From: Polaromonas sp. AET17H-212
GTDB taxonomy: Bacteria; Pseudomonadota; Gammaproteobacteria; Burkholderiales; Burkholderiaceae_C
Length of the DNA stretch: 64,000 bases
Assembly: GCF_002379085.1 (NCBI RefSeq)
Contig: NZ_NBZW01000007.1
Location: forward strand, 62,001-126,000
Direction: 5' to 3'
Shown here: positions 1 through 64,000 of the stretch, piece after piece
How positions within the stretch are numbered: the stretch's first letter is position 1
How the letters are laid out: every line of letters starts with the position of its first letter
The notes under the pieces: generated by a model
What the model saw: only the letters and a program-made list of their open reading frames with translations
Database searches by the model: none
Told to the model about the DNA's origin: nothing
Position numbers and translations under genes: made by a program

Positions 1-204
1 GCCACCGTCATCAATCCGGCGATTGGCCTGGGGTCTTTTCTGGCCCAGTATTTCCTGCGGCGCCCGCTGACCGAGGCGGCGACCCAGGAATTCCACATTG
101 ACGGCACCTGGGCCAACCCGAAAATCACCAAGGTGGATCGCAAGGCCGCGGTCGAGGTCAAGCCCGGCGAGAAACCCGCCGAGGACACCGGAGCAAGGAA
201 GTAG
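1..204 (+). CDS. YhdP/AsmA-family protein, C-terminal end (partial)
   Basis: Only the last 67 codons are in the window; the frame is open from base 1 and stops with TAG at 202-204. The tail contains INPAIGLGSFLAQYFLRRPL followed by a short segment ending TWANPKITKV. That is the usual C-terminus of the very large YhdP/TIGR02099 proteins, AsmA-like inner-membrane-anchored proteins thought to help move phospholipid to the outer membrane. The next gene, an amidase, starts 2 nt after the stop, so the two are probably co-transcribed. The family call rests on this tail alone. Confidence 0.75.
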   Translation, partial: ATVINPAIGLGSFLAQYFLRRPLTEAATQEFHIDGTWANPKITKVDRKAAVEVKPGEKPAEDTGARK

Positions 205-206
205 CC

Positions 207-1013
207 ATGCACGTCGCCGCCCTTCAAATGGTTTCGGGGACCAGCGTCCCCGCCAACCTGGCCATGGCCGGGCAGTTGCTGGAGCGTGCGGCCGCGCAGG
301 GCGCCGAGCTGGCCGTGTTGCCCGAGTATTTTTGCGTGATGGGACTGAAGGACACCGACAAGCTCGCTGTGCAGGAGGCCGCCGGCGAGGGCCCGATCCA
401 GGATTTTCTGGCGCGGTCCGCGCGCGAACTCGGGCTCTGGATTGTGGGCGGCACGGTGCCGCTGGGCGCCAGCGACCGCCAGCATGTGCGCAACAGCTCG
501 CTGGTCTATGCGCCCACGGGTCAGTGCGTCGCGCGTTACGACAAAATTCACCTGTTCCGCTTTGACAACGGGCTGGAGCAGTACGACGAGTCGCGTGTGA
601 TTGAACGCGGCGCAGCGCCGGTGACCTTCGAGCTGCCCTCGGTCGACGGCCACCGTTACCGGGTCGGCCTGAGCGTCTGTTACGACCTGCGCTTTCCCGA
701 GCTGTACCGGGCCATGAAGGCGGACCTGCTGCTGGTGCCCAGCGCCTTCACGCAGACCACCGGCCGGGCGCACTGGGAAGTCCTGCTGCGGGCACGGGCG
801 ATTGAAAACCTGGCCTATGTAGTGGCTGCGGCCCAAGGGGGGGACCATGACAACGGACGCAGCACCTGGGGCCAGAGCCTGGTGGTCGATCCCTGGGGAG
901 ACGTGTTGCGTGAGCAGGCCCAGGGTCCCGCCGTGGTCATGGCCGAGGTGAGCGCGGACCGGTTGCGGGCGGTTCGGCTGCAGTTGCCCGCGCTGGACCA
1001 CGGGGTGTTGTGA
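207..1013 (+). CDS. carbon-nitrogen hydrolase (nitrilase superfamily, deaminated-glutathione amidase type)
   Basis: 268-residue cytoplasmic hydrolase of the nitrilase superfamily. The catalytic triad is visible: Glu40 in LPEYF, Lys113 in YDKIHLF and Cys158 in SVCYDLRFPELYR. The wording around Lys and Cys (YDKIHLFRF; CYDLRFPELYR) matches the Nit1/YbeM branch, which hydrolyses deaminated glutathione formed by transaminase side reactions; a broader omega-amidase role cannot be excluded. The order YhdP, this amidase, then other genes is common in Burkholderiales. The stop overlaps the GTG start of the sensor kinase by 4 nt, so translation is probably coupled. Confidence 0.85.
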   Translation: MHVAALQMVSGTSVPANLAMAGQLLERAAAQGAELAVLPEYFCVMGLKDTDKLAVQEAAGEGPIQDFLARSARELGLWIVGGTVPLGASDRQHVRNSSLVYAPTGQCVARYDKIHLFRFDNGLEQYDESRVIERGAAPVTFELPSVDGHRYRVGLSVCYDLRFPELYRAMKADLLLVPSAFTQTTGRAHWEVLLRARAIENLAYVVAAAQGGDHDNGRSTWGQSLVVDPWGDVLREQAQGPAVVMAEVSADRLRAVRLQLPALDHGVL

Positions 1014-3088
1014 GCGCGCCCGACGAAGCGGCCAACCGCGGCGAACCGTCTTCGGACCGGCGGCGCTGGAGCCGGCGCTGGGGTTTGTGGGCGCTGCTGG
1101 TGGCCCTGCTGCTCGGCCTGTTGTCCACCCTGGTCTGGCTTGCCGGGCGTTACGAGTCCAGCCAGGTGCAAAGCCGGCTGGAGCAGGACGCGGTGCAGAC
1201 AACCACCGACATTCGCGCCGCACTGACGCGCAACGTCCAGGGCATCCAGGCCCTGCAGGCCAGCAGCCCGGACCCGACCGCCTGGCGTGTGCCGGCGTCT
1301 GCGCTGCTGCACGAACACCGGGAGATGTTGCGGCTGGAGTGGCGCAATGTGGCGCTGGCCCCGGTCGCCTATGCGGAAACGCCGTACCGGCCTTCGGTGT
1401 TTGAGCGCCTCGGGCGCGCCAGCGCGCAGACCGACGTCAGTTTTGCCTGCGCGGCGGCGCGCCGCTTTAGCGGCCCGGCCTATTCGAGCAGCTACTTCCT
1501 GCCGCAGGCCGACGGGCTCGGGCTGGAGGTGCTGGACATGTGCCTGCCGGTGCTGGCCGGCGGCCAACTGGCGGGTTACCTGCTGGCGACCTATTCGCTG
1601 CAGGAGATCTTGTCCGAGCTGGTGGGCCGGCAACTCGCGCGTGGCCACGGCCTGGCGTTCACCGAGGCCGACGGCACGCGCCTGGCCATGTACGGCAACC
1701 CGGCCCGTGGCAACCGTGTTTATGTCGCGCAGCAGCTGCTCGATTTGCCGGGCAACACCATGGTTCTGCGGCTGGAGCGCCAGCTCGGCACGCCGGCCCT
1801 GTTTCCCAACCTGCTGACCGCGCTGGTGGCGGCCATGTCGCTGGCGCTGGTTGCCGTGCTGGCGCTGCTCGGGCGCGACATGCGCCGGCGCCTGAAGGTC
1901 GAGCACGACCTGGCCGACGCGCTGGCCTTTCGCAAGGCCATGGAGGATTCGCTGGTCACCGGCATGCGCGCCAGGGACCTGCAGGGTCGCGTGACCTATG
2001 TGAATCCGGCCTTTTGCCAGATGGTGGGGCTGGAGGCCGGCGAGTTGCTCAAGCACGGCACGCCGCCGCCTTACTGGCCGCCCGAGCAGGTCGAGGAGTA
2101 CGAGCAGCGGCAGGCGCGGCGCCTGGCCGTCGGTGCGACCCTGCCGCGGGAAGGCTTCGAGTCCGTCTTCATGCGCCGGGATGGTTCGCGTTTTCCGGTG
2201 CTGATCATCGAGGCGCCGCTGATCAACGCCGTGGGCAAGCAAACCGGCTGGATGAGCGCCATCCTCGACGTCAGCGAACAGCGGCGCGTCGAGGAATTGT
2301 CGCGCGCCAGCCAGGACCGGCTGCAGGCCACGGCCAGGCTGGCCACGGTCGGCGAGATGGCTTCACTGCTGAGCCACGAGCTGAACCAGCCGCTGGCGGC
2401 CATTTCCAGCTACGCGACCGGCTCGCTGAATTTGCTGCAAAACGCTGTGGCCGGCGAACCGCAACCGCCCGACCACCAGGACCTGCAGCTGGCGATGCGC
2501 CGCATCGCCGAACAGGCCGAACGCGCCGGCAAGGTCATCAAGAGCGTGCATGACTTTGTGCGTCGCCGGGACCAGGTGCGCGAGCCCGTGGCGCCGCGCG
2601 CCCTGCTGGACGCGGTGCTGCCGCTGGTCAGCCTGCAGGCCCGCAAGCTGGGAGTCCGGGTGCTGATCCAGGTGGACGACAGCTGCGAGCCGGTGCTGTG
2701 CGACCGGACCATGGTCGAGCAGGTGCTGCTCAACCTGGCGCGCAACGGCATGCAGGCCATGCAGTCGCCGGACAAAAGCCGGCGCACCGACAAGCTGCTG
2801 ATCCTGCGCGTGCGGCCGGCCGCCTCCAATGCACACAGCCGCTGGGTGGAGTTTGCCGTGATCGACCATGGGGAAGGCATTTCGGAGGAGGTGGCGCGCC
2901 AGCTGTTCACGCCCTTCTTCACGACCAAGGCCGAAGGCATGGGCCTGGGGCTGAGCCTGTGCCGCACGGTGATCGAGCAGCACGGTGGGTTTCTCGGGTT
3001 TGCGGCGGGCCAGCCTCAGGGTACGATTTTCACCTTTACATTGCCGGCTTCTGTCACCGCCGTCGTGGCGGCCGACCTGTCCGCCTGA
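1010..3088 (+). CDS. PAS-domain membrane sensor histidine kinase
   Basis: 692 residues with a GTG start inside the stop of the amidase gene (GTGA overlap). An N-terminal transmembrane helix (about residues 24-46) is followed by a periplasmic sensing region of about 210 residues and a second helix near 270-290. Next come a cytoplasmic PAS domain (about 310-420), the phospho-acceptor H-box SHELNQPLAAI with His456, and an ATPase domain with N-box LLNLARNGMQAM, DHGEGI and GMGLGLS. The H-box is the HELNQP type of FixL/DctB-like kinases. The FixJ-type regulator begins 26 nt downstream and is the obvious partner. The signal is unknown; the large periplasmic part suggests an extracytoplasmic ligand. 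Confidence 0.9.
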   Translation: MSAPDEAANRGEPSSDRRRWSRRWGLWALLVALLLGLLSTLVWLAGRYESSQVQSRLEQDAVQTTTDIRAALTRNVQGIQALQASSPDPTAWRVPASALLHEHREMLRLEWRNVALAPVAYAETPYRPSVFERLGRASAQTDVSFACAAARRFSGPAYSSSYFLPQADGLGLEVLDMCLPVLAGGQLAGYLLATYSLQEILSELVGRQLARGHGLAFTEADGTRLAMYGNPARGNRVYVAQQLLDLPGNTMVLRLERQLGTPALFPNLLTALVAAMSLALVAVLALLGRDMRRRLKVEHDLADALAFRKAMEDSLVTGMRARDLQGRVTYVNPAFCQMVGLEAGELLKHGTPPPYWPPEQVEEYEQRQARRLAVGATLPREGFESVFMRRDGSRFPVLIIEAPLINAVGKQTGWMSAILDVSEQRRVEELSRASQDRLQATARLATVGEMASLLSHELNQPLAAISSYATGSLNLLQNAVAGEPQPPDHQDLQLAMRRIAEQAERAGKVIKSVHDFVRRRDQVREPVAPRALLDAVLPLVSLQARKLGVRVLIQVDDSCEPVLCDRTMVEQVLLNLARNGMQAMQSPDKSRRTDKLLILRVRPAASNAHSRWVEFAVIDHGEGISEEVARQLFTPFFTTKAEGMGLGLSLCRTVIEQHGGFLGFAAGQPQGTIFTFTLPASVTAVVAADLSA

Positions 3089-3114
3089 AATCCCGCCTGC
3101 GGGAAGGAGTTGCC

Positions 3115-3741
3115 ATGGAACCCATCCAGAATGCCACGGTCTACATCGTGGATGACGATGCCAGCGTGCGCGAGGCGCTGGCCTGGCTGCTGCGTTCGCG
3201 GCGCCTGACCAGCGAAACGTTTGCCAGCGCCGAGGCGTTCGACGAGCGGATCTCGGGGCCGTTCACCGTCAGCTCGCCTTCGTGCGCCCTGCTCGACGTG
3301 CGCATGGGCGGCATGAGCGGGCTGGCCATGTTCGAAAAACTGATCGGGTATGGCCTGCTGCCGACCCTGCCGGTGATTTTTCTGACCGGTCACGCTGACG
3401 TGCCGACCGCGGTCGATGCCGTCAAGCGGGGCGCTTTCGATTTTTGCGAGAAGCCCTTTTCCGACAATGCCCTGGTGGACCGCATCGAGCAGGCGCTGAT
3501 GCAGTCGGCAGCGGCACTGGCCGAGCTCAGCGAGCACACCGGCCTGCGCGCGCGCCTGGAAGGCCTGACCGAGCGGGAGCGCGACGTGATGGCGCTGGTG
3601 GTGGAGGGCCTGCCGAACAAGCTGGTGGCCGACCAGCTCGACATCAGCGTGCGCACGGTGGAAGTGCACCGGGCCCGGGTTTTTGACAAAATGCAGGTAA
3701 AGTCGGCGGTGGAGCTGGCGAATCTGCTCCGTAATTTATAG
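3115..3741 (+). CDS. FixJ/NarL-type response regulator
   Basis: 208-residue two-domain regulator. The receiver domain has the acidic pocket DDD at 13-15, the phospho-acceptor Asp61 in CALLDVRMGG, and the conserved Thr and Lys in FLTGH and CEKPF. The LuxR-type helix-turn-helix follows (LTERERDVMALVVEG, then ISVRTVEVHRARV). A strong ribosome-binding site (GGGAAGGAG, 3101-3109) fixes the ATG at 3115. It follows the PAS kinase directly and should be its output partner. Targets are not evident; the nearby genes show no clear shared operator. Confidence 0.9.
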   Translation: MEPIQNATVYIVDDDASVREALAWLLRSRRLTSETFASAEAFDERISGPFTVSSPSCALLDVRMGGMSGLAMFEKLIGYGLLPTLPVIFLTGHADVPTAVDAVKRGAFDFCEKPFSDNALVDRIEQALMQSAAALAELSEHTGLRARLEGLTERERDVMALVVEGLPNKLVADQLDISVRTVEVHRARVFDKMQVKSAVELANLLRNL

Positions 3742-3743
3742 CG

Positions 3744-3893
3744 TTATGGCGGATCCCCGGGCTTTTCCGGTGGTGCGTCAAGCGGAACATCGCTTTTGAG
3801 TTCGCCCTTGCTGCGGCCGGAGAACATCGTCCACCAGACAATGAAAACCAGAATGAGCAAGGCCCCCAGGGCTTCGAGTAAAAGTAAGGCCAT
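3744..3893 (-). CDS. small single-pass membrane protein, unknown function
   Basis: 49 codons from ATG at 3893 to TAA at 3744. The protein has one hydrophobic helix (MALLLLEALGALLILVFIVW) followed by a short polar, proline-rich tail ending PPEKPGDPP. The composition is typical of a real membrane microprotein rather than a chance reading frame. It stops 2 nt beyond the convergent response-regulator gene. Its start codon overlaps the most likely mltA start on the other strand: both ATGs share the CATG at 3891-3894. A weak GGGA ribosome-binding site lies about 11 nt upstream. Function unknown. Confidence 0.6.
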   Translation of the reverse strand: MALLLLEALGALLILVFIVWWTMFSGRSKGELKSDVPLDAPPEKPGDPP

Positions 3894-5046
3894 GACTGTT
3901 TTTTCCCGGATAACACCGACGTTTGTCATTATCGCCGCCGTGCTGGGCCTGGTGTCCTGCGCGACGGCGCCCGTGCCTGCACCCCTGCCTTCGACGCCCG
4001 CCGCGGCCAGCGTGCCTGCGCGTCCCGGGTCGGGCGCAGAGGCGGGCGCCATGGTGCGCGGCAAGAGCCGCTGGGTGCCGGTGGCCTGGAGCGAACTGCC
4101 GGGGTTTGAAAACGACGCGCTGTTTGAGGCCTGGAACGCCTGGCTCAAAAGCTGTGAGCGGCCCGGGCCGGTGTTTGCCCCCCTGTGTGGCGAAGTGCGG
4201 CGCCTGAGCATTGCGACCGGGGCGGAGCAGCGCGCCTGGATGGTGGGCCGGCTGCAGCCCTACCGCGTCGAAACCCTGCAAGGCACGGCCGAAGGACTGC
4301 TCACCAGTTATTACGAACCCGTGCTGAGGGCCAGCCGTCAACCCGGCGCCGCTTACCCGGTGCCGCTGTACCAGCCGCCGGCCGGTCTGGGCAGTCGCAA
4401 GCCCTGGTACACCCGGCAGGAAATCGAGACGCTGCCCGAGGCGCAGGCCGCGCTCCGCGGGCGGGAGATCGCCTGGCTCGCCGATCCGATTGATGCGATG
4501 TCGCTGCATATCCAGGGCTCGGGCCGGCTGGCCATCACCGACGCCGGTGGCGCGCAGCGCACCGTACGGGTGGCGTTTGCCGGTTCCAACGACCAGCCTT
4601 TTCGCAGCATCACCCAGTGGCTGGTGGAGCAGGGCCAGGGCCGGATGAACGCGCCCTGGACCGAATCCACCAAGGCCTGGGCGGCGCAGAATCCGCAGCG
4701 CGTGTCGCAACTGCTGTGGAGCAACCCGCGTTACATTTTTTTCCGCGAAGAGGCCCTGAGCGAGATGGACGCGGCCTACGGCCCGCGCGGCGCCCAGGGC
4801 GTGCCGCTGACGCCCGGCCGTTCGATCGCCGTGGATCGGGACAGCATTCCCTACGGCACGCCGGTCTGGCTGGCCTCGCGCGGCGCGGCGGCGGACCTGC
4901 AAAAACTCGTGATTGCGCAGGACACGGGCAGCGCCATTGTGGGTGCGGTGCGGGCCGACTATTTTGCCGGAACAGGGCCGCAAGCCGGCGAGCTCGCCAG
5001 CCGGGTGAACCAGCCCCTGCGCCTGTGGGTGTTGTGGCCCAAATGA
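3892..5046 (+). CDS. mltA: membrane-bound lytic murein transglycosylase A
   Basis: 384-residue outer-membrane lipoprotein that cleaves peptidoglycan glycan strands to form 1,6-anhydro products. The ATG at 3892 is chosen because it gives a standard 23-residue lipoprotein signal ending in the lipobox LVSC; an in-frame ATG at 3841 would add a long basic extension. The MltA body (GLLTSYYEPVL; SLHIQGSGRLA) is followed by the 3D domain with catalytic Asp344 in QDTGSAIVGAVRADYF. AAGG at 3885-3888 may be the ribosome-binding site. The next gene, an MliC-like lipoprotein, begins inside its stop codon. Confidence 0.93.
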   Translation: MTVFSRITPTFVIIAAVLGLVSCATAPVPAPLPSTPAAASVPARPGSGAEAGAMVRGKSRWVPVAWSELPGFENDALFEAWNAWLKSCERPGPVFAPLCGEVRRLSIATGAEQRAWMVGRLQPYRVETLQGTAEGLLTSYYEPVLRASRQPGAAYPVPLYQPPAGLGSRKPWYTRQEIETLPEAQAALRGREIAWLADPIDAMSLHIQGSGRLAITDAGGAQRTVRVAFAGSNDQPFRSITQWLVEQGQGRMNAPWTESTKAWAAQNPQRVSQLLWSNPRYIFFREEALSEMDAAYGPRGAQGVPLTPGRSIAVDRDSIPYGTPVWLASRGAAADLQKLVIAQDTGSAIVGAVRADYFAGTGPQAGELASRVNQPLRLWVLWPK

Positions 5047-5396
5047 ACCTGCCATCCACCTTTCTCCCCCGCTGCGGTTTGCTGCTCGCTGCGGCTGCCT
5101 TGCTCTCGGCTTGCGCCGTCAGCGGCACCGGGTCAGCGGCCGCGCGTTACCGCTGTGAACATGACATTGATTTCAGCGTGAGGTTTGTGGATGACAGTGC
5201 GCTGATCGAGAGTTCGCGCGCCTCCGACGTGCTTTTCCGCGATGCAGGCGGGCAAGGCGCCTCGCAGACCGTGTACAGCAACACGCGGATGCGCGCGGAG
5301 TTTGGCCTGGGTTCGGGCGGGCGTGAGGCGGTGCTGCGTTACCCGCTGCTGCCGCTGGTGGCGCGCTGCGTGCGGGATGGAAAAGAAGGCCCTTAA
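5043..5396 (+). CDS. MliC-like lipoprotein (putative lysozyme-inhibitor fold)
   Basis: 117 residues; ATG overlaps the mltA stop (ATGA), so translation is coupled. The first 24 residues form a lipoprotein signal ending LLSAC. The remainder has the layout of MliC/PliC inhibitors of c-type lysozyme: an opening YRCEHDIDFSVRF, a central stretch with SNTRMRAEF, and a closing cysteine (LVARCV) able to pair with the first. The fit is by pattern only; the usual SG(A)RY loop is poorly kept. The 3' end overlaps the convergent neighbour by 4 nt. It may modulate lytic enzymes acting on the cell wall. Confidence 0.55.
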   Translation: MNLPSTFLPRCGLLLAAAALLSACAVSGTGSAAARYRCEHDIDFSVRFVDDSALIESSRASDVLFRDAGGQGASQTVYSNTRMRAEFGLGSGGREAVLRYPLLPLVARCVRDGKEGP

Positions 5397-6085
5397 CGTA
5401 CCGAAATCCGCAGCTGCACCGTCAGCGTCGAGCGGGTTGTCGACTGCGCGTTGTGGAACAAGCCGGCACGGCTGCCGGTGCCGTCTTCCTCCGACTGGGC
5501 CACGGTCACCCACTCGTTGAGCGGTGCAACCAGCGTCGTCACCACGCGGGAATCCGTGGGTGGCGAAGTTGCGCTGCGTGGGCGTTGCACGGCAGCCAGT
5601 TCCAGCTCGGCGCTGTCGCCGCCGCGCCAGAGCGGCCGGGCCGCAAAGCCGCTGCCCGCGGTCACCAGCACCGTGCCGCTGCCGTAACGCACGATGCCGT
5701 TTTGCACAAAGCTGTGCAGCAGCCGCAAAGGCACGCTGGTGCCCAGCAGGATGTTGGCGCTGCGGCCGTTCAGTACCAGCAAGCGCTGGGCCACGTCGTC
5801 CGACCCGGTTCGCTGGCCGCTTTGCGCTTCGAGGTGGACCTGGCCCGCAGACTGGCCAGGCTGCAGCCGCAGCGTGCCGGCGGCGCCCAGCGTGTTCCGG
5901 GACGCGCTGCTGTCGCGCACCTGGCGTACCTCAATTTGCAGATTGCGCATCGGCAAGGGCGCCTGATTTGCTATCAAATCAGGAGCTGTTTGCGCGCGTG
6001 CGATAAGGGCGGGAGCCATAAAAAGCACTGCAAGCAGGGCCGAAGCGGCGTGGGAGCGGCCAATAAGCATGGTGCGGGCTGTCAT
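5393..6085 (-). CDS. secreted protein of unknown function
   Basis: 230 residues with an N-terminal signal peptide (cleavage probably after ALIARA). The mature part has no family I recognise for certain. It is beta-rich, with phrases such as GTSVPLRLLHSFVQNGIVRYG and LVAPLNEWVTVAQSEED that loosely recall the short repeats of secretin-type proteins. The ATG overlaps the Lrp-regulator stop (ATGA), so the two form an operon. Residues 21-39, covering the signal-peptide cleavage region, are encoded by a copy of the 55-nt dispersed repeat. Confidence 0.65.
   Translation of the reverse strand: MTARTMLIGRSHAASALLAVLFMAPALIARAQTAPDLIANQAPLPMRNLQIEVRQVRDSSASRNTLGAAGTLRLQPGQSAGQVHLEAQSGQRTGSDDVAQRLLVLNGRSANILLGTSVPLRLLHSFVQNGIVRYGSGTVLVTAGSGFAARPLWRGGDSAELELAAVQRPRSATSPPTDSRVVTTLVAPLNEWVTVAQSEEDGTGSRAGLFHNAQSTTRSTLTVQLRISVR
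5970..6025 (+). repeat. 55-nt dispersed repeat, copy A (inside a coding sequence)
   Basis: Begins GCTATCAAATCAGGAGCTG and ends at ATAAAAAG. It matches the other copies at the GCTATCAAA start, the AGCTG and GCGC blocks, the AAGGGC block and the AT-rich end. It lies inside the unknown secreted-protein gene and encodes residues 21-39 on the minus strand. Confidence 0.7.
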
Positions 6086-6567
6086 GGGGCTTTGTCTGAC
6101 AAATGGCCCAGAGGCAGCACGCTGCTGGACTTGATTTCGCCCAGCGAGAAGCTGGTGTGCATGTCCTTCACATTGGGCAGGTTCAGCAGGCTTTTCAGGG
6201 CGAAACGCGAAAAACTGTCGAGGTCCCGGGCCACCACCTGCAACTCGAAGGTGCCGGTGCCGCTGATGTAGTGACAGGCGATGATCTCAGGCAATTTGCG
6301 AATGGCTTCCTCCATCGCGCTGGTCGCATCGCCCGTGTTGCGGTCGGCATCGAGGCGCACAAAGGCCAGCACGCCCAGGCCGATCTTGTGGCGGTCGATC
6401 TCCGCGCGGTAACCCTTGATGAAGCCGCCTTCCTCCAAGGCCCTGACGCGCCGCCAGCAGGGTGCGGCGCTCAGGCCGACGCGGGTGCTGAGTTCGGCGT
6501 TGCTCAACCGGCCGTCGGTCTGCAATTCATGCAAGATCGCGAGGTCAAACTTATCAAGTGTTTCCAT
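6082..6567 (-). CDS. Lrp/AsnC-family transcriptional regulator
   Basis: 161 residues. N-terminal helix-turn-helix (LDKFDLAILHELQTDGRLSN, then VGLSAAPCWRRVRALE), followed by the ligand-binding RAM domain with the conserved ISGTGTFELQVVARDLD stretch. The ATG at 6567 (METLDKF) is preferred over upstream alternatives because family members start there. It is divergent from the indolepyruvate ferredoxin oxidoreductase gene; Lrp-type regulators beside this oxidoreductase commonly control it in response to amino acids. A perfect 7-1-7 inverted repeat 15 nt upstream of the start is a likely (auto)operator. Confidence 0.9.
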   Translation of the reverse strand: METLDKFDLAILHELQTDGRLSNAELSTRVGLSAAPCWRRVRALEEGGFIKGYRAEIDRHKIGLGVLAFVRLDADRNTGDATSAMEEAIRKLPEIIACHYISGTGTFELQVVARDLDSFSRFALKSLLNLPNVKDMHTSFSLGEIKSSSVLPLGHLSDKAP

Positions 6568-6581
6568 GGATGGCAATTTTA

Positions 6582-6596
6582 AGCAAGAATCTTGCT
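6582..6596. promoter_or_regulatory. inverted repeat, candidate Lrp-type operator
   Basis: AGCAAGA-A-TCTTGCT, perfect 7-bp arms around one base, in the divergent region between the Lrp regulator and the oxidoreductase gene. The 15-bp dyad size suits Lrp/AsnC proteins. Binding is inferred from position only. Confidence 0.45.
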
Positions 6597-6744
6597 GGAA
6601 GTGCGTGAAACAAGGCATAAAAAGCAAAGACTTATCTGGCCATCGCGCCTACACTTTGTTCATATATAGAGGCATCACCCTATCCGGGTGTAAGCCTTTT
6701 CGCTCTGCCCACAAGGCGGTGTCAGCCCCACGACTGGAGACAAG

Positions 6745-9700
6745 ATGAACGCGCCCCTTCCTGAACACATTCGCAAAGCCCTCGAGACGGTCACGCTCGA
6801 CGACAAATACAGCCTCGATTACGGACAGGCCTTCATGAGCGGCGTCCAGGCCCTCGTCAAGCTGCCCATGCTGCAGCGCCAGCGCGACGCCCTGCAGGGC
6901 AAAAACACCGCGGGCTTCATCAGCGGTTACCGCGGCTCGCCGCTGGGCGGCTACGACCAAGCCTTGTGGAAGGCCTCCAGCTACCTGAAGGCGCAGAACA
7001 TCGTGTTCCAGCCGGGCGTCAATGAAGAGCTCGCTGCCACGGCCTTGTGGGGCACACAGCAACTGGGCTTTTCGCCACCGGGCACCAACAAGTACGACGG
7101 CGTGTTCGGCATCTGGTACGGCAAGGGCCCGGGCGTGGACCGCTGCTCCGACGTGTTCAAACACGCCAACATGGCGGGCACCACCCCCTGGGGCGGCGTG
7201 ATTGCCGTGGCCGGCGACGACCATGTGGCGAAAAGCTCCACCGCCGCGCACCAGAGCGACCATATTTTCAAGGCCTGCGGCCTGCCGGTGTTTTTCCCGA
7301 CCAATGTGCAGGAAATCCTGGACCTGGGTGTGCACGCGTTTGCCATGAGCCGCTTTTCCGGCGTCTGGGCCGGCATGAAAACCATCCAGGAAATTGTCGA
7401 ATCCAGCGCCACCGCGATGATCGATCCCGAGCGCGTGCAGATCAAGCTGCCGACCGACTTCCAGATGCCGCCGGGCGGCGTGCACATCCGCTGGCCCGAT
7501 GCGGCGCTGGACCAGGAGGCGCGCCTGTTCGACTACAAGTGGTATGCCGCGCTGGCCTACATCCGTGCCAACCGGCTCAATTACAACGTGATCGAAGGCC
7601 CGAACGACCGCTTTGGCATCATTGCCAGCGGCAAGGCCTACAACGACACGCGCCAGGCCCTGATCGACCTGGGCCTGGACGACGCCACCTGCCGCCAGCT
7701 CGGCATCCGCCTGCACAAGGTGGGGGTGGTCTGGCCGCTGGAAGCGCAGGGCACGCGCGAATTTGCCACCGGCCTGCAGGAAATCCTGGTGGTCGAGGAA
7801 AAGCGCCAGGTCATCGAGTACCAGCTCAAGGAAGAGCTCTACAACTGGCGCGCCGACGTGCGGCCCAACATCTACGGCAAGTTCAACGAGGTCCAGGGTG
7901 ACTTCAGCGGCGGCGAATGGTCCATGCCGAACCCGACGGCCAACACCCTGCTGCGTGCCAACGCCGACCTGTCGCCTTCGCTGATCGCCCGCGCGATTGC
8001 CCAGCGCGTGCGGAAGCTGGGCCTGGACAGCGACATGACGGCGCGCATCGACGCGCAACTGGCGATTCTGGAAGCCAAGGAACGCTCGCTGCAGGTGCTG
8101 GAAGTCAAGGCCGACCGCCAGCCCTGGTTTTGCTCGGGCTGTCCGCACAACACCTCGACCAAGGTGCCCGAGGGCTCGCGCGCCATGGCCGGCATCGGCT
8201 GCCACTTCATGGCGCTGTGGATGGACCGCAGCACGTCGGGCTTCACCCAGATGGGCGGCGAGGGCGTGCCCTGGGTCGGCCAGCAGCCGTTCACGACCGA
8301 CCAGCATATTTTTGCCAACCTCGGTGACGGCACCTATTTTCACAGCGGCTCGCTGGCGGTGCGCCAGTCGATTGCCGCCGGCGTGAACATCACCTACAAG
8401 ATTCTCTACAACGACGCGGTGGCCATGACCGGCGGCCAGCAGATCGGCGAGCGACCGGAAGGCCTCTCGGTGGTGCAGATTGCCCAGTCCATGCGGGCCG
8501 AAGGCGCGGCCAAAATCGTGGTGGTCACCGATGAGCCGGAAAAATACGACGGTGTGGCACTGGCCGAAGGCGTGACGGTGCACCACCGCGACGAGCTCGA
8601 CACCATCCAGCGGCAGTTCCGCGAGATCAAGGGCACCACGGTCATCATTTACGACCAGACCTGCGCGACGGAGAAGCGCCGGCGCCGCAAGCGCGGCACG
8701 ATGATCGACCCCGCCAAACGCGTGGTCATCAACGAACTGGTCTGTGAAGGCTGCGGCGACTGCAGCGTGCAGTCCAACTGCCTGAGCGTCGAACCGCTGG
8801 AGACCGAGTTCGGCCGCAAGCGCCAGATCAACCAGTCCACCTGCAACAAGGACATGTCCTGCCTCAAGGGCTTCTGCCCGAGTTTCGTGACCGTCGAGGG
8901 CGGACAACTCAAGAAGAAGGCCAAGGGCAAGGCGGCTTCAACGTTTGAGATGGGCGCCTTGCCGCAGCCGCAGATTCCAGCGACACAAGGTGTCAACGGC
9001 GCGGTCTGGGGCATCGTGGTGGCCGGCGTTGGCGGTACCGGCGTCATCACCATCGGCCAGCTGCTGGGCATGGCCGGGCACATCGAAGGCAAGGGCATCG
9101 TCACGCAGGATGCCGGTGGCCTGGCGCAAAAAGGCGGCGCGACCTGGAGCCATGTGCTGATAGGCGCCAGCCAGGACGATATCCGCACCACCCGTGTCGG
9201 CATGGCCGGCGCCGACCTGATCATCGGCTGCGACCCGATTGTGGCGGCCGGCAAGGAAACGGTGCTGCGCATGCGCGAGGGCCGTACCCACGTGGCGCTC
9301 AATTCCCACAGCACGCCGACGGCGGCGTTTGTGCACAACGCGAACTGGCAGAACCCGGCCGAGGCCTGCGCCGCGGAGATCGCCAAGGCCGTGGGGGTGG
9401 CCGGTGTCGGTGCCTTCAATGCCGACGCAGCATCCATCAAGCTGATGGGCGACAGCATCTACACCAACCCGATGATGCTCGGCTACGCCTGGCAAAAGGG
9501 CTGGATCCCGCTGGAATACGCGTCGCTGATGCGTGCCATTGAGCTCAATGCGGTCGCGGTGGACAACAACAAGACGGCTTTCGAGTGGGGCCGGCGCGCG
9601 GCCCACGACCTGCCCTCGGTGGAAAAGCTGTTTGCTTCCGCGCAGGTCATCAGCATGCCGGCGCCGCGCCAGGGCCTGCCGGAGCTGGTGGCGCGCCGCG

Positions 9701-10326
9701 TGGCCTTTCTGACGGATTACCAGAACGCGGCCTATGCCAAGCGCTACGCAAGTTTCGTGAACCGGGTCCAGCAGGCGGAATCGGGGCTGGGAAAAACGCT
9801 GCTCACACAAGCCGTTGCGAAGTCCCTGTTCAAGCTGATGGCCTACAAGGACGAGTACGAAGTTGCGCGCCTGCACACCGACCGCAGCTTTCTCGCGAAG
9901 GTTGACGCGATGTTTGAAGGTGACTTCAAGCTCAACTACCACCTCGCGCCGCCCATGATTGCGAAGCAAAACGACAGGGGCGAACTGCAGAAGCAGAAAT
10001 TCGGCCCCTGGATGCTGACCGGCTTCAAGCTGCTGGCCAGGCTCAAGGGCTTGCGCGGCACGGCGCTGGACCCGTTCGGACGCACCGAAGAGCGCAAGAT
10101 GGAACGCGCACTGATTGCCCAGTACGAGGCCAGCATCGAGGACGTGCTGCGCACGCTGGATGCGGCCAACCATGCCGCGGCCCTGGACATCGCCCGTATT
10201 CCGGAGCTCATCAAGGGGTATGGCCACGTCAAGGCGCGCCATGTCGAGGCTGCCCAGCAACAGTGGAGCGCGGCGATGGCGGCATTCCGCCAGCCGGCCT
10301 CCAGCGAGCACCAGCGGGCTGCCTGA
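6745..10326 (+). CDS. indolepyruvate ferredoxin oxidoreductase, fused subunits
   Basis: 1193-residue fused 2-oxoacid:ferredoxin oxidoreductase of the IorA+IorB type. It oxidatively decarboxylates aryl- or branched-chain 2-oxoacids formed by amino-acid transamination to acyl-CoA. Order: pyrimidine-binding domain (about 20-380), thiamine-diphosphate domain with CSGCPHNTSTKVPEGSRAMA (about 460-650), a 4Fe-4S segment with VCEGCGDCSVQSNCL and later CPSF, then the gamma domain with VVAGVGGTGVITIGQLLG (about 755-900). GGAGACAAG precedes the ATG. The divergent Lrp regulator suggests induction by amino acids. It is a single uninterrupted gene of normal length for the fused form. Confidence 0.9.
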   Translation: MNAPLPEHIRKALETVTLDDKYSLDYGQAFMSGVQALVKLPMLQRQRDALQGKNTAGFISGYRGSPLGGYDQALWKASSYLKAQNIVFQPGVNEELAATALWGTQQLGFSPPGTNKYDGVFGIWYGKGPGVDRCSDVFKHANMAGTTPWGGVIAVAGDDHVAKSSTAAHQSDHIFKACGLPVFFPTNVQEILDLGVHAFAMSRFSGVWAGMKTIQEIVESSATAMIDPERVQIKLPTDFQMPPGGVHIRWPDAALDQEARLFDYKWYAALAYIRANRLNYNVIEGPNDRFGIIASGKAYNDTRQALIDLGLDDATCRQLGIRLHKVGVVWPLEAQGTREFATGLQEILVVEEKRQVIEYQLKEELYNWRADVRPNIYGKFNEVQGDFSGGEWSMPNPTANTLLRANADLSPSLIARAIAQRVRKLGLDSDMTARIDAQLAILEAKERSLQVLEVKADRQPWFCSGCPHNTSTKVPEGSRAMAGIGCHFMALWMDRSTSGFTQMGGEGVPWVGQQPFTTDQHIFANLGDGTYFHSGSLAVRQSIAAGVNITYKILYNDAVAMTGGQQIGERPEGLSVVQIAQSMRAEGAAKIVVVTDEPEKYDGVALAEGVTVHHRDELDTIQRQFREIKGTTVIIYDQTCATEKRRRRKRGTMIDPAKRVVINELVCEGCGDCSVQSNCLSVEPLETEFGRKRQINQSTCNKDMSCLKGFCPSFVTVEGGQLKKKAKGKAASTFEMGALPQPQIPATQGVNGAVWGIVVAGVGGTGVITIGQLLGMAGHIEGKGIVTQDAGGLAQKGGATWSHVLIGASQDDIRTTRVGMAGADLIIGCDPIVAAGKETVLRMREGRTHVALNSHSTPTAAFVHNANWQNPAEACAAEIAKAVGVAGVGAFNADAASIKLMGDSIYTNPMMLGYAWQKGWIPLEYASLMRAIELNAVAVDNNKTAFEWGRRAAHDLPSVEKLFASAQVISMPAPRQGLPELVARRVAFLTDYQNAAYAKRYASFVNRVQQAESGLGKTLLTQAVAKSLFKLMAYKDEYEVARLHTDRSFLAKVDAMFEGDFKLNYHLAPPMIAKQNDRGELQKQKFGPWMLTGFKLLARLKGLRGTALDPFGRTEERKMERALIAQYEASIEDVLRTLDAANHAAALDIARIPELIKGYGHVKARHVEAAQQQWSAAMAAFRQPASSEHQRAA

Positions 10327-10523
10327 GGACCCGCCGGGCGTGGCCGGGGGTCGCGTCCGACCTGAAAAAGCCCAGCTGGCCGCATTTGCCGGCCGGCAAC
10401 GGCCTGCAAAGGGCGAAAACCGGTAGGGTTACAAGTCCTGACATCCAACCGGCCGCATACAATCGGCCTTCCGCGCCCCCGCTGTGACCAGTGGGAGCCT
10501 TACTTATTGTTGTGGAGTCTGCC

Positions 10524-10859
10524 GTGTTTATATCTTCCGCGTTTGCCCAAACCGCCCCAGCCGCTGCTGCCGAAGGCGGCATGCTCTCTTCGCTCACCAG
10601 CATGCTGCCGCTGGTGCTGATGTTTGTGGTGCTGTATTTTGTGATGATCCGCCCGCAGATGAAAAAGCAGAAAGAGCATCGCGCGATGATTGACGCATTG
10701 GCCAAAGGCGACGAAGTGGTCACCGCCGGTGGCCTGCTCGGCACGGTTACCAAACTCGGCGAGGCCTACCTGAGCCTCGAGCTTGCCACCGGCGTCGAGG
10801 TCCAGCTGCAGCGCAGCGCCATCGTCCAGGTCCTGCCCAAAGGCAGCATCAAGTCCTAG
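10524..10859 (+). CDS. yajC: preprotein translocase accessory subunit YajC
   Basis: 111 residues. The GTG at 10524 is chosen because TGGAG at 10513-10517 fits as ribosome-binding site and the product then begins (M)FISSAFAQ, the usual beta-proteobacterial N-terminus. One transmembrane helix (about 30-48, LPLVLMFVVLYFVMI) ends in the family signature RPQMKKQKEH, followed by the small soluble domain (GDEVVTAGGLLGTV). It joins SecD and SecF, encoded immediately downstream, in the holotranslocon. A possible -10 box TACAAT lies at 10458-10463, without a good -35. Confidence 0.93.
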   Translation: MFISSAFAQTAPAAAAEGGMLSSLTSMLPLVLMFVVLYFVMIRPQMKKQKEHRAMIDALAKGDEVVTAGGLLGTVTKLGEAYLSLELATGVEVQLQRSAIVQVLPKGSIKS

Positions 10860-10928
10860 TCGTTTCTCCCGGCCGGCCGGCATGGGCCGGCTGCTTCAGC
10901 CCCTCAGTTTCCCAGGAACAGCACGCTC

Positions 10929-12824
10929 ATGAATCGTTATCCGGTCTGGAAGTACGCGGTCATCGTCGTCGCCCTGTTGATTGCCGCGCTGTACACGCTG
11001 CCCAATTTTTTTGGCGAGGCGCCTGCGGTACAGGTTTCCGCCGCCAGGTCCAGCGTCAAGATCGACGGCACAACAGTCGCGCGCGTTGAGCAGGCGCTCA
11101 AGGATGTCAATATCGTTGCGGAGGCGGTGACTTTCGACGTCACCTCGGTCAAGGCACGTTTTGGCGACACCGACACCCAGCTCAAGGCCAAGGACGCGAT
11201 TGAAAAAGCGCTGCTGCCCGACCCGGCCACACCGTCTTACATCGTGGCCCTCAATCTGCTGTCACGCTCACCCGCCTGGCTGACCGCCCTGAACGCCCGG
11301 CCCATGTACCTCGGCCTGGACTTGCGCGGCGGTGTGCATTTCATGCTGCAGGTCGACATGCAGGCGGCACTGACCAAAAAAGCCGAGTCGCTGGCTGGAG
11401 ACATCCGCCTGGTGATGCGCGAAAAGAACGTCCGCCACGGCGGCATCAACCGCAACGGCCAGGTCATCGAGGTCAGGGTCCGTGACACGGCCACGCTGGA
11501 AGCCGCCAAACGCCTGATCCAGGACCAGTTCGCGGACCTGCAGCTGGTCGATACGCCCGACGGAACCGAGTACAAGCTCAGTGCCAGCATCAAGCCCGAG
11601 GCGGCGCGTCTGGTGCAGGAGCAGGCCCTCAAGCAGAACATGGTGACGCTGCACAACCGCATCAACGAACTCGGCGTGGCCGAGCCGGTGATCCAGCAAC
11701 AGGGACTGGACCGCATCGTGGTGCAGTTGCCCGGTGTGCAGGACACGGCCAAGGCCAAGGATATTCTGGGGCGCACGGCCACGCTGGAAATGCGGTTGGT
11801 CGATGAAAGCGCCGAAGGCCGCGCGGCCGAAAGCGGCGCCAGCGCCGTTCCTTTTGGCTCCGAGCGCTTCCTGGAACGCGACGGCCGGCCGGTGATTGTC
11901 AAGAAACAGGTGATCCTGACCGGCGAAAGCCTGACGGACGCCCAGCCGGGGTTTGACTCGCAAAGCCAGCAGCCCAAGGTCGACCTGACGGTCGATGCCA
12001 AGGGCGGGCGCATCATGCGCGACGTGAGCCGCGAAAACGTCAAGAAACGCATGGCGATTGTGCTGTTTGAAAAAGGCAAGGGCGAGGTGCTGACGGCGCC
12101 GGTGATCCAGAGTGAACTCGGCAACCGCTTCCAGATTTCCGGTTCCATGAGCGTGACGGAAGCCAACGACCTGGCGCTGCTGCTGCGCGCCGGCTCGCTC
12201 GCTGCCCCCATGGAAATCATTGAGGAACGTACCATCGGCCCCAGCCTGGGCGCTGAAAACATCGCCAAGGGCTTTCACAGCGTGGCTTGGGGCTTCCTCG
12301 TGATCGTCGCTTTCATGGCCGTTTACTACATGTTGTTTGGGCTGTTCTCGGGTCTGGCCCTGGCGGTGAACCTGCTTTTGCTGGTGGCAGTGCTGTCCAT
12401 GCTGCAGGCGACCCTGACCCTGCCCGGCATGGCGGCCATGGCGCTGGCGCTCGGCATGGCGATTGACTCCAATGTCCTGATCAACGAGCGGGTGCGCGAG
12501 GAGCTGCGCAACGGCGTGGCGCCGCAGGCTGCCATCCACAGCGGTTATGAGCGCGCCTGGGCCACCATCCTGGACTCGAACATCACCACGCTGATTGCCG
12601 GCCTGGCCTTGCTGGCCTTCGGGTCCGGACCCGTGCGCGGATTTGCCGTGGTGCACGTCATCGGTATTTTGACCAGCATGTTCTCGGCGGTGTTCTTCTC
12701 GCGCGGGCTGGTCAACCTCTGGTACGGCCGGCAGAAAAAACTCAAATCGGTGTCCATTGGTACCGTCTGGCGACCCGCCGGCGGCACCGCTGTGTCTTCC
12801 AAGCCCACAGCGTCGGCCAACTAG
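10929..12824 (+). CDS. secD: protein translocase subunit SecD
   Basis: 631 residues, the usual length. The first transmembrane helix (about 8-25) is followed by a large periplasmic part (P1) containing GLDLRGGVHFMLQVD and VQLPGVQD, then five clustered helices near the C-terminus with the RND-type motif ALGMAIDSNVLINERVREEL. SecD and SecF use the proton-motive force to pull preproteins across the inner membrane after SecA/SecYEG. secF follows after 27 nt and yajC precedes, giving the standard yajC-secD-secF operon. Confidence 0.96.
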   Translation: MNRYPVWKYAVIVVALLIAALYTLPNFFGEAPAVQVSAARSSVKIDGTTVARVEQALKDVNIVAEAVTFDVTSVKARFGDTDTQLKAKDAIEKALLPDPATPSYIVALNLLSRSPAWLTALNARPMYLGLDLRGGVHFMLQVDMQAALTKKAESLAGDIRLVMREKNVRHGGINRNGQVIEVRVRDTATLEAAKRLIQDQFADLQLVDTPDGTEYKLSASIKPEAARLVQEQALKQNMVTLHNRINELGVAEPVIQQQGLDRIVVQLPGVQDTAKAKDILGRTATLEMRLVDESAEGRAAESGASAVPFGSERFLERDGRPVIVKKQVILTGESLTDAQPGFDSQSQQPKVDLTVDAKGGRIMRDVSRENVKKRMAIVLFEKGKGEVLTAPVIQSELGNRFQISGSMSVTEANDLALLLRAGSLAAPMEIIEERTIGPSLGAENIAKGFHSVAWGFLVIVAFMAVYYMLFGLFSGLALAVNLLLLVAVLSMLQATLTLPGMAAMALALGMAIDSNVLINERVREELRNGVAPQAAIHSGYERAWATILDSNITTLIAGLALLAFGSGPVRGFAVVHVIGILTSMFSAVFFSRGLVNLWYGRQKKLKSVSIGTVWRPAGGTAVSSKPTASAN

Positions 12825-12851
12825 ACCAAAGAACAACGAACAGAGACCGCC

Positions 12852-13805
12852 ATGGAATTCTTCAAAATCCACAAAGACATCCCGTTCATGCGGCATGCCT
12901 TGATCTTCAATGTGATTTCATTCACGACCTTTGTGCTGGCCGTGTTTTTCCTGTTTTCGCGTGGCCTGCACCTGTCGGTGGAGTTCACTGGCGGCACGGT
13001 GATGGAGGTCAGCTATTCCCAGCCCGCCGATGTCGAAAAGGTCAGGGGCACGGTGGCGGGCTTGGGCTTTACCGATGTGCAGGTGCAGAATTTCGGCACG
13101 GCGCGCGAAGTGATGATTCGCTTGCCTGCGCAAAAAGGCGTGACCACCGCCCAGCAGAGCGAGAAAGTGATGACGGCGCTGAAGGCCGACGACCCCCAGA
13201 TTGCCCTGCGGCGGACTGAGTTTGTCGGCCCCCAGGTGGGCGAAGAGCTGGCCCAGGATGGCCTGAAGGCGCTGGCCATGGTGGTGGTCGGCATCATGAT
13301 CTACCTGGCCTTTCGTTTCGAATGGAAGTATGCGGTGGCGGCCATCATTGCCAACCTGCATGACGTCGTGATCATTCTCGGCTTCTTCGCATTTTTCCAG
13401 TGGGAGTTCTCGCTCTCGGTGCTGGCGGCCGTGCTGGCCGTGCTGGGCTACTCGGTCAATGAATCGGTGGTGATTTTCGACCGGATCCGTGAAAATTTCC
13501 GCCGCTACCGCAAGATGAACACCGTGCAGATCATCGACAACGCGATCACCTCGACCATCAGCCGCACCATCATCACGCACGGTTCCACCCAGATCATGGT
13601 GTTGTCGATGCTGCTCTTTGGCGGACCGACGCTGTTTTATTTCGCGCTGGCCCTCACGATTGGCATCCTGTTTGGCATCTATTCTTCGGTGTTTGTGGCC
13701 GCAGCGATAGCGATGTGGCTGGGCATCAAGCGCGAGGATCTCGTCAAGCCGACGGGGAAGAAGGACGAGGACCCCAACGACCCGAATGCCGGGGCGACGG
13801 TTTAG
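12852..13805 (+). CDS. secF: protein translocase subunit SecF
   Basis: 317 residues. The first helix (about 17-36) is followed by the periplasmic domain opening LSVEFTGGTVMEV, then five transmembrane segments with VLGYSVNESVVIFDRIRENF, the motif shared with SecD. It forms the SecDF complex with the upstream gene. The 3' end overlaps the longest reading frame of the DUF1631 gene by 20 nt, so that gene may use a later start. Confidence 0.96.
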   Translation: MEFFKIHKDIPFMRHALIFNVISFTTFVLAVFFLFSRGLHLSVEFTGGTVMEVSYSQPADVEKVRGTVAGLGFTDVQVQNFGTAREVMIRLPAQKGVTTAQQSEKVMTALKADDPQIALRRTEFVGPQVGEELAQDGLKALAMVVVGIMIYLAFRFEWKYAVAAIIANLHDVVIILGFFAFFQWEFSLSVLAAVLAVLGYSVNESVVIFDRIRENFRRYRKMNTVQIIDNAITSTISRTIITHGSTQIMVLSMLLFGGPTLFYFALALTIGILFGIYSSVFVAAAIAMWLGIKREDLVKPTGKKDEDPNDPNAGATV

Positions 13806-16284
13806 GCAAACCGCAACAACACACATCACGGTCGTGGCCGCAAACACCAAAAGAGACCTTCTTCTTGCCCGGCAGGCGCGCGAACGTTTTGTGAGCCACG
13901 CCGCGCGCATCCTGCCCGAGCTGGCGGGTGCCATCCGCCAGAAACTGTCGTCCCAGACCGAGCAAAGCGGCAGCGCCCGCGACATGCAGGATCGCCGTGA
14001 TGCCTGGCTGTCCTTTCAGGATTCGGAAGCGATCTGGGTCAACGCCACCATCGCCGCCTGGAAAAATGCGCTGATCCCGACGGCCGCGCCGGCCGGCATG
14101 GCGGTGGATACCGGCAAGTTCGAGCTGATGGGCAACGAGGTGATGGAGAACAGGATTTTGGCCTCCCGTCTGGCCTTGCGCCTGCTCGACAGCGCCAGCT
14201 GGGAACTCAACGACCTGCGTCTGCGCATCCAGAGCCTTGAAGGGGGGTCCGAACTCGCCAAGGAAGACATCCTGCGCCCCGAAGTCCTTTCGCAAAAGAT
14301 GGTGGAGCAATGGACCCTGGCGCCCCTGTCGCGCGAGGTGTGGCTGACGGCGCAGGACCTGATCCAGCAGCAGTTGACCGCGCACCTGCTGGAGGCCTAC
14401 CGCGCCGCCAACGAGTTCCTGATCAAAGAAAACGTGATGGTGGACATCGATCTGCGGGCACTCGTCAAACGTACGCCCTCTGCAAACAACCCGTCGCCCC
14501 TGCGCGCCAAGGCCAAGCCGGCAGGCCCCCGGGCTGATGTGCCGGCCGGGCAGGCGCCAGGCGCGGGCTCGTCCGGTGGATACGCTATCGGCGGGGGTGA
14601 CACAAATGCTGGTGCGGGTGGCGGCCGCTCTGGTTCAATCTCGGGTTCAGGTTCAGGTTCAGGGCGTGGCGGCGCTGGTGCTGGCGGCAGCTCGTCGGAC
14701 GGCAAGGGAGGCGCCGCGAACTCTGCCGCAGCCAGAGAGGCGATCCTTGACGAGACCCGCATGCAGACCGGGACATCGCCACTGGCGCGGGCGCGCATGC
14801 GGGCGCAGGGGGTGATGGGGCATCTCCGGCGCTTGTTGTCCGACCACGCGGTTGATTTTGACCACACCCACGCCAACCAGCCCTCGCCCCAGCTCGCACA
14901 GGCTCTGGCCAGGGTGCAACCCCGCGCCGCTGCTGGCAATGCCTATGAAGGCACCCTGCTTGACGCACCCGATCAGATGTATGGTGCCGCCGATGTGGAG
15001 CAGGCGGCAGGCGCCTTGCGCCAGCGCACCAGCGACCTCAAGCAGGCGGCGAGCACGTCCAGTGAAAAGGCCACGATTGAAATCGTGGCGCTCATGTTCC
15101 AGAGCATTCTGGCGGAAGACCGCATACCGCCCGCCGTGCGGGTGTGGTTTGCCCGGCTGCAGATGCCGGTGCTGCGGGTGGCGATTTCCGAACCCGAATT
15201 TTTTGGGTCCCTGCAGCATCCAGCGCGCCGGCTGATCGATCGCATGGGCTCCTGCGTGCTGGGTTTTGACGCGACGATCTCGGGCGGTGCGCTGGAGATT
15301 GAAATCAAGCGCATCGTGCAGGTCATCGAGCAATACCCGGAAACCGGCAGGCGGGTGTTCCAGCTGGTCTACGACGAGTTCCAGAAATTCCTTTCGAAGT
15401 TCCTGTCCGGGCAAGGCAGCACGGCCCGCGTGGTGAGCGTGGCCCAGCAGATGGAACAGAAGGAAACCATGGCCATCCAGTACACCATCGAGATGCGCAG
15501 CATGCTCAACGACATGCCGGTGCGCGAAGAGATCCGTGAATTCCTCTTCAAGATCTGGGCCGAGGTGCTGGCCATCGCGGCCATGAAAAATGGTCCGCAG
15601 CACGAGGAAACGATCACGCTCAAGCAGGCCGCCGCTGACCTGGTCTGGGCGGCCAGTGCCAAGCCCAACCGCAATGACCGCGCACGCGTCATTGCCGATC
15701 TGCCCAAGTTGTTGCACCTGCTGCGATCCGGCATGTCCATGCTGGGCATGAGCCCGCCGGTGCAGGACCAGCACCTGAAGATCATCAGCGACACGCTGGC
15801 GGACGCCTTCATGTCCAAGACCGATGCCATTTCCCTGGAGCGCATCGAGGAGATGTCCAAGCGGCTGGCGAATCTGGAGGACTACCTGTCGGACGAGGAT
15901 GTCGGTGATCTGCCACTGGACACCGAAAACCTGGTCATGATGATTGGCATCGACGCCTCGGAGATCGAGGTCATTGCCGACGGCGGCAGCCAGCCAAGCG
16001 ACGCCATGCGTTCCTGGTCACAGGAGTTGCAACTCGGGGCATGGTTCACGCTGGACCACAACGGCCAGGTCAACCATGTGCAGTTTGCCTGGCGCAGTGA
16101 CCGCAAGCAGCTGAACCTGTTTGCGTCGACCGACGGCCGCAACTTCCTGATCCAGGCGCGCCGCCTGGCGGCCTATTTGCAGGCCGGCCTGCTCGTGCCG
16201 ACCGAAGACGAGGCACTCACGGTGCGCGCCACCCGCGACGCGCTGGCCAAGCTCGACGCCAATCCGGAGCGTCTGCTGGGCTGA
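13786..16284 (+). CDS. DUF1631 family protein
   Basis: Up to 832 residues. It matches the DUF1631 proteins of beta- and gammaproteobacteria, which are large, soluble and of unknown function. Two helical parts are joined by a Gly/Ser-rich linker at about residues 262-310. The C-terminal part ends with LGAWFTLDHNGQVNHVQFAW, a short PilZ-like beta segment usual in the family, so cyclic-di-GMP binding is conceivable but unproved. The start is uncertain: ATG 13786 overlaps secF, and GTG 13834 is an alternative; neither has a clear ribosome-binding site. A repeat lies between its end and the convergent smg gene. Confidence 0.8.
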   Translation: MPGRRFRQTATTHITVVAANTKRDLLLARQARERFVSHAARILPELAGAIRQKLSSQTEQSGSARDMQDRRDAWLSFQDSEAIWVNATIAAWKNALIPTAAPAGMAVDTGKFELMGNEVMENRILASRLALRLLDSASWELNDLRLRIQSLEGGSELAKEDILRPEVLSQKMVEQWTLAPLSREVWLTAQDLIQQQLTAHLLEAYRAANEFLIKENVMVDIDLRALVKRTPSANNPSPLRAKAKPAGPRADVPAGQAPGAGSSGGYAIGGGDTNAGAGGGRSGSISGSGSGSGRGGAGAGGSSSDGKGGAANSAAAREAILDETRMQTGTSPLARARMRAQGVMGHLRRLLSDHAVDFDHTHANQPSPQLAQALARVQPRAAAGNAYEGTLLDAPDQMYGAADVEQAAGALRQRTSDLKQAASTSSEKATIEIVALMFQSILAEDRIPPAVRVWFARLQMPVLRVAISEPEFFGSLQHPARRLIDRMGSCVLGFDATISGGALEIEIKRIVQVIEQYPETGRRVFQLVYDEFQKFLSKFLSGQGSTARVVSVAQQMEQKETMAIQYTIEMRSMLNDMPVREEIREFLFKIWAEVLAIAAMKNGPQHEETITLKQAAADLVWAASAKPNRNDRARVIADLPKLLHLLRSGMSMLGMSPPVQDQHLKIISDTLADAFMSKTDAISLERIEEMSKRLANLEDYLSDEDVGDLPLDTENLVMMIGIDASEIEVIADGGSQPSDAMRSWSQELQLGAWFTLDHNGQVNHVQFAWRSDRKQLNLFASTDGRNFLIQARRLAAYLQAGLLVPTEDEALTVRATRDALAKLDANPERLLG
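14644..14661 (+). repeat. GGTTCA hexamer, three tandem copies
   Basis: Three perfect in-frame copies of GGTTCA encode a (Gly-Ser)3 stretch in the flexible linker of the DUF1631 protein. A slippage-prone run that can lengthen or shorten without frameshift. Confidence 0.8.
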
Positions 16285-16314
16285 TCGCCGGCGTGGTGAG
16301 GAGCCGTGTTTACC

Positions 16315-16404
16315 AGCAGGGGCCGCGGGTCCGGCTCTGCCGGCCCGCAGGCGCAGCGCCCCCTCGGGGGGTAGAGAGCTACACGCAGTGAGCGAACGTG
16401 GGGG
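16315..16404 (-). repeat. 90-nt GC-rich dispersed repeat, copy 1
   Basis: Read on the minus strand it runs CCCCCACGTTCGCTCACTGC, then GTGTAGCTCTCT, CCCCCCGAGGGGG, GCTGCGCCTGCGG, GCCGGCAGAGCCGG and CGCGGCCCC. It is nearly the same as 22237-22326 in the opposite orientation. The element is rich in short palindromes (CCCCCGAGGGGG; CCGGC-AGA-GCCGG). It occupies almost the whole gap between the convergent DUF1631 and smg genes and may act as a bidirectional terminator or a REP-like element. Confidence 0.8.
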
Positions 16405-16413
16405 CGCTGCTAC

Positions 16414-16938
16414 TCAATGCGCCACCCGGAAGTCGGCGTCGTCGCAGAGTTCGTCCAGGACCAGGGCATCGGGTTCTTCGCCAAAGCTCCAGTACACCAT
16501 CAACACAATGATCTTGAGGTCATCCAGCGCAAGGGGGTCTCCCGGCGCGGCCATCGCCCGGTCGATCACGATTTCCCGCATGTGGGATGGCAGCACGCCC
16601 GAAGATTCCAGGAAACTCACGAAGCCCAAGGCCTGGGCGCCGAGGTGGTCCTGTTCTGCCACCGAATAGACACGCAGGCTGCCTGCTGACTGGGCCTGGA
16701 AGCCGGGCGGTGCGCTGGCTGTCGTCGGCACAGCGGGCACACCCGCCTGTGATCCGACGGGCATGCCGACCTGGGTGTTCTGCGCGGCGATGTTCAGGCC
16801 GTTGAGCCAGACCAGCGCGGCCTGGATCTCGTCCGCCTCAAAACCGACGGCCGTGAGTTTGCGGCTCAGCTGGTGCAGCTCGGGGCAGGCGTCGCCTTGC
16901 CAGTAATTTTCGTAAACGTACACCAGTACTTCAAACAT
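16414..16938 (-). CDS. smg: Smg family protein (DUF494)
   Basis: 174 residues beginning MFEVLVYVYENYW, the standard start of Smg/DUF494 proteins, whose biochemical role is unknown. The N-terminal helical half ends LVWLNGLN; a variable Ala/Pro/Gly-rich linker (about 60-90) leads to a conserved C-terminal half with GFVSFLESSGVLP and ending CDDADFRVAH. It lies downstream of dprA on the same strand, the order seen in many beta- and gammaproteobacteria (def-fmt opposite LysM-dprA-smg). Confidence 0.92.
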   Translation of the reverse strand: MFEVLVYVYENYWQGDACPELHQLSRKLTAVGFEADEIQAALVWLNGLNIAAQNTQVGMPVGSQAGVPAVPTTASAPPGFQAQSAGSLRVYSVAEQDHLGAQALGFVSFLESSGVLPSHMREIVIDRAMAAPGDPLALDDLKIIVLMVYWSFGEEPDALVLDELCDDADFRVAH

Positions 16939-17017
16939 GCACTCAATATAACGCAGTTGGGAACGGTGTGGCCGGTGTACGCGGCCGAAAGCCCTTGGCC
17001 CAACGTAGCTGCAGGCG

Positions 17018-18139
17018 TCAAACCCTTGCCATGCGCTGAAACAGCCCGCCCTGCAGCCGGGCGACCTCGCCGGCCAGTTCAAGCGCCAGCAATTGGGCCT
17101 GCAATTCGGCGGTTGCCAGCCCGGTGCGCGCCTGCAGGGCGTCGAGGCTGACGGGCTCGAACCCCATCGCCGCAAACAGCGGGTCGTCTGCGGGCTGTCC
17201 ATCTACATCCTCATGGGCTGCAGGCAAGGCGGCCGAAAGCTGGGGCAGGTTCAACTCTTCCAGCACGTCCTGGGCAGACTCCACCAGCTTGGCGCCCTGT
17301 TTGATGAGGGCGTGGCAGCCCCGCGACTGGGGGGAATGGATGGAGCCGGGGATGGCGAACACCTCCTTGCCCTGTTCCGCGGCCAGGCGCGCGGTGATCA
17401 GCGAGCCTGACTTGAGCGCCGCTTCGACGACCAGCGTGCCCTGCGACAGGCCGGAGATCAGGCGGTTGCGCTTGGGAAAATTGGCGGTGAGGGGTGGTGT
17501 GCCCAGCGGGAACTCGCTGATGATCAGGCCGCGCTCGGCAATGCGGTGGGCGAGCGCGAGGTGCTGCTTCGGATACACCCGGTCCAGCCCGGTGCCGACC
17601 ACGGCCAGGGTGGTGCCGCCACCGAGCAGGGCGCCGTCGTGGGCTGCGCCGTCCACGCCCAGTGCCAGCCCCGACACCACACAGAGACCGGCTTCGCCGA
17701 ACACCCTGGCAAATTGCCGGGCATTGCTTTCACCTTGCGGCGTGGGGTTGCGGCTGCCCACGATGGCGAGGCAGGGCGCTGCGTTGATAGCTGTCGGCGT
17801 CCATGGGTCAAGGGCTCCAAGCATATAAAGCATGCAGGGCGGGTCTTCGATGTGAAGCAGCGCGGGCGGGTAGCCGGCATCGCCCAGCGTCACCACGCGC
17901 CGATTGTCTGCGCCCTGCAACCAGGCCAGCGTGGTCTTCAGCTGGTCGGCCAGGGCGGCGGGCTCGGTCAGCAGCGCATCGGCCAGGCGGTCGGAGCCGA
18001 GCTGCTGCAAGGTGCCTGCGTCCTGTTCAAAGATGGCCTGGGCTGACCCGAACATGGCCAGCAGCTGGCGTGCTCCCGCGTTGCCGATGCCCGGGGTCAG
18101 CGACAGGCGCAACCACGCGCCAAGTTCAGCAACGTCCAT
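17018..18139 (-). CDS. dprA: DNA-processing protein DprA
   Basis: 373 residues. It loads RecA on incoming single-stranded DNA during natural transformation. An N-terminal SAM-like helical domain (about 1-80) precedes the Rossmann core with LAIVGSRNPTPQG, VVSGLALGVDGAAHDGAL and FPKRNRLISGLS, and a C-terminal winged helix (about 310-370). ATG 18139 (MDVAELGAW) is preferred over an upstream TTG. Between LYMLGAL and LAIVGSR there are extra residues (DPWTPTAINAAPC) encoded by a copy of the dispersed 55-nt repeat. The protein is otherwise intact. Confidence 0.93.
   Translation of the reverse strand: MDVAELGAWLRLSLTPGIGNAGARQLLAMFGSAQAIFEQDAGTLQQLGSDRLADALLTEPAALADQLKTTLAWLQGADNRRVVTLGDAGYPPALLHIEDPPCMLYMLGALDPWTPTAINAAPCLAIVGSRNPTPQGESNARQFARVFGEAGLCVVSGLALGVDGAAHDGALLGGGTTLAVVGTGLDRVYPKQHLALAHRIAERGLIISEFPLGTPPLTANFPKRNRLISGLSQGTLVVEAALKSGSLITARLAAEQGKEVFAIPGSIHSPQSRGCHALIKQGAKLVESAQDVLEELNLPQLSAALPAAHEDVDGQPADDPLFAAMGFEPVSLDALQARTGLATAELQAQLLALELAGEVARLQGGLFQRMARV
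17778..17830 (+). repeat. 55-nt dispersed repeat, copy B (inside dprA)
   Basis: 53 nt starting GCTGCGTTGATAGCTGTCGG. It shares the GATAGCTG, GGCG, TCAAGGGC and final AT-rich blocks with the other copies but has lost part of the GCTATCAAA start. It lies in frame in dprA (minus strand), so it adds residues without breaking the gene. Confidence 0.55.
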
Positions 18140-18210
18140 GGAAGGGCTGCATTCAGGCGGAGGCGGCAACACAATTCATGCAGACGGTCTGCACAAGCTG
18201 GCGCTGACGC

Positions 18211-19428
18211 TCAGTTGGGATTTTCGAAGCGGTCGCCCACTTTCACGCCTTCGCTGACCTCAAGGACCAGCGCGTAGGAGAGCTTTTCGAAAGTGCGGAA
18301 AACAATCAACAGGCCGTTGCGTTCGTTGGGCAGCTTGATCACTGTTCTGGCGGAGTCCGTGCGGTCCGTGATCCGTTCGCCGCTTCGCAAAATGGCCATC
18401 ACATGGCCCCGCTCCAGTCCGTCGCGGATGCCGCGGTTGATCACCACCACCTGGTTGCCTGCCGCATAACGCACGGCGCTGCCGTAAATCGAGACAATCT
18501 GGCCTTCAATGGGGAGCTGTGGCGCGCGCGGCACATAACTCAGCAGTTCGCGCGGCGGTTCCGGCACCAGCCGGTCACCAACGCGCATTTCTTCCTTCGC
18601 GATGAGGATGTCGATGGTGGCCGGGATGACCTCATCGACAAGCTTGCCGTCCTTGCCCTTCACGCTGGCGGTGGATTCGCCGCGCACCAGCTCGGCCTTG
18701 CCGAGAAACTGTGCCTCGTAGCCGAGGATTTCGCCGGTGGTGGGGTCTTTCAGCGGCGTGGCATTGCGGAAGACCCGGTAGTCCAGTGGCTCGCCTTTGG
18801 CGGTACTCAGTGGCTTGCCTGTGTCCTTGCTGCTGTAGAGGCCACGGGCATAGGCGCGGTCGCCGCGACTGAGCAACACCCGGCCTTCCTGGGCCGCCAC
18901 GATGCGTGGCGCCGTCAAAAACACGGCTTCGTCGACGATCAGGGCTTCCGACAGAAAGGGTTCAATCGCCTGGGGTGACAGCGTCGGGATGGCGGCATCA
19001 GCCAGCGATTCGTAACGCGTGCGCGGCGATACCCGCACGGTGCCGGGCTGGCTGTCACCGCCGCCCGGACGCCGGGCCCGCAAGGTGGCGCGTCCGCCGG
19101 ATTTGTCCAGGTAAAGCTGCTGACCGGGGTAAATCCGGTGCGGATTGCGGATGTCATCCAGATTCATGCCCCACAACTCGGGCCAGCGCCACGGGGTTTT
19201 CAGGAACATGCCCGAGATGGCCCACAAGGTGTCGCCGCGCTTGACGGTGTATTCGTCGGGGGCATTGGGGGCCAGGTCGCTCAGTGGCACGCCGGTTTGG
19301 GCCACTTGGCTGGCCGTGGCCTTCTGGCCGGCGGTGATCGGGAAATTCTGCGCGTGCAGGCCGGCGCTGGATGCCAGCAGAGCGGCGGCTATTGAAATCT
19401 GACTGAACCGACCAAAAATATGTTGCAT
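18211..19428 (-). CDS. LysM peptidoglycan-binding domain protein
   Basis: 405 residues. ATG 19428 gives a clean signal peptide (MQHIFGRFSQISIAAALLAS, cleavage after HAQ); an upstream GTG at 19500 would not. A LysM domain at about 62-110 (YTVKRGDTLWAISGMF, then NPHRIYPGQQLYLD) binds peptidoglycan. The remainder is a conserved periplasmic domain of unknown activity (RPGGGDSQPGTVRVSPRTRY; VVINRGIRDGLERGHVMAI). It is the gene usually found between def and dprA, divergent from def. Probably a cell-envelope protein without its own hydrolase domain. Confidence 0.88.
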   Translation of the reverse strand: MQHIFGRFSQISIAAALLASSAGLHAQNFPITAGQKATASQVAQTGVPLSDLAPNAPDEYTVKRGDTLWAISGMFLKTPWRWPELWGMNLDDIRNPHRIYPGQQLYLDKSGGRATLRARRPGGGDSQPGTVRVSPRTRYESLADAAIPTLSPQAIEPFLSEALIVDEAVFLTAPRIVAAQEGRVLLSRGDRAYARGLYSSKDTGKPLSTAKGEPLDYRVFRNATPLKDPTTGEILGYEAQFLGKAELVRGESTASVKGKDGKLVDEVIPATIDILIAKEEMRVGDRLVPEPPRELLSYVPRAPQLPIEGQIVSIYGSAVRYAAGNQVVVINRGIRDGLERGHVMAILRSGERITDRTDSARTVIKLPNERNGLLIVFRTFEKLSYALVLEVSEGVKVGDRFENPN

Positions 19429-19616
19429 CTTGAGGCCCTTGGGGCTGGCGCGGCCTTGGGCATCAAGGCCGGACGCCACGTTTTTATCTTGATAAATCAC
19501 TAGCGATTCTGTACTTAAGCCCTTGATTAGGCAACGAATATGCCATTTCGCGACAGCCGGGATGCCGAAAAATGGCGAAAATTAGCGAAAATAGCGACAT
19601 CTGATTGCCTGCCACC

Positions 19617-20138
19617 ATGACCCAACTGACCATTCTTCGTTACCCTGACCCGCGTCTGCACACCATTGCCAAGCCCGTGGCGGCGGTGGACGCGCGCATT
19701 CGCACTTTGGTGGGCGACATGCTGGAAACCATGTATGCCGCCGAGGGCATCGGCCTGGCCGCCAGCCAGGTCAACGTTCACGAACGAGTGGTGGTGATCG
19801 ACGTCAGTGAGGGCCGGGACCAGCCGCTGGTGCTGATCAACCCCGAAATCACCTGGTCCAGCCCCGAAACCCAGGTCAATGACGAAGGCTGCCTGTCCGT
19901 GCCTGGCGTGTATGACGGGGTGGAACGCGCCAGCGCCATCAAGGTCCGGGCGCTGGACCTGGACGGCAAGCCGCAGACCCACAGCGCCGAAGGCCTGCTG
20001 GCGGTGTGCGTGCAGCACGAGATGGACCACCTGATGGGCAAGGTATTTGTCGAGTACCTGTCGCCGCTCAAGCGCAACCGCATCAAGACCAAGATGATCA
20101 AGCAGAAAAAAGACGAAGAACGCGAATTGGTCCGCTGA
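19617..20138 (+). CDS. def: peptide deformylase
   Basis: 173 residues. It removes the formyl group from the N-terminal Met of new proteins. All three metal and active-site motifs are present: [15 protein letters not shown] (Cys ligand) and QHEMDHL (two His ligands and catalytic Glu). ATG 19617 is the usual start ([14 protein letters not shown]). It precedes fmt by 36 nt, pairing formyl removal and addition. The upstream region carries a short array of GCGAAAAT units. Confidence 0.96.
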
Positions 20139-20162
20139 TCCTGACGCGCCTTGCGCATGGGC

Positions 20163-20168
20163 GAAAAT
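20163..20168 (+). promoter_or_regulatory. -10 box of a probable leaderless fmt promoter
   Basis: GAAAAT ends 6 nt before the fmt ATG, so transcription would start at or next to the A of the start codon. No Shine-Dalgarno sequence is present. The same spacing is seen at radA and at the gene starting at 58899. Confidence 0.4.
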
Positions 20169-20174
20169 GCGTGG

Positions 20175-21158
20175 ATGCGCGTCATATTTGCCGGTACCCC
20201 CGAATTCGCCCGTGTGGCTCTCGCGCAGCTGCAGGCTGCGGGTTTTGAAATCCCCCTTGTCCTGACCCAGCCGGACCGGCCCGCCGGGCGCGGCATGAAG
20301 CTGCAGGCCTCCAGCGTCAAGCAGTTTGCGCTTGAACAACAGATCCCGGTGCTGCAGCCGCGCAGCCTGCGGCTCGATGGCAAATACCCCGAAGACGCCG
20401 CTGCCGCGCGCGATGCGCTCCAAGCGGCCCGCGCCGACGTCATGGTGGTCGCCGCCTATGGCCTGATCCTGCCGCAGTGGGTGCTGGACATGCCGCGGCT
20501 GGGCTGCCTGAATATTCATGGCTCCCTGCTGCCGCGCTGGCGCGGCGCGGCGCCGATTCACCGTGCCATTGAAGCGGGTGACAGCGAGACCGGCATCACG
20601 CTGATGCAGATGGATGCCGGGCTGGACACCGGTGACATGTTGCTGGTCGAAAAGCTTCCGATCGCACCCGGGGACACCACCGGCACCCTGCACGACAAAC
20701 TCGCTGCCCTGGGCGCCCGACTCGTGGTCGAGGCGCTGGAACTCGCGGCCTGCGGCGGGCTCCAGCCTGTGCCGCAGCCCGGGGAAGGCATCACCTACGC
20801 GCACAAAATCGAAAAACACGAGGCCGCCATTGACTGGCGGCAAAGCGCCACCGTGATCGAGCGGCGGATACGCGCCTTCAACCCCTTCCCGGGCGCGGCG
20901 AGTGCCCTGGGCGGCGACACGGTCAAGTTCTGGCAGGCCGTGGTGGTGCCCGGTGTCCAGCGACCGGAAGCGGCCGCGCCGGGCCAGATTCTCGCCGTCA
21001 GCCCGGACGGCGTGGACGTGGCGACGGGTGACGGCGTGTTGCGCGCCACCCGGCTGCAGAAGCCCGGTGGCAAGCCGCTGGATGCCGCCGAGTTCGTCCG
21101 TGGTTTTGCGCTGCAGCCCGGCATGGTTTTTCAGGCCAGTCCGGAGAAGCGCGCTTGA
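20175..21158 (+). CDS. fmt: methionyl-tRNA formyltransferase
   Basis: 327 residues. It formylates initiator Met-tRNA using 10-formyl-tetrahydrofolate. The start [12 protein letters not shown], the catalytic block [20 protein letters not shown] and the [11 protein letters not shown] segment are diagnostic; the C-terminal OB-fold domain begins near residue 210 ([11 protein letters not shown]). ATG 20175 is the family start. def is immediately upstream, and the azlC homologue starts within its stop codon (TTGA overlap). Confidence 0.96.
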
Positions 21159-21904
21159 CGGCCCCGCTGTTCCGGCATCCCGAGTTTCGCCAGGGCATGC
21201 GCGACATGGCGTCCGCCGCCGCCGGCACGGCCGCCTGGGGCCTGATGACCGGTGTGGCCATGGTCAAGTCGGGGATGAGCCTGTTTGAGGCGGTGCTGAT
21301 GGGGGTGATCGTGTTTGCCGGCAGCTCGCAGCTTGCGGCCGTTCCGCTGATTCTTGCCGGCGCGCCCCTGTGGGTGATTCTGGCCACTGCGGCCTGTGTC
21401 AATCTGCGTTTTGTCGTGTTCAGCGCCCATCTGCGGCCTTACCTCATGCACCAGCCACTCTGGCGGCGCCTGGCCAGCGGCTATTTCACGGCCGATCTCA
21501 GTTATGTGATGTTCACCAACCGCCACCCGCATCCGGTGCCGCCTGACGACAAGGAGGCGTTGCGTGCCCAGGAGGCCTACCTGGCCGGAAACTGCGCCCT
21601 GACCTGGCTCAGTTGGGTGGTGCCCAGTCTGCTGGGCATTGCGCTGGCCAATGCGATTCCGCTGTCCTGGGGGCTGGGTTTCGCCGGCATCCTGGCCTTG
21701 CTCGGGGTCATGTGTTCGCTGGCAAGCAGCCGCCTGCGTGTGGTGTCCGCCGGGGTGGCCGGCGCGGCGGCGGTGGCGGCCTTTGCCCTGCCGCTCAAGC
21801 TCAACATCCTGGTCGCGATTGCCGCAGCGGTGGCGGTCTGCCTGATGCTGGAAAAACCTGCAGCGCCCCCGGCGCCGTTGCCCACGACGAAGGGGGCGGC
21901 ATGA
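21155..21904 (+). CDS. azlC: AzlC-family branched-chain amino-acid permease, large subunit
   Basis: 249 residues with a TTG start overlapping the fmt stop; GGAGAA just upstream is the likely ribosome-binding site. Six or more hydrophobic segments and the AzlC signature [20 protein letters not shown] are present, followed by [15 protein letters not shown]. With the small AzlD subunit it forms a two-component exporter of branched-chain amino acids or analogues. The azlD gene starts in the ATGA overlap at its end. Substrate is inferred from the family. Confidence 0.88.
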
Positions 21905-22230
21905 CCGATGCCTGGACCGTGCTCACCATCGTTGGACTGGCGCTGGTCACGGTGATCACGCGCTCGTTTTTCTTCATGTCCAGCAAGCCCTGGAGCCTGC
22001 CGCCCTGGGTGCAACGCGGCCTGCACTATGCGCCGATCGCGGCCCTGGCGGCCGTCATCATTCCCGAGATCGTGATGACGCAGGGGCAGCTTATCGGCAC
22101 CTGGCGGGACGCCCGCCTGTTTGCCGCACTGGCCGGCGTGGCCTGGTTTGTCTGGCGCCGCGGCGTGCTGGGCACCATCATCGCCGGCATGGCGGTCTAC
22201 CTGCCCCTGCACATCGGACTGGGCTGGTGA
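21901..22230 (+). CDS. azlD: AzlD-family branched-chain amino-acid transport protein, small subunit
   Basis: 109 residues with four hydrophobic segments. The family pattern is VTVITRSFFFMSSKPWSLPPWVQ near the start and YAPIAALAAVIIPE in the middle. It overlaps azlC by 4 nt and is its obligate partner in branched-chain amino-acid export. Just downstream lies a 90-nt GC-rich repeat, before pgk. Confidence 0.88.
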   Translation: MTDAWTVLTIVGLALVTVITRSFFFMSSKPWSLPPWVQRGLHYAPIAALAAVIIPEIVMTQGQLIGTWRDARLFAALAGVAWFVWRRGVLGTIIAGMAVYLPLHIGLGW

Positions 22231-22236
22231 AACTGG

Positions 22237-22326
22237 CCCCCACGGTCACTCACTGCGTGTAGCTCCCTGCCCCCCGGGGGGGCCGCTGCGCCTGCGGCCC
22301 GGCACAGCCGGTTCCGCGGCCCCGGC
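22237..22326 (+). repeat. 90-nt GC-rich dispersed repeat, copy 2
   Basis: Runs CCCCCACGGTCACTCACTGC, GTGTAGCTCCCT, CCCCCCGGGGGGG, GCTGCGCCTGCGG, CCGGCACAGCCGG and CGCGGCCCC. It aligns with the reverse complement of 16315-16404 with few differences. It sits between azlD and pgk, downstream of one gene and about 100 nt before the next. Confidence 0.8.
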
Positions 22327-22423
22327 TTGAACGGAGCTGCCTTGGTAGCACACGGCCGCCGCGGGCGCGCACCTACAATTTGAGGCTTGGGCGTGTTGAC
22401 CCAACCCTTCACTGCGAGCTTTC

Positions 22424-23617
22424 ATGAACTTCATCCGCTTCTCCGATCTGTGCGCTCAGGGCCTTGTCAAGGGCCGGCGTGTCTTCATTCGCGCCGACCT
22501 GAATGTGCCGCAGGACGACCGTGGTCACATCACCGAGGACACCCGCATCCGCGCCTCGATTCCCTGCATCCAGCTGGCGCTGGACGCCGGCGCCGCGGTG
22601 ATGGTGACCTCGCATCTGGGCCGGCCGACCGAAGGGCAGTTCAAGCCCGAAGACTCGCTCGCGCCGGTGGCCAAGCGTCTGGGCGAACTGATGCAGCGCG
22701 AGGTGCCGCTGAAGTCCGGCTGGGTTGACGGCGTGGACGTGGCGCCCGGCCAGCTTGTGCTGCTGGAGAACTGCCGCGTCAACCCCGGTGAGAAAAAGAA
22801 CAACGAGGCGCTGGCCCGCAAGATGGCCGCACTCTGCGATATTTTTGTGCACGACGCCTTCGGCACGGCGCATCGCGCCGAGGCCTCGACCTACGGCATC
22901 GCCCAGTTTGCCAAAGTGGCCTGCGCCGGTCCGCTGCTGGCGGCCGAAATGGATGCGATCTCCAAGGCCCTGGCCAACCCGAAGCGCCCGCTGGTGGCCA
23001 TCGTGGCCGGCAGCAAGGTATCGACCAAGCTGACCATCCTGAAGGCGCTGGCCGGCAAGGTGGACCAGCTGATCGTCGGGGGCGGGATTGCCAACACCTT
23101 CATGCTGGCCAACGGCCTGCCCATCGGCAAAAGCCTGGCCGAGCGCGAATTGCTCGACGAAGCCCGGGCGGTGATGGCGGCCATGAAGGCGCGCGGCGCC
23201 GAGGTGCCGGTGCCGACCGACGTGGTGACCGCCAAGAGCTTCAGTGCCGACGCGCCCGCCACCGTCAAGGCGGCCACCGAGGTGGCGGACGACGACCTGA
23301 TCCTGGACATCGGCCCGCAAACCGCGAAAAAGCTGGCCGATCAGTTGATGGCCGCCGGCACCATTGTCTGGAACGGCCCGGTGGGCGTGTTCGAATTTGC
23401 CGCCTTCGAGGGCGGCACGAAAGCAATTGCGCAGGCGATTGCCGCCAGCCCCGCCTTCAGCATTGCCGGTGGCGGCGACACGCTGGCCGCCATTGCCAAA
23501 TACGGGATTGAAAAAGACGTGGGCTACATCTCCACCGGCGGCGGCGCCTTTCTCGAAGTGCTGGAAGGCAAGACCCTGCCGGCTTTCGAGATTCTGCAGA
23601 AGCGGGCGGCAGGCTGA
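22424..23617 (+). CDS. pgk: phosphoglycerate kinase
   Basis: 397 residues. It interconverts 1,3-bisphosphoglycerate + ADP and 3-phosphoglycerate + ATP. Motifs: [12 protein letters not shown] (substrate), [20 protein letters not shown], a long ATP-binding C-domain with [34 protein letters not shown] and GGGDTLAAI. Part of a glycolytic group with pyk and fba. TACAAT at 22374-22379 could be the -10 box, within about 45 nt of the ATG. Confidence 0.96.
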
Positions 23618-23632
23618 ATCGGTGCGACATCT

Positions 23633-23655
23633 GCTATTAAAAGCATAGCTGTATT
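23633..23655 (+). repeat. 55-nt dispersed repeat, copy C (degenerate)
   Basis: GCTATTAAAAGCATAGCTG matches the 5' hairpin block of the family (GCTAT...ATAGC); the remainder toward 23687 has diverged and keeps only a GGCC. Intergenic between pgk and pyk. Confidence 0.5.
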
Positions 23656-23775
23656 CGCAATAGAAATTACACCTGGCCGGTTGCACATCGCGGCCGGGCC
23701 TGCGCGGCGCGCCCGGTGTACCCGGCCTGTAACCGGTTCCGTGTGAGAATCGTCAGTAAATTACAGGAGACATCC

Positions 23776-25209
23776 ATGCCACGCCGCGCCACCAAAATTG
23801 TTGCCACCCTGGGCCCCGCCTCGAGCGATCCGGCGCTGCTTGAAAAAATGATACGGGCGGGCGTCAACGTGGTGCGCCTCAATTTCAGCCATGGCACGGC
23901 GCAGGACCACATCGACCGGGCCGGTCTGGTGCGCGAGGCGGCCCAGCGCGCCGGCCGCGAGGTGGCGATCATGGCCGACCTGCAGGGGCCGAAGATCCGC
24001 GTCGGCAAATTCGCCGAAGGCAAGGTCCTGCTGGAGGCCGGCGCCAAGTTCGTGCTCGATGCCTCGCGGACCGAGCTGGGCGATATCAAGGGTGTGGGGC
24101 TGGACTACAAGGAATTGCCGCGTGACGTGTGCGCCGGCGACATCCTGCTGCTCAACGATGGCCTGATCGTGCTGACCGTGGATGCGGTGCGCTCTGAAGA
24201 GGTGCAGACCACCGTCAAGGTAGGCGGTGTCCTGTCCAACAACAAGGGCATCAACAAAAAGGGTGGCGGCCTGACGGCGCCGGCCTTGACCGCCAAGGAC
24301 ATGGAGGACATCAAGACCGCCATGAGTTTCCAGGCCGACTATGTGGCCGTGAGTTTCCCGCAGAATGCCACCGACATGGAAATGGCGCGCCAGCTCTGCA
24401 ATGTGGCCGCCGCGCCCTACAAACACAAGCCCGGCCTGATTGCCAAGATCGAACGCGCCGAAGCCATTCCCAACCTGGAAGACATCCTGCGGGTCAGCGA
24501 CGGCATCATGGTCGCGCGCGGTGACCTGGCGATTGAGGTGGGCAACGCCGCCGTGCCGGCGCTGCAAAAACGCATGATCAAGATGGCCCGCGCCATGGAC
24601 AAACTCGTCATCACCGCCACGCAGATGATGGAAAGCATGATCCTCAACCCGGTGCCGACGCGCGCCGAGGTCAGCGACGTGGCCAATGCCGTGCTCGACG
24701 GGACCGACGCCGTGATGCTGAGCGCAGAAACAGCCGCCGGCAATTACCCGCTCGAGACCATCGAGGAAATGGCCAACATCTGCCTGGAAGCGGAAAAAGC
24801 CGAATACGCGGCGCTGGACGCCGACTTCAGCGGCAAGACCTTCACACGCATCGACCAGTCGATCGCCATGGGGGCGCTGTTCACGGCCCACCATCTGGGC
24901 GCCAAGGCCATCGTGGCGCTGACCGACAGCGGCTCCACGCCGCTGTGGATGAGCCGCCACGACATCCGTGTCCCGATCTACGCGCTCACACCGCGTCTGG
25001 CGACGCAGCGCAAGATGGCGCTCTACCGCAATGTGCGCCCGCTGCTGATGGACACCAGCGCCGACCGCGACACGGCGCTGGAACAGGCCGAAGGGCACCT
25101 GCTGCGCCGCGACATCGTGCAAAGCGGGGACGTGTATGCCATCACCTGCGGCGAACCCATGGGTGCCCCTGGCGGCACCAACATGCTCAAGATCTGCCGC
25201 GTGGCCTGA
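23776..25209 (+). CDS. pyk: pyruvate kinase
   Basis: 477 residues. It converts phosphoenolpyruvate + ADP to pyruvate + ATP. The start MPRRATKIVATLGPASS is fixed by CAGGAGA at 23764-23770. Motifs: VVRLNFSHG, ADLQGPKIRVG, the Lys/Mg block LIAKIERAEAI and GIMVARGDLAIEVG, and ITATQMMESMI. The C-terminal regulatory domain is complete to CGEPMGAPGGTN. Length and C-domain fit the pykA-like type found in Burkholderiales. Confidence 0.96.
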   Translation: MPRRATKIVATLGPASSDPALLEKMIRAGVNVVRLNFSHGTAQDHIDRAGLVREAAQRAGREVAIMADLQGPKIRVGKFAEGKVLLEAGAKFVLDASRTELGDIKGVGLDYKELPRDVCAGDILLLNDGLIVLTVDAVRSEEVQTTVKVGGVLSNNKGINKKGGGLTAPALTAKDMEDIKTAMSFQADYVAVSFPQNATDMEMARQLCNVAAAPYKHKPGLIAKIERAEAIPNLEDILRVSDGIMVARGDLAIEVGNAAVPALQKRMIKMARAMDKLVITATQMMESMILNPVPTRAEVSDVANAVLDGTDAVMLSAETAAGNYPLETIEEMANICLEAEKAEYAALDADFSGKTFTRIDQSIAMGALFTAHHLGAKAIVALTDSGSTPLWMSRHDIRVPIYALTPRLATQRKMALYRNVRPLLMDTSADRDTALEQAEGHLLRRDIVQSGDVYAITCGEPMGAPGGTNMLKICRVA

Positions 25210-25302
25210 GCGGGCGGGTCCTTGGGGCGGCCGGCCCGGGCACGGCCGCCCAGCCGGTGCCGGTTGAATCCATGGCCGCCGGGCCTGCGTATCCCTGGTT
25301 CA

Positions 25303-26181
25303 ATGCACACCACGGATATCCCTTTGCCAAGACGCTCGCTGCTGGCCATGCTGCCCGCGCTGCTCACTGCCTGCTCGGCAGTGGACCTGCTCAACGCCAC
25401 CGTTTCCACCGACACCTACCGGCGCACCCAGGGCCTGCCTTATGGCGACCACCCGCGCCAGCGGCTGGACGTCTATCAGCCTGTTGACGGCACCGGCCAG
25501 GCGCCAATGGTGGTGTTTTTTTATGGCGGCAGCTGGTCTTCGGGTGAACGCGCCGACTACCGCTTTGTCGGGGAGGCGCTGGCAGCCAGCGGCATTGTGG
25601 CGGTGATCGCCGACTACCGCCTGAGCCCCGCCTTCCCCTACCCGGCTTTTGTTCAGGACAGTGCGCGCGCCGTGGGCTGGGCGGTGGCGCATGGGGCCGC
25701 GCATGGCGCCGATCCCGACCGGATTTTTGTGATGGGACATAGCGCCGGTGCCTACAACGCGGCCATGGTGGCGCTGGATCCGCGCTGGCTGGCCGCCGAG
25801 GGGCTGAAGCCCTCGCGCCTGGCGGGATGGATAGGCCTGGCCGGTCCCTACGATTTCCTGCCGATCGGCGATCGCCAGACCCAGGTGGCCTTTGACTGGC
25901 CGCGCACGCCGGTCGACAGCCAGCCGTTGTTCCATGCCTCGCCGGCGTCGCCGCCGGCCTTGCTGCTGGCGCCCGCCGCCGATAGCGTGGTCAATTCCCG
26001 GCGCAGCACCGTGGCCCTGGCCCGGCGGCTCCAGAGCAGTGGCGTGTATGTGGAGTCTGCGCTGTTTGACGGCGTCAGCCACGTCACCCTGGTGGCCTCC
26101 CTGGCCTCGGTTCTCAGAGGCCGGGCGCCTGTGCTTGAGCGTGTCTCGGCTTTTGTGAAGTCAGTCGGGCCAGCCAGGTGA
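25303..26181 (+). CDS. alpha/beta-hydrolase esterase with lipoprotein-like signal
   Basis: 292 residues. ATG 25303 gives a signal with lipobox-like LLTACSA, so it is probably exported and possibly lipidated. The fold matches the BD-FAE/esterase-lipase group: oxyanion region VVFFYGGSWSSGERADY (HGG replaced by YGG), nucleophile GHSAGAYNA, acidic residue in APAADSVVNS and His in FDGVSHVTL. Substrate unknown; such enzymes act on short-chain esters or carbohydrate acetyls. Its 3' end overlaps the convergent PAP2 phosphatase by 68 nt. Confidence 0.8.
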   Translation: MHTTDIPLPRRSLLAMLPALLTACSAVDLLNATVSTDTYRRTQGLPYGDHPRQRLDVYQPVDGTGQAPMVVFFYGGSWSSGERADYRFVGEALAASGIVAVIADYRLSPAFPYPAFVQDSARAVGWAVAHGAAHGADPDRIFVMGHSAGAYNAAMVALDPRWLAAEGLKPSRLAGWIGLAGPYDFLPIGDRQTQVAFDWPRTPVDSQPLFHASPASPPALLLAPAADSVVNSRRSTVALARRLQSSGVYVESALFDGVSHVTLVASLASVLRGRAPVLERVSAFVKSVGPAR

Positions 26182-26845
26182 AGCCGAGGTCCAGCCCGGC
26201 AGCGCTGGCCCAGCAGAACCAGGCGGTCCAGAAGGTGTGGCTCATGTAGTGGGCGCCGCGCACCTGTTGCGCCAGTCCCAGCAGCAGGCCGGCCAGCATG
26301 GAGCCCAGCAACCAGCGGCGAGCCGTGGTCGGCAGGGCATGCCGGAACGCAAAAAAACCGCCGACAAAGGCAAAACCCGCGGAGGCGTGACCGGCCGGAA
26401 AGCAGCCACCGTCACCGCCGTCCCTGACGCCCCAGGCCCAATGTGAAACATGGCTGGCCACGCCGCCGAATTCCTGCAGGCTCCAGGGGCAACTGCTGTG
26501 GCTGTGCAGCTTGATGTTGGACACCACCAGCAACGCCAATAGCGTGGTCAGGGCCAGCTGGGCGCGGCGCGGGGCGGGCAGCCGCCGCAGGGTACCGACG
26601 GGCCGGGCGATGCCAAGCAGCAGCGCCCCTTCGAGCAACCAGGGCAGCGGGCGCATATCGTCGTGCAGCACGTCGCGCCAGAACCAGTGGTTTTCGAGGG
26701 CAAAACCGCTGGCGGACCCAAACCAGCGCGCCAGGGTCAGGTCCAGTCCCGAAGCATCCCAGGCCAGCAGGAGAAGAAAGCTGGCCAGGGACAAGAAAAG
26801 AAGACGTGACGGGCTGGAAGCGGCTGGGCTGCGGGAGGCGTTCAT
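26114..26845 (-). CDS. PAP2-family membrane phosphatase
   Basis: 243 residues (ATG 26845; a TTG at 26863 is possible). Five or six transmembrane segments and the PAP2 motifs CFPAGHASAGF (PSGH-type) and RGAHYMSHTFWTAWF (the SRxxxxxHxxxD block, with the last Asp replaced). The group includes lipid A phosphatases and undecaprenyl-diphosphate phosphatases; the cysteine-rich SSCPWSL before the core is typical of the LpxE/LpxF-like branch in beta-proteobacteria. Substrate is uncertain. The gene overlaps the convergent esterase by 68 nt. Confidence 0.8.
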   Translation of the reverse strand: MNASRSPAASSPSRLLFLSLASFLLLLAWDASGLDLTLARWFGSASGFALENHWFWRDVLHDDMRPLPWLLEGALLLGIARPVGTLRRLPAPRRAQLALTTLLALLVVSNIKLHSHSSCPWSLQEFGGVASHVSHWAWGVRDGGDGGCFPAGHASAGFAFVGGFFAFRHALPTTARRWLLGSMLAGLLLGLAQQVRGAHYMSHTFWTAWFCWASAAGLDLGFTWLARLTSQKPRHAQAQAPGL

Positions 26846-27078
26846 CTGGGGTGGGTGGTGCAAGAAGGACCGACGATAGCCCTGTCCGCCTTAAATCAGG
26901 CTTAATCCCCGCGCGACGGTCCGCGTCGGGCTTGTCCTACGCCTTTGCCCCTTCCAGGCTGACGCAGGAAGGCCTTCGAGAGGCCGCCCAAGGGTTTCGC
27001 GGGACGACATGGCGGGTAAAATGAAAGAAGTTACCGGTCAGTTACCGAATCCGTTCAACCTTCCTGGGGATATCTCTT

Positions 27079-28143
27079 ATGGCACTCGTTTCCATGCGCG
27101 AGCTGCTGGACCATGCGGCAGTCAACACCTACGGCATTCCAGCTTTCAACGTCAACAACCTCGAACAAGTCCAGGCCATCATGCAGGCGGCCGACGAGGT
27201 CAATGCGCCCGTGATCATGCAGGCCAGTGCTGGCGCCCGCAAATATGCCGGCGAAGGTTTCCTCAAACACCTGATCCAGGCGGCGGTCGAGAGCTACCCG
27301 CACATCCCGGTCGTGATGCATCAGGACCACGGCCAGAGCCCGGATGTCTGCCGCGGCGCGATCAACCTCGGGTTCAGCTCGGTGATGATGGATGGCTCGC
27401 TGATGGCCGACGGCAAGACCATTGCCGACTATGACTACAACATCGACGTGACGCGCAAGGTTGTGGAGATGGCGCATGCCACCGGCGTCTCGGTCGAAGG
27501 CGAACTCGGTTGCCTCGGCAGCCTGGAAACCATGCAGGGCGACAAGGAAGACGGCCACGGCACCGACGCGGTGATGACCCACGACCAGCTGCTGACCGAC
27601 CCCGAGCAGGCCGCTGATTTTGTCAAACGCACCCAGCTCGATGCGCTGGCCATCGCGATCGGCACCAGCCACGGCGCCTACAAGTTCACGCGCAAGCCCA
27701 CCGGCGACATCCTGGCGATCGAACGCATCAAGGAAATCAACCGCCGCATCCCCAACACCCACCTCGTCATGCACGGTTCGTCCAGCGTGCCGCAGGACCT
27801 GCTGGCCATCATCCGCCAGTACGGCGGCGACATGAAGGAAACCTATGGTGTGCCGGTCGAGGAGATCCAGAAGGCGATCAAGTTCGGTGTGCGCAAGATC
27901 AACATCGACACCGACATCCGCCTGGCCATGACCGCTGCGGTACGCAAGTTCATGGCCGAAAACCCGAGCAAATTCGATCCGCGCGAGTGGCTCAAACCCG
28001 CCACGGCGGCGGCCAAGGCCATCTGCAAGCAGCGTTACATCGAGTTCGGCTGCGAGGGCCAGGCCGGCAAGATCAAGGGCGAAGCCCTGAGTGTGGTGGC
28101 CGCCAAATACGCCAAGGGCGAGCTGGCCCAGGTGGTGCGGTAA
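27079..28143 (+). CDS. fba: fructose-bisphosphate aldolase, class II
   Basis: 354 residues. Zinc-dependent cleavage of fructose 1,6-bisphosphate. Class IIB (CbbA-type) sequence: [10 protein letters not shown] with the catalytic Asp and a zinc His, [22 protein letters not shown] and [10 protein letters not shown]. Together with pgk and pyk it makes a glycolysis/gluconeogenesis cluster; the type is also used in the Calvin cycle, but no other cbb genes are present. An intrinsic terminator follows, just before purC. Confidence 0.95.
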
Positions 28144-28181
28144 CCCGGAAAATCCTCGCCCTGCCGAACTGGCGATAATTC

Positions 28182-28210
28182 AAAGCTCGCCGCTACCGGC
28201 GGGCTTTTTT
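28182..28210 (+). terminator. intrinsic terminator after fba
   Basis: Ten-bp stem AAGCTCGCCG / CGGCGGGCTT with one G-T pair and a CTAC loop, running straight into a T-rich tract. It separates fba from purC, whose ATG is only 18 nt beyond. Confidence 0.85.
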
Positions 28211-28228
28211 ACTTTTGGCAAGCATCCC

Positions 28229-29137
28229 ATGACCTCCGCTCTCCACACCTCGGCCCTGACCTCCCTGCCCCTGCTCGCGCGCGGCAAGGTTCGTGACAAC
28301 TACGCTGTCGGCAAAGACCGGCTGCTGATGGTCGCCAGCGACCGGCTCAGCGCCTTCGACGTCATCATGGGCGAGCCGATTCCGGGCAAAGGCGTGTTGC
28401 TCACGCAAATGGCCCTGTTCTGGTTCGACAAGCTGGGTCATGTCTGCCCGAACCACCTGACCGGCGAGGCGCCCGAAAGCGTGGTGACACCCGCCGAAGT
28501 GCCGCAGGTCACCGGCCGCTCCATGCTGGTCAAGCGCCTGAAGCCGATTCCGGTCGAGGCCGTGGTGCGCGGCTACCTGGCCGGCAGCGGCTGGAAGGAA
28601 TACCAGGAGAGCCAGTCGGTATGCGGCGTGTCGCTGCCGGCCGGCCTGAAAAACGCCAGCAAGCTGCCCGAACCGATTTTCACGCCGGCGGCCAAGGCGG
28701 CGGTGGGCGAGCATGACGAAAACATCAGCTACGCGCAGATGGTCAAGGTCGTCGGCCCCGAACTGGCCGCGCAGATCCGCGACCTCAGCATCCGCATCTA
28801 CAAGGAGGCGGCGGCCTTTGCGCTGACCAAGGGCATCATCATTGCCGACACCAAGTTCGAGTTCGGCCTCGACGACAACGGCACGCTGACCCTGATGGAC
28901 GAGGTGCTGACGCCCGATTCCTCGCGCTACTGGCCGATCGAAGGTTACGAGCAGGCCTTCGCCGCAGGCACCAACCCGCCCAGCTACGACAAGCAGTTCG
29001 TGCGCGACTGGCTGGAACAGGCTCTGGTCAACGGCAAGCCCTGGGACAAGACGCCGCCGGCGCCGCGCGTGCCGCAGGACGTGGTCGAGAAAACCGCGGC
29101 CAAATACCAGGAAGCGCTGACCCGGCTGACAGCCTGA
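28229..29137 (+). CDS. purC: phosphoribosylaminoimidazole-succinocarboxamide synthase
   Basis: 302 residues. It joins CAIR and aspartate in purine synthesis. Motifs: [49 protein letters not shown] and [10 protein letters not shown]. The longer, roughly 300-residue form is usual in beta-proteobacteria. There is no ribosome-binding site and only 18 nt between the fba terminator and the ATG, so its promoter must lie within or before the hairpin (GATAAT at 28174-28179 is a possible -10). Confidence 0.95.
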
Positions 29138-29151
29138 CCGGCGGCTTGGTT

Positions 29152-29157
29152 TAAAAT
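29152..29157 (+). promoter_or_regulatory. -10 box of the metH riboswitch promoter
   Basis: TAAAAT lies 8 nt before the first riboswitch base, so the transcript would start at the riboswitch. No convincing -35 box. Confidence 0.45.
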
Positions 29158-29165
29158 ACCCGCAT

Positions 29166-29251
29166 CCCAAGGAGCGTTGCAGCGAAACCCCGTTTCGTCA
29201 GGCTTGGGTGACAGCAGGACCCTGCGGCCTGCCTTTGCAACGGCGCTCACC
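29166..29251 (+). promoter_or_regulatory. S-adenosylhomocysteine (SAH) riboswitch
   Basis: The leader shows the SAH aptamer layout. P1: GAGCG (29172-29176) with CGCTC (29244-29248), extended by TTGC with GCAA around a conserved CGG bulge. P2: CGAAAC (29083+100, i.e. 29183-29188) with GTTTCG (29192-29197). P4: CCCAAG (29166-29171) with CTTGGG (29203-29208). The conserved strings AGGAGCG, AGGC and CAACGGCGCTC match the family. It precedes metH, a classic SAH-cycle target. High SAH signals a need for methionine regeneration, so it should raise expression. Confidence 0.88.
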
Positions 29252-29269
29252 TTCGATAGCCAAGGTGAG
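29246..29269 (+). promoter_or_regulatory. ribosome-binding-site sequestering hairpin (riboswitch expression platform)
   Basis: CTCACCTT (29246-29253) pairs perfectly with AAGGTGAG (29262-29269), which holds the AAGG ribosome-binding site just before the ATG at 29273. The first three bases of the left arm are also the 3' end of aptamer stem P1, so the two structures compete. SAH-bound P1 should break this hairpin and open the site. Confidence 0.75.
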
Positions 29270-29272
29270 TGA

Positions 29273-32080
<2,808 letters not shown>

Positions 32081-32108
32081 AGAAAGCGAAGAAAGAGCGG
32101 GATCCGGC

Positions 32109-33647
32109 TCAGTGGGCGCTCTTGAGCGCCCGCCGGTATTGCACCGCCTCGGCCACATGGGTGAGCTGCACCGCCTGCGCACCGGCCAGGTCGGCGATGG
32201 TGCGTGCCACTTTCAGGCAGCGGTGGATGCTGCGTCCTGACCAGCCCAGGCGCGCAGCCGCCGTGTTCAGGAATTTCGTGGCGGCATCGTCGAGCTGGCA
32301 CTGTGCATCGATGGCCTTGCCCTGCAGCGCCTGGTTGCTGCTGCCCTGGCGCGCCGTGGCGCGTTCACGCGCCGCCACCACCCGCTGCCGGATGCTCGCC
32401 GTGCTTTCGCCCGGTGCGGCGCCCAGCAGTTCCTCGGCAGCCAGCGCCCCGACTTCCACATGCAGGTCAATGCGGTCCAACAGCGGGCCGCTGAGCTTGC
32501 CTTGGTAACGCGAGACTTGGTCTGGCGAGCAGCGGCAGGCGCGCAGGCTGGAGCCGAGGTAGCCGCAGGGGCAGGGGTTCATGGCGGCGATCAGCTGGAA
32601 GCGGGCCGGAAACTCGGCGCGCTGGGCGGCGCGGGAGATCGTGATGGTGCCGGACTCCAGCGGTTCGCGCAGGGCTTCCAGCGCGGCTCGCGGGAATTCG
32701 GGGAGTTCATCCAGGAACAGAACGCCATGATGCGCCAGTGAAATTTCACCGGGCCGGGGCGGCGAGCCGCCGCCGACCAGGGCCACGGCGCTGGCGGTAT
32801 GGTGCGGCGCGGCGGTGGGCCGGACCGCCCAGCTGTCCAGCGTAAAGCGGCCACCGAGCGAGGCGACGGCCGCGCTTTCGAGCGCCTCGGCGGTGCTCAT
32901 GGCCGGCAACAGGCCGGCAAAACGCTGGGCCAGCATGGACTTGCCCGAGCCCGGCGCGCCCACCATCAGCAGGCTGTGGCCGCCAGCGGCGGCGATCTCC
33001 AGGGCGCGCCTGGCCGCCGCCTGGCCCTTGACGTCGGACAGGTCCGGGTAAGGGGTGGCGTCCTGTGGGGCGCTGGGCTGGAGCCGGACCCAGCCGCCCG
33101 TGTCTTCCGGAACCACGTCGCCCGGCAGAAATTGCCGGACCACGTCGAGCAGGTGGTGGGCCCGGTAGACCTCCGCATCCGGCACCAGCGCCGCTTCCTC
33201 GGCGCTGCCGCCCGGCAGCACCAGCCGGGGCTGGGGCTGGCCGGCGTCCCGGCCCGGCAGGGCCAGGCTCATCGCCAAGGCGCCGCGTATGGGGCGCAGT
33301 TCCCCGCCCAGCGACAGCTCGCCGGCAAACTCGTAGCCCGCGAGCTTGGCGGTGTCGATCTGGCCGCTGGCCGCCAGAATGCCCAGCGCAATCGGCAGGT
33401 CAAAGCGACCGGAGTCCTTGGGCAGGTCGGCCGGTGCCAGGTTCACGGTGATGCGTTTGTTGCCGGGAAACTCCAGGCCGGTGTTCTGGATGGCCGACCT
33501 CACCCGCTCACGTGCTTCCTTGACCTCGGTTTCCGCCAGGCCCACGAGCGTGAAGCTTGGCAAGCCGTTGGCCAGGTGCACTTCGACGCAGACCGGGTGC
33601 GCCTGCATGCCCAGCAAGGCGCGGCTCTGCACTAAAGATAAGCTCAT
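32109..33647 (-). CDS. comM: YifB/ComM-family Mg-chelatase-like AAA+ ATPase
   Basis: 512 residues. N-terminal Lon-like fold (SLSLVQSRALLGMQAHPV; FTLVGLAETEVKEARERVR), AAA+ domain with Walker A GAPGSGKS, Walker B GVLFLDELPEF and sensor block IAAMNPCPCGYLGS, and the C-terminal Mg-chelatase domain with LLDRIDLHVEV and WSGRSIHRCLKVARTIAD. ComM drives branch migration of integrated DNA during natural transformation. With DprA in the same window this supports a transformation-proficient background, although both are widely kept. Convergent with metH. Confidence 0.93.
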   Translation of the reverse strand: MSLSLVQSRALLGMQAHPVCVEVHLANGLPSFTLVGLAETEVKEARERVRSAIQNTGLEFPGNKRITVNLAPADLPKDSGRFDLPIALGILAASGQIDTAKLAGYEFAGELSLGGELRPIRGALAMSLALPGRDAGQPQPRLVLPGGSAEEAALVPDAEVYRAHHLLDVVRQFLPGDVVPEDTGGWVRLQPSAPQDATPYPDLSDVKGQAAARRALEIAAAGGHSLLMVGAPGSGKSMLAQRFAGLLPAMSTAEALESAAVASLGGRFTLDSWAVRPTAAPHHTASAVALVGGGSPPRPGEISLAHHGVLFLDELPEFPRAALEALREPLESGTITISRAAQRAEFPARFQLIAAMNPCPCGYLGSSLRACRCSPDQVSRYQGKLSGPLLDRIDLHVEVGALAAEELLGAAPGESTASIRQRVVAARERATARQGSSNQALQGKAIDAQCQLDDAATKFLNTAAARLGWSGRSIHRCLKVARTIADLAGAQAVQLTHVAEAVQYRRALKSAH

Positions 33648-33665
33648 TTGCCGATTTCTCCCTCA

Positions 33666-33682
33666 TGCACCAAAATTGATCA
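33666..33682 (+). promoter_or_regulatory. NtrC-binding site, distal (partial)
   Basis: TGCACC-N5-TGATCA: perfect left half of the NtrC dyad, degenerate right half. Centred about 139 bp before the expected transcription start of the torF-glnK-amtB operon. Confidence 0.5.
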
Positions 33683-33690
33683 GGCATTGA

Positions 33691-33707
33691 TGCACTTGTT
33701 CGGTGCG
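33691..33707 (+). promoter_or_regulatory. NtrC-binding site, proximal
   Basis: TGCACT-N5-GGTGCG fits the NtrC enhancer dyad (TGCACC-N5-GGTGCA) with two mismatches. Centred about 114 bp before the expected start, a normal enhancer distance for sigma-54 promoters. Confidence 0.75.
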
Positions 33708-33786
33708 CATCTTGTATTTATTCCAGTTCAAGTTAACGCGTCAGCCCTTGCTGGCGACGACGAAGGCGCTTTCGGCTTACAAAATT

Positions 33787-33802
33787 TGGCACGCTCCATG
33801 CT
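33787..33802 (+). promoter_or_regulatory. sigma-54 promoter of torF-glnK-amtB
   Basis: TTGGCACGCTCCATGCT contains the -24 GG and -12 GC exactly 10 nt apart and differs from the RpoN consensus (TTGGCACG-N4-TTGCT) at one base. It is 51 nt upstream of the torF start. Confidence 0.85.
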
Positions 33803-33852
33803 AAGTGTTCAACGCGCCAAATTCCCTTATTTAACTATTTATGGAGCTCTCG

Positions 33853-34620
33853 ATGAAATCAGCCGCCCAAAAATCAATGCTGGTGATGGTACTTGCCCTG
33901 GCCGGTTCGGCCTTTGCCCAGACCGCAGCCCCTGCGCCAGACTACACCCTGTCCTACAACGTCGGCGCCACCACCGACTACCGCTACCGCGGCATTTCGC
34001 AGACCGGCAAGAAACCAGCGCTGAATGGCGGCATTGACTACGCTCACAAAAGCGGCTTTTACCTCGGTACCTGGGCTTCGACCATCAGCTGGCTGAAAGA
34101 CACCACCGCCAATCCCAACACGACCAAAGGCCCGGTCGAGATCGACGTCTACGGCGGCTACAAAGGTGCGTTGTCCGACAGCGTGGGTTATGACGTCGGC
34201 GGCCTCTACTACTGGTATGCCGGCAACAACATGAAAAAGACGGCCGGTCAGGTCAGCCCGAACACCTTCGAGCTGTACGGCGCGCTCACCTTTGGCATTG
34301 TCACCGCCAAATACTCGCACGCCACGACCAACCTGTTTGGCACGGCCAACAGCAAGAACAGCGGCTACCTCGATCTCAGCGCCAACTTTGACCTGGGTTC
34401 CGGCTGGTCCATCGTGCCGCACGTCGGCGCGCAAAAAATCAAGAACGGCAATTCCTACACGGACTACTCGGTGGCCGTCAACAAGGACATCGACGGCCTG
34501 GTGGTGAGTCTGGCAGTGGTGGGCACCAACGGCCTGGGTGCACCCTACACCCTGCCTGGTTCGGGCACCCGTGACCTCGCCAAGGATGGCCTGGTGCTGT
34601 CCGTCAAGAAAAGTTTCTGA
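33853..34620 (+). CDS. TorF-family putative outer-membrane porin
   Basis: 255 residues. The start at 33853 is set by GGAG at 33843-33846. A signal peptide (cleavage after SAFA) precedes a beta-barrel of the TIGR02001 family: YNVGATTDYRYRGISQT near the start and the C-terminal aromatic residue of outer-membrane proteins (SVKKSF). In many beta-proteobacteria this gene precedes glnK-amtB, suggesting a role in uptake of small nitrogen compounds. Here it is the first gene after the sigma-54 promoter, so it should be induced by nitrogen limitation. Confidence 0.85.
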   Translation: MKSAAQKSMLVMVLALAGSAFAQTAAPAPDYTLSYNVGATTDYRYRGISQTGKKPALNGGIDYAHKSGFYLGTWASTISWLKDTTANPNTTKGPVEIDVYGGYKGALSDSVGYDVGGLYYWYAGNNMKKTAGQVSPNTFELYGALTFGIVTAKYSHATTNLFGTANSKNSGYLDLSANFDLGSGWSIVPHVGAQKIKNGNSYTDYSVAVNKDIDGLVVSLAVVGTNGLGAPYTLPGSGTRDLAKDGLVLSVKKSF

Positions 34621-34642
34621 AATAACACAGCCTAGAAGCTGA

Positions 34643-34996
<354 letters not shown>

Positions 34997-35023
34997 GCCT
35001 CAACCCTAAAAAGAGAAATAGAC

Positions 35024-36565
35024 ATGAAAAAACTACTTGCCTCCCTGGCTCTGGGACTGAGCCTGCTGACTTCCGGCGCTGCCGTGCTGGCACAGGCGCC
35101 GGCGGCTGCCCCCGCGGCGTCTGAAGCGGCTGCGCCGGCTGCAGCCGCTGCACCTGCCGCCGCGCCTGCAGCGGCTCCGGCTGCCGTTGCTGCACCTGCC
35201 GCACCCGCTGCGCCAGCCGCGCCTGTCGCCGTCCCCAACAAGGGCGATACCGCCTGGATGATGGTCTCGACCATGCTGGTGATCCTGATGACCATTCCCG
35301 GCCTGGCCCTGTTCTACGGCGGCCTGGTCCGCAGCAAGAACATGCTGTCGGTGCTGATGCAGGTCATGGTCACCTTCTCGATGATCGTCGTGTTGTGGTT
35401 CATCTACGGCTACAGCCTGGCGTTTACCGAGGGCAATGCCTTCTTCGGCGGCTTCGACCGGCTGTTCATGAAAGGTGTCTGGGACAACGCTGCCGGAACC
35501 TTTGCCAATGCCGCCACCTTCAGCAAGGGTGTTGTGATTCCTGAAATCATCTTCGCCGCCTTCCAGGCCACCTTTGCCGGCATCACCTGCGCGCTGATCG
35601 TTGGCGCCTTTGCCGAACGCATGAAGTTCTCCGCCGTGCTGATGTTCATGGTCATCTGGTTCACCTTCAGCTACGCGCCCATGGCCCACATGGTCTGGTT
35701 CTGGATGGGCCCGGACGCCTACACCGCCAAGGAAGTTGTTGACGAGATGAGCGCCAAAGCCGGCTACATCTGGCAGTCGGGTGCGCTTGATTTTGCCGGC
35801 GGTACCGTCGTGCACATCAACGCCGCCGTGGCTGGCCTGGTTGGCGCCTACATGGTGGGCAAACGCATCGGTTACGGCAAGGAATCCATGGCGCCTCACA
35901 GCCTGACGCTGACCATGGTCGGTTCCGCCCTGCTGTGGGTTGGCTGGTTCGGTTTCAACGCCGGTTCCGCCCTGGAAGCCAACGGCTTCGCCGCCCTGGC
36001 CTTCATCAACACCCTGGGTGCCACGGCAGCCGCGGTGCTGGCCTGGTGTGTCGGTGAAGCGCTGATGCGTGGCAAGGCGTCGATGCTGGGTGCAGCTTCC
36101 GGTGCCGTCGCTGGCCTGGTGGCGATCACGCCGGCAGCCGGCAATGTCGGCATCGGCGGCGGCCTGATCATTGGCCTGGTGGCTGGTTTTGCCTGCCTCT
36201 GGGGTGTCAATGGCCTGAAGAAAATGCTGGGCGCGGACGACTCGCTCGACGTGTTCGGCGTGCACGGCATCGGCGGTATCCTCGGCGCGCTGCTGACCGG
36301 CGTGTTCAATTCCCCCAGCCTGGGTGGCCCCGGCTACGTGGCGGACTGGGTCACGGCCACCATGGTGACGGCGGCGGATTACTCCATCGTTGCCCAGGTC
36401 TGGATCCAGCTCAAGGCGGTGTTGGTCACGATTGTCTGGTCCGGTGTGGTTTCCTTCATCGCCTACAAGGTGGTGGACCTGACCATCGGCCTGCGTGTCA
36501 GCGAAGAAGACGAGCGCGAAGGCCTCGACATCACGTCGCACGGCGAAACCGCCTACAGCCGCTGA
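35024..36565 (+). CDS. amtB: ammonium transporter
   Basis: 513 residues. A cleavable signal peptide is followed by an Ala/Pro-rich stretch (about 25-75), then the 11-helix Amt core starting GDTAWMMVSTMLVILMTIPG. Core motifs include LFYGGLVRSKN, the twin-histidine pore region with FGVHGIGGILGALLTGVF, and GFNAGSALEANG. It follows glnK, which regulates it by direct binding, and should be nitrogen-controlled through NtrC and sigma-54. A strong terminator follows. Confidence 0.95.
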   Translation: MKKLLASLALGLSLLTSGAAVLAQAPAAAPAASEAAAPAAAAAPAAAPAAAPAAVAAPAAPAAPAAPVAVPNKGDTAWMMVSTMLVILMTIPGLALFYGGLVRSKNMLSVLMQVMVTFSMIVVLWFIYGYSLAFTEGNAFFGGFDRLFMKGVWDNAAGTFANAATFSKGVVIPEIIFAAFQATFAGITCALIVGAFAERMKFSAVLMFMVIWFTFSYAPMAHMVWFWMGPDAYTAKEVVDEMSAKAGYIWQSGALDFAGGTVVHINAAVAGLVGAYMVGKRIGYGKESMAPHSLTLTMVGSALLWVGWFGFNAGSALEANGFAALAFINTLGATAAAVLAWCVGEALMRGKASMLGAASGAVAGLVAITPAAGNVGIGGGLIIGLVAGFACLWGVNGLKKMLGADDSLDVFGVHGIGGILGALLTGVFNSPSLGGPGYVADWVTATMVTAADYSIVAQVWIQLKAVLVTIVWSGVVSFIAYKVVDLTIGLRVSEEDEREGLDITSHGETAYSR

Positions 36566-36652
36566 CCGGCACAAGCCGTGGCCGCCGCCGGGTGGCCACG
36601 GCAGCTCGAATGAATTTGGGATAACTAGCGAGAGTCTCCTTTGGATGTTGGG

Positions 36653-36687
36653 CCCGCAGGAACTTCGGTTCTGGCGGGTTTTTTTTT
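36653..36687 (+). terminator. intrinsic terminator after amtB
   Basis: Stem CCCGC-AG-GAAC / GTTC-TG-GCGGG with one mismatch, UUCG tetraloop, followed by nine T. It ends the torF-glnK-amtB operon about 90 nt after the amtB stop. Confidence 0.85.
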
Positions 36688-36737
36688 GCCTGGGCTGTCT
36701 GTCCCCCGGGTGCACAATGTCGGCAGGAGACCTGCCC

Positions 36738-37604
36738 ATGACCGAGCCCATCACCTTGTCCAGCGCCAGCCTGCGTTGTGACATCAAGCCCGACCTGGGG
36801 GGCTGCATAGCCGGCCTCTGGCTGGGCGACCTGCCGGTGCTGCGCTCGACGCCCGCCAGCGAGCTGATGTCGGTGCGCCTGGCCGGCAGTTATCCATTGG
36901 TGCCGTTTTCCAACCGTGTCGGGCATGCCAGGCTGAAGTGGCAGGGCACCAGCCATCCGCTGGTGCAGAACAACGGACCCGAACCGCACGCCATCCATGG
37001 CCTGGGCTGGCAGCGGCCCTGGCAGGTGCTCGAGCAGGACGAGCAGCTCCTGATGCTCGCTTTCGAACACGGCGCCGACGCCGCCTGGCCGTTTGCCTTT
37101 GACGCCTCGCAGACTTTCCGCCTCAGTGGCAACACCCTCGAACTCACGCTGAGCATGACCAACCAGTCGGCCACGCCGGCGCCGGCCGGTCTCGGCTGGC
37201 ACCCCTACGTCGTCAAGCGCAGCCGCAGCCGCCTCACGTTTGAGGCGAGCGGGCGCTGGGAGATGAACGAGGAAAAACTGCCGACCCATCGCCAGCCGGC
37301 GGACGGGCTCGATGTGGACTGCGCCGCGCTCGAGGTGGACCACTGCTTTGACGGCTGGAACGGCGTGGTGCACCTGCGTGATGAAAAAATGCACACACGC
37401 ATCGCGTCGAATCTGGGCCGCCTGGTGGTGTTCACCAACCCGAAGCGGGACTTTGTGGCGATCGAGCCGGTCAGCCATGTCAACAATGCCGTCAACCTGC
37501 TGCAGGCTGGCGCGGGCCAGGCCGATGAGCTGGGCATCCGGGTGCTGGCACCGGGCGAATCGATGAGTGCGCACATGAGTATTGCGGTGGAGCGTGTTCA
37601 ATGA
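36738..37604 (+). CDS. aldose 1-epimerase family protein
   Basis: 288 residues. ATG 36738 is supported by CAGGAGA at 36724-36730. Galactose-mutarotase fold: PLVPFSNRVGHARLKWQG, HAIHGLGWQRPW with one active-site His, LGWHPYVVK with the second, and the catalytic Glu in FVAIEPVSHVNNA. Interconverts anomers of hexoses; the exact sugar is unknown. The protein is complete. It does not obviously belong to a sugar operon. Confidence 0.85.
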   Translation: MTEPITLSSASLRCDIKPDLGGCIAGLWLGDLPVLRSTPASELMSVRLAGSYPLVPFSNRVGHARLKWQGTSHPLVQNNGPEPHAIHGLGWQRPWQVLEQDEQLLMLAFEHGADAAWPFAFDASQTFRLSGNTLELTLSMTNQSATPAPAGLGWHPYVVKRSRSRLTFEASGRWEMNEEKLPTHRQPADGLDVDCAALEVDHCFDGWNGVVHLRDEKMHTRIASNLGRLVVFTNPKRDFVAIEPVSHVNNAVNLLQAGAGQADELGIRVLAPGESMSAHMSIAVERVQ

Positions 37605-37708
37605 CACGGGGGTGGGCAGAGCCAGCGTGGCCGTTCTGCCTGACTTGCCCAGCTGTCTAACGCTGGCTTGCACGGCATCGGCAGTGCAGGTCACCAGAAA
37701 GATTCGGG

Positions 37709-40700
37709 ATGATGGGTATGCGGGAAAGGTGGACTTCATTTTTTCGCTGGTTCAAGATCGGACTGACCTCGTTCGTGCTGATACTGCTCGTCGTGATGGG
37801 GCTGCTGGTTGTCCAGGAGATGCGCACTTCGCACTTCCAGGCGCGTTTTTTTGCCGGCCTGGCCAGCAAGGCCAGCTACACACTGGGCGCGGGGCCGAGT
37901 CCGTCCATCCGCTTCCCCCAGGAGGCCCCGTATGACGAGCGTCTCGGCTATGCCGAGTTGCCGGTGTTTCTCGACAAGCTGCAAACCCGGGAGTTCCGGA
38001 TTGTTCAACAAGCACGGATCTCGGAGGGCATGGCGAAGATCGTCGACGCCGGTTATTTCGCTCCTTATGCTGAAAAGGTCCAGAGCGGCCTGAGCATCCT
38101 CGATTGCCACAACAACAGCCTGTTTCAGGAGCGCTACCCGAAACGGGTGTACGAACGTTTTGACGATATCGCACCGATTCTGGTGCAGAGCCTGCTGTTC
38201 ATCGAGAACCGCCAGCTGCTCGACCCGCGCTATCCCAAGCGCAACCCGGCCGTGGAGTGGGACCGTCTGGCCAATGCGGTGCTGACCAACGCCAGAAGTG
38301 CCATCACCGGCGAGGGCCGCGCTCCCGGTGGCAGCACGCTCGCGACCCAGATCGAAAAATACCGCCACTCTTCCGAGGGGCGCACGCCATCGGTCCGGGA
38401 AAAGCTGCGGCAGATGGTGTCGGCCGCCTTGCGCGCCTACCAGCAGGGCGAGGACACCAGTGCGGTGCGGCGCCAGATCGTGCTGAGCTACATGAACACG
38501 ATGCCGCTGTCGGCCAAGGCCGGCTTCGGCGAGGTGCATGGCCTGGGCGATGGTTTGTGGGCGTGGTACGGGGGTGATTTCAGCAAAGCCAATCGCCTCC
38601 TGAAAACCGCCGACGCCGACGCACAGGAGAGCGACATCGGCGAGCAGGCGCTGCTTTACAAGCAGCTGCTCAGCCTGCTGATTTCCCAGCGCCGCCCTTC
38701 GTATTATTTCGATGCCGATGAGGCCGAGCTGGAGCAGCTCACCGACAGCCACCTGCGCCTGCTGGGCAGTGCCGGTGTGATCCCGCCCGCACTGCGCGAT
38801 GCGGCGCTCAAGGCGAAGCTCCATCGCCGTGCCGACCGGGTGCCAGCCGCTCCGGTTTCCTTTGTCACGCAGAAGGCGGCCAACACGGTGCGCACGCATC
38901 TGGCCGGCTTGCTCGGCGGCCGCCGCCTGTACGATCTGGATCGCCTCGACCTCGCTGTCGCCAGCACGCTGGATGCGCCGGTGCAGACGGCCGTGACCGA
39001 CCTGTTGCGGGAGTTGCGAAAACCGGCCAACGCCAAGGCGGCCGGCCTCAACGGCAAACAGTTGCTGGAGCGGGGTGATCCGGCCAAGGTGGTGTACAGC
39101 TTCACGCTGTACGAGCGCGGCGTCGGGACCAATTACCTGCGGGTGCAAACCGACAACTTCGACCAGCCGCTGAACATCAACGAAGGCACCAAGCTCGACC
39201 TGGGATCGACCGCCAAACTGCGCACGCTGGTGACCTACCTCGACCTCATGGCCAACTTGCATCGGCGCTTGTCGGTGCTGGACAAAGAGCAGTTGCGCGC
39301 GCTGGAGGTCGATCGGAAAGACGTCCTGACGCGCTGGGCGGCCGATTACTTTCTGACGGCGCAGGACAAGGGGTTGAGCCCGATGCTGGATGCGGCGCTG
39401 GCGCGGCGTTATTCCGCCAGCACGGGGGAGGGATTTTTTACCGGCGGCGGGCTGCACCACTTCGACAATTTCAAACGCGAGGACGATGGCAAGGTGATGT
39501 CGGTGCGCGATGGACTGCGCAATTCGGTCAACCTGGTGTTCATCCGGCTGATGCGCGACATCGTGCACCACTACATGTTCCTGACCCCTGGCTCCTCGGC
39601 CAGGCTGCTGCAGGATGCAAGCGATCCGCGTCGCGCTGCTTACCTGGCGCGCTTTGCCGACCGGGAAGGCCAGGTTTTCATGCGGCGCTTCCTGGTCAAA
39701 TACCAGGGCAAGACCGCGCAGGAGGCGCAAGAGATGCTGCTGCAGAACCGGCGCCCGACCGCGTCGCGGCTGGCGGCCATCTTCCGGACGATTGCGCCGG
39801 ACGCCTCGCTGGAGCAGTTCACGGCTTTTGTGAAGGACAACTTGCCGGACGGCCTCGATCCGGCCGAACCCCGGCTGGCCAAGCTCTACGCGCAATACGC
39901 GCCAGAAAAGATGTCGCTCGCGGATCGGGGCTATCTGGCGGGCGTGCACCCGCTCGAGTTGTGGCTGGTCGGGTATCTGCGCAATCACCCGGGGGCGAGC
40001 CAGACGCAGGTGATGCAGGCCAGCAGCACCGAGCGGCAGGCCGTGTACGCCTGGCTGTTTTCCACCCATCGCAAGCAGGCGCAGGACCAGCGGATTCTGG
40101 GCTTGCTCGAAGGTGAAGGCTTCCTGGAAATCCACCGCCAGTGGGCACGCATGGGTTACCCCTTTGATTCGCTGGTGCCGTCTTATGCGACCGCGCTCGG
40201 GGCATCGGCCGACCGTCCCGCCGCGCTGGCGGAATTGATGGGAATTCTCGTCAACGCAGGCGAGCACAAACCGGCAACACGCATCAGGTCGCTGCACTTT
40301 GCCGCCGCCACGCCTTATGAAACCCTGCTGCAGCACCAGCCCGGCCAGGTGGAACGCGTGCTGGCACCCGAAGTCGCGCAAGCGGCGCTGGCGGTGACCC
40401 GGCTGGTGGTGGACGAGGGCACCGCAAGGCGCGTGAAGCAGGCCTTTGTCCGGCCGGACGGCCGCACCCTTGCCGTCGGCGGCAAGACCGGCACCGGCGA
40501 TCAGCGCTTCGACACTTACGGCGCAGGGGGCCGCCTCATCAAATCGCGCGTGGTGAACCGCTCGGCGACGTTTGTGTTCAACATCGATGAACGTTTCTTT
40601 GGTACCCTCATCGCCTACGTGCCGGGGGCGCAGGCCGCCGCCTACGACTTCACCAGCAGCCTGCCGGTGCACTTGCTGAAGGTGCTGGCACCCACGCTGA

Positions 40701-40759
40701 TGCCGCTGATCAATGCCGGTACCGCCGATGCTGCGGCGCCTGGCGCTTGCGTGAATTGA
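37709..40759 (+). CDS. divergent class A penicillin-binding protein (transglycosylase/transpeptidase)
   Basis: 1016 residues, longer than ordinary PBP1. A cytoplasmic basic start and one membrane helix (about 18-37) precede a GT51-like domain with Glu166 in LLFIENRQLLDP (normally EDxxFxxH), GGSTLATQIEK and the R-x-K-x-R stretch. The penicillin-binding domain has an active-site-like Ser500-Thr-Ala-Lys503, SVN in LRNSVNLVFIRL and the KTGT box at 926. A block of about 250 residues between SVN and KTG (about 630-900) is not typical. Probably a peptidoglycan synthase of an under-studied subgroup. Starts at 37709 or 37718. Confidence 0.75.
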   Translation: MMGMRERWTSFFRWFKIGLTSFVLILLVVMGLLVVQEMRTSHFQARFFAGLASKASYTLGAGPSPSIRFPQEAPYDERLGYAELPVFLDKLQTREFRIVQQARISEGMAKIVDAGYFAPYAEKVQSGLSILDCHNNSLFQERYPKRVYERFDDIAPILVQSLLFIENRQLLDPRYPKRNPAVEWDRLANAVLTNARSAITGEGRAPGGSTLATQIEKYRHSSEGRTPSVREKLRQMVSAALRAYQQGEDTSAVRRQIVLSYMNTMPLSAKAGFGEVHGLGDGLWAWYGGDFSKANRLLKTADADAQESDIGEQALLYKQLLSLLISQRRPSYYFDADEAELEQLTDSHLRLLGSAGVIPPALRDAALKAKLHRRADRVPAAPVSFVTQKAANTVRTHLAGLLGGRRLYDLDRLDLAVASTLDAPVQTAVTDLLRELRKPANAKAAGLNGKQLLERGDPAKVVYSFTLYERGVGTNYLRVQTDNFDQPLNINEGTKLDLGSTAKLRTLVTYLDLMANLHRRLSVLDKEQLRALEVDRKDVLTRWAADYFLTAQDKGLSPMLDAALARRYSASTGEGFFTGGGLHHFDNFKREDDGKVMSVRDGLRNSVNLVFIRLMRDIVHHYMFLTPGSSARLLQDASDPRRAAYLARFADREGQVFMRRFLVKYQGKTAQEAQEMLLQNRRPTASRLAAIFRTIAPDASLEQFTAFVKDNLPDGLDPAEPRLAKLYAQYAPEKMSLADRGYLAGVHPLELWLVGYLRNHPGASQTQVMQASSTERQAVYAWLFSTHRKQAQDQRILGLLEGEGFLEIHRQWARMGYPFDSLVPSYATALGASADRPAALAELMGILVNAGEHKPATRIRSLHFAAATPYETLLQHQPGQVERVLAPEVAQAALAVTRLVVDEGTARRVKQAFVRPDGRTLAVGGKTGTGDQRFDTYGAGGRLIKSRVVNRSATFVFNIDERFFGTLIAYVPGAQAAAYDFTSSLPVHLLKVLAPTLMPLINAGTADAAAPGACVN

Positions 40760-40818
40760 ATGGCGCCTCAAGGCGACCCCAGGCTGCTGGCGAGCCGACT
40801 TAAAAGAAAAGGTAGTTC

Positions 40819-41751
40819 ATGATCTGGCAAACCCCTGTTGCACAGCCCAGCGAACTGGGCGAATCGCCGTTCTGGCATCCCGCCGAGCAGCTGCTTTACT
40901 GGGTGGATATCGCGGGGAAAAAAATCAAGCGCAGCAATGTGTTCATGGGCACGGTGGAAAGCTGGGCCATGGCCGCGCCGCACGACCTGGAGCCCGGCTG
41001 CATCGCCCCGGCGCGCAGCGGCGGGCTGGTGATCGCGCTGCGCGACGGCATCTACCGGGCGCGGACCTGGGGCGGTGCGCTGACGCAACTGGCCGGGGCC
41101 GCGCACGACCCGCGCACGACCCGCTTCAACGACGGCAAATGTGACCCGCTGGGGCGTTTCTGGGCCGGCACCATTTACGAGCCGCGTGATGCGCGCGAGG
41201 CGGCGCTGTATTGCCTGGATGGCCGGGCCGGCCACACACCGGCGCTGGTGCGCATGGCCGGCGACGCGACCGTGGGCAACGGCCTGGCCTGGTCCGCCGA
41301 CCGCCGGACCCTGTACTGGGCCGACACGACCGGCCATGTCATCCATGCCTGGGACTGGGACGCCGCCGCCAACACCCTGGCCCGGCAACGCGTGTTCCGG
41401 CAATTCCCGCCCAAGCCGCCCGGCTGGCAGGCCGGCATGCCGGGTTATGGTGGCCGGCCCGACGGCGCAGCGGTGGACAGCGAGGGCAATTACTGGGTGG
41501 CCATGTACGAGGGCGGGCGCGTACTCAAGCTGTCGCCGGGCGGCGAACTGCTGGCCGACATGCCCACCCCCGTGGTGTGCCCGACCATGGTGTGTTTTGG
41601 CGGCGACGACCTGCAGACGCTGTACCTGACCACGGCGCGTCACGGGCGACCGGCCGCAGAGCTCGAAGCGCTGCCGCAGTCCGGCTGCGTGTTTTCCATG
41701 CGCGTCGATGTGCCCGGTCTGCCGGTCAACTTCTTCGCGGACGCGGGCTGA
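40819..41751 (+). CDS. SMP-30/gluconolactonase-family lactonase
   Basis: 310 residues, six-bladed beta-propeller of the SMP-30/LRE family. Calcium-ligand positions are present: Glu15 in ELGESPFWHP, Asn in TRFNDGKCDPLGRFWAG, Asn in TVGNGLAWSADRRTLYWADT and Asp in PDGAAVDSEGNYWVAM. These proteins hydrolyse sugar lactones. It lies between a PBP gene and glcE on the same strand; 74 nt separate it from glcE, so co-transcription is possible. Confidence 0.88.
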   Translation: MIWQTPVAQPSELGESPFWHPAEQLLYWVDIAGKKIKRSNVFMGTVESWAMAAPHDLEPGCIAPARSGGLVIALRDGIYRARTWGGALTQLAGAAHDPRTTRFNDGKCDPLGRFWAGTIYEPRDAREAALYCLDGRAGHTPALVRMAGDATVGNGLAWSADRRTLYWADTTGHVIHAWDWDAAANTLARQRVFRQFPPKPPGWQAGMPGYGGRPDGAAVDSEGNYWVAMYEGGRVLKLSPGGELLADMPTPVVCPTMVCFGGDDLQTLYLTTARHGRPAAELEALPQSGCVFSMRVDVPGLPVNFFADAG

Positions 41752-41825
41752 GCCCCAAAAAAGCGAACAGTCAGCGTTCAAAAATATCAAACCCGGCCGA
41801 CCGGCGCCCCCTTACCATCAGGACC

Positions 41826-42923
41826 ATGGACTCAGCGCTTCAATTGATCATCGACCGGGTGCAGGCCGCGGCAGCCAGCGGCACGCCACTGCGCATACGC
41901 GGCGGTGGCAGCAAGGACTTCTACGGCCAGACGCTGCAGGGCGAGGTGCTGGATGTCGCGCCGCTGGCGGGCATCACCAGTTACGAGCCCACCGAACTGG
42001 TGGTCACCGTGCGCGCCGGCACACCGCTGGCCGAACTGGAAGCGCTGCTGGTCGAACGTGGCCAGTGCCTGCCTTTCGAGCCGCCCCGGTTCGGGCCGGG
42101 CGCCACGGTGGGGGGCATGGTCGCCGCCGGCCTGAGCGGCCCGGCGCGCGCCAGCGTGGGTGCCGTGCGCGACTATGTGCTGGGCGCCACCCTGCTCAAT
42201 GGCAAGGGCGAGTTGCTGACTTTCGGCGGCCAGGTCATGAAAAACGTGGCAGGTTACGACGTCTCCCGACTGATGGCGGGCGCCATGGGCACGCTGGGGC
42301 TGCTCACGGAACTGAGCCTCAAGGTGTTGCCGGTAGCGCCGGCCGAGGCCACGCTGAAGTTCGGAATGAGCCAGTCAGAGGCCTTGGCAAAGTTGAACCG
42401 CTGGGGCGGGCAGCCCTTGCCGCTCAATGCCAGCTGTTGGGTCGACGACGCCGGCGCACCCACCCTCTACCTGCGTTTGCGCGGCGCCATCGCAGCGGTC
42501 GAGGCCGCCTGCAAAACACTGGGCGGCGAACGCCAGGACCAGGCCGCGGCCGCACCCGACTGGACCTTGTGCCGCGACCAGCAACTGCCCTGGTTTCTCG
42601 AGCGCGGCGAGCGCGACCTGTGGCGCCTGTCGGTGCCGCAGACCGCACCGGTGCTGGACCTGCCCGAGCCGCCGCTGGTCGAATGGCACGGCGCGCAGCG
42701 CTGGGTGCGGGCCGCCGCCGGCGAGGCCCAGCGCCTGCGCCATGCCGCTGCCGCCGTTGGCGGATCCGCTACGCTTTTTATAGCTGGTGGCGCCCGTCCT
42801 GAAAGGGTTGGGGGTCGATTTGATCCCTTGAAGCCGCCGCTGGACCGGATTCACCGGCAGCTCAAGAAAGAGTTCGATCCCGCCGGGATTTTCAACCGCG
42901 GCCGCCTTTACCCCGACTTCTGA
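41826..42923 (+). CDS. glcE: glycolate oxidase FAD-binding subunit
   Basis: 365 residues. FAD-linked oxidase fold: LRIRGGGSKDFYG, the FAD segment PPRFGPGATVGGMVAAGLSG, and GGQVMKNVAGYDVSRLMAG, typical of GlcE. The C-terminus FDPAGIFNRGRLYPDF is standard. With GlcF and GlcD it oxidises glycolate to glyoxylate. glcF begins in its stop codon (TGATG). Residues 315-333 are encoded by a 55-nt dispersed repeat, slightly lengthening the loop before the last helix. No glcD is present in the window. Confidence 0.92.
   Translation: MDSALQLIIDRVQAAAASGTPLRIRGGGSKDFYGQTLQGEVLDVAPLAGITSYEPTELVVTVRAGTPLAELEALLVERGQCLPFEPPRFGPGATVGGMVAAGLSGPARASVGAVRDYVLGATLLNGKGELLTFGGQVMKNVAGYDVSRLMAGAMGTLGLLTELSLKVLPVAPAEATLKFGMSQSEALAKLNRWGGQPLPLNASCWVDDAGAPTLYLRLRGAIAAVEAACKTLGGERQDQAAAAPDWTLCRDQQLPWFLERGERDLWRLSVPQTAPVLDLPEPPLVEWHGAQRWVRAAAGEAQRLRHAAAAVGGSATLFIAGGARPERVGGRFDPLKPPLDRIHRQLKKEFDPAGIFNRGRLYPDF
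42768..42822 (+). repeat. 55-nt dispersed repeat, copy D (inside glcE)
   Basis: 55 nt: starts GCTACGCTTTTTATAGCTGG, then TGGCGCCCGTCCTGAAAGGG and ends TCGATTTG. Same length as copy E with matching blocks. In frame in glcE. Confidence 0.75.
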
Positions 42924-44149
42924 TGCAAACCCACCTCGCCCCCGAATTCAAGAACACCGCCGACGGCCAGGCGGCCGAAGCAATTCTGCGCAAATGTGTG
43001 CACTGCGGTTTTTGCACCGCGACCTGCCCGACCTACCAGCTGCTCGGCGACGAACTCGACGGACCGCGCGGGCGCATCTACCTGATCAAGCAGGTGCTCG
43101 AAGGCCAGGCGCCGACGCGCAAGACCCAGCTGCACCTGGACCGCTGCCTGACCTGCCGCAACTGCGAGACCACCTGTCCCAGCGGCGTGCAGTACGGCCA
43201 CCTGGTCGACATCGGCCGCAAGCTGGTCGACGAACGCGTGCCGCGGCCGGCTTCCGAGAACGTCGTGCGCTGGGCGCTGAAAGAAGGCCTGCCGTCACCG
43301 CTGTTTGCGCCGGCCATGAAACTCGGGCAGGCCGTGCGTGGCCTGCTGCCCGCGGCGCTGAAAAACAAGGTGCCGGCGCGCCAGCCGGCGGGCCGCTGGC
43401 CGCAGCGTGAACACCCCCGCAAGATGCTGATGCTGGCCGGCTGCGTGCAACCGGCCATGATGCCCAACATCAACACCGCGACGGCGCGTGTGCTCGACGC
43501 GGCGGGCATCCAGACCGTGGTGGCCGCCAAGGCCGGCTGCTGCGGCGCCGTCAAGTTTCACCTGAACGACCAGGACGGCGGCAAGGCCGAGATGCGCCGC
43601 AACATCGACGCCTGGTGGCCGCATGTCGAGGCGGGGGCCGAGGCGATTGTGATGAACGCCTCGGGCTGCGGCGTCACGGTCAAGGAGTACGGCTACCACT
43701 TGCAGGACGACCCGGCCTATGCGGCCAAGGCGGCGCGCATCAGCGAACTGACGCGTGACCTGAGCGAGCTGCTGCCCGAACTGGTGGCGCCGCTGCGTGC
43801 GCGCGTGACGGCCCAGGCCGGCCAGATCGCGTTTCATCCGCCCTGCACCCTGCAGCACGGCCAGCAGCTGCGCGGCGGCGTTGAGCAACATCTGGGCGCC
43901 CTCGGCTTCGACGTGAAGGTCGCCAGCTGCGAGGCCCATCTGTGCTGCGGTTCCGCCGGCACCTACTCGGTGCTGAACCCGGAGATTGCCTTCCAGCTGC
44001 GCGACCGCAAGCTGGCGAATCTGGGCGAGATGGCGCCTGAAGTGATTGTGTCGGCCAACATCGGCTGCATCACGCACCTGCAAAGCGGCACGGCCACGCC
44101 GGTGCGGCACTGGGTCGAAGTGCTCGACGAGGCGCTATCAAATAAATAG
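42923..44149 (+). CDS. glcF: glycolate oxidase iron-sulfur subunit
   Basis: 408 residues. Two ferredoxin-type 4Fe-4S motifs, CVHCGFCTATCPTYQ and CLTCRNCETTCPSG, and two CCG-type domains (LMLAGCVQPAMMP...AGCCGAVKFH; SCEAHLCCGSAGTYS). It passes electrons from the GlcDE flavin subunits to the quinone pool. It overlaps glcE by 1 nt. The last residues (LSNK) and the TAG stop come from the 55-nt repeat that follows, so the natural C-terminus may have been slightly altered. Confidence 0.94.
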   Translation: MQTHLAPEFKNTADGQAAEAILRKCVHCGFCTATCPTYQLLGDELDGPRGRIYLIKQVLEGQAPTRKTQLHLDRCLTCRNCETTCPSGVQYGHLVDIGRKLVDERVPRPASENVVRWALKEGLPSPLFAPAMKLGQAVRGLLPAALKNKVPARQPAGRWPQREHPRKMLMLAGCVQPAMMPNINTATARVLDAAGIQTVVAAKAGCCGAVKFHLNDQDGGKAEMRRNIDAWWPHVEAGAEAIVMNASGCGVTVKEYGYHLQDDPAYAAKAARISELTRDLSELLPELVAPLRARVTAQAGQIAFHPPCTLQHGQQLRGGVEQHLGALGFDVKVASCEAHLCCGSAGTYSVLNPEIAFQLRDRKLANLGEMAPEVIVSANIGCITHLQSGTATPVRHWVEVLDEALSNK

Positions 44150-44188
44150 CTGATGGCGCCCGTGACTAAAGTGCGAAAGCCTGATTTG
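44134..44188 (+). repeat. 55-nt dispersed repeat, copy E
   Basis: Well-conserved copy: GCTATCAAATAAATAGCTG, then ATGGCGCCCGTGACTAAAG and ends CCTGATTTG. The first 17 nt form a GCTAT/ATAGC hairpin. It overlaps the glcF 3' end, providing its stop codon, and reaches to 8 nt before the glutathione-peroxidase stop. Confidence 0.85.
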
Positions 44189-44195
44189 TGATGAA

Positions 44196-44681
44196 TCAGG
44201 CAGCCAGCGCGGCTTCCACGTCTTTGGCCAGATCGGCCGGCTTGTCGGTCGGTGCGTAACGCCGGATCACCTGGCCGTCCTTGCCGACCAGGAACTTGGT
44301 GAAGTTCCACTTGATGGCCTTGCTGCCCAGCAGGCCGGGTGCTTCCGACGACAGCCACTTGTACAGCGGGTGCGCGGCCGGGCCATTGACGTCGATCTTG
44401 CCCATCATCGGAAAACTCACGCCGTAGTTGAGCTGGCAGAACTCGGCAATCTCACCGTCGGCGCCCGGGTCCTGGGCGCCGAACTGGTTGCACGGGAAAC
44501 CCAGCACCACCAGGCCTTTGCCGGTGTAGGCCTGGTACAGCTCTTCGAGGCCGCCGAACTGCGGCGTGAAGCCGCATTGGCTGGCCGTGTTCACGATCAG
44601 CATGACCTTGCCCTTGAATTGCGAAAGCGCAATGTCCTGGCCGTTGATCTGCCGCGCTTCGAAGTCGTAAATGCTGCTCAT
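44196..44681 (-). CDS. glutathione peroxidase (Cys type)
   Basis: 161 residues. Reduces peroxides; the active-site tetrad is visible as Cys36 in NTASQCGFTPQ, the Gln in GFPCNQFGAQDPG, and Trp and Asn in KWNFTKFLV. Uses cysteine, not selenocysteine. Many bacterial members use thioredoxin rather than glutathione. Convergent with glcF, divergent from nothing nearby; the EamA transporter ends 55 nt upstream on the same strand. Confidence 0.93.
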   Translation of the reverse strand: MSSIYDFEARQINGQDIALSQFKGKVMLIVNTASQCGFTPQFGGLEELYQAYTGKGLVVLGFPCNQFGAQDPGADGEIAEFCQLNYGVSFPMMGKIDVNGPAAHPLYKWLSSEAPGLLGSKAIKWNFTKFLVGKDGQVIRRYAPTDKPADLAKDVEAALAA

Positions 44682-44736
44682 GGGGCGCTCCTGGTTGATC
44701 TGCCACTGTACGGCAGCTTGCCGAAAAATCCGAAAG

Positions 44737-45624
44737 CTATTTGGGGGGAGCAGGCGCAGGCGCCAGTGCTGCCAGCGCGGCGGCCAGCACGATCAGGCTG
44801 CCACCCAGCAGGGTGCGCGGGCTGAATTCCGCTGCGCCCAGCGCGGCCGCCGACAGGCTGGCAAACAGGATCTCGGTCAGCATCACCAGTGCGGTGGTGC
44901 TGGCCGCCAGGCGCGCCGCGCCATACTGCAGCGCCATGTTGCTGAGCAGGAAGGCCACGGCCAGGCCCAGCGCCACACCGGACCACGAGGTGCTCCAGAC
45001 CGGCGCCGGCACGATGTGCCAGGCCATTCCCAGCAATGCGGTGGCGGTGGCCATGACGCCGCCGCCGCCAAACATGGCCATCATGCGTGATTCGCTGGGG
45101 GTGTACGCCAGCTTGCGCAGCAGCACGTTGGTGGCGGCAAAACTCAGGCCGCCCATCAGGGCCAGCCAGTCGGCGGCGCTGTGCGGCACCGGCCAGGGTG
45201 AGCCCGGCGACTTCAGCACGATCAGCACACCCGCCATCGCCAGCGCCAGGCGCAGCAGCGAAGTGCGGGTCGGTTGTTCCCCCAGCAGGCCCCAGGCCAG
45301 CAGCACCGACCACGCCGGCATCAGGTAGAACAGCAGCACCACCCGCACCACGTCGCCGACGGTCACGGCCCAGTTGAACCCGACGTTGGTCAGCCCCGCC
45401 GCCAGGGCCAGCAGCCAGAGCTGGGGATGCCGGGCAAAACCGCGCCAGCCCCCGCGCCAGACCAGCGCCACGCAGGCCAGAGAGAAGAAGTAGATCAGCG
45501 CGGTGGACCACAGGGGGTGCAGGCCCTGCGACTGCAGCTCGCGAAACGGCCACCACGACACGCCCCAGACAAAGGCGTTGAAGACCAGCGCGGAGGCAGC
45601 CAGGGCGACACCACGGTGGTTCAC
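44737..45624 (-). CDS. EamA/DMT-superfamily transporter
   Basis: 295 residues with ten predicted transmembrane helices and two EamA repeats (ALVFNAFVWGVSWWPFREL; second repeat starting near WLALMGGLSFAATNVLLRKL). GTG 45624 is chosen because CGGGGAG lies 9 nt upstream; ATG 45666 is the alternative. Family members export amino acids or other metabolites; substrate unknown. lplT lies upstream on the same strand, 52 nt away. Confidence 0.85.
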   Translation of the reverse strand: MNHRGVALAASALVFNAFVWGVSWWPFRELQSQGLHPLWSTALIYFFSLACVALVWRGGWRGFARHPQLWLLALAAGLTNVGFNWAVTVGDVVRVVLLFYLMPAWSVLLAWGLLGEQPTRTSLLRLALAMAGVLIVLKSPGSPWPVPHSAADWLALMGGLSFAATNVLLRKLAYTPSESRMMAMFGGGGVMATATALLGMAWHIVPAPVWSTSWSGVALGLAVAFLLSNMALQYGAARLAASTTALVMLTEILFASLSAAALGAAEFSPRTLLGGSLIVLAAALAALAPAPAPPK

Positions 45625-45676
45625 GGCGCCTGACTCCCCGGGGCCGCGGCATCGCCGCCCATCCATGTCTGCCGCA

Positions 45677-46963
45677 TCAGTGCGAGTTGTCGCTGCGCGC
45701 GATGGTCAGCAGGTGGTCCACCTGCTCTTTGTACTTGATGCAGTTGCTTTTGTGCCAGCGCTGGATCAGCCACATGAAGCCGGCCACCACCACACCAAAG
45801 GCGGTGATCGCGCCGAAGGCCGACAGGCCCATGCCGGTGGACAGGCTGTAGCCGGCGCCCAGCGCCAGAATGCAGGCCTGCTCGTTGAAGTTCTGTACGG
45901 CGATGGAGCGGCCGGCGCCCATCAGGTTGTGGCCGCGGTGCTGCAGCAGTGCGTTCATCGGCACCACCAGGAAGCCGCCCAGCCCGCCGAGCAGGATCAG
46001 GAAAGGTGCGGCCACCCAGACGTTGGTGATGAAATTCATCAGGATCACCAGCACGCCCATGGCGATGCCCAGTGGCATCACCAGGGTGGCGTGTTCCAGC
46101 CGCATGCGCATCGACGCGAGGATGGCGCCGGCGGCCGTGCCGATGGCGACCACGCCCACCAGCGACGACGCCTGTGTGGTGCTGTAGCCCAGGGCCGCCG
46201 CGCTCCAGGCCAGCACGATGTAACGCAGGTTGCCCGACACGCCCCAGAACAGCGTGGTGGTGGCCAGCGAAATCTGGCCCAGTTTGTCACGCCACAGCGC
46301 CGAATTGCAGTTCCAGAAGTCGGGCAGCAGCTCGAGCTTGTTGCGCGGCATCGGGCGCATTTCGACGCCGGTCAGCGGAATCCGCGTGTTGAACCAGGCC
46401 GCGATCGCATACAGGACGATCAGCGCGCAGATGGCCGCTTCGGGCGGCGTGTCGATGCCGGTGCTGATGACGGGGAAGTCGAACGACAGCAGCAGATGCG
46501 ACACCGAATGGCCGACCAGCTGGCCGCCGAGCAGCACACCCAGGATGATGGAGGCAATCGTCAGCCCCTCGATCCAGCCGTTGGCCTTGACCAGCTGGGA
46601 GGCCGGCAGCAACTCGGTCAGGATGCCGTATTTGGCCGGAGAGTAGGCGGCAGCGCCCAGGCCGACAATCGCATAGGCCATCAGCGGGTGCGTGCCGAAC
46701 AGCATCATCAGGCAGCCCACCACCTTGATGGCATTGCTGATGAACATGACCTTGCCCTTGGGCTGCGCATCGGCAAAGGCGCCGACAAAGGGCGCCAGCA
46801 CCACATAAAACAGCGCAAACATGGGCACCAGCGCAGCCGGCTGCCATTTGGGCGCGCCACTGGTTCTGAGCAGCTCCACGGCGGCGACGAACAGCGCGTT
46901 ATCAGCCAGCGAGCTGAAAAACTGGGCTGCCATGATGGTGTAAAAACCGCGCTTCAGCTTCAT
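45677..46963 (-). CDS. lplT: lysophospholipid transporter LplT
   Basis: 428 residues, MFS transporter with 12 helices. The N-terminus GFYTIMAAQFFSSLADNALF and the AYSPAKYGILTELLP loop are the LplT signature. It flips lysophosphatidylethanolamine inward for re-acylation. The usual partner aas acyltransferase is not next to it here. Divergent from alr. Confidence 0.9.
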   Translation of the reverse strand: MKLKRGFYTIMAAQFFSSLADNALFVAAVELLRTSGAPKWQPAALVPMFALFYVVLAPFVGAFADAQPKGKVMFISNAIKVVGCLMMLFGTHPLMAYAIVGLGAAAYSPAKYGILTELLPASQLVKANGWIEGLTIASIILGVLLGGQLVGHSVSHLLLSFDFPVISTGIDTPPEAAICALIVLYAIAAWFNTRIPLTGVEMRPMPRNKLELLPDFWNCNSALWRDKLGQISLATTTLFWGVSGNLRYIVLAWSAAALGYSTTQASSLVGVVAIGTAAGAILASMRMRLEHATLVMPLGIAMGVLVILMNFITNVWVAAPFLILLGGLGGFLVVPMNALLQHRGHNLMGAGRSIAVQNFNEQACILALGAGYSLSTGMGLSAFGAITAFGVVVAGFMWLIQRWHKSNCIKYKEQVDHLLTIARSDNSH

Positions 46964-47149
46964 TGAACGGTGTGGGTCACTGTGGCGAATGCATCAGGCA
47001 GTCTGATGCGGCACGATATAAGTGAATGTCTCCTGACTATCAAGGTTTATAGCACGCGGCAGGATGGCAGAATCGACAAATAGGTCTTGACAAGCCTGCG
47101 TTAACCCTCGCCCCGTCCTGTTTCCCACCACCACGAGCCGTTGCCTGAC

Positions 47150-48244
47150 ATGCCCCGCCCTATTCTTGCCACTGTCCATGCCGCCGCCCTCAGCCACAAC
47201 CTGGCGCGCGCGCGCGCTGCCGCGCCGGACGCCCGGGTCTGGGCGGTCGTCAAGGCCAACGCCTACGGCCACGGCATCGAGCGCGTGTTTGACGCGCTGC
47301 GCAGCGTCGACGGTTTTGCCCTGCTGGACCTGGCCGAGGCCCAGCGCCTGCGCGCGCTGGACTGGCGCGGCCCCATCCTGCTGCTGGAGGGCTGTTTTGA
47401 CGCGCGCGACCTCGAACTGTGTTCCCGCCTGGGCCTGTGGCACGCCATTCACTGCGACGAGCAGATCGACATGCTGGCGGCCCACAAGACCCAGGTACCG
47501 CACCGCGTCTTCCTCAAGATGAACTCGGGCATGAACCGCCTGGGCTTCACGCCCGAGCGTTACCGCGCGGCCTGGACGCGGCTCAACGCCTTGCCGCAGG
47601 TGGAGGAAATTTCGCTGATGACCCATTTCAGCGACGCCGACGGCGCGCGCGGGATAACCCACCAGCTGCAGGTCTTCGAGGCGGTCACGCATGACCTGCC
47701 CGGCGAGCGCACGCTCAGCAACAGCGCGGCCACCTTGCGCCACGGCATCGCCATCGGCGAGAAGTCCGACTGGGTGCGGCCCGGCATCGCGGTGTATGGC
47801 AGCTCGCCCGATTTCCCCGAGCACAGTGCCGCCGACTGGGGCTTGCTGCCGACCCTGACGCTGGCGTCGAAAATCATTGGCCTGCAACACCTGGTGGCGG
47901 GCGACACGGTGGGTTACGGCTCCAGCTTCACGGCCGACGGCCCGCTGCGCATCGGCGTGGTGGCCTGCGGTTATGCCGACGGCTACCCGCGGCACTGCAC
48001 CACCGGCACACCGGTGCTGGTTCAGGGCGTGCGCACACGCATGGTGGGCCGCGTCAGCATGGACATGATCACGGTGGACCTGACACCGGTGCCCGATGCG
48101 GGCATGGGGTCGGACGTGACGTTGTGGGGACGCGCGTCCAACGGCGCCTTGTTGTCGATCGACGAGATCGCCGCGGCCGCGGGCACGGTCGGTTATGAGC
48201 TGATGTGCGCCGTGGCAGCGCGCGTGCCGTTTCAGGTCGAATGA
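47150..48244 (+). CDS. alr: alanine racemase, catabolic or biosynthetic
   Basis: 364 residues. Makes D-alanine for peptidoglycan. The PLP lysine is Lys35 in [10 protein letters not shown], and the second base is the Tyr in [19 protein letters not shown] and [13 protein letters not shown] are also standard. Divergent from lplT across about 190 nt. No other alanine-catabolism gene is adjacent, so a cell-wall role is the simplest reading. Confidence 0.95.
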
Positions 48245-48275
48245 CTATCCAGCGGGTTTTCCGCTGAGCTGACCT

Positions 48276-49178
48276 TCAGCGTTTGCGCAATCCCAGCACC
48301 ATCACCGCACCGACCACCAGCAGGGCGCCGGCCACCTGCACCGGTGCAATCGCCTGGCCCAGGATCAGCCAGGCCAGCACCAGCGCAAACACCGGCTCCA
48401 CATTCATGATGGCCGAGTTGCCGACCACGCCGAGTTTGGGCAGGACGGTGAACATGATGGTGAAGGCCGTGCCATACAGAAAGGTCAGCGCCGCCAGGCC
48501 CCACCAGCCGATGGCCGCCTGCGGCAGCTGGAAGCCGCCTTGCACGGCCACGCCCGCCAGTGCAAACAGGCCGACGATGCTCATGGTGGTCAGGGTGCGC
48601 ACGCGGCCATCAACATCGCCGGCCTCGTGCTGGGTCAGCACCAGCGCCACGCCGAAGGTGGCCGCCGCCGCCAGCGCAAAGGCCACGCCGGTGCCGATGC
48701 GGCCCCACTGCCCGGCCGCGCCCAGGCCCGACGCGGCGCCCAGCACGTCGAGCGCCAGCGCCAGCCCGATCAGGATCACCGGCATGGCCAGCAGCAGGGC
48801 GCGTTCGGGCGAGCGCCGGTACAGCACCCAGTCCCACAGCGCCGTCCAGATCGGGTAGGTGTTGAAGGCCAGCAGGGCCAGCGCCACCGGCAGCCGTGCG
48901 ACGGCCGAATACAGGCACAGGCTTTGCACCGCGATCAGCAGGCCGATGACCGGCAGAATGCGTTTGTTACGCGCGGTGAAGCGCAGGGGCACACGCTGGA
49001 TGGCCAGCAAGGCCGCCACCGCCAGGGCGGTGACCACGCTGCGGAAAGCCACCGCCGTGGCGACGTCCACGCCGTTGTTGAAGGCCAGGCGCGCCGCCAC
49101 ATGGTTGGCGCCCATCATCAGGGCGATCAGCAGCAGGGTGGCAAAGGCGGTGCCGCTCAGGGCCCGGCGGCTGCTCAT
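48276..49178 (-). CDS. EamA/DMT-superfamily transporter (tail of the hpa operon)
   Basis: 300 residues, ten hydrophobic segments, two EamA repeats (LIALMMGANHVAARLAFNNG; LYGTAFTIMFTVLPKLGVVG). The ATG overlaps the stop of the PanE-like gene (ATGA), so it is the last gene of the run that starts at hpaR. It may export an organic acid or aromatic intermediate; substrate not known. Confidence 0.85.
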   Translation of the reverse strand: MSSRRALSGTAFATLLLIALMMGANHVAARLAFNNGVDVATAVAFRSVVTALAVAALLAIQRVPLRFTARNKRILPVIGLLIAVQSLCLYSAVARLPVALALLAFNTYPIWTALWDWVLYRRSPERALLLAMPVILIGLALALDVLGAASGLGAAGQWGRIGTGVAFALAAAATFGVALVLTQHEAGDVDGRVRTLTTMSIVGLFALAGVAVQGGFQLPQAAIGWWGLAALTFLYGTAFTIMFTVLPKLGVVGNSAIMNVEPVFALVLAWLILGQAIAPVQVAGALLVVGAVMVLGLRKR

Positions 49179-50170
49179 GGGTAGAGCCCGTGCACGCGGG
49201 CATGCAGGCGCGACAGACCGAGCAGCGCGTCGGTGAAGGGGGTGGGCACCTGCGTCAGTTCGCCCAGCTCCTTCACCACCGTGACCAGTGCGTCGAGTTC
49301 AACTGCCTTGCCGGCTTCCACGTCCTGCAGCATGGAGGTCTTGAAGGCGCCCAGTTTGAGCGTGACGGCATGCCGGTCTTCCGGCTGCTGGGCGATCGGG
49401 ATGCCGATGCGGGCACCTATCTCTTTGGCTTCGAGCATGATTTTTGAGATGAAGTCGCGCACCAGCGCGTCGCCCAGGATCAGGTCGGTGGTGGCGCCGG
49501 TGAAGGCGCTGATCGGGTTGACCGTCATGTTGCCCCAGAGTTTGTACCAGGCGTCTTTCTGGATCTGCGCCGACACGCTGGCCGCAAAACCGGCGCGCAC
49601 CAGCAGGTCCGCCAGCGCCTGCACACGGGTGCTCTGCGCGCCCGAGGGTTCACCGATGATGAGGCCGTTGCCGAAATGGTGGCGAATCACGCCGGGCGCA
49701 TCGATCGAACAGCTCGCATGCACAACGCAGCCGATGATGGCCGCCGCCGGGATGGCCGCGGCGATTTCGCCGGTGGCGTCCACCGCCTTCAGCTGCGTAC
49801 CGGCGTAGCGGCCGCCAAAACCCTGGAAGAACCACCAGGGCACGCCGTTCATGGCGGTCAGGACGAGGGTGTCGGGGCCGATCAGCGGTGCGATCTGGCG
49901 CGCCACGTCGAGCAGCGCCGGCCCCTTCACCGCAATGACCACCAGGTCCTGCACGCCCAGCGCGGCCGGGTCGGCGCTGGTACGCACCGCCGCGGAACGT
50001 GTGTCCGTTCCGCTCGCCACGCGCAGGCCGTGGCGGTTCAGCGCTTCCAGCGTCGCACCGCGCGCCACCACGCTGACGTCGCAGCCCGCCGCCGCGAGTC
50101 CGGCGCCCAGCCAGCCGCCAATGGCGCCGGCGCCATAAATACAGGTTTTCTGGATGTTTTTATAAGTCAT
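49175..50170 (-). CDS. 2-dehydropantoate 2-reductase family protein
   Basis: 331 residues. ApbA/PanE fold: dinucleotide site IYGAGAIGGWLGAGLAAAGC, AVKGPALLDVARQIAPLIGP, and the catalytic Lys in IQKDAWYKLWGNMTVNP. In an aromatic-degradation operon it may reduce another 2-oxoacid rather than ketopantoate. Its ATG is the last three bases of a 55-nt dispersed repeat, and it begins 38 nt after the class II aldolase stop. Confidence 0.85.
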   Translation of the reverse strand: MTYKNIQKTCIYGAGAIGGWLGAGLAAAGCDVSVVARGATLEALNRHGLRVASGTDTRSAAVRTSADPAALGVQDLVVIAVKGPALLDVARQIAPLIGPDTLVLTAMNGVPWWFFQGFGGRYAGTQLKAVDATGEIAAAIPAAAIIGCVVHASCSIDAPGVIRHHFGNGLIIGEPSGAQSTRVQALADLLVRAGFAASVSAQIQKDAWYKLWGNMTVNPISAFTGATTDLILGDALVRDFISKIMLEAKEIGARIGIPIAQQPEDRHAVTLKLGAFKTSMLQDVEAGKAVELDALVTVVKELGELTQVPTPFTDALLGLSRLHARVHGLYP

Positions 50171-50222
50171 TTTGGCCTATGGCCCTTTAGATTCGGGCGC
50201 AAGATGCTCTAATTTTGATAGC
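50168..50222 (-). repeat. 55-nt dispersed repeat, copy F
   Basis: On the minus strand: GCTATCAAAATTAGAGCATC, then TTGCGCCCGAATCTAAAGGG and ends GGCCAAAATG. It aligns without gaps to copy E. It fills the gap between the class II aldolase and PanE-like genes, giving the aldolase its SYQN tail and TAG stop and the PanE-like gene its ATG. Confidence 0.85.
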
Positions 50223-50979
50223 TGATGTCGATTTTATCGACTTGCCTGACGAGTGCATCGAACACGTCCTGACCCGCACCGAACCGGGCGTCGAACTGGA
50301 AGGCGTCGTGGGTGGTTTTCCTGGCGACTGGCTCAGGCACCCTGATCGCCGGCCCCATCGCCGCCTGTGCCACCTGGATGTCGCAGGCGCGCTGCAGGGT
50401 CCACAGCCGCACAAAGGCCAGCGGCAGGGTTTTGGCCCAAGCCAGCAGGCCGTGGTTACGCAGGATCACCACCGGCTTGTCGCCGATGTTTTTCAGCAGG
50501 CGCGGCGCCTCGTCGGCATGGATGGTGATGCCTTCGAAGTCATGGTAGGCCACCAGGTCATGCAGCTGCGCCGAATAAAAATTGTTCTGCGCCAGGCCGC
50601 CCTGCGTGCAGGCCACCGCGATGCCGGCCGTGGTGTGGGTGTGCATCACGCAATGGGCGTCGGGCAGGCCGTCATGCAGGGCCGCATGCACGGTGAAGCC
50701 CGCCGGGTTGACCGGGTAAGGCGAGCCGTCGAGCACCTGGCCCTGCAGGTCGATTTTCACCAGGTTCGAAGCGGTGACCTCGCTGTAGTGCAGGCCGAAG
50801 GGGTTGATCAGGAACTGCTTTTGTCCGCCGCTGGCGCTGGCCGGCAGCCGCACCGTGATGTGGTTGTAGATCATCTCGGTCCAGCCGAGCATGGCAAACA
50901 CGCGGTAGCAGGCGGCCAGTTCGACCCGAGCTTTCCATTCGTCGGGATGGATGCCGGATTTTTGAGGAATGGCGTTCAT
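50209..50979 (-). CDS. class II aldolase/adducin family protein
   Basis: 256 residues. Zinc-dependent class II aldolase fold with HITVR early, the paired zinc histidines in VMHTHTTAGIAVACTQGGL and the later NHGLLAWAKTLPLAFV. GGGAG precedes the ATG. It follows hpaI by 12 nt in the same operon and could be a second aldolase for the pathway product or an unrelated sugar-acid enzyme. The last four residues (SYQN) and the stop are supplied by a dispersed repeat. Confidence 0.85.
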   Translation of the reverse strand: MNAIPQKSGIHPDEWKARVELAACYRVFAMLGWTEMIYNHITVRLPASASGGQKQFLINPFGLHYSEVTASNLVKIDLQGQVLDGSPYPVNPAGFTVHAALHDGLPDAHCVMHTHTTAGIAVACTQGGLAQNNFYSAQLHDLVAYHDFEGITIHADEAPRLLKNIGDKPVVILRNHGLLAWAKTLPLAFVRLWTLQRACDIQVAQAAMGPAIRVPEPVARKTTHDAFQFDARFGAGQDVFDALVRQVDKIDISYQN

Positions 50980-50991
50980 GCATGTCTCCCG

Positions 50992-51825
50992 TCAATAGGT
51001 TTTGCTGGCGGGCAGGGCCGCGACGCCGGTCTTGAAACGCGCGGCCAGCGCACTGGTATGGCGCACCAGCAGGCTGGTGTCCAGGCCGACGGCCACAAAG
51101 GTGGCGCCCATGTCCAGGTGGTGGCGCGCCAAGGTCTCGTCGGTGCTGAGGATGCCGGCGGCCTTGCCGGCCTTGAGGATGCGGGCTATCGCTTTTTCGA
51201 TGGCGGCCTGCACGTCCGGGTGGCCCGGGTTGGCGACGTGGCCCAGCGAGGCCGACAGGTCGGCCGGGCCGATGAACACGCCGTCCACGCCTTCGGTGGC
51301 GGCAATGGCGTCGAGATTGTCCAGCGCGGTTTGTGTTTCGGCCTGCACCAGCAGGCAGATCTGCGCATTCGCCTCGTGCGCATAGGCCGGGTAGCGCCCC
51401 CAGCGCGAAGCGCGTGCGCCGGCCATGCCGCGTACGCCGCCGATGTTCCTGCCCTGCGCGTCGTACTGCGGATAACGCGTGGCGCGCACCAGCGCAGCGG
51501 CCTGCGCCGGCGTGTCGACCATGGGCACCAGCAGGGTTTGCACGCCGATGTCCAGGTACTGCTTGATCAGCGCTTCGCCGACATGGCCATGGCCCATGGG
51601 CACGCGTGCGATGGGGTGCGAGCCGGGGTAGCCGGCCATCACCTGCAGCTGCGCCAGGATGCTGTTGATGTCGTTCGGTGCATGTTCGCCGTCGATCAGC
51701 AGCCAGTCAAAACCGGCGCCGGCGCAGATCTCGGTGCTGTAGGGACTGGCCAGGCCCAGCCAGAGCCCGATCTGCGCGCGCTTTTCAGCCAGGGCCTGCT
51801 TGAAGGGATTCAGGGGTGTTTGCAT
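50992..51825 (-). CDS. hpaI: 4-hydroxy-2-oxoheptanedioate aldolase
   Basis: 277 residues, class II pyruvate aldolase of the HpcH/HpaI family. Cleaves 4-hydroxy-2-oxoheptanedioate to pyruvate and succinate semialdehyde, the last step of homoprotocatechuate degradation. Signatures: [22 protein letters not shown], metal-ligand Glu in [14 protein letters not shown] and Asp in [13 protein letters not shown]. Preceded by hpaH (16 nt). Confidence 0.94.
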
Positions 51826-51841
51826 GGGGTCTCTTTAAACA

Positions 51842-52642
51842 TTAAACAAAGTGAAATTCAAAACGACCGAGGGGTCCGTAGTCGGCGTCGAAGCGGTCAC
51901 CGGCCTTTGCAGCGACCGGCCGGGTGAAGGAGCCGGCCAGCACCACCTCGCCAGCTTGCAGGCCTTCGCCCCAAGGGGCGAGTTTCATGGCCAACCAGGC
52001 CACGCCAGTCGCCGGGTGGCCCTGCACGCCGGCGGCCAGGCCGGTTTCCTCGACCACCCCATTCTGGCGCAGGATGGCGCCGACCCAGGGCAGGTCGATG
52101 TCCTGCGGCGACACCTTGCGGCCACCCAGCACGATGCCGGCGTTGGCGGCGTTGTCGCTGATGGTGTCCTGCACCTTGCGCATGGTCTTGCTGTGGCGGT
52201 CGAACTGCTCGATGCGCGCGTCGATGATCTCGATCGCGGGTTGTACATAGTCGGTGGCATCCAGCACATCGTCGATCGTGATGTGTGTGCCTTCCAGCTT
52301 CTTCTTCAGGATGAAGGCCAGCTCGACCTCGACACGCGGCGCGATGAAGCGGGCCGCCGGGATGTCGCCGGGCTCGAAAAACATGTCGTCCAGCAGCGTG
52401 CCGTAGTCGGGCTCGTCAATCTGGCTGGAGATCTGCATCGCGCGCGAGGTCAGGCCGATCTTGTGGCCCCTGGCCACGCGCCCTCCGGCGAGCTTCATCT
52501 GCACCCAGGCGCGTGAAATGGCGTAACCGTCCTCCACGGTCATGCCGGGGTAACGTTTTGAAAAATGCTCGACCTGGATGCGGGTCTTCTCGCTGTGGTC
52601 CAGTTCAGCGGCCAGCTGGGCGATGAGTTCGGGGCTGAGCAT
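51842..52642 (-). CDS. hpaH: 2-oxo-hept-4-ene-1,7-dioate hydratase
   Basis: 266 residues. Adds water to 2-oxohept-4-enedioate (with isomerisation), the step before HpaI. FAH-like hydratase fold: [41 protein letters not shown] and [16 protein letters not shown]. It starts 2 nt after the hpaF stop, consistent with an operon. Confidence 0.94.
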
Positions 52643-52644
52643 GG

Positions 52645-53052
52645 TCAGGTGGTCTGAAAGAGCGGATGGAGATTGCTGTGTTTGCCGTCGTAGACCTGCC
52701 CGGGGCTTTCGTCCACTTGCAGCGTGATGCCGATCAGCCGATTCTTCATCAAGGAGCCAAAGTGGGCTGTAGCCATCGCCAGCAAAGCGTCGCCAGCTCT
52801 CTTTTTAGTAGCGTCCGAGCGACCGGCGGCCATGCGCAGGTTCAGGTAGACAAAGGCGTAGTCCTGCTTCCCGTCGGCCACCGCGTAATGCGCGGCCGGG
52901 TAGGCCAGCACCCGCGTGCCGCCGGTGGGGAAGACCTGTTTGCCTTCGTCGTCCTGCACGGCGAGCATGGTGTCGGCCAGCGCGCGGCACAGCGCCGTCA
53001 TGTCGGTGGTGGTCTCGAGGTTGGGGGTGTAGAGGATGACGAGATGGGGCAT
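52645..53052 (-). CDS. hpaF: 5-carboxymethyl-2-hydroxymuconate isomerase
   Basis: 135 residues. Isomerises 5-carboxymethyl-2-hydroxymuconate; tautomerase-like trimer with the catalytic Pro2 after the initiator Met ([11 protein letters not shown]). The [18 protein letters not shown] stretch and the C-terminal NLHPLF are the family pattern. A 55-nt block inside it resembles the dispersed repeat but also aligns with normal HpaF sequence. Confidence 0.92.
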
Positions 53053-53066
53053 GGTGTCTTGTTTGG

Positions 53067-53990
53067 TCAGAGCCGGCTCGCGGCCTGGTAGCCGTGCGCG
53101 GACGAGGCCTGCGCGGCGGGAATGGCGGCACCGGTTTGTGGCGTGACCGGAAACACCGCGTTGATCTGCCCCGTGCCCGAGGCGCCGAAGTAGGGCGTGA
53201 TGACCTCGGCCTGGCCGTCGTAGTCGGACCAGCCCAGCGCGCCCAGCAGCATGGCGGTGTCGTGCATGAAGCCTTCGCCATGGCCCTTGGCGGCGTACTC
53301 GGGCAACATGGCGCAGAAGTCCTTCCAGTCGCCGCGCTGCCACATGCGCACCACCTCATGGTCGAGGTGTTCGAGGAAGGGGCTCCAGACCTTGAAGGCG
53401 TAGTCGGGCGCCAGGCCGTTCTGCGCAAAGCGGTGCGACAGCGAGCCGCTGGCAAAAAAGGCCACCGTGCCGTCGTACTCGTCTTCAATCGCGCGGCGCA
53501 TGGCCCAGCCCAGGCGTGCACTGTCGTTCAGGTAATGCGCCTGGCACAGCGCCGAGACCGACACCACCTGGTAGTGCTGGTCGGCGTTCATGTAACGCAT
53601 GGGCACCAGCGTGCCGTACTCCGGGTTCAAGGTGGTGGCGTCGTGTGCCAGGGTTTCCACGCCGTGCGCATTGCAGACGCTGGCCAGCAACTGGCCTAGT
53701 GCCGGGTTGCCCGGAAACTCGAAGCCCATGTTGCTGATGAAGTGCGGCAGCTCGTTGCTGGTGTACAGGCCCTTGAAGTGCGGCGCGCAGTTGATGTGGT
53801 AGTTCGCATTGACCAGCCAGTGGGTGTCGAACACCACGAGGGTGTCCACGCCCAGGGCGCGGCAACGCTGGTCAATTTCCCGGTGCCCATCAATCGCGTC
53901 CTGCCGCGTGCCCTGGCGCGGGCCGTCCAGCTCGCTGAGGTACATCGAAGGCACGTGGGTGATTTTGGCGGCGAGAGCCAGTGTTCCCAT
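53067..53990 (-). CDS. hpaD: 3,4-dihydroxyphenylacetate 2,3-dioxygenase
   Basis: 307 residues. Extradiol ring cleavage of homoprotocatechuate. Class III (LigB) fold with metal histidines in ITHVPSMYLSE and FDTHWLVNANYH; ASGSLSHRFAQNG is the active-site loop. ATG 53990 lies 2 nt after the hpaE stop. The last 25 residues (PQTGAAIPAAQASSAHGYQ) are an Ala-rich tail beyond the usual roughly 280-residue enzyme. Confidence 0.93.
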   Translation of the reverse strand: MGTLALAAKITHVPSMYLSELDGPRQGTRQDAIDGHREIDQRCRALGVDTLVVFDTHWLVNANYHINCAPHFKGLYTSNELPHFISNMGFEFPGNPALGQLLASVCNAHGVETLAHDATTLNPEYGTLVPMRYMNADQHYQVVSVSALCQAHYLNDSARLGWAMRRAIEDEYDGTVAFFASGSLSHRFAQNGLAPDYAFKVWSPFLEHLDHEVVRMWQRGDWKDFCAMLPEYAAKGHGEGFMHDTAMLLGALGWSDYDGQAEVITPYFGASGTGQINAVFPVTPQTGAAIPAAQASSAHGYQAASRL

Positions 53991-53992
53991 GT

Positions 53993-55456
53993 TCAGGCTC
54001 CCCAATGCGGGATGTGATGACTTCCCAGTGACACGGCGACGTTCTTGGGTTCACAGAACACCTCGTAACTCCAGGTGCCGCCCTCGCGCCCGGTCCCCGA
54101 ACCCTTGGTGCCGCCAAACGGCTGGCGCAAATCGCGCACGTTCTGGCTGTTGACGAAACACATGCCGGCTTCGACGGCCGCGGCCACCCGATGGGCGCGG
54201 CCGAGGTTCTCGGTCCAGACATAACTCGACAGGCCATATTGCGTGTCGTTGGCCAGGCGGATCGCGTCGGCTTCGTCCCTGAACGGGATCAGGCAGGCGA
54301 CCGGGCCGAAGATTTCTTCCTGGGCAATCCGCATGCGGTTGTCGACATCGGCAAACACCGTGGGCAGCACGTAATTGCCTTTTTTCACGCGCTCCGGCAG
54401 GTCCGGCGCGCCCAGCCCGCCACACAGCAGCGTCGCGCCCTCTTTCGGGCCCAACTCGATGTAGCTGCGCACCTTGGCCAGGTGGGCCTGTGAAACCATC
54501 GGGCCAATGGTGGTGGCTTCGTCGAGTGGATCGCCGACCTTGATGCGTTTGGCGCGTTCCACGAACCTCGCAGTGAAGTCGGCGTAGATCGACTGCTGCA
54601 CCAGGATGCGGCTGCCGGCGGTGCAGCGTTCGCCGTTGTTGGAAAAAATCATGAACACCGCAGCATCAAGGGCGCGTTCGAGGTTCGCGTCCTCAAAAAT
54701 CACGAACGGTGATTTGCCGCCCAGTTCCATGCTGAATTTTTTCAGGCCGGCGGCCTGCACGATGCGGTTGCCGGTGGCGGTCGAGCCAGTGAAAGAGATC
54801 GCGCGTACATCGGGGTGGCGGCACAGCGGCTCACCGGCTTCCTTGCCGGTGCCATGCACGATGTTGAGCACGCCCGGTGGTATGCCGGCTTCCAGCGCAA
54901 GTTCTCCGAGACGCGCCGCCGTCATCGGCGACAGCTCGCTCATCTTCAGCACCGCGGTGTTGCCAAACGCCAGGCAGGGCGCGACCTTCCAGGTGGCCGT
55001 CATGAAGGGCACGTTCCACGGCGAGATCAGCGCACAGACGCCGGTCGGGTGGTACAGCGTGTAGTTCAGGTGGGTTTCGGTCGGGTAGGTGTGGCCGTCG
55101 ACACGCGTGCACATCTCGGCAAAATAATAGAAATTGTCGGCTGCGCGCGGAATCAGCTGCTTGCCGGTTTGCGCAATCACCTGGCCGCAGTCGTTGGTCT
55201 CCATCTGCGCGATCTCGGGCACCTGCGCGGCAATCAGGTCGCCGAGCTTGCGGATGAGTTTTGCGCGTTGTGGTGCCGGCATGCCGGCCCACTTCGGGAA
55301 GGCCTCTTTCGCGGCGGCGACGGCGGCGTTGACTTCGGCTTCGCCGCCCGCAGCGACTTCGGCCAGCACGTCCTGTGTGGCGGGGTTGACGGTTTCGAAA
55401 TAGCTGCTGCCGGCGACGGTCTTGCCATTGATGAGGTGATCTATTTTCATGTTCAT
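53993..55456 (-). CDS. hpaE: 5-carboxymethyl-2-hydroxymuconate semialdehyde dehydrogenase
   Basis: 487 residues, aldehyde dehydrogenase family. Oxidises the ring-cleavage semialdehyde with NAD. Motifs: ISPWNVPFMTATWK, FTGSTATGNRIVQ, catalytic Glu in MELGGKSPFVIFED and catalytic Cys in NNGERCTAGSRIL. The ATG at 55456 overlaps the hpaG2 stop (ATGA), favouring coupled translation. Confidence 0.95.
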   Translation of the reverse strand: MNMKIDHLINGKTVAGSSYFETVNPATQDVLAEVAAGGEAEVNAAVAAAKEAFPKWAGMPAPQRAKLIRKLGDLIAAQVPEIAQMETNDCGQVIAQTGKQLIPRAADNFYYFAEMCTRVDGHTYPTETHLNYTLYHPTGVCALISPWNVPFMTATWKVAPCLAFGNTAVLKMSELSPMTAARLGELALEAGIPPGVLNIVHGTGKEAGEPLCRHPDVRAISFTGSTATGNRIVQAAGLKKFSMELGGKSPFVIFEDANLERALDAAVFMIFSNNGERCTAGSRILVQQSIYADFTARFVERAKRIKVGDPLDEATTIGPMVSQAHLAKVRSYIELGPKEGATLLCGGLGAPDLPERVKKGNYVLPTVFADVDNRMRIAQEEIFGPVACLIPFRDEADAIRLANDTQYGLSSYVWTENLGRAHRVAAAVEAGMCFVNSQNVRDLRQPFGGTKGSGTGREGGTWSYEVFCEPKNVAVSLGSHHIPHWGA

Positions 55457-56199
55457 TCAATCGTGTTGAAAAGTTCGCCCAGGCCCTCGATGCGGGTGAC
55501 AACCACATCGCCGCTCCGGCAATCGACCACGCCGTCGGGTGTGCCGGTCAGGATCAGGTCGCCGGGCTGCAGCGTCATGAAGTTGCTGAAATACTCGATT
55601 AAAAACGGCACGTCGAAAATCATGTCGCGCGTGTTGCCGGACTGCGTGACTTCGCCGTTGACGGTGGTCTGCAGGGCCAGTGCCATCGGGTCGGCGATGT
55701 CTGCCGCATCGACCAGCCAGGGCCCGAGCGGCGTGCAGCCGTCGCGGTTTTTCACGCGCAGATTCGGCCGGTACCAGTTTTCGAGGTAGTCGCGGATCGC
55801 GTAGTCGTTGGCAATGGTGTAGCCGGCGATGAAGTCGTACGCGTCGGCGCGTTGGACCTTTTTGGCCGTCCGGCCGACGACCACCGTGAGTTCACACTCG
55901 TAATGCATGAACTGCACACCGACCGGCCGGCGTGTGAACTGCCGGTGGCCGGTCAGCGTGCCCTCGCCCTTGATGAACACCAGCGGTTCTTCGGGCGCCT
56001 TGAATGCGAGTTCTTTCGCGTGGTCGGCGTAATTCAGGCCCAGCGCAAGAATGGTGCGCGGACGCGGCGTGGCCGCCAGCGGCGGCAGCCAGGTGACGGT
56101 ATCTTCACTGACGAGTCGACCGTCATCGAGCAGCAGTCGGCCGTCGCGCTCGACGGCGTGTTGTGCCCTGCCTTCGTACACAACGCGGGCGTGCTTCAT
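55453..56199 (-). CDS. hpaG2: HpaG C-terminal subunit (2-hydroxyhepta-2,4-diene-1,7-dioate isomerase)
   Basis: 248 residues, FAH fold. Corresponds to the C-terminal half of the bifunctional decarboxylase/isomerase HpaG. Motifs: LALGLNYADHAKEL, VFIKGEGTLTGHRQ, the metal-ligand stretch YECELTVVVGR, and ILTGTPDGVVDCRSGDVV. In E. coli the two halves are fused; here they are separate genes overlapping by ATGA. Confidence 0.93.
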   Translation of the reverse strand: MKHARVVYEGRAQHAVERDGRLLLDDGRLVSEDTVTWLPPLAATPRPRTILALGLNYADHAKELAFKAPEEPLVFIKGEGTLTGHRQFTRRPVGVQFMHYECELTVVVGRTAKKVQRADAYDFIAGYTIANDYAIRDYLENWYRPNLRVKNRDGCTPLGPWLVDAADIADPMALALQTTVNGEVTQSGNTRDMIFDVPFLIEYFSNFMTLQPGDLILTGTPDGVVDCRSGDVVVTRIEGLGELFNTIE

Positions 56200-56819
56200 G
56201 ACGCCTCCGCCACCAGCGTGTTGCTCAGCAACCCGAATCCCGGTGCCGTGATGTCCATGCGGTCACCCACTTTGGCCAGCGGCCGGCCCGCATCGCAGCC
56301 CAGCATCAGCACGTCGCCGGGGCGCAGCGTCATGAAGGCGCCGACATCGGCCAGCAGCCGGGCGGCGTCGCGCACCAGGTGGCTGAAGTTAACGGTTTGT
56401 TTGAGCTCGCCATTGATGCGTACTTCCAGAGTGAAGCCCGAAGGATTGCCAGCTTCGCTGGCCGGCACCAGGCGCTCGCCAATGCCGAGAAAGCCGTCCA
56501 GGCATTTGAACTTGACGGGCGGCCGGAAAAAGCTGGCGTGCGGAATCGACAGGTCGTTCACCAGCACGTAGCCCGCCACTGCGCCGGCCTCAGCCATCAC
56601 CATGGCGATGCTGGCGCCGACTTCGACCTCGGGGACCCGAGCCGGCACCGGGATGCTGGCGCCGCTGGCGCTCCAGGTGTTGGCCGGCTTGACATACAGA
56701 ACCGGCGCCTGGGGCGGCGCCTTGTAGGGCGGCTGGTTCATCTGCGGTGCCAGCGCCTCGACCTCCACGCGGAAGTTCAGCAGCGTGCCGTAAACCGTGC
56801 CGGATGGCATGAAGCTCAT
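56196..56819 (-). CDS. hpaG1: HpaG N-terminal subunit (5-oxopent-3-ene-1,2,5-tricarboxylate decarboxylase)
   Basis: 207 residues, FAH fold, matching the N-terminal half of HpaG. Decarboxylates 5-oxopent-3-ene-1,2,5-tricarboxylate. Starts MSFMPSGTVYGTLLNFR, with PPQAPVLYVKPANTWS and VEVGASIAMVM. Its ATG overlaps the hpaR stop and its stop overlaps the hpaG2 ATG, so hpaR-hpaG1-hpaG2-hpaE are all joined by 4-nt overlaps. Confidence 0.93.
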   Translation of the reverse strand: MSFMPSGTVYGTLLNFRVEVEALAPQMNQPPYKAPPQAPVLYVKPANTWSASGASIPVPARVPEVEVGASIAMVMAEAGAVAGYVLVNDLSIPHASFFRPPVKFKCLDGFLGIGERLVPASEAGNPSGFTLEVRINGELKQTVNFSHLVRDAARLLADVGAFMTLRPGDVLMLGCDAGRPLAKVGDRMDITAPGFGLLSNTLVAEAS

Positions 56820-57247
56820 GGCTGCTCCAGTGCAATCACTTTGTCGAGCAGTTCGTACAGCTGTGCCAGGCTCTGTTTGCCCAAGGTCTTTTCCATCCAG
56901 GCGTAGTGCGCCTCAATCGTCTGCGACAGGGTGTCGACCAGCTGCATGCCTTTGTCCGTCGCCTCGACCACAGTACGGCGCTGGTCGGCCGGGTCCCGCG
57001 CGCGGCGGATCAGGCCGTCGCGTTCCATGCGGGTCAGCACGCCGGTCAGGCTGGGGCCGAGGATGAAAGCCTCGCGCGCAACCTTGCCGGTTTCGACCAC
57101 GCCGTGTTCGCCGAGCACCCGTAACACACGCCATTGCTGGTCGCTCAGTGCGTGCTCGCGCAGGCGCGGCCGGGTATGCGCCATCACGGACTCGCGCGCC
57201 TGCAACAGCAGGCGGGGCAGGTTGCGGTGGGTAAAAGGGGTAGTCAT
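56816..57247 (-). CDS. hpaR: homoprotocatechuate operon MarR-type repressor
   Basis: 143 residues, MarR-family winged helix: SDQQWRVLRVLGEHGVVETG, recognition region ILGPSLTGVLTRMERDGL and wing RDPADQRRTVVEATDKG. First gene of the hpa operon, so it should repress itself and the pathway until 4-hydroxyphenylacetate or homoprotocatechuate appears. A perfect 16-bp palindrome centred about 25 nt upstream is the likely operator. Confidence 0.92.
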   Translation of the reverse strand: MTTPFTHRNLPRLLLQARESVMAHTRPRLREHALSDQQWRVLRVLGEHGVVETGKVAREAFILGPSLTGVLTRMERDGLIRRARDPADQRRTVVEATDKGMQLVDTLSQTIEAHYAWMEKTLGKQSLAQLYELLDKVIALEQP

Positions 57248-57263
57248 GCAGGGCAGCGAAATT

Positions 57264-57279
57264 ATTTAACATGTTAAAT
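57264..57279. promoter_or_regulatory. 16-bp palindrome, candidate HpaR operator
   Basis: ATTTAACATGTTAAAT, a perfect dyad 17-32 nt upstream of the hpaR ATG, overlapping the likely promoter on the minus strand. Size and AT content suit a MarR-family operator. Target inferred from position. Confidence 0.65.
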
Positions 57280-57325
57280 GAAATGACGCTTTCCTGCCCA
57301 TCCCCTGCTTGCTGGGAGTTACCCG

Positions 57326-57345
57326 TACTGTGAATAAGTACAGTA
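57326..57345. promoter_or_regulatory. LexA box (SOS operator) of radA
   Basis: TACTGTGAATAAGTACAGTA: the CTGT-N8-ACAG LexA core with the flanking TA/TA of the E. coli-type consensus. It ends 10 nt before the radA ATG and overlaps the -10 box, so LexA binding would block initiation. Confidence 0.85.
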
Positions 57346-57349
57346 ATAT
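57344..57349 (+). promoter_or_regulatory. -10 box of radA (probable leaderless promoter)
   Basis: TAATAT with exactly 6 nt to the radA ATG; transcription would begin at the start codon. No ribosome-binding site precedes the ATG. It overlaps the right half of the LexA box by two bases. Confidence 0.55.
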
Positions 57350-57355
57350 CGCCGC

Positions 57356-58723
57356 ATGGCCAAAGACAAGACGATTTACACCTGCACCGAATGCGGCGGC
57401 ACCAGCCCCAAATGGCTGGGCAAGTGCCCGCATTGCGGCGCCTGGAACACGCTGATCGAGTCGGTCGCGGAGAGCCCCTCGCCGATGAAAAACCGTTTTG
57501 CCTCGCTGGCCAAACCGTCGGAAGTCGCGACCCTGGCCGACATCGAAGCCACCGACATGGCGCGCACCCCGACCGGCCACGAGGAACTGGACCGCGTCCT
57601 CGGCGGCGGCATTGTCGAAGGCGGCGTGGTGCTGATCGGCGGCGACCCGGGCATCGGCAAGTCCACCTTGCTGCTGCAGGCGCTCGATTCGCTGCAGCGC
57701 GCCGGACTCGACACCCTGTATGTCACTGGTGAAGAAAGCGGCGCCCAAGTCGCGCTGCGTTCGCGCCGGCTCGGGCTGGACGGCTCGCAGGTCAAGGTGC
57801 TGGCGGAGATCCAGCTCGAGAAAATCCTCGCCACGCTGGAGGCCACGCGGCCGGCCGTGGCCGTGATCGATTCCATCCAGACCGTGTATTCCGAGCAGCT
57901 CACGTCGGCGCCGGGCTCGGTCGCCCAGGTGCGCGAATGTGCGGCTCACCTGACACGTGCCGCCAAGTCCAGCGGCGTCTGCATCATTCTGGTCGGCCAT
58001 GTGACCAAGGAAGGCGCGCTCGCCGGTCCGCGTGTGCTTGAACACATGGTGGATACCGTGCTCTATTTCGAGGGCGACACGCATTCCAGTTTTCGCCTGG
58101 TGCGCGCGATCAAGAACCGCTTTGGTGCGGTCAACGAGATCGGCGTGTTTGCCATGACCGAAAAAGGCCTGAAAGGCGTGACGAATCCCAGTGCCATTTT
58201 CCTGAGCCAGCACAGCGAGCCGGTGCCGGGCAGCTGTGTGCTGGTGACGCTGGAGGGCACGCGTCCGCTGCTGGTGGAAATCCAGGCGCTGGTCGACAGC
58301 GGCGGCCCGAGTCCGCGCCGCCTGTCGGTGGGCCTGGACCGCGACCGCCTGGCCATGCTGCTGGCGGTGCTGCACCGCCACGCCGGCATTGCCTGCATGG
58401 ACCAGGACGTGTTTGTCAACGCGGTCGGCGGCGTGCGCATCAGCGAGCCGGCGGCTGATCTGTCGGTGCTGCTGGCGATCACCTCCAGCCTGCGCGGCAA
58501 GCCGCTGCCCAAGGGTTTCATCGCCTTTGGCGAGGTCGGGCTGGCCGGTGAGGTGCGGCCCGCGCCGCGTGGCCAGGAGCGGCTCAAGGAAGCGGCCAAG
58601 CTGGGCTTCAGCGTAGCCGTGGTGCCCAAGGCCAATGCGCCGAAAAAGCCCATCGAAGGCCTGACCATCCATGCGGTCGAACGTGTGGAGCAGGCGATCG
58701 AGGTGGTGCGAAGCCTCGCGTAG
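57356..58723 (+). CDS. radA: DNA repair protein RadA
   Basis: 455 residues. Hexameric helicase-like ATPase that promotes branch migration of recombination intermediates. An N-terminal C4 zinc finger (CTECGG then CPHCG), RecA-like core with Walker A GGDPGIGKSTLLLQ (Lys102), the RadA-specific KNRFG box, and a C-terminal Lon-protease-like domain (from about residue 290, with PRRLSVGLDRDRLAM). Controlled by a LexA box immediately upstream, so SOS-inducible. Divergent from hpaR. Confidence 0.95.
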   Translation: MAKDKTIYTCTECGGTSPKWLGKCPHCGAWNTLIESVAESPSPMKNRFASLAKPSEVATLADIEATDMARTPTGHEELDRVLGGGIVEGGVVLIGGDPGIGKSTLLLQALDSLQRAGLDTLYVTGEESGAQVALRSRRLGLDGSQVKVLAEIQLEKILATLEATRPAVAVIDSIQTVYSEQLTSAPGSVAQVRECAAHLTRAAKSSGVCIILVGHVTKEGALAGPRVLEHMVDTVLYFEGDTHSSFRLVRAIKNRFGAVNEIGVFAMTEKGLKGVTNPSAIFLSQHSEPVPGSCVLVTLEGTRPLLVEIQALVDSGGPSPRRLSVGLDRDRLAMLLAVLHRHAGIACMDQDVFVNAVGGVRISEPAADLSVLLAITSSLRGKPLPKGFIAFGEVGLAGEVRPAPRGQERLKEAAKLGFSVAVVPKANAPKKPIEGLTIHAVERVEQAIEVVRSLA

Positions 58724-58753
58724 CGGGATCCGCCATGGTGCGGCGAATGAAAT

Positions 58754-58809
58754 GCTATCAAATAGATAGCTATTAGCGCCCAACCTGTCTGGGCTGAAGG
58801 CCAATTTTG
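58754..58809 (+). repeat. 55-nt dispersed repeat, copy G
   Basis: 56 nt: GCTATCAAATAGATAGC (perfect GCTAT/ATAGC hairpin), then GCGCCCAACCTGTCTGGGC (second hairpin, GCCC/GGGC) and ends GGCCAATTTTG. Intergenic, 30 nt after the radA stop. Confidence 0.85.
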
Positions 58810-58886
58810 CTTGAAAATACCAAGTGACGATGGCCGTGCGGAAGCCCGTACGCACTCCCCGCAGCCGGGAGGCGGCCGGTGGCTGC

Positions 58887-58892
58887 GAAAAT
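58887..58892 (+). promoter_or_regulatory. -10 box of a probable leaderless promoter
   Basis: GAAAAT with 6 nt to the ATG at 58899, the same spacing as at radA and fmt. No Shine-Dalgarno sequence. Confidence 0.4.
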
Positions 58893-58898
58893 AGCGCC

Positions 58899-59333
58899 AT
58901 GAACTTCCAGAAAATTCTTGTTCCGATTGCCGGCGTCGCCGTGGTGGTGCTGGCTTACCGCGGGTTTGGCTGGGCCGGTGTGGCGGCTGCGGTCGGCGGC
59001 CTGATGATGTGGCTGCTGCTCCACTTCACCCGCATGATGCAGGTGCTCAGGCGCGCGGCCAACCGGCCCATCGGTTATGTCGACAGCGCCGTCATGCTCA
59101 ATGCCAAGCTCAAACCGGGCATGACGCTGCTGCATGTGGTGGCCATGACCCGAAGCCTGGGCGCGCTGCAATCCGACAAGGACGCGCAACCCGAGGTGTT
59201 CCGCTGGACCGATGGCGGCCAGTCGCATGTCACCTGCACCTTTGTCGGCGGCAAGCTGGCGCAGCATGAACTTTTCAGGCCGCCGGTGACGGATTCGCTG
59301 CCGGCCGCCGAGGGCCCGCCGCCCGGCCCGTAA
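58899..59333 (+). CDS. membrane-associated protein of unknown function
   Basis: 144 residues. One or two N-terminal hydrophobic helices (MNFQKILVPIAGVAVVVLAY and WAGVAAAVGGLMMWLLLHF) and a soluble C-terminal part with MLNAKLKPGMTLLHVVAMTR. I recognise no domain. Similar short proteins occur next to ilvE in Comamonadaceae. ATG 58899 is preferred because the hydrophobic start follows it and a -10 box sits 6 nt upstream. Confidence 0.7.
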   Translation: MNFQKILVPIAGVAVVVLAYRGFGWAGVAAAVGGLMMWLLLHFTRMMQVLRRAANRPIGYVDSAVMLNAKLKPGMTLLHVVAMTRSLGALQSDKDAQPEVFRWTDGGQSHVTCTFVGGKLAQHELFRPPVTDSLPAAEGPPPGP

Positions 59334-59431
59334 AATCAGCGTTTCGGGTTTTTCGGCAGGTTTGCCGGCCCCGCCGGCAGCAGGCCAGATGCCGGGAACC
59401 CTTTCACGACATTCATCACAGGATCAGCACC

Positions 59432-60373
59432 ATGTCCCCAGTAGCACCCTCCATGGAAGACCGCGACGGCAAAATCTGGATGGATGGCCAGATGGTCGAA
59501 TGGCGTGACGCCAAAATCCACGTCCTGAGCCACACCCTGCATTACGGCTGCGGCGCCTTCGAAGGCGTGCGTGCCTACAAGACGGCCGACGGCAGCACGG
59601 CCATCTTCCGGCTCGAGGAACACACCGAGCGCCTGTTCAACAGCGCCAAGATCCTGCGCATGAAAATTCCTTTCAGCCAGGAAGAGGTCATGGAAGCGCA
59701 AAAGGCCGTGGTGCGCGACAACAAGCTGGAAAGCTGTTACCTGCGGCCGCTGACCTGGATCGGCTCGGAAAAACTCGGCGTCAGCCCCAAGGGCAACACC
59801 ATCCACCTGATGGTCGCGGCCTGGGCCTGGGGCGCCTACCTCGGCGAAGAAGGCATGCGGCGCGGCATCCGCGTGAAAACTTCCAGCTACACACGCCACC
59901 ACGTCAACATCACGATGACGCAGGCCAAGGCGGTCAGCAACTACACCAACTCCATCCTCGCCAACATGGAAGCGCTGGACGACGGTTACGACGAAGCCCT
60001 GCTGCTCGACGCCTCGGGCTTTGTCAGCGAAGGTGCGGGCGAGAACATCTTCGTGATCAAGGGCGGTGTGGTCTACACGCCCGACCTGTCGGCCGGTGCC
60101 CTCAACGGCATCACGCGCAACACCATCCTGCACATCTGCAAGGACCTCGGCCTCGAATTGATCCAGAAACGCATCACGCGCGACGAGGTGTATATCTCCG
60201 ACGAGGCCTTCTTCACCGGCACCGCCGCGGAAGTCACGCCGATCCGCGAACTTGACCGCATCGAGATCGGCGCCGGCTCGCGCGGTCCCATCACCGAAAA
60301 AATCCAGAGCGCGTTTTTTGACATCGTCAACGGCCGCAACCCCAAATACGCCGGCTGGCTGGCCAAGGTCTGA
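59432..60373 (+). CDS. ilvE: branched-chain-amino-acid aminotransferase
   Basis: 313 residues, class IV PLP aminotransferase. Final transamination of valine, leucine and isoleucine synthesis. Motifs: LSHTLHYGCGAFEGVRAYKT, CYLRPLTWIGSEKLG, the PLP lysine in QAKAVSNYTNSILA, EGAGENIFVIKGG and FFTGTAAEVTPIREL. A zinc-finger gene follows after 2 nt and waaF overlaps that one, so the three are likely co-transcribed. Confidence 0.95.
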   Translation: MSPVAPSMEDRDGKIWMDGQMVEWRDAKIHVLSHTLHYGCGAFEGVRAYKTADGSTAIFRLEEHTERLFNSAKILRMKIPFSQEEVMEAQKAVVRDNKLESCYLRPLTWIGSEKLGVSPKGNTIHLMVAAWAWGAYLGEEGMRRGIRVKTSSYTRHHVNITMTQAKAVSNYTNSILANMEALDDGYDEALLLDASGFVSEGAGENIFVIKGGVVYTPDLSAGALNGITRNTILHICKDLGLELIQKRITRDEVYISDEAFFTGTAAEVTPIRELDRIEIGAGSRGPITEKIQSAFFDIVNGRNPKYAGWLAKV

Positions 60374-60375
60374 CC

Positions 60376-60585
60376 ATGAGTACCTCTTTCACCGTTGAAC
60401 TGCTCGCCAAGGACCTGAACCCGCAAGGTGGCGTGTTCTGCCCCAGCCCCAAGGCCGAGATGGCCGTCTGGAACAGCCACCCCAAGGTCTACCTCGATGT
60501 GGCGCGCACCGGCGAGGCCAAGTGCCCGTATTGCGGCACGCTGTATCGCCTGAAAGCCGGCGAACACGTCGGTGGCCACCACTAG
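60376..60585 (+). CDS. small CHCC zinc-finger protein
   Basis: 69 residues. The metal ligands of the zf-CHCC family are Cys22 (GVFCPSP), His35 (WNSHPKVYLDV), Cys50 and Cys53 (KCPYCGTLYRL). The fold is shared with the NDUFS6 accessory subunit of complex I; in bacteria its function is unknown. Encoded between ilvE and waaF, a common Burkholderiales arrangement. Confidence 0.9.
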   Translation: MSTSFTVELLAKDLNPQGGVFCPSPKAEMAVWNSHPKVYLDVARTGEAKCPYCGTLYRLKAGEHVGGHH

Positions 60586-61588
60586 CAGGTCGCTGATCGT
60601 CGCCCCCCAGTGGATAGGCGACGCAGTCATGACCGAACCGCTGCTGCGGCGCCTGCACGCGCGCGGTGAACAGCTCAGCGTCGGCGCGCTGCCCTGGGTG
60701 GCGCCGGTGTACCGCGCGATGCCGCAGGTGCACGAGGTCATTGAATTCCCGTTTGCCCACGGCGGCCTGCAGCTGAAGGCGCGACGTGCGCTGGCGCAGC
60801 GGATGGCCGGCCAGTTCGACACCGCCTACGTGCTGCCCAACTCGCTGAAAAGCGCCTTGCTGCCCCTGCTGGCCGGCATTCCCAAACGGGTCGGCTACCT
60901 CGGTGAAGCGCGCATCGGCCTGCTCACCCATCGCCTGAAAAATCCGGCCAAGGGCCAGCGTCCGCCCATGGTGGTGTTTTATTCGGCGCTCAGCGGGGAC
61001 ACCGATCTCGACACCGACCGGCCACAGTTGCAGATGCCGGCGGCCGAGGTCGAGCAAGCGCTGGCCGAGCTTGGCCTGGCGCGCGGCGGCTACGACGTCT
61101 TTGCCCCGGGCGCGGAATACGGGCCGGCCAAGCGCTGGCCGGCCGCGCATTTTTCCGAACTGGCGCAACGCCTGACCTTACCGGTGGTGTTGCTGGGCTC
61201 TGGCAAGGAGGCGGCGCTGTGCGAGGAGATCGCCGGGCCGGCCAACGCGGTGCGACCCGGTGCCTGTATCAACCTGGCCGGCAAGACCACGCTGGTGCAG
61301 GCACTGTGCGCCATCGCAGCGGCGCGCCAGGTGGTCAGCAACGACTCGGGCCTGATGCATGTGGCGGCGGCCTTTGGTGTGCCGCAGGTCGCCATCTTTG
61401 GCTCGTCGAGCCCGCTGCACACGCCGCCGCTGAACGCGAAAGCCACGGTGCTCTGGCTGAAGAACGATGCGGCCTACCTGCCACCGCTCGATTGCGCGCC
61501 GTGCTTCGAGCGCGAATGCCCGCTCGGCCACACCCGCTGCCTGAACGACATCAGCGCGGCGCGGGTGCTCGCGGCACTGTCACGCTGA
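60572..61588 (+). CDS. waaF: lipopolysaccharide heptosyltransferase II
   Basis: 338 residues with GTG start overlapping the zinc-finger gene by 14 nt. Glycosyltransferase family 9: SLIVAPQWIGDAVMTEPLLR at the start, YVLPNSLKSALLPLLAGIPKR, the KRWPAAHF nucleotide region and NDSGLMHVAAAFGVPQVAIFG. Adds the second heptose to the LPS inner core. The C-terminal cysteine cluster (CAPCFERECPLGHTRCL) is the family pattern. Confidence 0.93.
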   Translation: MATTSRSLIVAPQWIGDAVMTEPLLRRLHARGEQLSVGALPWVAPVYRAMPQVHEVIEFPFAHGGLQLKARRALAQRMAGQFDTAYVLPNSLKSALLPLLAGIPKRVGYLGEARIGLLTHRLKNPAKGQRPPMVVFYSALSGDTDLDTDRPQLQMPAAEVEQALAELGLARGGYDVFAPGAEYGPAKRWPAAHFSELAQRLTLPVVLLGSGKEAALCEEIAGPANAVRPGACINLAGKTTLVQALCAIAAARQVVSNDSGLMHVAAAFGVPQVAIFGSSSPLHTPPLNAKATVLWLKNDAAYLPPLDCAPCFERECPLGHTRCLNDISAARVLAALSR

Positions 61589-61591
61589 CGC

Positions 61592-62209
61592 TCAGGCCGG
61601 AAAGGCCGCCAGGGCGCTGAAGCCCGGCTGGGGCTGCCCCAGTGTGCGCGCTACGTTCATCACCCAGCACACCATCGTGAAATAGCCGACCAGCGTGGTC
61701 AGTTCCACCACGCCCTGCTCGCCGAAGAGCGCCAGGGCTGCAGCGTACGAACTGTCGCTGACGCCGTGGTGCTGCAGCAGCTCGGTCACGAGGTCGACCA
61801 TGGCCGCTTCGTCGGGGGCCGTGCTGTGCGGGTATCTGCCTTGCGCGATGGCATCCAGGCTGGCCTGCGCCACGCCGGCCTTGAGCGCCAGCGGTGCATG
61901 CATCAGCCATTCAAACTGGTTGGACACATGGCGCGCGACCAGGCACATCGCCAGCTCACGCACACGTACGTCCAGCACGCTGTCAAAACGCAGGTACTCG
62001 CCCACCTGGCCGACGCGCGACATCAGCGCCGGACTGCGCAGCAGGGGAATGAAAGGACCGAACACGGCCTTGCGCGGGCCGGCGATCAGGGCATCGGCCG
62101 CAGCACGTTGCGCTGCGGACATCGCTTCGGCCGGCAGCATGGGCAGGCGCTCCGGGGCCGGGGTGGAGAAGCCCTGACTGACAGGGGCCGCCGGATGGTT
62201 GGTGTTCAC
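61592..62209 (-). CDS. carboxymuconolactone decarboxylase (AhpD-like) family protein
   Basis: 205 residues. GTG 62209 is chosen because GCAGGAG lies 7 nt upstream. All-helical CMD fold with VRELAMCLVARHVSNQFEWL and GVAQASLDAIAQG. The CxxC pair of AhpD peroxidase reductants is missing, so a lactonase/decarboxylase-like or unknown role is more likely. Convergent with waaF (3 nt apart). Confidence 0.8.
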   Translation of the reverse strand: MNTNHPAAPVSQGFSTPAPERLPMLPAEAMSAAQRAAADALIAGPRKAVFGPFIPLLRSPALMSRVGQVGEYLRFDSVLDVRVRELAMCLVARHVSNQFEWLMHAPLALKAGVAQASLDAIAQGRYPHSTAPDEAAMVDLVTELLQHHGVSDSSYAAALALFGEQGVVELTTLVGYFTMVCWVMNVARTLGQPQPGFSALAAFPA

Positions 62210-62285
62210 GCAAAAACTCCTGCAATGAAATAGCTGGCGATGGTAACGCGGGCGGGGAGCAACGGTCCCGCAGGTGTGTTCAGGC

Positions 62286-62312
62286 AAAAAAAAAGACCAC
62301 CTTGCGGTGGCC
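62286..62312 (-). terminator. intrinsic terminator on the minus strand
   Basis: Read on the minus strand: CCACC-GCAA-GGTGG hairpin followed by a run of nine T after two bases. It ends transcription coming from the kinase side before the CMD-family gene. Confidence 0.75.
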
Positions 62313-62492
62313 CTGCCAAGTCCTTTGGGGGACGTCGTTGAGACTGATGATCTGTTGATCGATTTCGAGTCTTCTGCCTTTGTTTTGCCTTTGTTTTCAG
62401 CGGTCGATGTTGTCACAGCAACTCCGTTACTTTACAGGGTAGATAGTTTTAATGGCATCCCCTATTTGGGGGAGGAATGTCGCTTTTTTGTG

Positions 62493-62507
62493 TGTAACGG
62501 CGTTACA
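62493..62507. promoter_or_regulatory. TGTAACG-N-CGTTACA inverted repeat
   Basis: Perfect 7-bp arms around one base. A further CGTTAC half-site is at 62425-62430. The dyad resembles an operator; the adjacent two-component regulator is one candidate. Function unproved. Confidence 0.4.
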
Positions 62508-62525
62508 AAATGAGTTTTTCTTCAC

Positions 62526-62561
62526 CCCTGTCCCTGTCCCTGTCCCTATCCCTGTGTCTGT
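62526..62561 (+). repeat. CCCTGT hexamer tandem array
   Basis: Six units: CCCTGT three times, CCCTAT, CCCTGT, then GTCTGT. Intergenic simple repeat, prone to length change. Confidence 0.8.
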
Positions 62562-62632
62562 ACGGCGGTCTTGGGGAGCGCCGGCTTCGATGCCGGGGTG
62601 GGCGCAGGCAGACCGCGCCGGGCAAGGTTCCG

Positions 62633-63844
62633 TCAGGCCGCAGCGGGCATCGGCAGCTCGACCACAAAAGATGCGCCGCCGCCCGGCCTGTCCTCGCAGC
62701 GCACGCTGCCGCCATGGCGCTCGGTGATGGATTTGACCAGCGCCAGGCCCAACCCCACGCCGCCTTCGCGCTCGCTGGCGCCCGGCAGGCGATAGAAGGG
62801 CTGGAAAATGCGTTCACGCTGGTCCGGCGGCACCCCTGGTCCGTGGTCGTTGACGCGGATCACGGCACGCCGCTGCGCACCCGCGCCGGTGTGCCCGAGC
62901 TCCAGGCTGACCTCGCCGGTGCTGTAACGCCTGGCGTTTTCCAGCAGGTTGCGGATCAGGCGGCGCAGCAGGCGCGCCGAGCCCTGCAGCGTGAGGCTTT
63001 CGGTCTGGGTTGCCGTGCCGAGTGTGGCCTGCACCCGGGCACATTCCTCGGCCGCCAGACCGGTCAGGTCCAGCACCTCGAACGGTTCGGCGTCGGCCTG
63101 TTTGGTATCGAGCCGGCTGGCCAGCAGGATTTCGTCGATCAGCTGGTCCAGCTCGTTGATGCTGCGCGAGATTTCGGCGCGCTGCGTCGAGCCGGCGCCG
63201 CCCCCCATCAACTCCAGGCCCATGCGGATGCGCGCCAGCGGCGAGCGCAACTCGTGCGAGGCGTTGGCCAGCAGTGATTTGTGCGAGGCCAGCAAGGCTT
63301 TCTGCGACTCCATCAGCGTCTCGATGCGCTCCGCGGCGTGGTTGAAACGTTCAGCCAGAAAAGCCACTTCGTCGCTGCCCTGGACCACCATGCGGGCCGA
63401 CAGGTCGCCGCTGCCCCAGCGCTCGACGCCGCGCTGCAGGCCTTCGAGCCGCTGCGTCAGCCGGCGGATGATGGGATAGGCACCCAATGCGACGGCCAGC
63501 GCGACCACGCCCAGCATCCAGCCAAACCCGAACGGCGCCCGGCTCCAGGAGGAGCGGCTGGAGGAGGGGCGTTTGGGTCTGGGCAGCTCGAGATTCAGGA
63601 CTTGTCCATCCGTGGTCACCAAGTCAAATTCCATGCCGTCGCCCGGCTTGCGGTCAGCTCTTGTCTGGGCTTTGCCAATGAGCTCGCCGGCCTGGTTGTG
63701 CACCAGGACTTCGCGGATCGGCAGTTGGGGCGGGTCGGTGCTGAGCTGCCAGGCGGCCCCCACGAGGAAAGCGAGTATGACCACGCTGGCCACCACAGCA
63801 AGCCAGATGCGCACATAGAGATGCGAGGTAAAACGGGACCACAT
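62633..63844 (-). CDS. sensor histidine kinase (EnvZ/RstB-like)
   Basis: 403 residues from ATG 63844 (a TTG at 63856 is possible). First transmembrane helix (about 10-32), a short periplasmic part of about 80 residues, second helix (FGFGWMLGVVALAVALGAYP), HAMP linker, H-box ANASHELRSPLARIRMGLEL with the phospho-His, N-box LIRNLLENARRYS, NDHGPGVP and GGVGLGLALVKS. The OmpR-type regulator stops 15 nt upstream, forming an operon. Signal unknown. Confidence 0.9.
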   Translation of the reverse strand: MWSRFTSHLYVRIWLAVVASVVILAFLVGAAWQLSTDPPQLPIREVLVHNQAGELIGKAQTRADRKPGDGMEFDLVTTDGQVLNLELPRPKRPSSSRSSWSRAPFGFGWMLGVVALAVALGAYPIIRRLTQRLEGLQRGVERWGSGDLSARMVVQGSDEVAFLAERFNHAAERIETLMESQKALLASHKSLLANASHELRSPLARIRMGLELMGGGAGSTQRAEISRSINELDQLIDEILLASRLDTKQADAEPFEVLDLTGLAAEECARVQATLGTATQTESLTLQGSARLLRRLIRNLLENARRYSTGEVSLELGHTGAGAQRRAVIRVNDHGPGVPPDQRERIFQPFYRLPGASEREGGVGLGLALVKSITERHGGSVRCEDRPGGGASFVVELPMPAAA

Positions 63845-63859
63845 GGCAGAACGCAACCC

Positions 63860-64000
63860 CTAGTCCTGCTGCTTGGCAAAAACGTAGCCCACACCGCGTA
63901 CCGTGAGGATGCGTTTGGGGTCTTTCGCATCGAGCTCGATGGCGCTGCGGATGCGCCCCATGTGGACATCGATCGAGCGGTCAAACGCCTCGAGTTCGCG
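63860..64000 (-). CDS. OmpR-family response regulator, C-terminal end (partial)
   Basis: Last 46 codons; the remainder is beyond the window. The residues are the end of an OmpR/PhoB winged helix: FDRSIDVHMGRIRSAIELDA followed by RILTVRGVGYVF. Partner of the downstream kinase. Confidence 0.9.
   Translation of the reverse strand, partial: RELEAFDRSIDVHMGRIRSAIELDAKDPKRILTVRGVGYVFAKQQD

Follow-up and report, generated by a model that had tools for sequence, protein, structure and literature searches.

A predicted SAH-responsive translational switch in the leader of metH in Polaromonas sp. AET17H-212, and candidate partners of the P1 3' strand in related SAH riboswitches

The window analysed in the present work is a stretch of 64,000 nucleotides from Polaromonas sp. 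AET17H-212, in which the leader of metH, a gene of the SAM cycle, has purC (SAICAR synthetase; 28091-29137) as its upstream neighbour. A search of the whole window with Rfam cmscan recovered a single match above cut-off, viz. to the SAH riboswitch family RF01057, at 29163-29255 on the plus strand (56.5 bits, E 9.4e-8; the cut-off for this family is 37 bits), upstream of the metH start at 29273. This match to the covariance model bears out the preliminary description of this DNA, in which an SAH riboswitch had been proposed for the leader. The features of the locus are listed below.

29152-29157, plus strand: TAAAAT, a probable -10 box (sequence; TANNNT conservation in metH loci)
29163-29255, plus strand: SAH riboswitch aptamer, RF01057 (Rfam, 56.5 bits)
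29166-29170, plus strand: 5' strand CCCAA of the nested outer stem, partner 29204-29208 (Rfam alignment)
29172-29176, plus strand: P1 5' strand GAGCG (sequence; GAGCG in 110 of 111 metH loci, selected by a pattern tolerating two mismatches)
29183-29197, plus strand: inner hairpin CGAAAC/GTTTCG (Rfam alignment; fold)
29204-29208, plus strand: 3' strand TTGGG of the nested outer stem (Rfam alignment)
29244-29248, plus strand: P1 3' strand CGCTC, common to the anti-RBS hairpin (sequence; CGCTC in 111 of 111 metH loci, selected by the same tolerant pattern)
29244-29253, plus strand: left arm CGCTCACCTT of the anti-RBS hairpin, which includes TCACCT (stem scoring, folding)
29262-29271, plus strand: right arm AAGGTGAGTG of the anti-RBS hairpin, with the Shine-Dalgarno sequence AAGGTGA at 29262-29268 (stem scoring, folding)
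29273-32080, plus strand: metH, C-terminal part, 935 aa with the domains Pterin_bind, B12-binding_2, B12-binding, and Met_synt_B12 (ORF; domain search)

The target gene had been correctly named as metH, but it encodes the C-terminal part of the protein alone, without the homocysteine-binding domain. The sole PF02574 match of the genome is located on another contig (G000:C18:69047-69973); MetH is therefore split, with its C-terminal half encoded in the window and the other half elsewhere. Since Rfam found no SAH match around this homocysteine-binding half in the locus fetched for it (L208), SAH control is seemingly exerted on one MetH half only, and, as judged from the sequence, a single half of the split methionine synthase appears to be SAH-controlled in this genome. 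The genome contains two SAH matches in total, one in the metH leader and the other on contig C3.

The RF01057 alignment spans model positions 1-78 of 78 and contains all of the conserved binding-core blocks (viz. AGGAGCG, UGCA, CAGGCU, and CAACGGCGCUC). The helix GAGCG/CGCUC (P1), both strands of which had been noticed in the preliminary description, is present at 29172-29176/29244-29248; in the Rfam model it crosses the nested outer stem (29166-29170/29204-29208) and is hence the pseudoknot-side helix there, which UUGCA (29177-29181) and UGCAA (29236-29240) are able to prolong. In the outer Rfam stem, 2 of the 7 pairs are mismatched. A TANNNT site within 30 nt 5' of AGGAGCG occurs in 110 of the 111 metH loci, the present one included (a raw count), and 110 of 114 such sites lie at -16 to -22. 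Because TAAAAT stands in the window where 110/111 metH loci have TANNNT, transcription probably begins at the aptamer itself, close to its first base. A consensus scan of the leader detected no full sigma-70 promoter, only the -10 box being convincing, and the -35 box would therefore be poor or absent.

The 3' strand of P1 also belongs to a hairpin that covers the ribosome-binding site. An 8-bp hairpin had previously been reported here, and its core is present in the sequence (CTCACCTT, 29246-29253; AAGGTGAG, 29262-29269), but its true length is 10 pairs (29244-29253/29262-29271, one G-U included), the extra pairs being C29244-G29271 and G29245.U29270. The sharing of bases between P1 and this hairpin had likewise been recognised, but all five bases of CGCTC (29244-29248) are used by both helices rather than three (29246-29248). 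The Shine-Dalgarno sequence lies 4 bases upstream of the ATG at 29273, and TCACCT in the left arm is identical in sequence to the anti-Shine-Dalgarno core of 16S rRNA; an 18-nt string that we take to be the 3' end of this rRNA is present once in the genome.

The minimum free energy fold of the free leader (-46.1 kcal/mol) includes the 10-bp hairpin, the stability of the leader as a whole being unexceptional (z -1.60), and none of 200 dinucleotide shuffles of the 60 nt downstream of P1 yielded an equally good stem (p = 0.005, the floor of this comparison). Because ViennaRNA takes account of neither the pseudoknot nor the ligand, folding of the platform (29242-29300) tests mutual exclusion only: the accessibility of the Shine-Dalgarno sequence is 0.012 when the platform is free versus 0.496 when 29244-29248 are kept unpaired, and the energy of the best fold is -14.9 kcal/mol in the former state and -3.8 kcal/mol in the latter. 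The accessibility of the whole right arm increases from 0.015 to 0.576 with P1 occupied, which places this locus among the clearer switches, and that of the wider start region increases merely from 0.41 to 0.59. The earlier statement that only one of the two helices can form is almost correct: P1 would in principle leave room for five pairs (ACCTT/AAGGT), but these do not appear in the best fold predicted without the P1 3' strand. A transcription terminator in the metH leader was rejected, as no terminator-like site was found by scanning 28900-29400, which fits translational control.

In the mechanism that we propose, the P1 3' strand together with the five bases that follow it (CGCUCACCUU) would pair with AAGGUGAGUG when SAH is lacking, and the Shine-Dalgarno sequence would be hidden. 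SAH would stabilise the aptamer, whereupon P1 would take CGCUC; by this capture half of the hairpin would be lost and the rest would become unstable, so that ribosomes could bind and metH could be translated. High SAH would signify that the turnover of methyl groups exceeds their recycling, and more MetH would be made in response. The SAH dependence of the metH leader is something that we infer from its family membership, and the binding of SAH, the direction of switching in the cell, and the physiological reason are likewise proposals. The SAH-ON direction predicted in the preliminary description agrees with the sharing of the strand and with the folding computations, and its reading of the locus is supported with three corrections, viz. 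to the length of the hairpin, to the place of P1, which crosses the outer Rfam stem, and to the extent of the gene, which is partial.

With the first 129 aa as the query, metH was identified in 145 of the 150 family genomes, the present one included, and upstream DNA was taken for all 145 loci (30 loci and 115 stretches, a few of which are shortened by contig ends). An aptamer was identified by pattern or Rfam in 122 of the 145, again including the present locus. Of the 144 loci with a recognisable MetH motif, 111 matched the pattern in both conserved blocks, and Rfam, which was applied to the 34 pattern-negative loci, found an aptamer in another 11 (8/20 and 3/14); in the upstream stretches taken for the remaining 23 loci neither pattern nor Rfam recovered one. 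The analysis of the platform covers the 111 loci that rest on the pattern, with the 11 Rfam-only loci left out. For each of them the P1 3' strand was scored against the next 60 nt and compared with 200 dinucleotide shuffles, at least two P1 bases being built into the score. By this measure, the stem formed by the P1 strand beats the shuffles at p<0.05 in 97/111 loci and at p<0.01 in 63/111, with a median of 8 pairs. The loci were divided into 75 proximal ones, in which the arm ends at most 12 nt from the start or overlaps it, 35 distal ones, and one (L189) that belongs to neither class, its stem lying past its start. Stems with p<0.05 are found in 73 of the 75 proximal loci, in 23 of the 35 distal loci, and in L189. 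Start codons of the relatives were assigned by the best Shine-Dalgarno match, and several of the distal ones are wrong (those of L086 and L113 fall inside the conserved protein), for which reason the boundary of the distal class is rough. One locus (L139) seems to have been misplaced as distal, because its arm GAGTGAG, which stands just before an ATG, extends 2 bases beyond the 60-nt search.

In the proximal loci the left arm is CGCTCACCT in 56 of 75, TCACCT likewise occurs in 56 of 75, and AGGTGA stands ahead of the start in 64 of 75. In the free state 71/75 have a buried right arm (accessibility <0.1), and with P1 occupied this arm reaches a median accessibility of 0.34 over the 75 loci; both a closed state below 0.1 and an open state above 0.4 are predicted for 24/75. 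This limited opening arises because ACCTG/CAGGT can survive, and the proximal switch may, according to these models, be a graded one. The start region opens by >0.1 with P1 occupied in 45/75 loci and closes in 2. The pairs that follow P1, counted in a register set by the stem itself, are TA (60), CG (3), TG (3), GC (1), and AT (1) at +4, and GC (51), TA (5), and AT (2) at +5, so that compensated pairs by which the stem is maintained do occur. General covariation was sought by swapping arms between loci and proved weak overall, being strong for a few loci (L195 and L139), whose own partner pairs better than that of any other locus of their class. The mean score changes from 21.5 with the own arm to 20.2 with a swapped one, a drop so small that most of the stem signal represents shared consensus and not covariation.

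The distal loci (e.g., L104, L119, L120, L201, and L204) have, tens of bases upstream of the start, a GGTGAG arm that matches the P1 strand. The arm is often located beside GC-rich repeats of the form GGCCGC...GCGGCC...GGCCGC. The folding model predicted no release of the start region on P1 occupancy in the 35 distal loci. A two-stage relay, in which the P1 strand would act on the GGTGAG arm and GC-rich segments would then act on the start, was tried for these leaders with forced and blocked pairs: the accessibility of the start rose by >0.1 in merely 2/35 and fell in 5/35 (0 and 5, respectively, in an earlier, unforced version), and the relay is hence not supported.

A different partner of the P1 3' strand was encountered in SAH leaders of other genomes. 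In a sample of the order, 124 of 150 genomes contain an SAH match, and six genomes from four families (G195, G238, G159, G188, G273, and G197) have two matches on the same strand less than 200 nt apart, both above cut-off and upstream of a frame that carries the AhcY motif. That such tandems were recovered from four families within the order speaks against an assembly error. Aptamer 1 is followed by a hairpin and a T-run (e.g., GCGCTCGCACCGGCAACGGTGCGAGCGCTTTTTTT), the P1 3' strand being the left arm of this predicted terminator. A pattern for the aptamer-terminator junction matched in 21 of 399 genomes of the order and in 104 stretches of named genome contigs, 80 of which were listed with titles. 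Both sets together comprise 128 matches, 107 of them with an SAH 5' block upstream and 88 unique by sequence, and among these 88 loci 70 have an AhcY motif downstream and 31 are tandem, the six of the order sample included. The tandem loci are as follows.

L217, L218, L220, L226, L228, L230, L232, L233, L245, L246, L252, L253
L257, L260, L263, L267, L270-L273, L276, L277, L285, L291, L295
L296, L301, L306, L311, L312, L336 (L209-L214 are the six repeated from the list)

Rfam recovered two above-cut-off RF01057 matches in all 31 tandem loci (18/18 and 13/13). The T-run is present in 31/31 and a downstream AhcY motif in 30/31, the stretch of the remaining locus (L273) ending before the motif could show, and the median energy of the predicted terminator hairpin is -27.1 kcal/mol. 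In 28/31 tandems, P1 is GAGCG/CGCTC in aptamer 1 and GGGCG/CGCCC in aptamer 2; by this double change from A-U to G-C the pairing is preserved, and the two P1 helices come to differ from each other. As seen by eye, aptamer 2 has a binding-site hairpin in L228, L230, L246, and L271, for example, and lacks one in other loci, and a general binding-site hairpin could not be demonstrated by such inspection across the 31 tandem pairs. By their titles alone, most of the records are metagenome-assembled genomes of Betaproteobacteria or Burkholderiales; a species is given in some of the titles, viz. Bordetella parapertussis in those of L252 and L271.

Loci with other titles were also observed among the matches to the junction pattern. 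An SAH 5' block and a hairpin sharing P1 precede an AhcY motif in L223, L249, and L294 (titled Fimbriimonadaceae, Armatimonadetes, and Chthonomonas) and in L243 and L286 (titled Chloroflexi and Dehalococcoidia), with a T-run in all of these except L286. Either horizontal transfer or binning error may account for the SAH loci with non-proteobacterial titles.

For the window itself, the aptamer match, the shared strand, the conserved hairpin, and the modelled burial and release of the binding site make it very probable that the RF01057 switch controls translation of the split metH and turns it ON with SAH. Because five pairs outside P1 survive ligand binding in principle, the aptamer might bind SAH while the hairpin acts mostly as a constant brake or as an element of RNA stability. 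The rather closed right arm that residual pairing leaves in many loci (the median of 0.34 given above) agrees with such a brake, which we nevertheless consider unlikely, as in the window the predicted best fold lacks this residue and the binding site reaches an accessibility of 0.50, and as the stem beats the shuffles in 97/111 loci, even with the P1 bases built into the score. Control might also be mainly transcriptional, by intrinsic or Rho-dependent termination in the leader. In some SAH leaders the P1 3' strand does form part of a predicted terminator, and in 35/111 metH leaders the matching arm was scored at a long distance from the start; here, however, the matching arm is the Shine-Dalgarno sequence itself and 28900-29400 is free of terminator-like sites, which leaves this explanation very unlikely. 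The two mismatched pairs of the outer Rfam stem could, finally, be the mark of a degenerate aptamer that has lost the binding of SAH, but with 56.5 bits and with AGGAGCG-UGCA, CAGGCU, and CAACGGCGCUC intact such a loss is hardly credible.

Beyond the SAH-ON control of metH translation favoured here, we think there is a reasonable likelihood that SAH riboswitches are more modular than has been recorded, with partners of the P1 3' strand that vary (viz. a Shine-Dalgarno arm, as in the window, a distal GGTGAG arm, or a terminator), and that the tandem ahcY leaders constitute a two-checkpoint SAH-ON device, in which aptamer 1 would be joined to the predicted terminator and aptamer 2 would adjoin the ribosome-binding site. 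If true, such a device would exist in a class that is listed among those not found in tandem in the accessible portion of a 2022 review (Table 3; PMC9481103), and the tandem arrangements would amend this list; the accessible texts of the literature on SAH riboswitches, tandem arrangements, and ahcY yielded no report of tandem SAH aptamers. The tandem arrangement, although it lies outside the window, is the most useful new lead of this work, and the pairs provide a system for asking if two aptamers for one ligand sharpen the response.

With regard to known systems, the SAH riboswitch reportedly followed an SAH-ON logic in its original description of 2008. The metH leader corresponds to the RF01057 class end to end in its aptamer model, with no aptamer difference, and its target gene belongs to the same pathway. 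The target is here metH rather than ahcY, which has itself been published, as the available portion of a 2014 study assigns MetH to the SAH riboswitch regulon of Comamonadaceae as a taxon-specific member (PMC4239095). The second SAH riboswitch of the genome (G000:C3:41414-41488; L002) is of the same class (54.6 bits) with ahcY (PF05221) as the next gene, and its P1 strand is by eye likewise complementary to a downstream GGGTGAG arm; it differs in that a long stretch separates this arm from the ahcY start downstream, and hence its platform, as judged by eye, is another one. A CTCACCCG/CGGGTGAG hairpin is seen by eye on the P1 strand of this ahcY leader, the ahcY start being far downstream. The SAM/SAH riboswitch (RF01727), which is termed translational in the available portion of one account (PMC10516623), shares the pathway but is a different family, and Rfam cmscan found no match to it above cut-off in the window. 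The anatomy of the platform across the family is not met in the available portions of the published accounts and may be an addition of the present analysis. The metH leader is an ordinary switch of an already described kind; neither its class nor its target nor the SAH-ON logic is new. It is consistent with the regulon as published, to which the family-wide platform is here added, and, with its conserved platform, it offers a clean and testable case of a riboswitch that is predicted to turn translation ON with SAH.
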